A DNA stretch of 32,123 nt. It comes from Candidatus Rokuibacteriota bacterium. Lineage in GTDB: Bacteria > Methylomirabilota > Methylomirabilia > Rokubacteriales > CSP1-6. Location: NCBI GenBank assembly GCA_016188005.1, contig JACPIQ010000099.1:1-32123 (forward strand), read 5' to 3'. Under the pieces are notes generated by a model that was not told where the DNA came from, ran no database searches, and saw only the letters and a program-made list of their open reading frames with translations. The translations under genes were made by a program, and so were the position numbers. Of this stretch, positions 1-32,123 are shown piece by piece (within the stretch, counting starts at the first letter, position 1; the number at the start of each line of letters is the position of its first letter).

Positions 1-1
1 C

Positions 2-85
2 GACAAGCTGAACAGCCTGCTGTGGTCGACCGAGCCGGCCCCGCGCACCATCGAGGCCCCCGTGTACGATCTCTCGGCTGCGTGA
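2..85 (+). CDS. C-terminal end of an unidentified protein (partial)
   Basis: An open frame enters from the left edge and ends at TGA 83-85. Only the last 27 residues are visible (ending in VYDLSAA), too few to assign a family. It lies 25 nt upstream of the AhpD-like selenoprotein gene on the same strand, so the two are probably co-transcribed. The frame choice rests on being open and on its stop being followed by a purine-rich ribosome-binding region (GGAGAAGGAAAGGAGGG) for the next gene. Confidence 0.5.
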   Translation, partial: DKLNSLLWSTEPAPRTIEAPVYDLSAA

Positions 86-110
86 GGACCGGAGAAGGAA
101 AGGAGGGCGC

Positions 111-359
111 ATGATCGAGGAGAAGGTGATCGCGTCGTGGAAGTACAGGAAGGGCACGCTGGACCAGAAGACGGCGAGCCTCTGCTACCTGGCGGCCAAT
201 CTCGCGGCGGGCAACACCCACTGAGCCAAGCGCGACCTGGCAGGTGCCAGGGCCGCCGGGGCGACGGAGGACGAGGTGCGGGAGGCGATCAGTTTCGCCA
301 TCCGGGCCAATGCCGCCAAGACGCACGCCGACATCCTCAAGGTGTACGAGGCGCCATAG
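111..359 (+). CDS. AhpD/carboxymuconolactone-decarboxylase-like selenoprotein (UGA = Sec38)
   Basis: The frame starts at ATG 111 behind a strong AGGAGG-type site (101-106) and runs to TAG 359, giving 82 residues, with one in-frame TGA at 222-224 (codon 38). Before the TGA is a helix ending LAAGNTH; after it comes RAAGATEDEVREAI, the usual GAT-x-EE-x-xEA helix that follows the CxxC of AhpD/CMD proteins. Counting back from GAT, the TGA falls exactly on the second cysteine of that motif. The first cysteine is replaced by Asn35 and the usual downstream His by Asp; Cys25 is the only cysteine left as a possible partner. A SECIS-like hairpin follows. These proteins are small helical oligomers acting as peroxidase or disulfide relay partners; the substrate here is unknown. 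A standard annotation would miss this gene. Sec assignment is inference from frame, alignment and hairpin. Confidence 0.82.
236..251 (+). promoter_or_regulatory. SECIS-like hairpin of the AhpD-like selenoprotein
   Basis: CCTGGC (236-241) and GCCAGG (246-251) form a perfect 6-bp stem closing the loop AGGU (242-245). The loop begins 17 nt after the UGA. From memory, E. coli fdhF has the same 17-nt distance to an AGGUCU loop. The bacterial SECIS lies inside the coding sequence and binds SelB. Confidence 0.75.
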
Positions 360-381
360 GCGCGGGGCGCAGGAGATCGCC

Positions 382-696
382 ATGGCCGAGATCACTCTGA
401 CCTCCGCCTTCTCGACGGTGCCCGGGCCGGACCAGGAGGCGATCAGGCGGCTCCTGACCGAGACCATCGACCAGATCGCGCGCGACGACGGGTCATTCAC
501 GCGGGCGAAGGTCGTGTTCACCGAGTCGGACGAGCGCTGCGGGCTCACCGCGGAGCTGGACGGGGTCAAGAAGGAGGGCGTGCCGCTCCAGCTCGATCTC
601 GAGCAGCTCGAGGACGCCCAGACGGGCGCGGGGGCGCGGGCGCAGCTCAAGGAGGCGCTCCGGCTCTACTTCCGGCGGGTGATGGGCCGGGGATGA
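382..696 (+). CDS. Small conserved-looking protein of unknown function
   Basis: The protein has 104 residues and starts at ATG 382 behind AGGAG (371-375), 22 nt after the selenoprotein stop. It is acidic, with a single cysteine, and is predicted by eye to mix strands (AKVVFTESDERCGLTAELDG) with a C-terminal helix rich in Arg and Leu (ARAQLKEALRLYFRRV). I do not recognise the family. Its stop overlaps the start of the methyltransferase gene (ATGA, 693-696), implying translational coupling. An upstream in-frame ATG at 244 lies inside the selenoprotein gene and is not the likely start. Confidence 0.7.
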   Translation: MAEITLTSAFSTVPGPDQEAIRRLLTETIDQIARDDGSFTRAKVVFTESDERCGLTAELDGVKKEGVPLQLDLEQLEDAQTGAGARAQLKEALRLYFRRVMGRG

Positions 697-1400
697 GCCA
701 GGATGCGGGCGCGCTCCTCTTCGTCTACCGGGACTGCCTCTTCACGGTGGCCGCTGGCGTCCAGCCGCCGAAGGCGGGCTCGCTCGTGTTCTGCCGGCAT
801 CTGACCTTCCGCCCCGACGAGTGGGTGTGCGAGATCGGCGCCGGGGTCGGGCTCGCGGCCGTGCTGGCCGCCCGGGCCGGCTGCCAGGTCATCGCCACCG
901 ACGTGCTGCCCGAGGCGGTGGCCTGCGTGAAGGCCAATGCGTTGCTGAACGGCGTCGCGGACCGCCTGGACGCGCGGCTCGGGGACTGCTACGACCCGGT
1001 GCGCCGGCTCGAGTTCGACCTGATCTGCTCGAGCCCGCCGCAGATGCCGACGCCGCCGGACCGGGAGCGCGATGACGCCATGGCGGCGGCGGACAACGGC
1101 GGGCTCGATGGCTGGGCCGTCCTCGACCGCGTCATCGCGGGGGCGCCGGCCCACCTGGCCCCCGGCGGGCGGCTCGTCTTCACGCTCTTCGAGTTCCTGG
1201 GCCGCGAGCGCGCCTTCGCCAAGCTCGGGGCGGCCGGCCTCGAGCCCTCGGTGCTTGCCCGGGAGAGGCAGCCCTTCCCGCGGCTCGGCTACGAGCGCAT
1301 CGAGCACCTCCGCGCTCACGATGTCGAGCGCACGCTGCCCGCCGGGGGGTGGCCCTCCACGGTGGAGCGCTACGTGATCCAGGGGCTCCGCGCGCCGTGA
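693..1400 (+). CDS. Class I SAM-dependent methyltransferase, small-methyltransferase/HemK-like
   Basis: The protein has 235 residues with a Rossmann-type methyltransferase core. Motif I is EIGAGVGLA (about residues 47-55), followed by an acidic end of strand 2 (IATDVLPEA). The motif IV region reads SSPPQ (113-117), close to the NPPY/SPPF type of HemK and other N-methyltransferases that act on amide or exocyclic nitrogens. The substrate could be a protein glutamine, an RNA or DNA base or a small molecule; the sequence does not decide. It overlaps the upstream gene by ATGA and the next gene by GTGA, so it sits in the middle of a coupled operon. Confidence 0.85.
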   Translation: MSQDAGALLFVYRDCLFTVAAGVQPPKAGSLVFCRHLTFRPDEWVCEIGAGVGLAAVLAARAGCQVIATDVLPEAVACVKANALLNGVADRLDARLGDCYDPVRRLEFDLICSSPPQMPTPPDRERDDAMAAADNGGLDGWAVLDRVIAGAPAHLAPGGRLVFTLFEFLGRERAFAKLGAAGLEPSVLARERQPFPRLGYERIEHLRAHDVERTLPAGGWPSTVERYVIQGLRAP

Positions 1401-2155
1401 CGCGTCCACGGGTCCTCATCGTCAACGCCGACGACTGGGGCCTCACCGCCGGTGTCAGCCGCGGGATCCTCCATGCCTACCGCCACGGCATCGTGACCAG
1501 CACCACGCTCCTCGTCACCCGGCCGCTGGACCCGACGTTGCTGGAGGAGCTGAGCGGCTCGGGGCTCGGCGTGGGCCTCCACCTCAACCTCACGCTGGGC
1601 GCGCCGGTGTCGCCGGCCAGCCGCGTGCCCTCCCTGGTGGACGGCGAAGGCCGCTTCGTCCGGGATGCGCGAGCCGTGGCGGGGCGCGCGAAAGGTGACG
1701 AGGCACGGATCGAGTTCGGCGCCCAGATCGACGCCTTCCGGCGGATCATGGGAGGCTTCCCCACGCATCTCGACAGCCATCACCACGTGGGCAGGCACGA
1801 GCCGCTGCTGGACCTGATGGTCTTCTTCGCCCGCGCCCTCAGGGTCCCGATGCGGGCGCAGGACGCCTCCGTGCGGCAGGCCGCGCGGAAGGCGGGCGTG
1901 CGCACCCCGGAGCACTTCATGGGGGAGTCGGGACCCGAGCCATACTGGTCGGGCGAGCGCGTGCTCGAGCAGCTGCGGGCGTTGCCCGAGGGGGTGTCGG
2001 AGTTCATGACCCATCCGGGCTACTTCGACGAGGAGCTCGCTTACAGCCGCTACGGCCGGCAGCGCGAGGCGGAGCTCGAGGGGCTCACCGATCCGGCTGC
2101 CCGGGAGCTGATCGCCCGCGAGGGCATCCGGCTCGCCACCTTCGCCAACCTGTGA
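1397..2155 (+). CDS. YdjC/ChbG (HpnK-type) carbohydrate deacetylase
   Basis: The protein has 252 residues starting at GTG 1397, which overlaps the previous stop (GTGA). The longer frame from ATG 1349 lies inside the methyltransferase gene. Family landmarks are the N-terminal NADDWGLT with the metal-binding aspartates (D12/D13), HLNLTLG, and THLDSHHHVG around residues 123-132, which supplies the histidine ligands. MTHPGYFD near the C-terminus is the last conserved block. ChbG removes an acetyl group from N-acetylglucosamine units; HpnK acts in hopanoid biosynthesis. No hopanoid or chitobiose genes are adjacent, so the true substrate is open. Confidence 0.85.
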   Translation: MTRPRVLIVNADDWGLTAGVSRGILHAYRHGIVTSTTLLVTRPLDPTLLEELSGSGLGVGLHLNLTLGAPVSPASRVPSLVDGEGRFVRDARAVAGRAKGDEARIEFGAQIDAFRRIMGGFPTHLDSHHHVGRHEPLLDLMVFFARALRVPMRAQDASVRQAARKAGVRTPEHFMGESGPEPYWSGERVLEQLRALPEGVSEFMTHPGYFDEELAYSRYGRQREAELEGLTDPAARELIAREGIRLATFANL

Positions 2156-2170
2156 CGGGCCTCGTGGCCT

Positions 2171-2233
2171 CCTCACCCCGCCCTCTCCCCCGGCCGAGGA
2201 GGAGAGGGCGGGGAGGGGGCGCGCGGGGTGAGG
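2171..2233. repeat. Nested extragenic palindrome, possible terminator
   Basis: Between the deacetylase and the ROK kinase lies a long GC palindrome. Inner arms CCCCGCCCTCTCC and GGAGAGGGCGGGG are perfectly complementary over 13 bp. An alternative outer pair is CCTCACCCCGC (2171-2181) with GCGGGGTGAGG (2223-2233). It looks like a repetitive extragenic palindrome and could stop transcription without a T-tract. Confidence 0.6.
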
Positions 2234-2258
2234 GGATGATCATCTGACGCCTCGGCCG

Positions 2259-3191
2259 GTGGTGATCGGGGTGGACGTCGGCGGCACGACGACGGCGGCC
2301 GGGCTCGTGGCGGGCGACGGCCGCGTGCTGGCCGTCGCGCAGGGGCCGACCCACGCCGGCGGGCCGGGCGGAGCGCTCGCCACGCTCGTGGAGCTGATCG
2401 AGCGAATCAGGGCCGAGGCGCCGCCGCGCGACCTCGAGGCCAGCGCCATCGGCATCGGCGTGCCGGGGACGGTGGATGCCGAGACGGGCACCATCGGCGC
2501 CGAGGCCCACTACGTGCCGGAGCTGGCGCATGTGCCGCTGGCCGCGACGGTGAGCGGGCGGCTCGGGCTCCCCGCCTTCGTGGATAACGACGTCAACGCG
2601 CTCGCGCTCGGCGAGTGGATGTTCGGCGCCGGGCGTGGGGCGGCCTCGCTCGTGCTCCTGGCGCTGGGGACGGGCGTGGGCGGGGGCATCATTCTCGACG
2701 GCCGCCTCGTGCGCGGGCACGGGGGGTACGGGGGCGAGCTGGGGCATGTGCCCATCGACTTCGACGGCCGCCCGTGCATCTGCGGCGGGCGCGGCTGCCT
2801 CAAGGCCTATGTCTCCGGCACCGACATCGCGCTGGAGGGCTCGCGGCGGCTCGGCCGCGCGGTGACGGCGCCCGAGGTGTTCCGGCTCGCGGCCGCAGGC
2901 GAGGCGACGGCCGAGCTGCTGGTGACCGAGGTGATCGCGGCCCTCGGGGCCGGGCTCGCGGTCATCGTCAACGGCCTCAACCCGGAGCGGCTGCTCCTGG
3001 CAGGGGGCGTGGCCGAGTCGTTGCGCCCGCTCGAGACCCGCGTCCGCGCCGCCTGCGCGGGGCACGCCTTCGCCGGGGCCTGCCGGACGACGGCCCTCGG
3101 GATCGTCCCGCTGGACAAGGGCTCCGCCGTCCGCGGCGGAGCGGCGCTGGCCCATTACGAAACCCGAAGACGCGAGGGAGCGACAGCATGA
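2259..3191 (+). CDS. ROK-family sugar kinase
   Basis: The protein has 310 residues starting at GTG 2259; an upstream ATG (2236) runs straight into a stop. The ATP-binding motif VDVGGTTT is at residues 5-12, GIGVPG at 65-70, and VDNDVNA with the likely catalytic Asp111 follows. GELGH (His163) and CICGGRGC (Cys173, Cys175, Cys180) form the ROK zinc-binding signature; the residue usually Glu after GCx is Lys here. The DNA-binding N-terminal extension of ROK repressors is absent, so this is an enzyme, glucokinase-like or acting on another hexose or N-acetyl sugar. Its stop overlaps the alcohol dehydrogenase start (ATGA). Confidence 0.88.
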   Translation: MVIGVDVGGTTTAAGLVAGDGRVLAVAQGPTHAGGPGGALATLVELIERIRAEAPPRDLEASAIGIGVPGTVDAETGTIGAEAHYVPELAHVPLAATVSGRLGLPAFVDNDVNALALGEWMFGAGRGAASLVLLALGTGVGGGIILDGRLVRGHGGYGGELGHVPIDFDGRPCICGGRGCLKAYVSGTDIALEGSRRLGRAVTAPEVFRLAAAGEATAELLVTEVIAALGAGLAVIVNGLNPERLLLAGGVAESLRPLETRVRAACAGHAFAGACRTTALGIVPLDKGSAVRGGAALAHYETRRREGATA

Positions 3192-4237
3192 GAGCCATCA
3201 CGCTGCACGGAACGGGGGATGTGCGGGTGGAGTCGGTGCCGGATGCGCGCGTGGTGGACCCCACCGACGTGGTGGTGCGGATCACCACCAGCGCCATCTG
3301 CGGGTCGGATCTCCACCAGTACCACGGGCGGGTGCCGGGGCTGCCCAAGGGCGTGGTGCTGGGCCACGAGTTCATGGGCGTGGTGGAGGCGGTGGGGGGC
3401 GAGGTCCGGAAGGTGCGCAAGGGTGATCGCGTGATCGCCCCGTTCTCGATCTCCTGCGGTTTCTGCGACTGGTGCCGCATGCGCTTGCCGACCCAGTGCT
3501 CGACCACGGGACGGGCGGTGTTCGGTGGGCGCTTCGGCGCCCAGTACCCCGGCGGTCAGGCCGAGGCCATCCGCGTGCCCTTCGCCGACCACATGTGCGA
3601 GAAGGTGCCCGAGGGCATGGCCGACGAGGAGGCCTTCTTCCTCGGCGACATCCTCTCCACCGGCTACTGCTGCGCCGAGAACGCGGGCATCCGCCCCGGC
3701 GACACCGTGGCGATCTTCGGTGCCGGGCCCGTGGGGCTCTTCGCGCTCCAGTCGGCGCATCTCTTCGGCCCGAGCCGGGTCTTCGTGGTGGACCGCGTGG
3801 GCTACCGGCTCGACCTCGCCGAGGAGCTGGGGGGCATCCCGGTGAACCTCGACACGGGCGACCCGGGGGAGCAGCTGCGCGCGCTCACGGGCGGGCGCGG
3901 CCCCGACGCCGTGCTCGAGTGCGTGGGGCACGAGACCCCCTTCGCCCAGGCGATCCTCGCCGTGCGCGCGGGGGGCTCCGTCTCCTCCGTGGGCGTCTAC
4001 GTGGAGCCCTCCATCGGCTTCCCCGCCCGCGAGGCCTTCTTCAAGGACCTCTCGCTCAAGATGGGCATCTGCAACGCGCGCAACTACATCGTGCCACTGT
4101 TGCCGCTCATCCAGGCGGGCCGGCTCAAGCCCACCCGGATCATCACCCACACGATGCGGCTCGACGAGGCGCCCAGGGGTTACGCCATCTTCGACCGGAA
4201 GGAGGATCGCGCCATCAAGGTGATGCTCAAGCCCTGA
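3188..4237 (+). CDS. Zinc-dependent medium-chain alcohol/polyol dehydrogenase
   Basis: The protein has 349 residues and starts at ATG 3188, overlapping the ROK stop. Catalytic zinc ligands are Cys38 (ICGSD) and the GHE motif His60-Glu61. The structural zinc lobe has Cys90, Cys93, Cys96 and Cys104. The NAD(P)-binding glycine motif is GAGPVG (178-183). The short FGGRFGAQYPGGQAEAIRVP block is typical of glutathione-independent formaldehyde dehydrogenase or threonine/sorbitol dehydrogenase-like members. Coupling with a sugar kinase suggests oxidation of a sugar or polyol, but substrate is not readable from sequence. Confidence 0.88.
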   Translation: MRAITLHGTGDVRVESVPDARVVDPTDVVVRITTSAICGSDLHQYHGRVPGLPKGVVLGHEFMGVVEAVGGEVRKVRKGDRVIAPFSISCGFCDWCRMRLPTQCSTTGRAVFGGRFGAQYPGGQAEAIRVPFADHMCEKVPEGMADEEAFFLGDILSTGYCCAENAGIRPGDTVAIFGAGPVGLFALQSAHLFGPSRVFVVDRVGYRLDLAEELGGIPVNLDTGDPGEQLRALTGGRGPDAVLECVGHETPFAQAILAVRAGGSVSSVGVYVEPSIGFPAREAFFKDLSLKMGICNARNYIVPLLPLIQAGRLKPTRIITHTMRLDEAPRGYAIFDRKEDRAIKVMLKP

Positions 4238-4620
4238 CCGCGGCGAGCCGGAGGCGTCGCCCAGGACACCTCCCCGCGCGGGCTCGCCGGGCCCTGGCCG
4301 GGGGGGAGGCATCACGGGGCCGGGCTCGCAGGGGTGTCAGCGGGCTTTACAGAACCCCGTGGCCCGCGGCTGCGCAAAGGGCATCGGGCTGAGGACAGCT
4401 GGTATGTCGGCGGCTTCCGGGGGGCCTGACGGCCTGGTTTGCCCCTTGCATGGGACTCGATCGTTCTGTGTCACTTGGGGGACTGTGGCGTGGGGCGCTC
4501 CCTCGGCCTTGCCGTGGGTAAGGGCGGGCTTGACTGTCGTCCGAGGCGCCCCTAGAGTGGCCCCGGACTGGTTCGAGGGGTTGGAGGTTCTGCAGTAGGG
4601 CTCCAAGGGAGGCTGGACCA
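4238..4620. other. 383-base non-coding stretch upstream of the FecR protein
   Basis: No convincing gene is present. Near the left end CGGCGAGCC (4241-4249) can pair with GGCTCGCCG (4281-4289), a possible terminator for the dehydrogenase with a large loop. The right end holds a good promoter and a ribosome-binding site for the large FecR-domain protein. The middle is less GC-rich than the flanking genes and shows no RNA structure I recognise. Confidence 0.5.
4530..4558 (+). promoter_or_regulatory. Sigma70-type promoter for the FecR-domain protein
   Basis: TTGACT (4530-4535) and TAGAGT (4553-4558) are separated by exactly 17 nt. The predicted transcript start near 4565 leaves a leader of about 55 nt containing AAGGGAGG (4606-4613), 7 nt before ATG 4621. 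Confidence 0.6.
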
Positions 4621-7600
4621 ATGCTGAGATTCTTGCACGCTGCTGCGGCGCTGTCCGTGACGGTCATCCTCTGGCCCACCTTCGTCCTCGGCCAGCCGGT
4701 GAAGGCGGGAGTGGTGGCGACACTCGAGGGCACCGCGACGGCCAAGCGCGTGGCGGTGGCCCAGCCGGTTTCCCTGAAGTTCAAGGACGACGTCTTTCTC
4801 CATGACCGGATCGCGACCGGTGAGCGGTCTCTCGCCCGCGTGCTCCTGGGCGGCAAGGCGCTGGTGACGGTGCGCGAGCTGTCGGTGCTCAGCATCACCG
4901 AGGTGCCGGGGCGGGCGACGGTGGAGCTGGAGGCGGGCAAGGTCGCCGTCACGGTGGCGCGGGAGCGGATGCGCCCGGGCGAGGCCATCGAGATCCGGAC
5001 GGGGAACGCGGTGGCGGCCGTGCGCGGGACCGTGGTGGTCGCCGAGGTCAGCCGCGCCTCAGCTCAGGTGGGCGCCGCGGGCGCCGGCATCGTCAGCGGC
5101 TTCTATGTGCTGAGCGATCCCACCGGGCAAGGCGTGGCGGTGACGCAGCTCGATCCGGTGACGCGGGCACCCATCGGTCCCCCGGCGATCCTCGCGGCGC
5201 TGCAGGGCTTCAGCGCGGCGGGAAGGGCGCCGGGCAAGGTGTCGCCGATCCCGCCGGGGCAGCTCGCGCAGGTCATGTCCGGGCTCCAGGCTCAGTCGGT
5301 TCAGCACAGCCAGCCCGCGAACCAGGGACAGATGGCGACGCAGGCGATCGAGACAGCGGTGACGCTGGTCAACGCGCTCATCGGAACGCCCACCTCCGGC
5401 GCGACGCCAGCGCCCGAGCTCCTGGTCGCGCCGACGTCGGTCGGCCCCCCGCCAGTGCCGGAGCCTTCCATCGTGGAAGTCCCGATCATTCCGATAGTGG
5501 CCAGTGACGCGACCCCCCCGCCCCCGATAATCCCCGCTTCCCCAGGCCCCTGCACGGGCTGCGGCACGATCCTCCCGCCAGGGAGCAGCGTGGCCCTGGC
5601 GCCCGGCGAGCCTCTGGTCACCTTCGGGACCGGCACGTTCACGTCTGCGTCGCCAGACCCCCTCGTCCTGATCGACTCGTCCGCGGTGACAGGCTCCTCC
5701 GCGAGCCTGATCCCGGTGGGGTCGGGGACGGCGGTGTCCCTGGCCGGGCCCGCGCTCGATGTCACGGCCCCCCCCGCCACGCCCAGCGCGATCTCGGGAG
5801 TGACGAGCCTGCTCGACGTCAGCGGCAGCATCAGCAGCAGCACGCTGTCGCCCTTCATCGAGCTCGACCCCACGACCGTCACCACGAGCAGCCACTTCAT
5901 CTCGATCGCCTCCGGGGGGAGCCTCTCGCTGGCGGGACCGCTGTTCGAGGACAGGGAAAGCGCGCTCACCGCCACCGGCCTCACGGCGGCCGGCAACTTC
6001 CTGGACGTGGCCGGCGCCCTCGGCAGCACGACGACCGAGCCGCTGATGCGGTTCACCAGCAGCAAGGTGACGACGGGGCTGAACTTCGCTCGCGTCACGG
6101 GCCCTCCCCCCGCGGGCGGCGCGAATGTCTCGATCGTCGGCTCGCTCGTCAAGGCCACGGGCTCGACCCTGGTCGTCGGCAGCTCCGGCGCCGGCGGCGC
6201 GGCCTTCGAGCCCGCCTTCGGACCGCGGCTCGGGGGGGCGCTGGACGGTGATGACCGCACGGCGCCCGTCGCCTTCGGCTTCGCCTTTCCGTTCCAGGGG
6301 AGCACCTACACGGGCGGCTTCCTGTCCACCAACGGGTTCATCTCGCTGGGCACCGACAACGGGCAAGGGTGCTGCAACGCCGACGTGCCCGCGCTGCTCG
6401 CGGGTTTCCCCCGCATCGCCGCGGTCTGGTACGATCTCTACCCGCCCGTGGGGAACGGCATCCACTTGAACACCTTCCCGGGTCGGGCCGTCATCACCTT
6501 CGACTCTGTGGCCGAGTTCTGCTGCTCCGGCAGCAATACGTTCCAGTTCCAGCTCCTCTCCGACGGGCGGATCGTCATGATCTGGGGCGTGATGACGAGC
6601 CCGGCCCTGGTCCATGTCAGCCTGGTCGGCGTGAGCCCGGGCGGCGGTGTCAGCGACCCAGGCGGGGTGAACTTCTCCGCGGCGGTCCCGTTCAGCTCGG
6701 GGGCCGTGGGCACGGTGTACGAGCTGTTCCCGAGAGGGTCCTTCGACCTGGCCGGGGGGTCGATCGTCTTCACTCCCAACGGTCTGGGCGGCTGGGACGT
6801 CTCGGGCGGCCTGATCTCCGATGCCGCGTTCCTGGCGCTCGAAAGCGGCGCCGTGGTGAGGGCGACGGGCGTGGACCTTCCGCTCGTCGAGCTGGTGACC
6901 ACCTCGCTCACCTCCAGTGGCCTCTTCCTCTCTCAGTCGGGCGCCTCCCTGCTGTCCATCGAAGGGCCGCTGCTCAGCGCCACCGACAGTCCGCTCACGC
7001 TGCCCTCCGGCCTCGCGAGGATCCATGGCGGCAGTCGGCTCGTCAGCAGCTCGCTGATGCCGCTGGTCTTCCTGGACGGGGGGAGCCACTCCATCGCCAC
7101 GGCCGCCGGGACGGCCATGTTCGACCTGTCCGGCACCGCCACGGCCGGCGAGACGGCCGACGGGGTCGCGCTGACGCTCGGGACGGAGCGGCCCCTGCAG
7201 ACCGGGGACATCCTCCTCGAGGCCTCCGGGGCCACCGTGACCGGCGAGAAGGTCGTGAAGGTGGACACCGCCCTCCTCGAGGCCAGCGCCCCGCTGGTGA
7301 AGCTGGTGGCGGGCAGCGCATTGACCTCCGCCGTGGACGCGGTGGACCTTTCCCTGCGGGCGAAGGTCACGAGCCTCGGCCCCCTGCTTCGCCTCGATGC
7401 GAGCACGATGACCGTGACGAGCGGGGCCGCCGTCAACGTGGCGGGGGGGAGCCTGCTGAGGGTGACCGGGGACCTGATCCAGCTCAGCAACGGCAGCACG
7501 CTCACCCTGCTCTCGGGCCCGATCCTGAACGTCGCCGGCGGCTCGGTCGTCAACATCTCCGGCGCTCTGCTGGGGTTCAACGGCACCGGGGGGAACGCCG

Positions 7601-7809
7601 TCAACGTCACGAACGCGCTCTGCGCGCCCTGCACCAGCTTCAGCGGGATTCCCGTGGCCCTGACGGGGGGCGCCCTCGCGTCCAACGTGAGCATCGGGCC
7701 GAGCCCCATCCGCAATCCCACGCTGGGGTCCCTCGCGCTGTCGGGGTCGAGCGCTGCCGCCATCCGGGTGGACGGCGCGACGAGCCGGCTGACGATCACC
7801 GCCCCGTGA
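4621..7809 (+). CDS. Secreted FecR-domain repeat protein with a nidogen-like insert
   Basis: The protein has 1062 residues. An N-terminal signal peptide (hydrophobic to about residue 22, likely cut near VLG-Q) precedes a FecR-type domain (about 30-145; VFLHDRIATGERSLARVLL, then IEIRTGNAVAAVRGT). A Pro-rich linker lies near 270-310. Long irregular repeats rich in Ser, Thr, Gly and Val (about 320-520 and 705-1062) suggest a beta-solenoid. Between them (about 525-705) is a globular nidogen-like region with FLSTNGFISLG and WYDLYPP, and two CC pairs (GCCNAD, FCCSG). There is no C-terminal membrane anchor or autotransporter barrel. The gene faces a TPR/beta-barrel gene, which may help export it; that link is inference. 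Function is probably surface or extracellular adhesion or structure. Confidence 0.8.
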   Translation: MLRFLHAAAALSVTVILWPTFVLGQPVKAGVVATLEGTATAKRVAVAQPVSLKFKDDVFLHDRIATGERSLARVLLGGKALVTVRELSVLSITEVPGRATVELEAGKVAVTVARERMRPGEAIEIRTGNAVAAVRGTVVVAEVSRASAQVGAAGAGIVSGFYVLSDPTGQGVAVTQLDPVTRAPIGPPAILAALQGFSAAGRAPGKVSPIPPGQLAQVMSGLQAQSVQHSQPANQGQMATQAIETAVTLVNALIGTPTSGATPAPELLVAPTSVGPPPVPEPSIVEVPIIPIVASDATPPPPIIPASPGPCTGCGTILPPGSSVALAPGEPLVTFGTGTFTSASPDPLVLIDSSAVTGSSASLIPVGSGTAVSLAGPALDVTAPPATPSAISGVTSLLDVSGSISSSTLSPFIELDPTTVTTSSHFISIASGGSLSLAGPLFEDRESALTATGLTAAGNFLDVAGALGSTTTEPLMRFTSSKVTTGLNFARVTGPPPAGGANVSIVGSLVKATGSTLVVGSSGAGGAAFEPAFGPRLGGALDGDDRTAPVAFGFAFPFQGSTYTGGFLSTNGFISLGTDNGQGCCNADVPALLAGFPRIAAVWYDLYPPVGNGIHLNTFPGRAVITFDSVAEFCCSGSNTFQFQLLSDGRIVMIWGVMTSPALVHVSLVGVSPGGGVSDPGGVNFSAAVPFSSGAVGTVYELFPRGSFDLAGGSIVFTPNGLGGWDVSGGLISDAAFLALESGAVVRATGVDLPLVELVTTSLTSSGLFLSQSGASLLSIEGPLLSATDSPLTLPSGLARIHGGSRLVSSSLMPLVFLDGGSHSIATAAGTAMFDLSGTATAGETADGVALTLGTERPLQTGDILLEASGATVTGEKVVKVDTALLEASAPLVKLVAGSALTSAVDAVDLSLRAKVTSLGPLLRLDASTMTVTSGAAVNVAGGSLLRVTGDLIQLSNGSTLTLLSGPILNVAGGSVVNISGALLGFNGTGGNAVNVTNALCAPCTSFSGIPVALTGGALASNVSIGPSPIRNPTLGSLALSGSSAAAIRVDGATSRLTITAP

Positions 7810-7841
7810 GCGCGCCCCCGGCGCGGGCGCGGCGCGGGAGA

Positions 7842-7869
7842 GGCCGGGAGCGGCGGGCCACTCCCGGCC
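7842..7869. terminator. Hairpin between convergent FecR and TPR-barrel genes
   Basis: GGCCGGGAG (7842-7850) pairs perfectly with CTCCCGGCC (7861-7869) around a 10-nt loop. It lies between two convergent stops and has no T-tract, so it could act in both directions. Confidence 0.5.
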
Positions 7870-7933
7870 GAGGCTCGCGCCGGGAGCGCGGCCGCTTCGG
7901 CAGGATCGCAACGTCTTCGGCGGGACGGAGACT

Positions 7934-9514
7934 TCAGTAGGACCAGGACAGGATCATCGAGAAGACGTTGCGCGTGTACTCGAAGACCGCCACGTTCGAG
8001 AGGTTCAGCGTGGACTGGTACTCGCCCGACAGCGTGAGGCTGTAGGGCAGCGGCAGCTCCGCCCGCACGACGTTCGTCAGCTCCCGGTCGTGGCGCTGCA
8101 CCCTCCCCGGCTTCGTCGTCGGCAGGAGGCTGTTCCGCCCGTCGTAGGCCCGCAGGTGCACGTCGACGTCGTAGTGGAGCCGCACACCCCACCAGGGCAA
8201 GGTGTACTGCGCCCCGCCCAGGAGGCGGTGGCCGTCATAGGCGTAGTTCGCGCCATCGGCGGCCTCCCGGTCGAACTGGTAGCCGCCCTTGAGGAAGTGG
8301 CGATCCTGCTCGAAGCGGAGCACGTGGAGCAGGCCCACCGTGACGTTGTCCGCGTCGCGGACCTCGCGGCTCGGCGGGGCCGGCTGACCCTCGGCGAAGT
8401 TCTTGTTCTGGTAGCGCGTGAAGAGCTGGGTCAGGTGCTGGTCGCTCTCCGCCACTGTCCCGGAGAGCGTCACGGTGTGGCGGCGGACGAACTCCTCCTC
8501 GTTCAGGTAGAGGATGTCCCAGCTGTACTGGGCGGCGAGCTGGGCCGGCATCGAGCCGACCGCCGTGCCGTGGGTGAGGCCCAGGGTCGCCAGGTGGTTG
8601 GTGACGTTGAACGAGGGCAGCTCGTTGTTGTAGGTGCCAAAGAACGAGTAGCCGATGGAGGACTCCAGCGCCTGGTCGCGATACCAGACGTAGTCGAAGC
8701 GGGCCCCCGCGAGCTCGCCCGTGGACTCGTGCTGGTTGTGCCGGCGCAGCACCCCGACCAGGGGCTCGGTGGCGTTGGGGCTGGGCATCACCGACACGTT
8801 GTCGTCGTAGAAGCCGCCCAGGCGTAGCTCGGCCGAGAAGCGCTTCTGCCGGTCCCGCGCCGCCGCAATGGTGTCCCGGAGTCGCTCGGCAGGGCCCGTC
8901 AGCGCGGAGCCCGGGGCGGCTCTGAGCGCTTGCTCGACCTGGGCCGCGGCCTGAGCCGGCAGGCCGAGCACGCCCAGCGCCAGCCCCGTGTAGAAGCGGG
9001 TGACCTGCTGGATCTCGGGATCGCTGGCACGGCCGGCGCGGAATGCCGCCAGCGCGCCCTGGTAGTTCTTGCTCCGGTAGCGCAGGAACCCCACGTAGTA
9101 GCCGAGGCCGTCCAGTGTCGGCTGGGCGCGGAAGGCCTCCTCCAGGAGCGGCGCGGCCCGGTCGTACCGCTCGAGGGAGAAGAGCGCCAGGCCGAGCTGG
9201 AAGGCGACGACCGGGTCCTGGGGGGCCCGGGCCCGGGCGCGCTCGAGGAAGGGCAGCGCCTCGGCGGGCTGCCGGCGCGCCAGATGGGTCAGCCCCGAGT
9301 AGTAGAGCGCCTCGAAGTGATCGGGCTCGAGCTGCAGGGCGCGGCGCAGATTGTCGAGCGCCTCGTCGAACTGCTTGTCCTCGAAGTGGAGGATCGCCTG
9401 GGCGACGTAGAAGTCGGCCCCGGACTGCTGCGCCCAGGCTCCCGCCGCGGAGCCGAGAACTGCCAGGAGCCCCATGGCCACCACCCGGGCGATGCCCCAG
9501 CCCCGCCTGTGCAC
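7934..9514 (-). CDS. TPR-repeat outer-membrane beta-barrel protein
   Basis: The protein has 526 residues with start chosen at GTG 9514, giving an n-region with arginines before the hydrophobic signal (MGLLAVLGSAAGAWA, cut before QQ). ATG 9475 is the alternative but would lack the basic region. About five TPR-like helical pairs occupy residues 35-240 (for example LRRALQLEPDHFEALYYSGLTH is split over two helices). The rest alternates polar and hydrophobic residues with many Tyr/Trp and ends in SWSY, an outer-membrane barrel signature. The plan resembles TPR plus DUF560-type barrels (surface lipoprotein assembly modifiers), though I cannot confirm membership. It converges with the FecR-domain gene, a candidate cargo. 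Confidence 0.75.
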   Translation of the reverse strand: MHRRGWGIARVVAMGLLAVLGSAAGAWAQQSGADFYVAQAILHFEDKQFDEALDNLRRALQLEPDHFEALYYSGLTHLARRQPAEALPFLERARARAPQDPVVAFQLGLALFSLERYDRAAPLLEEAFRAQPTLDGLGYYVGFLRYRSKNYQGALAAFRAGRASDPEIQQVTRFYTGLALGVLGLPAQAAAQVEQALRAAPGSALTGPAERLRDTIAAARDRQKRFSAELRLGGFYDDNVSVMPSPNATEPLVGVLRRHNQHESTGELAGARFDYVWYRDQALESSIGYSFFGTYNNELPSFNVTNHLATLGLTHGTAVGSMPAQLAAQYSWDILYLNEEEFVRRHTVTLSGTVAESDQHLTQLFTRYQNKNFAEGQPAPPSREVRDADNVTVGLLHVLRFEQDRHFLKGGYQFDREAADGANYAYDGHRLLGGAQYTLPWWGVRLHYDVDVHLRAYDGRNSLLPTTKPGRVQRHDRELTNVVRAELPLPYSLTLSGEYQSTLNLSNVAVFEYTRNVFSMILSWSY

Positions 9515-9521
9515 GATGCGA

Positions 9522-9527
9522 CTTATA
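9522..9527 (-). promoter_or_regulatory. -10 box (TATAAG) directly before the TPR-barrel gene
   Basis: TATAAG on the minus strand ends 7 nt before GTG 9514. A TTGCCG element lies 18 nt upstream. Transcription would begin at or next to the start codon, implying a leaderless mRNA and supporting the GTG start. Confidence 0.45.
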
Positions 9528-9562
9528 TCACAAGATGCCCGGCCTCGGCAAAAGCATGAAAG

Positions 9563-9585
9563 GCCAGGCGGCAAGCCGCCTTGGC
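9563..9585 (-). terminator. Hairpin downstream of the TlpA-like gene
   Basis: On the minus strand a stem of AGGCGG with CCGCCT around CTTG, extended by GCC/GGC with a bulge, is followed by a T-rich stretch (CCTTTCATGCTTTTG). It sits just past the TlpA-like stop and upstream of the TPR-barrel promoter, so it would separate the two genes. Confidence 0.5.
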
Positions 9586-9594
9586 TGACAGGCG

Positions 9595-10107
9595 TCACTG
9601 CAGGCGGGCGGGGGGCTTGCGGCGGGGCGGGGTTCGCAGGAGCGGGTCGAGCACCCTGGCAAGTCGAGTCTCGTCGGCCGGGCCGTGGATGCGCGCCGCC
9701 ATCTCGCCCTTCCGGTCGATGACCACGGTATAGGGCGTGCCCTTGAAGCCGAAGCGGTTGGCGATGCGGAGCCGGGGATCGAGGCCCGCCGGGTAGGTCG
9801 CGCCGTGGGTCCTGAGGAAGGCGCGGGCGTCCGCTTCCGTATCCTGGACGTGGACGGCCACGAGCTGCGCGCCGCGCGGCCCGTACTTCCGGTGGACGCG
9901 CTCGATTGCCGGCGCCTCACGCGCGCAGAGCTTGCACCACGACGCCTGGAAGCGGACGACGAGGACGTTCTTGCCGAGGAGCGCGCGCGAGTCGATCCGC
10001 TTGCCGTCCAGCGTCTTGAGCGAGAAGGCGGGCGCCGCCGGGGCGGCCGCGGCCGGCGCCGCGAGGAGGAGCAGGGCCAGCAGCGCGGAGAGGCGAAGCA
10101 CCCGCAT
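9595..10107 (-). CDS. TlpA-like thioredoxin-fold protein, exported
   Basis: The protein has 170 residues. The N-terminus (MRVLRLSALLALLLLAAPAAAA) is a signal peptide, so the protein acts in the periplasm. The redox centre is WCKLC (Cys58, Cys61) in a VRFQASWCKLCAREAP context, and GTPY supplies the cis-proline. AhpC/TSA-Redoxin/TlpA family members reduce disulfides, for example during cytochrome c maturation. Here both cysteines are normal, in contrast with the three selenocysteine proteins in the window. It is followed by a terminator-like hairpin and is upstream, on the same strand, of the TPR-barrel gene. Confidence 0.85.
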   Translation of the reverse strand: MRVLRLSALLALLLLAAPAAAAPAAPAFSLKTLDGKRIDSRALLGKNVLVVRFQASWCKLCAREAPAIERVHRKYGPRGAQLVAVHVQDTEADARAFLRTHGATYPAGLDPRLRIANRFGFKGTPYTVVIDRKGEMAARIHGPADETRLARVLDPLLRTPPRRKPPARLQ

Positions 10108-10157
10108 AGTATAATCCTACTCCTGAACTAGCGCGTAAGTACCTACCTTCATTGCTT

Positions 10158-11249
10158 TCATGAAGTTCCTGTGGGGACTTTTGAGGGGACCTCCAACCCT
10201 CCTACGGCGCGCTCGATGGCGAGGCGCTTGTCCTTCTCGGTCGTGTGCTTGATGTAGATGAGGGTTGAGGTGTACGGCGGGGCGTGCCCCAGGATCTCGC
10301 CGATCTCGCCGAGCTTCGCGCCGGCTTCCTCGAGCCGCTTCCCGAGGGCGTGGCGGAGCTTGTGGAGCGTCACGCGCGGCAGGCCCGCGTCCGTGGCGGC
10401 GGCCCTGAACGCGTGGCTGAGTGAGTCTGGCAGGATCGCGCGCCCGAGCCTGTGGAAAACCGGGGCGTCGGGTTCATCCGCGCGTACGTTCCGCCGGAGG
10501 ATCTCAGCAGCGCTTCGGACCAGGGGGATCCGCTTCACCCGGCCGGTCTTCCGCTGGGGGATCAGCAGGGCGGGTTCACGCCCCAACAGGACGTAGTGGT
10601 TCAGCATCCCACACGCCTCCGAGCGCCGGAGCCCCGTGAGGGAGATGACCGCGATCATGTCCCGCAGTTGCGGCGCCGAGATCGCCGAGAGGAGGCGCTG
10701 GCACTCCTCGACCGTGGGGACGTGGTAGACGGGTTCTTGAGCTCGGGGGAGCTTGACTCCCCGAGTCGGGTCGCGGAGCACCCACCCGCGCTCCACCGCG
10801 TGGGTGAAGACCATCCGCAAGTAGGCGAGGTCCCGCTGGAGGGTGCGGGCGCAGACGCGCGTGCTGAGACCGGGGACCGTGCCGGCGAGGCGCGCCGCCT
10901 TGAACTGCTCCACCTCGTCCGCCGTGATCTCCCCTACGCGGAGGGTCCCGAACATGCGCACGAACCCGGAGACGGTCGACACGAGCGAGTGGGGCGTCGA
11001 AGCGGCGTAGGAGGACCGGATGACCGGCTCGACGAGGCGCCAGAACTCCGCCACGCTCGGTTGCCCGCGCCGCCGCTTCAGGCCGAAGTCGCGCTCGAAC
11101 GTCCCCCTGTACGCCGACGCCTTGACGAGCGCCTCAACGCGCAGGGCCTTCTGGCGGTCGGCGGTCTTCGTGCTCCCTCGGTACCGGTGGCCGTCATACT
11201 CGAAGTCGTAGTGCCAGATGCCGGCCGGGCCGCGGGCGACGAGGCTCAT
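10158..11249 (-). CDS. Tyrosine-recombinase integrase
   Basis: The protein has 363 residues. The N-terminus has a short Arm-type DNA-binding region (WHYDFEYDGHRYRGST). A SAM-like core-binding domain lies at about 70-160, and the catalytic domain at 175-345. Catalytic residues are visible: Arg208 in SLTGLRRSE, Lys234, His296 and Arg299 in LHKLRH, His322 in LGH, and the nucleophile Tyr332. All are intact, so the enzyme should be active. It would integrate or excise the surrounding element. The attachment-like repeat lies in its final codons, so the last residues depend on the flanking chromosome. Confidence 0.9.
   Translation of the reverse strand: MSLVARGPAGIWHYDFEYDGHRYRGSTKTADRQKALRVEALVKASAYRGTFERDFGLKRRRGQPSVAEFWRLVEPVIRSSYAASTPHSLVSTVSGFVRMFGTLRVGEITADEVEQFKAARLAGTVPGLSTRVCARTLQRDLAYLRMVFTHAVERGWVLRDPTRGVKLPRAQEPVYHVPTVEECQRLLSAISAPQLRDMIAVISLTGLRRSEACGMLNHYVLLGREPALLIPQRKTGRVKRIPLVRSAAEILRRNVRADEPDAPVFHRLGRAILPDSLSHAFRAAATDAGLPRVTLHKLRHALGKRLEEAGAKLGEIGEILGHAPPYTSTLIYIKHTTEKDKRLAIERAVGGLEVPSKVPTGTS
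10170..10190 (+). repeat. Left attachment-like direct repeat of an integrative element
   Basis: This 21-nt site (TGTGGGGACT then T, TTGAGGGGAC) recurs at 13503-13523 in the same orientation with one mismatch. It lies inside the last codons of the integrase gene, covering about residues 354-360. The two copies enclose all the foreign-looking genes, so they are the likely attL and attR. No tRNA gene is adjacent. Confidence 0.65.
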
Positions 11250-11258
11250 CAGCAGGAC

Positions 11259-11834
11259 CTACGACCTCTGTGGGGCTCGAGCCCGACGGCTCACTCGAGC
11301 TCGGACTTTGCGCTGGGCCTGACGGAGGGCCGGTGTTGTTGGTTCTGGACGTTCGCGCACAGCCCTGGCAAGTGACTCAAGCAGGTTGATCGTGGAGCGC
11401 CACTCGTCTCCAACGCCGTGCGTCCTGAGGTGGAGGGCGTCGAGCGCCCGGCGCGCCCTGAGGAGCTCAGCGTCGCCAGGATCCGTCACGACGGGGATCA
11501 TGGCGGGGTCGACGAAGAGCTTCTCGTCGGTGTGCGCTGAGAGCTGCCGCATCCGTACGTCGACCTGGGCGCGGGCGAGCAGCTGGAACGCCTCGGTGCG
11601 ACGAGGGCCCGTCAGCCCGAGGACCCGGCAGATGCGGTCCAGGGCGTGGACCCCTGGAAGTCGCTTCCCGCCCTCGACCATCCCGTAGTAGCTCTCGCTC
11701 AGCGTAGCGCGGATACTGACCTCCGCTCGGTTCAGTCCCGTGGCTGTCCGCGCCGCCTCCAAGTACGCTTGGAGAGAGCGGACCAGGCTGCGCTGAGGAG
11801 CGGGCGTAGACCTGCGCATCGCCGTCACGCTCAC
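11259..11834 (-). CDS. Helix-turn-helix regulator-like protein of the element
   Basis: The protein has 191 residues starting at GTG 11834, overlapping the stop of the upstream gene (GTGA). Residues 15-75 look like an XRE-type helix-turn-helix: LEAARTATGLNRAEVSIRA, then SESYYGMVEGGKRLPG and LDRICRVLGLTG. The remainder is charged, and the tail is strongly basic (RKVRARVSRRARAP), consistent with DNA binding. It lies 9 nt upstream of the integrase and may control it. I cannot assign a specific family. Confidence 0.6.
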   Translation of the reverse strand: MSVTAMRRSTPAPQRSLVRSLQAYLEAARTATGLNRAEVSIRATLSESYYGMVEGGKRLPGVHALDRICRVLGLTGPRRTEAFQLLARAQVDVRMRQLSAHTDEKLFVDPAMIPVVTDPGDAELLRARRALDALHLRTHGVGDEWRSTINLLESLARAVRERPEPTTPALRQAQRKVRARVSRRARAPQRS

Positions 11835-12301
11835 CGCGGTCGCTTCACCAACTCCTCGAGCAGCCCGATGATCCTCTGGTTCTGCTGGATCTGGATCAAG
11901 GCGAACTGGATCTGGGTCTCGTCAGTTAACTGTGACACCTGCGCCGCGCTACGGGCACCAACCCTCGTGGCCCAGAGCTTGTTGAGCGCCTTCGCCGTGA
12001 GCCCCTTGACTCCCTCAGGCGTCGCCACCCCTTCGCCGTACACGGCGATCACGTCGAAGATGGCCTGGCGGGCTTCCTTGGGGTTCTGATCTGGGGCGGC
12101 AGCCAAGAAGGCCTGGCTCGCTTCCGCGCTGAGCACGTTCTCCTTCATCGTGGCGTTCGTCCACGTCTGATCAGCCGTGTGTGCGCGTGGCGGCTGCTGG
12201 GCACTGCTGACTGAGTACGCAGCGACGAGCACGAGCCCGGCCATGATCGAGGCCCGCTTCAACGTGGTGGGGCTGCCTGCCAAGAAGATCGAACGTTCCA
12301 T
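11831..12301 (-). CDS. Small exported protein of unknown function
   Basis: The protein has 156 residues and starts at ATG 12301 behind a full AGGAGG site. A basic N-terminus and a hydrophobic stretch (IMAGLVLVAAYSVSSA) form a probable signal peptide with cleavage before QQPP. The mature part is mostly helical with a Gln-rich segment (FALIQIQQNQRIIGLLEELVK) that could form a coiled coil. It has no cysteine and no recognisable domain. Its location in the mobile element and coupling to the HTH gene are unusual for an exported protein. Confidence 0.6.
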   Translation of the reverse strand: MERSIFLAGSPTTLKRASIMAGLVLVAAYSVSSAQQPPRAHTADQTWTNATMKENVLSAEASQAFLAAAPDQNPKEARQAIFDVIAVYGEGVATPEGVKGLTAKALNKLWATRVGARSAAQVSQLTDETQIQFALIQIQQNQRIIGLLEELVKRPR

Positions 12302-12411
12302 GATGGTGTCCTCCTGTCTCTCTGCGTGTTAGTCCCGCGTCAGCCGTCGCAGCTGCGCTGCCTGTAGCATTTGGTGGATCACTTTGCGACAGCAGAGGCG
12401 TGAGTAGGGGA

Positions 12412-12771
12412 TCACTGCTGCCGGGCCCCGCGGCGCCGCCCCTTGGCGATGTGTGGAGCGGCGCTGGGTGAGCCCAGCGGTTTGTCTTTACCACTGAGCA
12501 GTTTATTGAGTGTGGCCTGGATGTTGTAGAGCTCCTTGGTCATCTCGCTGAGCGCGTCGCCGCCTGCTGCCATGATCGGCGCTAGCTCGACGATGAGCGC
12601 GTCCCTCTTGCCTTGTGGCAGATGCCCGCGATTCCTGTAGACGTAGAATTGGTTCTCTTCCACTCCAAGCAACTCGGCGACCCGTTGGATTCCCAGCCGG
12701 TGCTTCGCTTCCTCAAGAATAGCCGCGTCACACCAGAGATGGAAAATGGTAGCCTCTTCAAGGACTTGCAC
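12412..12771 (-). CDS. Small DNA-binding-like protein divergent from a Cro-like gene
   Basis: The protein has 119 residues from GTG 12771. The segment EEAKHRLGIQRVAELLGVEENQFYVYRNRG looks like a helix-turn-helix (recognition helix near EENQFYVYR). A helical middle (MTKELYNIQATLNKLL) and a basic tail (KGRRRGARQQ) follow. It is transcribed away from the gene at 12825 with a palindrome between them, the layout of a phage cI/cro-type switch. The start codon and function are inferred. The frame differs from the overlapping 63-residue alternative by its plausible domain content. Confidence 0.5.
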   Translation of the reverse strand: MQVLEEATIFHLWCDAAILEEAKHRLGIQRVAELLGVEENQFYVYRNRGHLPQGKRDALIVELAPIMAAGGDALSEMTKELYNIQATLNKLLSGKDKPLGSPSAAPHIAKGRRRGARQQ

Positions 12772-12784
12772 ACAGCGAGATTTT

Positions 12785-12801
12785 CCTTGCGTTACGCAAG
12801 G
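12785..12801. promoter_or_regulatory. Operator palindrome in the divergent regulatory region
   Basis: CCTTGCGT and ACGCAAGG are perfect inverted 8-mers around one central T. The site covers the -35-like TTGCGT (12787-12792) of the rightward promoter, whose -10 is TATCGT (12809-12814). A regulator bound here would block the gene at 12825 and could also affect the leftward gene. Confidence 0.6.
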
Positions 12802-12824
12802 TGTGTGCTATCGTAATGTTCGCA

Positions 12825-13070
12825 ATGAGCACCGCAACACTAGCACTCAGCCGACGGGTCAGCAAGGCGCGGGTGGCCCCCGACGAGCGCGCACGATACC
12901 TCCTCCGGATCAACGCGCTCGGCTGGTCGCAGAACGAGGCTGCGCGTCGTTGTCGGCGTGACCCTGGCCACTTCTCCCGCTGGCTCTGCAGTGAGGGGTT
13001 CGACCCGAACGACCCGGCGACCCCGCAGTTCGTGCCGGGGATCAAGGCGGCGCTGCGTGATCAGCTATGA
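12825..13070 (+). CDS. Cro-like helix-turn-helix protein
   Basis: The protein has 81 residues. ATG 12825 was chosen because the -10 box (12809-12814) places transcription start near 12821; ATG 12816 is in frame but would lie upstream of that. The region ARYLLRINALGWSQNEAARRCRRDPGHFSRWL is a helix-turn-helix, with GWSQNEAAR as the first helices and GHFSRW as the recognition part. It is followed by a GTG-start gene 12 nt downstream. It probably acts with the divergent gene at 12412-12771 on the palindromic operator. Confidence 0.6.
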   Translation: MSTATLALSRRVSKARVAPDERARYLLRINALGWSQNEAARRCRRDPGHFSRWLCSEGFDPNDPATPQFVPGIKAALRDQL

Positions 13071-13082
13071 GGGGGAACGGCG

Positions 13083-13301
13083 GTGAGGCACACCAGGGTC
13101 GTGCACACGAAGTGTGAGCGCGACGGCCGCTGCATGATCTGCGACGGCGGGCTGTTCCTCTGTTCCGTCTGTGGTGGGTTCGAGGGTTCCCTCCTCCCGG
13201 AATGTCCAGGCCGCCAGTTGACTGAGGAACAGCACGAGGAGAACTACCGGCAGTTCCTTGCGGGGACTGGGGCGTTCGCTGAAGCCAGTGACAACCTATG
13301 A
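13083..13301 (+). CDS. Small cysteine-rich protein, phage type
   Basis: The protein has 72 residues from GTG 13083 behind GAGGGGG. It contains cysteines in a zinc-ribbon-like pattern: CERDGRCMIC, then CSVCGG and a final CPGRQLTEEQ. The CPG-R-LT block is common in small phage proteins of unknown role. Its stop TGA (13299-13301) overlaps an ATG at 13298 that would start the next, damaged gene. Confidence 0.6.
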   Translation: MRHTRVVHTKCERDGRCMICDGGLFLCSVCGGFEGSLLPECPGRQLTEEQHEENYRQFLAGTGAFAEASDNL

Positions 13302-13517
13302 TCCGCTTGGGGGAGCGGCAAGAGCACCACGTGCGTTCGACTCACGGAGCAGTTCTACCATTCGCACATCCAATTCGTCGTCGTGGACCCAGTCGACCGA
13401 TGGTATGGCCCGAAGGCGGCGCGGGACGGAAAGGGCCCAGGCCTCAGCGTCTACGTCTGCGGCGGCACCCACGAGGCGCGGATGGAGGAGCGGTGGGATG
13501 GGTGTGGGGACTCTTGA
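13298..13517 (+). pseudogene. Fragment of a P-loop (HerA/DUF87-like) ATPase, frameshifted and truncated
   Basis: In the frame of 13299 onward (not the ATG frame) lies GSGKSTTC, a Walker A motif, then FVVVDPVDRWYGPKAA, DGKGPGLSVYVCGGTHEAR and a stop TGA at about 13515. This matches the start of HerA/DUF87-type ATPases, which read VVVIDP..WWGL followed by DGKGPG. ATG 13298 overlaps the previous stop; removing one G from the run GGGGG (13309-13313) would join that ATG to the Walker A frame. The rest of the enzyme is missing: the frame ends inside the right direct repeat. It is therefore a remnant, and it could not make a working ATPase. Confidence 0.55.
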
Positions 13518-13523
13518 GGGGAC
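13503..13523 (+). repeat. Right attachment-like direct repeat of the integrative element
   Basis: It matches 10170-10190 at 20 of 21 positions (C at 13513 in place of T at 10180). It ends the P-loop ATPase fragment, and the chromosome-like sequence resumes beyond it. Confidence 0.65.
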
Positions 13524-13654
13524 TGAGGTGCTTTTTGGGGGGAGATGTGCCGGGCTTGTCGGGCCGTCCGGGCGTCATGCTGCGTGGGTCGAAGTGGCCG
13601 TTTCCGTTGTAATGTAACGCGGTTTGCGATAGTTAGATCGCCGGCCTCGTAGAG

Positions 13655-13660
13655 TATAAT
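13655..13660 (+). promoter_or_regulatory. -10 box (TATAAT) of the FAD/Fe-S dehydrogenase gene
   Basis: A perfect TATAAT ends 7 nt before ATG 13668. The -35 is weak (TTAGAT at 13633-13638). There is no ribosome-binding site, so the transcript probably begins at the start codon. Confidence 0.6.
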
Positions 13661-13667
13661 CCGCGCC

Positions 13668-16532
13668 ATGAACGACCTCGAAAACGAACTGCGCCGCGCC
13701 GTCGCTGGCGATGTCCGCTTCGACACCTACTCGCGCCTGCTCTACTCCACCGACGCGTCCATGTACCAGGTGGAGCCCATCGGTGTCGTGATCCCGCGCC
13801 ACGCCGGCGATGTCCAGGCGGCGATCGAGATCGCGCACCGACACGGCGCGGCGCTGCTCCCGCGCGGCGGCGGCACCTCGCTCACCGGCCAGACCGTGAA
13901 CCACGCCGTGGTGCTGGACTTCTCGGCCCACATGCACCGGGTGCTCGAGATCAACGCGGAGGAGGGGTGGGCGCGCGTGGAGCCCGGCCTCGTCCAGGAC
14001 GAGCTGAACCATCAGGTGCGCCCGCTCGGGCTGCTCTTCGGCCCCGACACCTCCACCTCCAGCCGCGCCACCCTCGGCGGCATGCTCGGCAACAACTCCG
14101 GCGGCGCCCACTCCATCGCCTATGGCCTCACCATCGAGCACGTGATCGAGGTCACGGGGTTCCTGGCCGACGGCAGCCGGGTCGTGCTCGGCGAGGTGAG
14201 CCCCGCGGCCTTCGAGGCGAAGATGGGGTTGCCGGGCCTCGAGGGGCAGATCTACCGCGAGGTGGCGCGGATCCGCGAGCAGTACGCCGACGAGATCCGG
14301 CGCCGCTACCCGCGCCACTGGCGGAGGGTGTGCGGCTACGGCCTCGACGAGCTCGTGAAGGACCGGCCGCTCAACATGGCCCGCCTCGTGGTGGGGTCGG
14401 AGGGCACGCTGCTCACCATCGTCGAGGCGAAGCTGCGGCTCGTGCGACGCCCCGGGCGGACCGCGCTCGACGTGATCCACTACCACGACATCCAGGAGGC
14501 CCTCGAGTCCTCCCAGGCCATCCTCGAGACGGGTCCGTACGCGGTCGAGCTGACGGACAAGATGATCCTCGACCTGGCCCGAGGGAATATCGAGCAGTCC
14601 CAGCGCATGGGGTTCGTCGAGGGCGACCCCGCGGTGCTCCTGATCGTGGAGTACGCCGGGGAGAGCGAGGCGGAGGTCAGGGGCAAGGTGGAGGCGCTCG
14701 AGGCGCGCCGGGCCCGGGGGCGCTTCGGCTACGCCTCCCACATCGCCCACGATGCCGCCGAGCAGCAGTCCATCTGGAAGCTGCGCAAGGCCGGGCTCGG
14801 CCTCCTCCTCGGTACGCGCGGCGACGCCAAGCCCATCGCCTTCATCGAGGACACGGCCGTGGATCCGAAGCACCTGGCGGAGTTCATCCCGCGCTTCCGG
14901 GACATCATGGCGAAGCACGGCGCCGAGGGCGCCTACTACGGCCACTGCTCCGTGGGGTGCATCCACATCCGCCCGCTCGTCAACCTGAAGACCCGGCGCG
15001 GGCTCGAGCAGGTGGAGGCCATGGCGAGCGAGATCTTCGACATGGTGCTCGAGTTCGGCGGCGCCATCTCCAGCGAGCACGGCGACGGGCGCGCCCGGAG
15101 CCCCTTCCTCGAGCGCGTGTTCGGGCCCGCGGTGTTCCAGGCCTTCCGGGAGTTCAAGCGGGCCTTCGACCCGCAGAACCTCATGAATCCCGGGAACCTC
15201 GTCGACAGCCCCGGGCTCACGCGCCACCTGCGCTACGGGCCGGCGTACAGGACCTGGGAGCCCGAGACGCGGCTCGACTTCTCGGGGCAGGGGGGCTTCG
15301 CGGCGGCCGTCGAGATGTGCAACGGGGTGGGGGTCTGCCGGAAGAGCCTCGAGGGGACCATGTGTCCCTCCTACATGGCGACCCGGGACGAGGAGCACTC
15401 CACGCGCGGGCGCGCCAATGCGCTCCGCGCCGTGCTGTCGGGGAAGGTGCCGCAGGGAGACTTCACCGGCCGCCGGCTCCACGAGGTGATGGATCTCTGC
15501 CTCGAGTGCAAGGGGTGCAAGGCCGAGTGTCCCGCCAACGTGGACATGGCGAAGCTGAAGTACGAGTTCCTCCACCATTACCACGCGGCCAACGGGGTGC
15601 CGCTCCGCGCGCGCCTCTTCGGGCGGATCGGGACCCTCTCCTGGTGGGGCTCGCGCCTGGCGCCCGTCTCCAACTGGCTCGCCGCCGCGCCGCCGTCCCG
15701 CTGGCTTCTGGAGCGCCTGGTCGGCATCGACCGGCGCCGCCCGCTCCCGTCCTTCGCGCGCGAGAGCTTCACTGACTGGTTCGACCGCCGCCGGCCGCGC
15801 GCGGAGGCGCCGCGCGGCCGCGTGGTGCTCTTCCACGACACCTTCGCGACCTACAATGTCCCCGAGGTGGGGCGGGCCGCCGTGGAGCTGCTCGAGGTCG
15901 CGGGGTATCGCGTGGAGCTGGTGAACCGGAAGTGCTGCGGCCGCCCGCTCATCTCCAAGGGTCTGCTCGACGAGGCCCGCGCCGGCGCGGCCTTCAACGT
16001 GGCGCAGCTCTCTCCCTTCGCCGCCCGGGGCATCGCGGTGGTGGGCCTCGAGCCGTCCTGTCTCCTCACGCTGCGCGACGAGTACGTGGATCTGCTGCGG
16101 AGCGAGGAGGCGAGGCTGGTGGCCCGCTCGGCCTTCCTGCTGGAGGAGTTCCTGCTGCGCGAGCGCGCGCGAGGGCTCACCCTGCGCTTCCGCGAGGGCC
16201 CTCGGCGGGCGCTGCTCCACGGCCACTGCCACCAGAAGGCCCTCGCCAGCACGGCGCCCACGGTGGCGGCGCTCGCCTGGGCGGGCTACGAGGTGACGGA
16301 GGTGGACTCGGGCTGCTGCGGCATGGCCGGCGCCTTCGGCTTCGAGAAGGAGCACTACGACCTCTCGGTGGCGCTGGGCAATCGCCGGCTGGCTCCGGCC
16401 GTCCGCGCCCTCGATGCCGGCACGGAGGTGGTGGCCCCCGGCATCTCCTGCCGCCAGCAGATCCAGCACCTGGCCGGCCGGCGCGCCCGGCACCCCGCCG
16501 AGGTTCTCCGTGACGCCCTGGCGCGCCCCTGA
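13668..16532 (+). CDS. Fused FAD-linked oxidase and Fe-S (GlcD-GlcF/YdiJ-like) dehydrogenase
   Basis: The protein has 954 residues. The N-terminal FAD-binding domain (about 40-260) has PRGGGTSLTGQ and GGMLGNNSGGAHS. The FAD-linked oxidase C-terminal domain follows (about 270-520) with HCSVGCIHIRP and SSEHGDGRARS. Two [4Fe-4S] clusters come next: CNGVGVCRKSLEGTMCPSY and CLECKGCKAECP. Two CCG-type cysteine-rich domains close the protein: RKCCGRPLISKG and SGCCGMAGAFGFE. It oxidises a 2-hydroxyacid such as D-lactate, glycolate or D-2-hydroxyglutarate and passes electrons to quinone or a carrier at the membrane. YdiJ of E. coli has the same fusion and similar length. A perfect -10 and no leader suggest a leaderless mRNA. 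Confidence 0.9.
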   Translation: MNDLENELRRAVAGDVRFDTYSRLLYSTDASMYQVEPIGVVIPRHAGDVQAAIEIAHRHGAALLPRGGGTSLTGQTVNHAVVLDFSAHMHRVLEINAEEGWARVEPGLVQDELNHQVRPLGLLFGPDTSTSSRATLGGMLGNNSGGAHSIAYGLTIEHVIEVTGFLADGSRVVLGEVSPAAFEAKMGLPGLEGQIYREVARIREQYADEIRRRYPRHWRRVCGYGLDELVKDRPLNMARLVVGSEGTLLTIVEAKLRLVRRPGRTALDVIHYHDIQEALESSQAILETGPYAVELTDKMILDLARGNIEQSQRMGFVEGDPAVLLIVEYAGESEAEVRGKVEALEARRARGRFGYASHIAHDAAEQQSIWKLRKAGLGLLLGTRGDAKPIAFIEDTAVDPKHLAEFIPRFRDIMAKHGAEGAYYGHCSVGCIHIRPLVNLKTRRGLEQVEAMASEIFDMVLEFGGAISSEHGDGRARSPFLERVFGPAVFQAFREFKRAFDPQNLMNPGNLVDSPGLTRHLRYGPAYRTWEPETRLDFSGQGGFAAAVEMCNGVGVCRKSLEGTMCPSYMATRDEEHSTRGRANALRAVLSGKVPQGDFTGRRLHEVMDLCLECKGCKAECPANVDMAKLKYEFLHHYHAANGVPLRARLFGRIGTLSWWGSRLAPVSNWLAAAPPSRWLLERLVGIDRRRPLPSFARESFTDWFDRRRPRAEAPRGRVVLFHDTFATYNVPEVGRAAVELLEVAGYRVELVNRKCCGRPLISKGLLDEARAGAAFNVAQLSPFAARGIAVVGLEPSCLLTLRDEYVDLLRSEEARLVARSAFLLEEFLLRERARGLTLRFREGPRRALLHGHCHQKALASTAPTVAALAWAGYEVTEVDSGCCGMAGAFGFEKEHYDLSVALGNRRLAPAVRALDAGTEVVAPGISCRQQIQHLAGRRARHPAEVLRDALARP

Positions 16533-16564
16533 ACGACGGCCGCCGACAGGGTGTTCCGCGGCAG

Positions 16565-16610
16565 CCCGCGTAACCGCCGGCGCTTCAGCCCCCGCCGGCG
16601 GTCACGCGGC
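16565..16610. terminator. Bidirectional hairpin between convergent genes
   Basis: CCGCCGGCG (16574-16582) pairs with CGCCGGCGG (16593-16601) around a 10-nt loop. The arms extend outward with one mismatch to GCCCGCGTAA and TCACGCGGC. It overlaps the last codon of the PIN gene at 16602 and lies 40-80 nt behind the dehydrogenase stop. Confidence 0.6.
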
Positions 16611-17003
16611 AAAGGCCTCGGGCGAGACGGCCGTGGTCGGGAAAGCCGCGAGGAGCCTCCGGTCGGCCGTCACGAAGGGCAACCCCAGGTCCTGCGCGAC
16701 ACTCACGAACTCGCAGTCGTAGGCCGAGCACCCCGACTGCGTCGCCAACCGCAGCACACGCTCGGACACCACACCGTACTCCCGACCGGCCATGGCGCGT
16801 TCCGCCTCACCGATGATCCGGGCGGCGTCCTCCAGTCCCAGCGCCCCTCGTCGCACCAGCCCGGCAAGCACGTTCCGGAACTCCGAGCGCCAGAGGACGG
16901 TGGCGGCCCACACCGGGTCTCGGAGGAGGACGGCCTCGGCCTCGGCGGTGCGCTGCCCCTGGACGTAGAGTTAGACGAGGAGATCGGTGTCAACGACGAT
17001 CAC
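16602..17003 (-). pseudogene. VapC-type PIN-domain toxin with an early nonsense codon
   Basis: From GTG 17003, which overlaps the antitoxin stop (GTGA), the frame reads MIVVDTDLLV, then TAA (16973-16971), then LYVQGQRTAEAEAVL and onward to the stop at 16602. Without the TAA it would be a 133-residue PIN domain. PIN toxins have Tyr or similar at this spot (VDTNLLVYLY), so a Tyr codon TAC/TAT to TAA change fits. The acidic active-site residues remain: Asp5, the Glu of WRSEF, the Asp of SAYDCEF and the Asp of TADRRLL. All else looks intact, so the lesion is recent or is a sequencing error. PIN toxins are RNases. The remaining open part starts at ATG 16913 and lacks the first catalytic Asp. Confidence 0.75.
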
Positions 17004-17242
17004 GGCCGCCCTGCGGCCTTGGCCCGGGCCAGGGTCCGGTCGGTGAGCCGCAGGCGCGCCGGGCTCCGGCGGACTTCCCGCGCGCGGGCCAGCAGGGCGT
17101 CGGGATCCACCGGTCCGGCATGCGTGACGGCTTCCAGGCAGGCGATGACCTCATGGTTGAGGCTGCGACGGTGCAGGGCCGCCTGGTCCTTGAGCTTGTC
17201 CACGACGGGCTGCGGGATGTTCTTGATGGTCAGGGTCGCCAT
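17000..17242 (-). CDS. FitA/VapB-like ribbon-helix-helix antitoxin
   Basis: The protein has 80 residues starting at ATG 17242 behind GGAGG. The N-terminus MATLTIKNIPQPVVDKLK with RSLNHEVIACLEA is a ribbon-helix-helix of the FitA/Arc type: beta strand TLTIKNI and helices VVDKLKDQAAL and SLNHEVIACLEA. The C-terminal half is basic and would bind the PIN partner. The gene is intact although the toxin is broken. It is preceded by a long palindrome that probably is its own operator, so it likely represses the pair. Confidence 0.82.
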   Translation of the reverse strand: MATLTIKNIPQPVVDKLKDQAALHRRSLNHEVIACLEAVTHAGPVDPDALLARAREVRRSPARLRLTDRTLARAKAAGRP

Positions 17243-17260
17243 CGGGTCGCCTCCTCTGAC

Positions 17261-17284
17261 TTCCAGAATGGTACCATCCTGGAA
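17261..17284. promoter_or_regulatory. Palindromic operator upstream of the antitoxin
   Basis: A 24-bp palindrome with one mismatched pair is centred on ATGGTACCAT, with outer arms TTCCAG and CTGGAA. It lies 19 nt upstream of ATG 17242, the typical place for autoregulation by ribbon-helix-helix antitoxins. Confidence 0.65.
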
Positions 17285-17359
17285 CCGAGCCGACGATACC
17301 GCGGCCGCCGGGAGGGCGTCAAGCGGCCCCGGAGGGCGGGCGGGTGAGAGGGCCTGAGG

Positions 17360-18322
17360 CTACCTGATCGGGGCGACGACCGCGTCGGTGGGCTTGCCCG
17401 CGAGGAAGCGCTCCACGTTCTCGACGGCGCGCAGGAGCCCGTCGCGCACCACCTCGGGGGTCTGCCCCGCGCTGTGGGGCGAGCAGACCACGCCCGGGAG
17501 CGAGAGGATCGGATCGTCGGGGGGGAGCGGCTCCTGGTGGAAGACGTCGAGCCCGGCCCCCATGATGCGCCGCTCGCGCAGCGCCGCCAGCAGCGCGCCG
17601 CGCTCCACGAGCGCGCCCCGCCCGGTGTTGACCAGGATGGCCGAGGGCTTCATGAGCGCCAGCTCCTTCTTGCCGATGAAGCCGCGCGTCTCGGGCGTGA
17701 GCCGGACGTGCAGGCTCACCACGTCGGCCCGACGGAGGATCTCCTCCTTCCCGCCGGGCTTCGCCCCGGCGGCTCGGATCCGCCCCTCATCCCCCATGGC
17801 GCTCCACCCGAGGACGTCCATCCCGATTCCCCGCCCGAGGGCGACCATCCGCTTGCCGATGGTACCCATGCCGAAGACGCCGAGGGTCTTGCCCAGGCAC
17901 TGCGTGAGCATCTCCCGCGGCCACATGCCGGCGCGCATCTCGCGGTCGAGGAGCGTGATCTTCCGCGCCACGGCGAGCATGAGGGTGAGGGCGTGCTCGG
18001 CCACGGCGAAGGCGTTGACGCCGGGGGTGTTGCAGACGGTGACGCCCCGCATCCCGGCCGCGTTCAGATCCACGTTGTCGGTGCCGGTGCCCCAGACCGA
18101 GACGAGCTTGAGGGCGGGGCAGGCGGCGAAGACGGCGTCGGTGAAGCGGGCATGCGCCCGGATGTTGACGGCGACGCGGGCCTTGCCGAGGCGGCGGATC
18201 AGCTCGGCCTCCTCGTCGGCGCCGCGCTCCGAGTACACGCGTACCTCGCCGAGCGCCCGCGCCCGCTCGTGGGCCGCGCTTCCCGCGAAGACCGAGGGGA
18301 AGTCGTCCGGGACGACGATCAC
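17360..18322 (-). CDS. D-2-hydroxyacid dehydrogenase family protein
   Basis: The protein has 320 residues starting at GTG 18322, which overlaps the aminotransferase stop (GTGA). A longer open frame continuing to 19528 is only a shadow of that aminotransferase. NAD is bound by GMGTIG (151-156). Catalytic residues are Arg in NTGRGALV (about 230), Glu in GLDVFHQEP and His in SPHSAG. The family reduces 2-ketoacids or oxidises D-2-hydroxyacids (phosphoglycerate, glycerate/hydroxypyruvate, glyoxylate). Coupling to a serine-glyoxylate-type aminotransferase suggests a hydroxypyruvate/glyoxylate reductase role; this is inference. Confidence 0.88.
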   Translation of the reverse strand: MIVVPDDFPSVFAGSAAHERARALGEVRVYSERGADEEAELIRRLGKARVAVNIRAHARFTDAVFAACPALKLVSVWGTGTDNVDLNAAGMRGVTVCNTPGVNAFAVAEHALTLMLAVARKITLLDREMRAGMWPREMLTQCLGKTLGVFGMGTIGKRMVALGRGIGMDVLGWSAMGDEGRIRAAGAKPGGKEEILRRADVVSLHVRLTPETRGFIGKKELALMKPSAILVNTGRGALVERGALLAALRERRIMGAGLDVFHQEPLPPDDPILSLPGVVCSPHSAGQTPEVVRDGLLRAVENVERFLAGKPTDAVVAPIR

Positions 18323-19545
18323 GCGGACTGCGCCGAGAAGATGGCCTGCGCGGCGGCCACGCCGGCGCCGGCCTCGGCCCGGTAGCCGAGGTCGCGGAGC
18401 GTCAGCTCGAGGGCCGAGAGCGTCGGGAGCACGTAGAGCGGGCTCGCGGTGATCCCCATGTGCCCCACGCGGAGCGTGGTCGCCCGGATCTTGTCGAGCC
18501 CCGTGCCGATGAGGATGCCGTACCGGTCGCGCATGGTCCGGACGATGGCCGCCGTCTCCAGGCCGGCCGGCGCCTTGAAGCACGACACCGTGTCGGACAG
18601 CATGGAGGCCTCGGGGAACATCTCGATCCGCATGGCGTCGAGCCCGGCGCGGAAGGCCCGGCCCGCCACGGCGTGACGGCGGAAGCGGTGAGGCAGCCCC
18701 TCCTCGACGATGAGGCGCGTGGCCTCGCCGAGGGCGGCCGTGAGGTGCGTCGGGATGGACACCGGCTGCCGCCGCGGGGCGCCGTCGGGCACCTGCCCGC
18801 CGCGGGAGGTCGGGATCCACTGCTCCTTCCAGCGCAGGAGGTCGTACACGAAGGAACCGGCCTTGTGCTTGCGCCGCTCCATGGCGTCCCAGGCGCCGGG
18901 GCTCACGGAGACGAGCGACATGCCGAGGGGGGCGGCCAGGCACTTCTGGGAGCCCGTCATGTTGAGGTCCACGCCCCACTCGTCGGTCCGGACGTCGAGG
19001 CCGGCCAGGGAGGAGACCGTGTCGAGCAGGAAGAGCGCCCCGTGGCCCTTCGCGAGCCGGGCCACGGCGGCCGCCGGATAGGTGGTCCCCGTGGAGGTCT
19101 CGTTGTGCACCAGGGTGACGGCCCGGGGCCGGACGCGCTCGATCTCCCGCTCGAGGCGGGCGAGGTCGATGGGCTGGCCCCACTCCACGGTGAACTCCGT
19201 CACCTCCGCGCCCACCCGGGTCATGATCTCTCGCATCAGGGCCCCGAACACCCCGGCGGTGATCACCAGCACCGGATCCCCCGGCTCGATGACCGACAGC
19301 GCGCCGGCCTCGAGGGCGGTGCGCCCGGAGCCGGGCATCACGATGACCTCGCCCCGGGGCGTCTGGAACACCTCCCGGAGCGCGAGGGTGATGGGCTCGA
19401 GGACCTTCACGTCGAAGTGGAGATCGTACTGGATGGTCGGCGGCTGGTTCATGGCCTGGATGACCGGCCAGGGCAACTCCGTCGGGCCGGGGATCATCAA
19501 GATCGGGCGCGTCTGCGGCCTGCCCCACTGGATGCTCGAGTCCAT
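18319..19545 (-). CDS. Class V aminotransferase (serine/alanine-glyoxylate type)
   Basis: The protein has 408 residues with a fold-type I PLP domain. The N-terminus IPGPTELP and PGSGRTALEAG are typical of the alanine-glyoxylate/serine-glyoxylate/PucG group. The PLP lysine is Lys201 in NMTGSQKC; Asp175 in LLDTVSS binds the pyridine nitrogen. The enzyme would transfer the amino group from serine or alanine to glyoxylate (or act on ureidoglycine as PucG does). Its stop overlaps the hydroxyacid dehydrogenase start. Together the two would convert serine through hydroxypyruvate to glycerate, two steps of the serine cycle. The start ATG 19545 follows GGGAGA. Confidence 0.88.
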   Translation of the reverse strand: MDSSIQWGRPQTRPILMIPGPTELPWPVIQAMNQPPTIQYDLHFDVKVLEPITLALREVFQTPRGEVIVMPGSGRTALEAGALSVIEPGDPVLVITAGVFGALMREIMTRVGAEVTEFTVEWGQPIDLARLEREIERVRPRAVTLVHNETSTGTTYPAAAVARLAKGHGALFLLDTVSSLAGLDVRTDEWGVDLNMTGSQKCLAAPLGMSLVSVSPGAWDAMERRKHKAGSFVYDLLRWKEQWIPTSRGGQVPDGAPRRQPVSIPTHLTAALGEATRLIVEEGLPHRFRRHAVAGRAFRAGLDAMRIEMFPEASMLSDTVSCFKAPAGLETAAIVRTMRDRYGILIGTGLDKIRATTLRVGHMGITASPLYVLPTLSALELTLRDLGYRAEAGAGVAAAQAIFSAQSA

Positions 19546-19561
19546 GACGGGTCTCCCTGGG

Positions 19562-19843
19562 TCACGTCCCGGCCGAGGCCAGGCGTTCCTTGCGTCGGAT
19601 CAGGAACAGGTTGCGGAGATAGACGAAGAGCCCCGCGCCCTGTCCGAGGATGAAGACGGGATCGAGCCGGTACACCGCGTAGACGAGGAGCGTCAGCCCG
19701 CCGCCGATGGAGAAGAACCAGAAGGAGACGGGGATGACGCTCTCCTTCTTGCGCTCGGAGGCGATCCACTGCACGAGGAAGCGCATGGAGAAGAACGTCT
19801 GCCCGAGGAACCCCACCGCCAGCCAGAACGTTTCCGTGCTCAT
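19562..19843 (-). CDS. LpxB N-terminal-domain-like small membrane protein
   Basis: The protein has 93 residues and three hydrophobic segments: FWLAVGFLGQTFFSMRFLV, IPVSFWFFSIGGGLTLLVYAV and PVFILGQGAGLFVYLRNLFLI. The pattern GQ-FF-S-RF-VQW, SER..KES, P..FW.FSI-GG and GQ..GLFVY.RNL is that of the LAB_N domain found at the N-terminus of some lipid-A-disaccharide synthases and alone in small proteins. Free-standing members occur beside glycosyltransferases in lipid modification. It lies 16 nt upstream of the aminotransferase gene on the same strand. A TAAGGT box 8 nt before its ATG could allow leaderless transcription. Confidence 0.85.
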   Translation of the reverse strand: MSTETFWLAVGFLGQTFFSMRFLVQWIASERKKESVIPVSFWFFSIGGGLTLLVYAVYRLDPVFILGQGAGLFVYLRNLFLIRRKERLASAGT

Positions 19844-19944
19844 GACCTGTGACCTTACCGGAGCGCCCCGGGGACCCGCAAGCGGTTTTCCTCCGCGCGC
19901 GGACGCCGACGCGCGGCGAGCGCCGCGACGAGCGCCGCGCGGCC

Positions 19945-20196
19945 CTACGTCCGCTGCGACTGCGGCGGTCGGGCCGGCAGGTCCACCAGCTTCCGGAGCG
20001 GCACCTTGAGCGCGACGGAGACGCGATAGAGGCTGTCCACGGAGATGGACTTCTCGCCGCGCTCCACCTCCCCGATGAACTTTCCGCTGAGGTCGGAGTG
20101 CCGCCCCAGGGCTTCCTGGCTCCAGCCGCGGTCGCGCCGGAGCAGGCGGAGTTTCGTGCCGAGAGCTCGCCGGATATGCGGTGCGCGTCGCTGCAT
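19945..20196 (-). CDS. XRE-family helix-turn-helix regulator
   Basis: The protein has 83 residues from ATG 20196, one nucleotide beyond the cupin stop. The helix-turn-helix spans LGTKLRLLRRDRGWSQEALG, then SDLSGKFIGEVERGEKSISVDSLYRVSVALKVPL, the standard five-helix XRE domain. It lacks a sensor domain. It is probably translated with the cupin gene and may regulate the neighbouring genes, including the DsbA-like selenoprotein. No operator is obvious. Confidence 0.85.
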   Translation of the reverse strand: MQRRAPHIRRALGTKLRLLRRDRGWSQEALGRHSDLSGKFIGEVERGEKSISVDSLYRVSVALKVPLRKLVDLPARPPQSQRT

Positions 20197-20197
20197 G

Positions 20198-20530
20198 TCA
20201 GAGCACCTCCGTGGGGCCCGACGTGACTGCGAAGACCAGGGCACCGGTCTCGCTCACGACGGTGTGTAGGCAGCCCGGGGGCCGCCGGGAATAGTTCCCT
20301 GCTGTGCAGACGCCGGTATCGTCGGCGACGCTCCCCTCGAGGACGAAGATCTGCTCGTCCCCGAGGTGGCGGTGACGGGGGATGGTCGCCCCGGGCGCAT
20401 AGCGCATGAGCATGGCCTTGTGGCGTCCATCCGGGTCCTCCCAGAGCACCTTCCAGGATACGCCCGGTCGGCGCTCTGTCCAGGCGACCTCTGCGGCGTC
20501 GACGAAGAGACTCACGGGCGCTGGGGTCAT
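20198..20530 (-). CDS. Cupin-domain protein (ChrR-like)
   Basis: The protein has 110 residues from ATG 20530 behind AGGAGAG; earlier in-frame starts lie inside the selenoprotein gene. A single cupin barrel is visible: PGATIPRHRHLGDEQIFVLEGS contains the first motif with the metal-binding residues His, His, Glu, and PPGCLHTV the second with the last His. The fold resembles the anti-sigma ChrR cupin domain, but the N-terminal anti-sigma part is missing. It may sense an oxidant or metal or be an enzyme. It is followed by an XRE regulator. Confidence 0.8.
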   Translation of the reverse strand: MTPAPVSLFVDAAEVAWTERRPGVSWKVLWEDPDGRHKAMLMRYAPGATIPRHRHLGDEQIFVLEGSVADDTGVCTAGNYSRRPPGCLHTVVSETGALVFAVTSGPTEVL

Positions 20531-20582
20531 GCGGGCTCTCCTGCGGGCGGGATCGGGGGCATGGTGGGGACGAGGGAGGCGG

Positions 20583-21191
20583 CTACCGGCGGCCGGCATC
20601 CTCCAGCGCGTCCTGAACGGCTTCCCGGAAGGTCTCGATGGGATGCGCGCCCACCAGCCGCCGGCCATTGACGAAGAACGTGGGGGTCCCGCGCACGCCG
20701 AGCGCCGTGCCCTCGGCGAGATCCGCCGCCACCGCCTTCCTGAACCGCCCGCTGTCCAGGCAGGCCGTGAAGGCCGGCCGGTCGAGCCCCAGGCGGGCGG
20801 CGTAGCCGATGAGCTCCTCCCGGGAGAACTCCGGCTGGGCCAGGAACAGGAGATCGTGGTACTCCCAGTAGCGCCCCGACTGGCCCGCGCAGCGTGCCGC
20901 CTCGGCGGCGGGACGGGCGCCCTCGTGGAAGTCCAGGGGGAAGTCCTTGAAGACGAGGCGGACCTTGCCCGGGAACTCCGCGAGGACCTGGCCCAGCACC
21001 TGCTGGGCGCGCTTGCAGTAGGGTCACTGGTAGTCGGAGAACTCGATGATCGTGACGGGCGCCGCGGCCGCGCCGCGGACCAGGCTCGGGTCCGCCGTCA
21101 GCGCCGCGGCCGCCACCGGGTCCGATTGCCCCGAGCACGCGGCCGCCCACAGCCCGACCGTCACGGCGGCGATCGTCAGGATCCGGGTCAT
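20583..21191 (-). CDS. DsbA-like thioredoxin-fold selenoprotein, lipoprotein (UGA = Sec56)
   Basis: The frame runs from ATG 21191 to TAG at 20583, giving 202 residues, with one in-frame TGA at 21026-21024 (codon 56). Before it is VTIIEFSDYQ and after it PYCKRAQ; the family reads FSDYQCPYC, so the TGA replaces the first cysteine of CPYC. The result is U-P-Y-C (Sec56, Cys59). Downstream come FKDFPLDFHEGARPAAEAA and GTPTFFVNGRRLVG, with the cis-proline, typical of the DsbA/Thioredoxin_4 group. The N-terminus is a lipoprotein signal (LWAAAC, likely lipidated at Cys19), so it acts at the periplasmic membrane. It probably oxidises or reduces disulfides. Without Sec reading it appears as two broken frames. 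Confidence 0.86.
20991..21008 (-). promoter_or_regulatory. SECIS-like hairpin of the DsbA-like selenoprotein
   Basis: On the minus strand GCCCAGC and GCTGGGC form a perfect 7-bp stem around loop AGGU, beginning 22 nt after the UGA. The loop is the same as at the AhpD-like gene (236-251). Confidence 0.75.
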
Positions 21192-21376
21192 GCTGCCCCT
21201 TCGAGCGTGAGTTACTATAGTAGACGTCCCGCGCGACAGCCTGCGGTGCCAGGGGTCAGAATACGCCCGCGCATACGATGTGGCAAGCAACCTTCGCGCT
21301 CCGCCTCGCACGCTGCCTGGCCTCTGAGTATGTCTACTGAGGTCGCGTTCCCGGCTCCGGCTGGCCCCGTCGTGCG

Positions 21377-22138
21377 TCAGGCGGCGCGCCCCTCCTCGAG
21401 GGACGTGATGATGTAGGTGCCGCTCCGGACGTCCTTCTCGAGGGTCACGATCCGCTGCTTGGCGGCCTCCTCCCGCAGCTTCGAGAACGTCGAGTACCCG
21501 TAGTAGCTCTCGTTGAACGCCGGGTTCTTCCGGATCATGGTCTGCTTGACCATGGAGCCCCACAGCGTGTCCTTGTTCTCTCGCTGCAGCGCCTGGATCG
21601 CCTCGATGAGCTGGGCGAAGGCCTCGGCCTTCTTCTCCGGCAGCCCGCGCAGGGCCGTGGTCTTCTTGGACTCGCGGATCAGGTCCTCGTAGAAGATGAA
21701 CTCGTCGCAGTTCCCGACCAGGAGCTCGGACGAGGAGGACTTGACGCCCAGACCGATCACGTAGCGGTCGTTCTCCCGGAGCTTGGAGACGAGCGGGGAG
21801 AAGTCGGAGTCGCCCGACACCAGCGCGAAGGTGTCCACGTGTCCCTTCGAGTACGCCAGGTCCAGGGCGTCCACGACCATCCGGATGTCTGCCGAGTTCT
21901 TGCCGCTGTAGCGGCTCTGGGGCACGTCGATCAGCTCGATGGCGTGCTCGTGGAAGGGGCGCTTGTACTCGGCGTAGCGGTTCCAGTCCGCGTACGCGCG
22001 CTTCACCATGATCTTGCCCTTCTCCACCAGCCGCTCCAGCACGAGCTTGATCTCGAATCCCTTGTACTGGGCCTCCTTCACGCCTCGGACGATGTTCTCG
22101 AAATCGATGAACATCGCCAGTTTCCGGTCATCGCTCAT
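21377..22138 (-). CDS. NYN-domain ribonuclease with C-terminal OST-HTH-like region
   Basis: The protein has 253 residues. The NYN (PIN-like) domain covers about 1-160: MFIDFENI with Asp12, NSADIRMVVD with Asp84 and Asp90, and LVSGDSDFSPLV with Asp110 and Asp112, the acidic cluster of metal-dependent RNases such as LabA/DUF88. The C-terminal part (about 170-250; LWGSMVKQTMIRKNPAFNESYYGYSTFSKLL-like) resembles an OST-HTH/LOTUS RNA-binding domain, ending in a TYIITSLEE strand. It is a probable RNA-processing or decay enzyme. It stands alone between the selenoprotein cluster and the DoxX operon. Confidence 0.87.
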   Translation of the reverse strand: MSDDRKLAMFIDFENIVRGVKEAQYKGFEIKLVLERLVEKGKIMVKRAYADWNRYAEYKRPFHEHAIELIDVPQSRYSGKNSADIRMVVDALDLAYSKGHVDTFALVSGDSDFSPLVSKLRENDRYVIGLGVKSSSSELLVGNCDEFIFYEDLIRESKKTTALRGLPEKKAEAFAQLIEAIQALQRENKDTLWGSMVKQTMIRKNPAFNESYYGYSTFSKLREEAAKQRIVTLEKDVRSGTYIITSLEEGRAA

Positions 22139-22218
22139 CCGTCCCGTCCTTCCCCGAAAAGGTGCTGCGGTGTCGGTGCTCCAGGGGCGCGCCCATGCCC
22201 GCCCCCAACACGAGCTTC

Positions 22219-22226
22219 ATTATAAT
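22219..22226. promoter_or_regulatory. Palindromic -10-like ATTATAAT between divergent genes
   Basis: ATTATAAT is self-complementary and contains TATAAT on both strands. It lies between the NYN gene (leftward) and the DoxX gene (rightward) and could serve either. No good -35 is visible on either side. Confidence 0.35.
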
Positions 22227-22309
22227 GATCTTTGCCCCGGCGCGGGGCACCGCTCGCATCCCGCGGCGGTGGCCTGTACGATGGCCGAGTCCCCGAAAGG
22301 AGCGTGCCG

Positions 22310-22867
22310 ATGAGTGCGGCGGCGGGCAGCGACGGGCGGGAGCGCGCGGGATGGCGGGGCGCGGTGGCGCCGCTCTGGCCGCTCGGGCTGGCGCGGATCC
22401 TCTACGGCCTCCTCTGGTGGCAGCAGTCCCGGTGGAAGGTGCCGTCGGACGACTTCGGCAGGAGATCGGGCGGGGGGCTCTGGTACTGGGTGCAGCAGGA
22501 GATCCAGTACCCCACCGTGACCGCCTACCGGGACTTCCTCGTCACCGTGATGATCCCGAACTGGACGGTGTTCGGCTGGCTGACGCTCATTACCGAGACG
22601 TTCATCGGCGTGACGCTCATTCTCGGCCTGGCCACGCGCCTCGGCGCGCTCGTCGCCCTCGGCATGGCCGCCAACATCACCGTCGGCATCCTCGGCGTGC
22701 CTCACGAGTGGGGCTGGACCTACGCCATGCTCATCATGTTGGCGGCGCTGTTCCTCCTGACCGGGGCCGGGCGGAGCCTCGGGGTCGACGCCCTCCTCGC
22801 CCCGCGGCTGGAGCGGGCGGCGGCCGGCGGGAACCGGCTCGCCGCGCTCCTGCGGTGGCTCGTCTGA
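22310..22867 (+). CDS. DoxX-like membrane protein
   Basis: The protein has 185 residues from ATG 22310, behind AAAGGAG (22297-22303). Four hydrophobic helices are visible: LWPLGLARILYGLLWWQQS, VFGWLTLITETFIGVTLIL, LGALVALGMAANITVGILG and AMLIMLAALFLLTGAG. The block QSRWKVPS followed by periplasmic YRDFL fits the DoxX/TQO-small-subunit family, often linked to thiosulfate or redox stress functions. Its exact role here is unknown. Its 3' end overlaps the glycosyltransferase start at 22855, implying coupling. Confidence 0.8.
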   Translation: MSAAAGSDGRERAGWRGAVAPLWPLGLARILYGLLWWQQSRWKVPSDDFGRRSGGGLWYWVQQEIQYPTVTAYRDFLVTVMIPNWTVFGWLTLITETFIGVTLILGLATRLGALVALGMAANITVGILGVPHEWGWTYAMLIMLAALFLLTGAGRSLGVDALLAPRLERAAAGGNRLAALLRWLV

Positions 22868-23553
22868 CGCCGTCGCAGGTCACCGTCGTGATCCCGGCCC
22901 TCGACGAGGCCGCGGTGATCGGCGAGCTGGTGCGCCGCGTGCCCCCGGAGGCCGCCTCCGAGATCATCGTGGTGGACAATGGCTCCCGCGACGGCACCGG
23001 GACGGTGGCCGCCCGCGCGGGCGCGCGGGTGGTGGTGGAGCTGCGCCATGGCTACGGCGCCGCTTGCTGGGCCGGCATCGGCGCGCTCGGGCCTGGCACG
23101 GAGGTGGTGGCCTTCCTCGACGGAGATGGCAGCCAGCGCCCCGAGGAGTTGCCGGCGGTCCTCGCGCCGCTTGCCCGGGGCGAGGCAGACCTCGTCCTGG
23201 GCGCGCGCCGGCTCTCCGGCGGGCACCCGCGGCATGCCTCCCTGGGCACGCGCCTCGTGGCACGCTACATCGCCTGGAAGTTCGGCGTGCGCGTCACCGA
23301 TCTCGGGCCGTTGCGCGCGATCCGAGCGGATCTGCTCCGCCGCCTGGGGATGCGGGACCGGGCCTTCGGCTGGCCGGTGGAGATGGTCGTGAAGGCCGCC
23401 GCCCTCGGCGGGCGGATCGTGGAGGTGCCGGTGTCACATGCCCCCCGGCTGGCGGGGCGCTCGAAGGTGTCGGGGACGCTCGTCGGCAGCGTGCGCGCTG
23501 GCTACGGCTTCATCAGGGCCGCGCTGCGCGCGGCGGCGGATGTGCGCCCGTGA
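22855..23553 (+). CDS. Family 2 glycosyltransferase (dolichol/undecaprenyl-phosphate sugar synthase-like)
   Basis: The protein has 232 residues from GTG 22855, overlapping the DoxX gene by 13 nt. GT-A motifs are VVIPALDEAAVIG, VVDNGSRDGTG and FLDGDGSQRPEEL, with the DxD-type Asp. VLGARRLSGG and the C-terminal VPVSHAPRLAGRSKVSG are typical of polyprenyl-phosphate mannose/glucose synthases. No membrane helices, so it works at the inner face of the cytoplasmic membrane and charges a lipid carrier with sugar. The next gene is a membrane GT-C-type enzyme that would use such a lipid-linked sugar. Its stop overlaps that gene by GTGA. Confidence 0.85.
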   Translation: MARLTPSQVTVVIPALDEAAVIGELVRRVPPEAASEIIVVDNGSRDGTGTVAARAGARVVVELRHGYGAACWAGIGALGPGTEVVAFLDGDGSQRPEELPAVLAPLARGEADLVLGARRLSGGHPRHASLGTRLVARYIAWKFGVRVTDLGPLRAIRADLLRRLGMRDRAFGWPVEMVVKAAALGGRIVEVPVSHAPRLAGRSKVSGTLVGSVRAGYGFIRAALRAAADVRP

Positions 23554-24824
23554 CGGCCACCAGCGTGACGGCGAGACGGGTGGCGGCGCTCCTGGCCGGC
23601 GCAGGACTCGTGGCCGCCTGCGCGGCGCTGGCCCGCGTGCCCGATCTCGCCGGGGCGCCCGTGACCTTCCTGCTGCTCTACGCCGGCGCCTTCGCCAGCT
23701 ATGCGCTCGGCGCCTGGCTGCTCCACGCTGCGCGTGGGCGGGCCGCGCTGCTGCTGGTCCTGGGCGTGGCGGGCGCGGCGCGCCTGGCGCTGCTGCCGGC
23801 GGCGCCCACCCTCTCGACGGACGCCTACCGGTATGTCTGGGACGCGCGCGTCGCCCGCGCCGGGATCAGCCCCTATGCCTATCCGCCAGAGGCGCCCGAG
23901 GTGGGCCACCTGCGAGATGCCGAGATCTATCCGCGGCTCAACCACCCCACGTGGCGCACCATCTATCCGCCCGGCGCCCAGGCCCTCTTTCGGGCCGTCC
24001 ACTGGCTCCGGCCCGACAGCGTGCTGGCGATGAAGATCGCCCTCGGGCTCATCGAGGCCATCGGCGTCGCGGCCCTGATCGGGATGCTGGGAGCGCTCGG
24101 CGTATCCCGAACGCGGGCAGTCATTTACGCCTGGAACCCTCTGGTCCTACTCGAGGGGTGGGGGAGCGCCCACCTGGACGCGACGGTGGTGGCGGCCGTC
24201 GTGGGCGCGATCTGGGCCCAGGCGGCCGGGCGGCACGCCCTCGCAGGTGGACTCCTCGGGGCGGGCACGCTGCTCAAGCTCTACCCGGCCGCGCTGCTCC
24301 CGCTCCTCATGGGCCCGGGCGCCCTCGCGGCGCTCGGGGCCTTCGCGGCGGTGCTGGCGCTGGGGTATGCGCCGGCAGCCGGCGGCGGGCTGTCGGTCCT
24401 GGGCTCGTTGCCTCGCTACCTCAGCGAGGAGTACTTCAATCCAGGCCTCCTCCGCACGCTGGTGGATGTTCCCGGCCTCAGCGTGGGGGCGCTCGCCGCC
24501 TGGGTGTTCTGGCAGGGCACGCGCCGGCGCGAGGCGCCGCTGCCGGCGCGGGCGCTCCCCGTCATCGGCGGCTATCTGCTGCTGTCGCCGAATCTGTTTC
24601 CCTGGTACGCGCTCTGGCTCGTTCCCGTCCTCGCCGCCGTGCCCTCATTGCCGTGGATCGCCTTCACCGGCACCGTGGCCATGGCCTACACCTTCTTCCT
24701 CGAGGAGCCCTGGGCCATTCCCTGGTGGGCGCGGGTGGCCGAGGCGGTGCCGCTCCTGGCGGGAGCCGCCTGCTGGCTCCATCGCCTCCGGCCCGCGGCG
24801 GCCCTCGCGGAGCGCTCGCCATGA
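23550..24824 (+). CDS. Polytopic GT87/GT-C-type mannosyltransferase-like protein
   Basis: The protein has 424 residues from GTG 23550 (GTGA overlap). About 10-11 hydrophobic helices are visible. After the first two helices a loop contains TDAYRYVWDARVARAGISPY, with an Asp-rich start typical of GT-C active loops, then YPPGAQALFRAVH. LLKLYPAALLPLL and LSPNLFPWYALWL match GT87-type mannosyltransferases. It would use polyprenyl-phosphate sugar made by the upstream enzyme to modify a lipid or protein on the outer side of the inner membrane. It overlaps the radical SAM start by ATGA. Confidence 0.82.
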   Translation: MTATSVTARRVAALLAGAGLVAACAALARVPDLAGAPVTFLLLYAGAFASYALGAWLLHAARGRAALLLVLGVAGAARLALLPAAPTLSTDAYRYVWDARVARAGISPYAYPPEAPEVGHLRDAEIYPRLNHPTWRTIYPPGAQALFRAVHWLRPDSVLAMKIALGLIEAIGVAALIGMLGALGVSRTRAVIYAWNPLVLLEGWGSAHLDATVVAAVVGAIWAQAAGRHALAGGLLGAGTLLKLYPAALLPLLMGPGALAALGAFAAVLALGYAPAAGGGLSVLGSLPRYLSEEYFNPGLLRTLVDVPGLSVGALAAWVFWQGTRRREAPLPARALPVIGGYLLLSPNLFPWYALWLVPVLAAVPSLPWIAFTGTVAMAYTFFLEEPWAIPWWARVAEAVPLLAGAACWLHRLRPAAALAERSP

Positions 24825-25822
24825 GCGCCGCAGCCCTGCCCCTCAGGCCCCCGCTGCCGCGGTCGCTGTACCTCGAGACCACGAGCCGCTGCAACTCGCG
24901 TTGCGAGACGTGCATCCTCACCTTCGGGGGGCGGGAGCCGGAGAAGGATCTCGGCTGGGAGGAGTTCCACCGCGTCGTGGACCGGTTCCCGGCCCTCGCG
25001 CGCGTCCTGCTGCACGGCATCGGCGAGCCGCTGCTGAACCGGGCCCTGCCGCGCATGATCGCCCACCTCAAGGGGCGCGGCGCCACGGTGCTCTTCAACT
25101 CGAATGCGATCACGCTCTCACCCCGGCTCCGGACGGCGCTCATCGAGAGCGGGCTCGACGAGCTGCGCGTCTCGCTGGATGCGGCCACCGCGCCCACCTA
25201 CGACAAGGTGCGCGGCGTGGACGCCTTCGACAGGGTGGTGGCCAACCTCTCCGGTCTGGCGGCGGCGAAGCGCGAGGCCGGGGCCGCGCGCCCGCGCGTG
25301 TCCCTCTGGTTCACGGCGCTCAAGGCCAACATCGACGAGATCGCCGGCCTCGTGCCGCTGGCCGCGCGGGTCGGCGCCGAGGGCGTGAACCTCCAGCGCC
25401 TGGTCTACAACGGCCTCGGGCTGGCCACCGAGGAGCAGTCGCTCCACGGGCGCCTGCTCGAGCGCGAGGCGGCGCTGATCCACCAGGCCGCGGCCACCGC
25501 GCGCGAGGCCGACATCGTCTTCTCGGCCTCCGGAGCCGTGGCCCCCGAGGTGAGCCTCACCCCGGCCCGCGAGGACCGGCCCTGGAGCGCCTGCCGCCGT
25601 CCCTTCAGCCTGGTCTACGTGACGGTGCATGGCAACGTGCTCCCGTGCTGCATCGCCCCGTGGATCACCGCGCACTACGACGGCATCGTCCTCGGCAACC
25701 TCCTCCGCCAGTCGCTCGAGGAGATCTGGTGGGGCCCGCGGTACCTCGACTTCCGCGCGGCCATCCAGACGGAGGCGCCTCCCGAGCCATGCCGCGGCTG
25801 CGGTGTGAGATGGAGCCTGTGA
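24821..25822 (+). CDS. Radical SAM protein with a SPASM-like C-terminus
   Basis: The protein has 333 residues from ATG 24821. The [4Fe-4S]-SAM motif is CNSRCETC (Cys24, Cys28, Cys31; CX3CX2C). GIGEPLLN is the GGE-like SAM-binding strand. The C-terminus has GNVLPCC, then [11 protein letters not shown], giving cysteines for an auxiliary cluster of SPASM type. The overall plan resembles radical SAM enzymes such as MoaA/NirJ/peptide-modifying members. Its place behind two glycosyltransferases suggests a membrane-lipid or glycan modification, but the substrate is not known. Confidence 0.88.
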
Positions 25823-25892
25823 CCCGGCCGCCCGCGGTGTATCCTGGCCGTGCATGGCCGCGGGTGCCGCGACGCGGGAGGCGCGTGCGCGC

Positions 25893-26636
25893 ATGAGCCT
25901 GAAGGCGGCCTTCGAGCGCTTCGCCGTCTGGCTGGTGATGTCGCGCGCGAGGCGTCCGCGGAGCCCCGCGATGACAACCGGAGGAGCCGTCCCCATGAAG
26001 GACATGCCGCCCGACCTCGCGCACCGCGTCCCGCCGGGCCAGGTGCTCACCGACAAGTGGCCGGTGCTGACCTACGGGCTCACGCCGCGCTTCGATCCCA
26101 CGCGCTGGAGCTTCCGCTGCTTCGGGCTGGTGGAGGAGGAGGTGCGTTTCAGCTGGGAGGAGTTTCTCGCCCTGCCGCGCACCGAGGTCGTCTGCGACAT
26201 CCACTGCGTGACGCGCTGGTCGCGCCTGGACAACCGCTTCGAGGGCGTCCCCATCCGCGAGATCCTGAAACGCGTCCGCCCGAAGCCCGAGGCGCGCGCC
26301 GTGATGATCCACGCCGACCACGGCTACACGACCAATCTCCCGCTGGACGAGCTGGTGCAGGACGACGTGCTCCTGGCACTGAGACATGACGGGCGGGACC
26401 TCGATCCCGAGCATGGCGGCCCGCTCCGGCTCGTGGTGCCGCGGCTCTACTTCTGGAAGAGCGCCAAGTGGCTCCGCGGCTTCGAGTTCCTCGACGTGAA
26501 TCCGCCGGGCTTCTGGGAGGTCAACGGCTACCACATGCGCGCCGACCCCTGGAAGGAGGAGCGGTACTCCGACCAGGAGACCCGCGCGATGCAGCAGATG
26601 CGCGCCGAGGCGGCGCGCAGGCTCCGCGCCCGATGA
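25893..26636 (+). CDS. Sulfite-oxidase-like molybdopterin oxidoreductase
   Basis: The protein has about 247 residues from ATG 25893, which has GGGAGG 11 nt upstream. ATG 25854 is in frame and has a TATCCT box 8 nt before it, so it is an alternative. The oxidoreductase molybdopterin-binding domain is seen in [32 protein letters not shown] and [21 protein letters not shown] carries the likely Mo-ligating cysteine. LKWL-type RGFEFLD and [10 protein letters not shown] are typical of YedY/sulfite-oxidase relatives. There is no signal peptide, so it is probably cytosolic. Its stop overlaps the next gene (ATGA). Confidence 0.85.
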
Positions 26637-27721
26637 CCGCGAGCCCGGAGGCGCGGTTCCAGACCCTCCACGAGATCGTCAGGGCCGCGCGCCAGAACCT
26701 CGAGCCGGGCCCCTGGGACTATCTCGTGGGCGGCGCCGAGAGCGAGACGACCCTGCGGCGCAACCGCCAGGCGCTGGACTCCATCGCCTTCCGCCCGCGG
26801 GTCCTGCGGGACGTCACGCGCATCGACGGCACCTCGGCGCTGTTCGGGCGGCCGGTCCGCCTGCCGGTCCTGGTCGCCCCGGTCGGGTCCATCGAGACCT
26901 TCACCCCGGGCGGCGGCGCCACCGCCGCTCGGGCGGCGGAGGAATTCGGCATCCCGCTCATGCTGTCCTCGGTCTGCACGCCGGGGCTCGAGGCCGTCGC
27001 GGCGGCGGCCGACGCCTTCCGCCTCTTCCAGCTCTACGTACGCGGCGACGACGGCTGGGTGGACGATCACGTCAAGCGGGCGGTGGATCACGGCTACGCC
27101 GCTTTCTGCCTCACGGTGGACACCGCCGTCTACAGCCGCCGCGAGCGCGACCTCGCCCGGCGCTTCGTGAAGCCCTGGCGCGTGCGTGCCACGGGCTTCG
27201 ACTATCAGGCGGGCCTCACCTGGGACCACGTCAAGCGGTTCAAGGACACCCACGCGATCCCGCTGATCCTCAAGGGCATCGTCACGGCGGAGGACGCGGG
27301 GCTTGCCTGTGACCTCGGCGTCGACGGCATCTACGTGTCGAACCACGGCGGGCGGCAACTCGATCACGGCCGCGGCACGACGGAGGCGCTCCCGGAAGTG
27401 GTGGCCGCCGTGGCCGGCCGGGCGCCGGTCCTCGTGGATGGCGGGTTCCTGCGCGGCACCGACATCGTCAAGGCGGTGGCCCTGGGGGCAGCCATGGTCG
27501 GGATCGGGCGGCTGGCCTGCTTCGGGCTGGCGGCCGCGGGGCAGGCGGGTCTCGTCCGCGTCCTGGAGCTGCTGGAGGAGGAGATCCGCATCTGTCTCGG
27601 GCTCCTGGGCGTGGAGCGGCTGGCGCAGCTCGGCGGCTCCCACCTGCACGGGGCGACGCCGGTGGCCCCGCCGCACGTGACCAGCGCCTTCCCCCTCCTG
27701 GACGAGGCAATCCCCTCGTGA
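26633..27721 (+). CDS. FMN-dependent alpha-hydroxyacid oxidase/dehydrogenase
   Basis: The protein has 362 residues from ATG 26633 (ATGA overlap). The TIM-barrel family landmarks are [49 protein letters not shown], then [12 protein letters not shown] and [10 protein letters not shown] (residues 236-245, with the catalytic His238 and an Arg). [22 protein letters not shown] binds the FMN phosphate. Members oxidise lactate, glycolate or mandelate. Oxidase members release hydrogen peroxide. The next gene, overlapping by GTGA, is a selenoperoxiredoxin, which supports a peroxide-producing oxidase activity; that is inference. Confidence 0.9.
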
Positions 27722-28188
27722 CGGGCGTGCGCTTCGGGCAGCCGGCGCCCGACTTCACGCTTCCTTCCACTGCCGGGGCGGATGTCACCCTCTCCGCCCT
27801 CCGCGGGCAGGACGTGGTGCTCGTCTTCTACTGCTTCGACTGGGGGAGCATCTGAACGCCGGAGCTCACCGGCCTGGTCCAGGTCGACCCTCGGCTCCGG
27901 GCGCGCGGCGCCGTTCTCCTCGGCATCAGCGCGGACAGCACCTTCTCGCATGCGGCCTACGCCGCGGCGCGCGGCTTCCCCTTTCCGCTCCTGAGTGATA
28001 TCCACCGGACGGTGATCCGCGCCTACGGGGTGCTGGACGAGGCGCGGAACGTCGCCTGGCGCTCGACCTTCATCGTGGACCGCGAGGGCGCGCTCCGCTG
28101 GGGCCAGGCGGGCGACCGTCACATGGTCCGCGACGGCGGCGAGATCCTGCGCGTCCTCGACGTGATCGCGAGCCTCCGCGTGCGCTGA
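27718..28188 (+). CDS. AhpC/TSA peroxiredoxin selenoprotein (UGA = Sec46)
   Basis: The frame starts at GTG 27718, overlapping the oxidase stop (GTGA), and ends at TGA 28188. It has 156 residues with an in-frame TGA at 27853-27855 (codon 46). The N-terminus FGQPAPDFTLPST and VLVFYCFDWGSI lead into the TGA, then TPELTGL. In the family this reads DWSPVCTNEL, so the TGA is the peroxidatic cysteine. After it come LGISADSTFSHAAYAAARGFPFPLLSD and a C-terminal RSTFIVDREG strand, typical of AhpC/BCP-like peroxiredoxins. Cys39 could be a resolving partner. Sec would give a faster peroxidase. The substrate is probably the peroxide from the coupled oxidase. No signal peptide is present, so it is cytosolic. 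Confidence 0.87.
27876..27889 (+). promoter_or_regulatory. SECIS-like hairpin of the selenoperoxiredoxin
   Basis: GGTC (27876-27879) pairs with GACC (27886-27889) around the loop CAGGTC, with AGGU starting 25 nt after the UGA. An outer GCC/GGC pair can extend it across an internal loop. The stem is weaker than in the other two but the loop core is the same. Confidence 0.6.
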
Positions 28189-28194
28189 CCCGGC

Positions 28195-28340
28195 CCGATG
28201 ATCGCATAGGGGATCCCGTGGGCGCTGAGGAAGCCGTGAAGTCGCCAGGCGGTCTCGAACTGCCGGTTCACCGGATCCCGGCGAGACGGCGCCGGAGGGC
28301 CACGCGGGCCGCGATGGCCCACCGATCGAGCGCGGCCTGA
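28195..28340 (-). pseudogene. Remnant of a two-gene nucleotidyltransferase cassette
   Basis: Between two convergent genes the minus strand holds the tail of one protein (LDRWAIAARVALRRRLAGIR, stop TGA 28268-28270) overlapped by GTG 28271, which begins MNRQFETAWRLHGFLSAHGI and PYAIIG. The latter is the start of a nucleotidyltransferase-fold protein (usual form GIPYAIIGG-AV). It breaks off after IIG, where the peroxiredoxin end begins. The GTGA overlap suggests a former coupled pair, now reduced to fragments. The match is by eye only. Confidence 0.35.
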
Positions 28341-28361
28341 TCGGCCCGGCCCCGGCGGACG

Positions 28362-29510
28362 TCATCGCCGGGCGCGGGGCACCCGGGCGAGGGCCAGCGT
28401 GGCGCCCAGGGCCGGCAGCGCGGCCGTGAGCAGGAACAGGAGCCGGAAGCCCGCATGCGGCAGGATCATCCCCGAGCCGATGGCGCCCCCGGCGATTGCC
28501 AGCTCCAGCGCCGTGTAGTAGGTCCCCATCGCCTTGCCCCGCTCGGCCGCCGGCACGAGGTCCACGGTCCAGGCCATGAGGGGCGGCTGTGCGGTCCCGA
28601 AGCCGAGGCCGTGAAGCGCGCCCGCTAGCACGAGCCCCCACGGCCCGCGACTCGCTGCCAGGGCCGCCAGGCCCGCGGCGGTGAAAACGAGGCCGATGGC
28701 TGCCACCGGGGCGCGCCCCAGCCGGTCCGAGACCTGCCCCGCATAGCCCCTCACGGAGGCCACCACCAGCGCGAGCACGAGGAAGAAGAGGCCCGGGTTC
28801 GTGCCCTGGGATTCCGCGTAGAGCGGGAGATACGCCGCCATCAGCCCGTGAGTCCACATGAGGCAGACGACGATGAGGCAGGGGTAGGCCACCCTGCGGC
28901 TCAGCATCGCCCCGAGGCCGAGCCGGACGGCTGTCAGCGCCGGCAGTGTCTCGCGCTGCACGACGGCCAGGGCCAGCGTTGCCAGGGCGACGGTGGCCGA
29001 GATGGCGAAGAGCCAGGAGAAGCCCAGGCGCCCGGAGAGCCAGACGGCGATCAACGGTCCGAGCGCCAGCGCGACGTTCCCGGCGGCGCCCCAGAATCCC
29101 AGGATCTCCCCCCGACGCGCGGGCGGTGCCAGATCCGCGACCATGGCGGCGCACGCGGTGGGATAGAGCCCCATGCCGGCGCCGTGAACGAGGCGCACGC
29201 CGAGCAGCGCCATGGCCGTCCGGCTCACGCCATAGAGAAGGGAGGCGGCGAGGAAGAGCGCCGCGCCCGCCAGCATGAGCGGCCGGCGGCCGAAGTGGTC
29301 CGCGGCCCAGCCGGCCAGAGGCTTCACGAGCATGGAAGAGACCGCGAAGACACCGATGATGAGGCCGATGAGGGACTCCGGGATGCCCAGTCCGCGCGCG
29401 TACAGCGGCAGCGCCGGAAGCAGCAGGTAGAAAGAGAGGAAGAAGGTGAAGGCGCCGACCCAGAGGAGCAGGAACTGCGGCGAGAGGATGCGGCCGGTGG
29501 AGGCGTTCAC
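28362..29510 (-). CDS. Major facilitator superfamily transporter
   Basis: The protein has 382 residues with about 12 membrane helices. The MFS signature GWAADHFGRRPLM lies between helices 2 and 3 and a second copy, GYAGQVSDRLGRAPVA, between 8 and 9. There is a proton-driven efflux-type pattern (GAGMGLYPTACAAMVADLAPPARRGEILG). The protein is on the cytoplasmic membrane. Its substrate is not predictable. It converges with the selenoperoxiredoxin gene, with 173 nt between the two stops, and is divergent from the AAA ATPase gene at 29721. Confidence 0.88.
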   Translation of the reverse strand: MNASTGRILSPQFLLLWVGAFTFFLSFYLLLPALPLYARGLGIPESLIGLIIGVFAVSSMLVKPLAGWAADHFGRRPLMLAGAALFLAASLLYGVSRTAMALLGVRLVHGAGMGLYPTACAAMVADLAPPARRGEILGFWGAAGNVALALGPLIAVWLSGRLGFSWLFAISATVALATLALAVVQRETLPALTAVRLGLGAMLSRRVAYPCLIVVCLMWTHGLMAAYLPLYAESQGTNPGLFFLVLALVVASVRGYAGQVSDRLGRAPVAAIGLVFTAAGLAALAASRGPWGLVLAGALHGLGFGTAQPPLMAWTVDLVPAAERGKAMGTYYTALELAIAGGAIGSGMILPHAGFRLLFLLTAALPALGATLALARVPRARR

Positions 29511-29685
29511 CGGCGGAGTCTATTCCCGCCGGGCGCATGAGGTCAACCGCAGCCGGTGGCGCGCCGCCCGGGGCCTCCGGGCCCCCGAGGCGCTCGGGAG
29601 GCCGCCCGACATCCTCTGCCTTCACGGCCCTCGGACAGCGCCAAGGGGACGGTCCCGCCGGCACAGCTCCTGCCCGCTGTTGGAG

Positions 29686-29713
29686 TTGACACTTCAATTC
29701 ATCATGATAGATT
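29686..29713 (+). promoter_or_regulatory. Sigma70-type promoter of the AAA/DUF4143 gene
   Basis: TTGACA (29686-29691), a perfect -35, is 16 nt from TAGATT (29708-29713). The box ends 7 nt before ATG 29721, so the transcript should begin at the start codon and be leaderless. Confidence 0.6.
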
Positions 29714-29720
29714 GAACTCG

Positions 29721-30869
29721 ATGTTCGCGCGGCGGCTCAAGCTACCTCCCCCGGGCACCGAGACGTTCTTCCTGTGGGGACCCCGCCAGACGGGGAAGAC
29801 TACCCTTCTCCAGGCCGCCTACCCCGACGCGCTGTGGATCGACCTGCTCAAGGCGGAGGAGTACCGGCGCTACGTGCAGAATCCCGAGCTGCTCCGCGGA
29901 GAGCTCGCGGCTCGCCCATCCGTCCGCCAGGTGGTCATCGACGAGGTGCAGAAGGTCCCGCAGCTCCTCGACGAGGCCCACTGGCTTCACGAGCGCCGAG
30001 GGATCCGCCTCGCCCTGTGCGGGTCGAGCGCCAGGAAGGTCAAGCGCGGCCAGGCCAACCTCCTCGGCGGCCGGGCCGTTCGCTACGAGCTGCTCGGCCT
30101 GACCGCGCGGGAGATCGGCCGGGAGTTCGATCTCGACCGCATGCTGAACCACGGGTACCTGCCGCTGATCTACCTGTCGAACGAGCCCCGACGGCTCCTC
30201 AACAGCTACGTCGCCGACTACTTGAAGGAGGAGGTCGCCGCGGAGGGACTCGTGCGCACCCTCCCGGTGTTCTCCGAGTTCCTCAACATCGCCGCCCTCT
30301 CCGACGCCGAGATCGTCAACTTCTCGACCATCGCGCGCGAGTGCGGCGTCTCGAGTCACACCGTCAAGGGGTACTTCGGGATCCTGGAGGACACGCTCCT
30401 CGGCCGCTGGCTCCCCGCCCATACCAGGCGCCCCAAGCGTCGGGTGATCGGCGCCCCCAAGTTCTACTTCGCCGACACGGGCGTCGTGAATCACCTTGCC
30501 CGTCGGGGCGAGCTCCACCGGGGCTCCGAGCTGTACGGCAAGGCCTTCGAGAACTGGGTCTTCCACGAGCTCTCCGCGCACAACGCGTACGCCGAGAGGT
30601 TCGCCACGCTGAGCCACTGGCGTGTCGCCAGCGGTATCGAGGTCGACTTCGTCGTCAACGACATGCAGCTCGCCATCGAGGCCAAGGCCACTGCCAGGAT
30701 CACGGCGGACCACCTGAAGGGGCTGCGGTCCCTCGCCCGGGACCATCCTCGGCTCAAGCGGCGGGTCGTCGTCTGCCTCGAGGCCAAGAGCCGCCGCACC
30801 GAGGACGGAATCCTGATTCTCGGGGCGGGCGACTTCACCGAGCAGCTCGACGCCGGCAACCTGTTCTGA
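29721..30869 (+). CDS. AAA-family ATPase with DUF4143 C-terminal region
   Basis: The protein has 382 residues from ATG 29721. The Walker A motif is GPRQTGKTT (20-28) and the Walker B motif VVIDEVQK (71-78). The sensor region LCGSSARKVKRG follows, then a winged-helix-like segment (IARECGVSSHTVKGYFGILED). The C-terminal part (FENWVFHELSAHN, IEVDFVVND, LAIEAKA) has the D..ExK layout of restriction-like nuclease folds found in DUF4143 proteins. Biochemical role is poorly known; related proteins are scattered in defence-like and mobile regions. It sits upstream of a restriction-enzyme gene on the same strand, with its own promoter. Confidence 0.88.
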   Translation: MFARRLKLPPPGTETFFLWGPRQTGKTTLLQAAYPDALWIDLLKAEEYRRYVQNPELLRGELAARPSVRQVVIDEVQKVPQLLDEAHWLHERRGIRLALCGSSARKVKRGQANLLGGRAVRYELLGLTAREIGREFDLDRMLNHGYLPLIYLSNEPRRLLNSYVADYLKEEVAAEGLVRTLPVFSEFLNIAALSDAEIVNFSTIARECGVSSHTVKGYFGILEDTLLGRWLPAHTRRPKRRVIGAPKFYFADTGVVNHLARRGELHRGSELYGKAFENWVFHELSAHNAYAERFATLSHWRVASGIEVDFVVNDMQLAIEAKATARITADHLKGLRSLARDHPRLKRRVVVCLEAKSRRTEDGILILGAGDFTEQLDAGNLF

Positions 30870-30955
30870 GGCGCGCCGCCGTCAACTGCCGATCGCGCGG
30901 CTGGCGGAGCGATGGCCGCGCCAATCTCACCCATGATTGCTATACTGCCCCGGAG

Positions 30956-32123
30956 ATGGCGCTGAACGAGGCCGACACCCGCGCGAAGCTGATCGACCCG
31001 GCGCTCCACGCCCGCGGGTGGACCGAGGACCTGATCCGCCGCGAGGAGACGGCCGGGGCCGTGGAGCTGGGGGACGGCAAGCCTCGCCGGCGCGGCAGGG
31101 GGCGCGTTGACTACACGCTCAGGGTGAAGGTCAGCCCCGCTGCGCAGCCCCTCGCCTTGGCGCTCCTCGAGGCCAAGGCCGAGCACTTGCCGCCGACTCA
31201 CGGCCTCGAGCAGGCGAAAGCCTATGGTGCTTGCCGCCGCCTCCACGTCGGCGTGGCCTTCTCCTCGAACGGCCACCTCTTCGTCGAGTTCGATCGCGCC
31301 ACGGGACTGACCAGCGCCCCCCGGCCCCTGACCGAGTTCCCGACCCCTGCCGAGCTGCGGGCGCGCTACGAGCGAGCGATGGGGTTCAGCCTCGACGCCC
31401 CCCTCGCCGTGCCGCTGCTGACCCGCTATGCCGGTGGAGAGGAGGGAGCCAGGCGCTACTACCAGGATGCCGCGCTCCGTGCCCTGCTGGAGAAGCTCGC
31501 GCGCGGGGAGAAGCGGGCACTCCTGGCGCTGGCCACCGGGGCAGGGAAGACCCGCATCGCGGTGAATCTCCTCAAGCGCATCGCGGACGCCGGCCTGCTG
31601 CGTCGCGCGCTCTTCGTCTGCGACCGGGACGAGCTGAGGAGCCAGGGGCTCGGCGCCTTCCAGAACGTGTTCGGCGCCGACGCGGCGCCGGTCTCGGGCG
31701 GCAACCCCCAGAAGAACGCGCGCATCCTGATCGCGACCTACCAGACGCTGGAGGTGGCCACGGACGAGGCCACCGCGAGCTTTCTCACCGCCCACTACCC
31801 CGAGAACTACTTCAGCCACATCGTCATCGACGAGTGCCACCGCTCGGCCTGGGGGAAGTGGTCGCAGGTGCTGCTGCGGAACCCCGACGCCGTCCAGATC
31901 GGCCTGACGGCCACGCCGCGAAAGCTGGAGCTGACCGAGCGGACCCCGGAAAGCCAGGCCGATGCCCAGGTCTCGGCCGACAACCTCCACCATTTCGGCC
32001 CGCCCGTCTACGAGTACGACATGAGCCAGGGCATCGAGGACGGCTACCTGGCCGCCTGCGAGATCGTCCGGCGCGACATCTTCCTGGACGACAAGCCGCG
32101 CAACGAGCGCGAGACCGGGATCG
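30956..32123 (+). CDS. Type I restriction enzyme R subunit (HsdR), N-terminal part
   Basis: The frame opens at ATG 30956 and remains open to the right edge (389 codons visible). The N-terminal nuclease domain has RVDYTLRV with Asp52 and LEAKA with Glu72 and Lys74 (D..ExK). The helicase core shows ATGAGKT (193-199), DECH (292-295) and TATP (318-321). This plan is that of HsdR, which translocates DNA and cuts it in complex with HsdM and HsdS. Those subunits are not in view and may follow beyond the edge. An extended -10 (TGCTATACT, ending 30946) sits 9 nt before the start, giving a very short leader. Confidence 0.88.
   Translation, partial: MALNEADTRAKLIDPALHARGWTEDLIRREETAGAVELGDGKPRRRGRGRVDYTLRVKVSPAAQPLALALLEAKAEHLPPTHGLEQAKAYGACRRLHVGVAFSSNGHLFVEFDRATGLTSAPRPLTEFPTPAELRARYERAMGFSLDAPLAVPLLTRYAGGEEGARRYYQDAALRALLEKLARGEKRALLALATGAGKTRIAVNLLKRIADAGLLRRALFVCDRDELRSQGLGAFQNVFGADAAPVSGGNPQKNARILIATYQTLEVATDEATASFLTAHYPENYFSHIVIDECHRSAWGKWSQVLLRNPDAVQIGLTATPRKLELTERTPESQADAQVSADNLHHFGPPVYEYDMSQGIEDGYLAACEIVRRDIFLDDKPRNERETGI

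Follow-up and report, generated by a model that had tools for sequence, protein, structure and literature searches.

The locus and its distribution

The window, i.e. the whole stretch of 32,123 nucleotides that was analysed, is contig C99 of a 5.37-Mb Rokubacteria MAG (98% complete, 4.7% contamination). Near its 5′ end lies a gene of 82 codons with one in-frame TGA, followed by an orphan gene for 104 amino acids (Table 1). Translation of 111–359 gave MIEEKVIASWKYRKGTLDQKTASLCYLAANLAAGNTHUAKRDLAGARAAGATEDEVREAISFAIRANAAKTHADILKVYEAP (82 residues, U38), and the gene is termed NxxU gene in the following, after the motif N35-T-H-U38 of its product. In most loci the genes were arranged in the order gamma-glutamyltranspeptidase, NxxU gene, 104-aa orphan, HemK2-like methyltransferase, YdjC deacetylase and ROK kinase.

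Table 1 Features at the 5′ end of the window, with positions in nucleotides
Feature	Position	Strand	Basis and remarks
Ribosome-binding site (aaggaggg; AAGGAGGG)	100–107	+	5′ of ATG 111, read from sequence
Predicted AhpD/CMD-like selenoprotein gene, 82 codons	111–359	+	ATG 111, TGA 222–224, TAG 357–359; translation, Pfam CMD, orthologues
Cys25 codon	183–185	+	Cys in 38/38 of the NxxU clade; not conserved in CxxU paralogues
Asn35 codon AAC, aligned with the first CxxC/CxxU Cys	213–215	+	Asn 37/38, Thr 1/38; alignment to CxxU paralogues
Putative Sec38 codon UGA, place of the second Cys	222–224	+	TGA throughout: 38/38 distinct orthologues, 36/36 CxxU paralogues
Predicted bSECIS hairpin CCUGGC AGGU GCCAGG, loop 242–245	236–251	+	Fold; 6/6 pairs in 38/38; stem codons 43, 46 and 47 frozen
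104-aa orphan gene, 3′ of the predicted selenoprotein gene	382–696	+	No Pfam match; syntenic with or without the selenoprotein gene

The hosts of the NxxU gene are uncultured bacteria of soil and groundwater. All close relatives of the window gene in a public collection with one genome per species belonged to Candidatus Rokubacteria, and orthologues were collected at 32 loci of genome_contigs. A phylum-wide profile search recovered the gene from 40 of the 95 Methylomirabilota genomes, as a full-length copy in 39 and truncated in one; all 40 belong to a single family (f1), and each carries one in-frame TGA in the gene. Conservation counts given below refer to 38 distinct orthologous DNA sequences. 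Outside Methylomirabilota the search was performed with near-identity patterns in one genome collection, plasmids and viral contigs; no relative of the NxxU form was found on the plasmids, nor in the viral contigs including two alignments.

At G000:C51:57518 the same MAG contains a near-duplicate of these genes of the window (96% identity at the protein level), the NxxU protein of which is identical to that of GWC2_70_16. This copy suggests that the MAG mixes two strains. Positions 1–85 of the window, as well as 3258–3494 of locus L054, hold the end of a short Cys-rich zinc-finger gene (YgiT/MqsA-like by eye), which in the genus of the window sits between the transpeptidase and the NxxU gene.

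Codon 38 and selection on the reading frame

The first-pass annotation of this DNA had matched a UGA at codon 38 to the second Cys of the AhpD/CMD motif, and the comparison bore this out, with TGA in 38 of 38 orthologues and Cys in none. Homologues with Cys or Sec at position 38 and Asn at 35, which it had named as support, were found (UGA 38/38, Asn 37/38, Thr 1/38); homologues ending at residue 37 or with an unconserved position 38, named as contrary evidence, were not seen among the 38 orthologues. Substitution rates according to NG86 were determined on both sides of the UGA, giving a mean dN of 0.084 and dS of 0.858 for codons 3–37 and a mean dN of 0.057 and dS of 0.587 for codons 39–78. 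The ratio is equal (~0.10) in both parts, and the stretch past the UGA is therefore protein under selection. A Cys version of the NxxU gene was not found among the 95 Methylomirabilota genomes, and Cys at the place of Sec38 was seen solely in distant CMD relatives; the usual Sec/Cys pairing would thus have to be drawn from distant relatives only.

The predicted SECIS hairpin

A hairpin with a 6-bp stem and an AGGU loop 17 nt 3′ of the UGA, which had likewise been proposed from the sequence, was reproduced upon folding, with a G at the second loop position and minimum free energies from −12.2 kcal/mol (225–255) to −21.9 kcal/mol (222–262). Published limits for bSECIS elements are a stem of 4–16 bp, a loop of 3–9 nt, G in the first two loop positions, a spacing of 16–37 nt and an MFE ≤ −7.5 (PMC13188914), and the window hairpin lies within all of them. 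The Rfam scan of the window returned no match. In this GC-rich window, 4.4% of the TGA triplets precede a comparable hairpin, and among synonymous recodings of the peptide 25% gave a hairpin somewhere and 1.7% in the observed register (loose rules in both cases); the folding z-score is only −1.8. The hairpin, or its energy, is weak evidence for a selenoprotein when taken alone.

Its conservation, together with that of the TGA and the stem codons, goes far past chance. Pairing of the stem is intact in 38 of 38 NxxU sequences, and with one stem arm slid by 1–3 bases 18–64% of cells were still paired. Of 28 invariant degenerate codons exactly three showed single-codon usage, namely Leu43 (CTG), Ala46 (GCC) and Arg47 (AGG), all of which fall in the hairpin stem (1 in 3276). 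AGG, invariably used for Arg47, accounts for only ~4% of the Arg codons of the neighbouring and sel genes, and the loop-side codons GCA and GGT have a background below 3%, yet are dominant in the NxxU gene. The CxxU paralogues (36 distinct sequences) possess a different stem, CUUCGC/GCGAAG, in unchanged register; two of the six pairs are changed on both sides between the two stems and all still pair.

These data bear on the reading that the UGA is a true stop, leaving a peptide of 37 residues or a decaying gene. UGA normally terminates the neighbouring genes and a hairpin by itself is not rare in GC-rich DNA, but purifying selection is equal past the UGA, all orthologues share a common C-terminus followed by their own stop, the stem codons are frozen, and the match to Pfam CMD covers residues 12–68. 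A true stop is accordingly very improbable.

Selenocysteine decoding machinery

Genes for tRNA-Sec (69 bits), SelA and SelB (364 bits) are clustered on contig C4 of the window's own genome, selA (473 aa) being identified by sequence and position. The selD gene (348 bits) carries an in-frame TGA, as is the case for Sec-type SelD. Throughout the phylum, selB scored over the cut-off in 83 of 95 genomes and tRNA-Sec in 79 of 95. A selB match was obtained for 37 of the 40 carriers of the NxxU gene, while G077, G078 and G088 gave neither a selB nor a tRNA-Sec match. G088 is 100% complete and has NxxU and CxxU genes with TGA; the missing matches were taken as an assembly gap in this genome, with real loss as the alternative. 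Co-occurrence of gene and machinery was discarded as a test, because the Sec machinery is near-universal in Methylomirabilota and the comparison is uninformative in this phylum.

An altered genetic code or a suppressor might also have UGA 38 decoded as another residue, for instance Cys or Trp, with no selenium involved; readthrough would then yield an identical protein frame. TGA is, however, the ordinary stop of the neighbouring genes and terminates the NxxU gene itself in six orthologues, so that the frame is not explained by a code change; the frozen stem after codon 38 and the full Sec machinery, including the TGA-containing selD, also speak against such decoding, which is hardly conceivable. 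From sequence and conservation we infer that Sec is inserted, and that the window gene is very probably a genuine selenoprotein gene.

Family and fold of the NxxU protein

The AhpD/CMD assignment made in the first-pass annotation stands, the protein scoring 41.1 bits against Pfam CMD (PF02627) at a gathering cut-off of 23. The closest Sec-containing NCBIfam models were ArsM_AhpD_UU, GSU3128_fam (NF041047) and MduS, all of them far under cut-off. NF041047 (‘distant AhpD homolog’) gave the best-covering match (residues 2–76, E 1.6e-11), with 44.2 bits lying below the curated cut-off of 110. Like the window protein, members of this family are small single-domain AhpD/CMD proteins (~84 residues) with Sec occupying the second Cys position; their CxxU motif is replaced in the window gene and its orthologues by NxxU (37/38) or TxxU (1/38). 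NF041047 is also the best match of a CxxU paralogue from the same genome, which itself reaches only 50 bits. Unlike this paralogue (CTSUVPGR), the window protein has NTHUAKRD, with Asn for the first Cys, and belongs to a separate clade. Score cut-offs derived from CxxU forms leave genes such as this one unnamed.

In a maximum-likelihood tree all NxxU proteins formed one clade (96/95) beside a GSU3128-like CxxU clade (93/92), the branch joining the two (86/75) being not firm with few columns. PDB profile matches placed the protein in CMD. An AlphaFold2 model, based on the window protein aligned with its genome_contigs orthologues, showed a mean pLDDT of 88 and helices at 19–32, 36–48 and 53–80. 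Top Foldseek matches of the model were CMD/AhpD structures, i.e. TTHA0727 (prob 1.00), RclX and O27018, with probabilities near 1. E-values of the best matches ranged from 0.1 to 0.5 and none reached E ≤ 0.001, therefore the fold match supports, without proving, the CMD family. An AhpD/CMD helical fold of the window protein is thus supported by the model.

TTHA0727 of Thermus thermophilus (PDB 2cwq) is the best match by both sequence and fold. It has Ser at the first Cys position while the second Cys is present, and is described as lacking peroxidase activity, with unknown function (PMC3141380). Both proteins are devoid of the first Cys; TTHA0727 differs in having Cys rather than Sec and in being larger. 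AhpD of Mycobacterium tuberculosis shares the core helix hairpin with the window protein but is longer.

The N-T-H-U motif

The window motif is NTHU, and one orthologue has T-T-H-U. The loss of the first Cys to Asn35, the presence of Asp42 where AhpD has a conserved His (His137), and Cys25 as sole other thiol of the protein had all been read correctly from the sequence. The loss of this His is not special to the NxxU form, since a CxxU paralogue encoded in this genome has Arg instead. Of the relay Glu118, Cys130, His132, Cys133 and His137 described for M. tuberculosis AhpD (PMC3141380), only the equivalents of His132 and Cys133 are retained (H37 and U38); Glu118 is replaced by Ser23 (by residue offset only), Cys130 by Asn35 and His137 by Asp42. 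With two of five relay residues left, a peroxidase activity cannot be taken for granted.

The same genome has five more CMD/AhpD loci that carry an in-frame TGA, all of the CxxU type: CEYU (G000:C44:43689, L143), CFDU (C120:66581, L144), CTYU (C28:77518, L145), CEYU (C137:29283, L146) and CTSU (C63:86135, L003). Together with the window gene, the only one of these forms without the first Cys, they make up an expanded group of AhpD-type selenoproteins within a single genome. In AhpD-like selenoproteins Sec is normally accompanied by a resolving Cys; the NxxU clade has kept Sec and lost the partner.

The first-pass annotation had set the motif apart from the usual CxxU and UxxC arrangements, which agrees with published selenoprotein tables (PMC1088965, PMC2398784, PMC13188914), where the AhpD/CMD rows that were found are CxxU and none is NxxU. 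AhpD-like selenoproteins from marine metagenomes (COG2128 and pfam02627 forms) are CxxU with in-frame UGA and SECIS (PMC1088965, PMC2398784); they share Sec at the second motif position with the window protein, and none is NxxU. The string NxxU is likewise absent from the 2026 review (PMC13188914) and, in combination with ‘selenoprotein’, from the literature searched; the survey of Deng et al. 2026, outside this scope, may list the gene. The suggestion of a possible new variant therefore holds as far as these tables go, while loss of the first Cys as such has a Cys-form precedent in TTHA0727 (PMC3141380). The gene enlarges the AhpD-type selenoprotein set of Rokubacteria, members of a phylum recently reported to have a very large selenoproteome, with 63 selenoprotein genes in one MAG (Deng et al. 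2026, as cited in PMC13188914).

As a separate observation, a relative at L112 (G038:C330:6894–7076) reads U-L-P-U at the motif, both U positions being in-frame TGA codons, and is a possible double-Sec (UxxU) CMD protein.

Proposed chemistry

As part of the best explanation of these sequence data, N-T-H-U proteins would define a Sec-only subfamily of one Rokubacteria family. We favour, with moderate confidence, the reading that the gene encodes a UGA-decoded, Sec-only selenoprotein of the AhpD/CMD fold, which would reduce an oxidant and have its Sec restored by an external thiol. SelB and tRNA-Sec would read the hairpin after the UGA, and Sec would be inserted at the second-Cys position of AhpD. 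With Asn, or rarely Thr, in place of the first Cys, formation of the usual C-x-x-U selenenylsulfide is precluded. The selenolate of Sec38, near the start of modelled helix 36–48 (the second core helix) and beside His37, would attack peroxide or another oxidant, and the oxidised selenium would be restored by an outside thiol, either a small molecule or a protein, in the manner of one-cysteine peroxidases. The protein is likely to act as a peroxidase or reductase with a lone Sec that another thiol resolves. It is proposed more tentatively that this AhpD-fold family without partner Cys, occurring in Sec form only, employs a single-Sec mechanism, a chemistry undescribed for AhpD/CMD proteins. A non-thiol residue three positions before Sec is also found in the Sec peroxiredoxin TxxU (PMC13188914), which has a thioredoxin fold and belongs to an unrelated family, so that the likeness is one of chemistry only.

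Resolution of Sec38 within the protein or across an oligomer by Cys25, as a relocated cysteine replacing the lost first Cys, is the main competing reading and appears rather unlikely. Cys25 is invariant (38/38) in NxxU proteins, and CxxU paralogues, which retain the first Cys, mostly have Val or else another non-Cys residue there, which leaves room for an internal resolving role; in the model Cys25 sits in helix 19–32, just before the Sec helix. It is, on the other hand, located two residues past the position of AhpD Glu118 (by residue offset), and by helix periodicity may therefore face away.

Quite improbable is a role of Sec38 in binding or carrying a metal, metalloid or selenium species with no peroxide turnover. 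The AhpD proton relay is mostly missing (no equivalents of Glu118, Cys130 and His137) and among the NCBIfam matches are AhpD domains in fusion with arsenite methyltransferases, but none of the neighbours (gamma-glutamyltranspeptidase, orphan, HemK-like methyltransferase, YdjC deacetylase, ROK kinase) is metal-linked and there is no further conserved Cys cluster. Sec is kept by every member of the NxxU clade while the partner Cys is lost, and no Cys version was found, which makes selenium's own contribution directly testable in a protein of 82 residues.

The 104-aa orphan gene

The orphan holds its position across Rokubacteria with or without the selenoprotein gene, and its Cys53 is invariant, including all of the 16 loci compared that carry no selenoprotein gene. 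The orphan was considered as a dedicated supplier of the resolving Cys and rejected, since Cys53 is kept without the selenoprotein too; it is found both with and without the selenoprotein and is therefore no dedicated partner. In 13 loci of family f1 that are devoid of the NxxU gene, no Cys version or remnant was detected, and the 104-aa gene is retained, in nine of them directly after the transpeptidase. The unit of gain or loss is the whole 82-codon gene, which is another sign that the gene does not end at codon 37. At L128, short tandem repeats (ggcactaggcagtgcccgg) are located just 5′ of the 104-aa gene, where the selenoprotein gene is absent.
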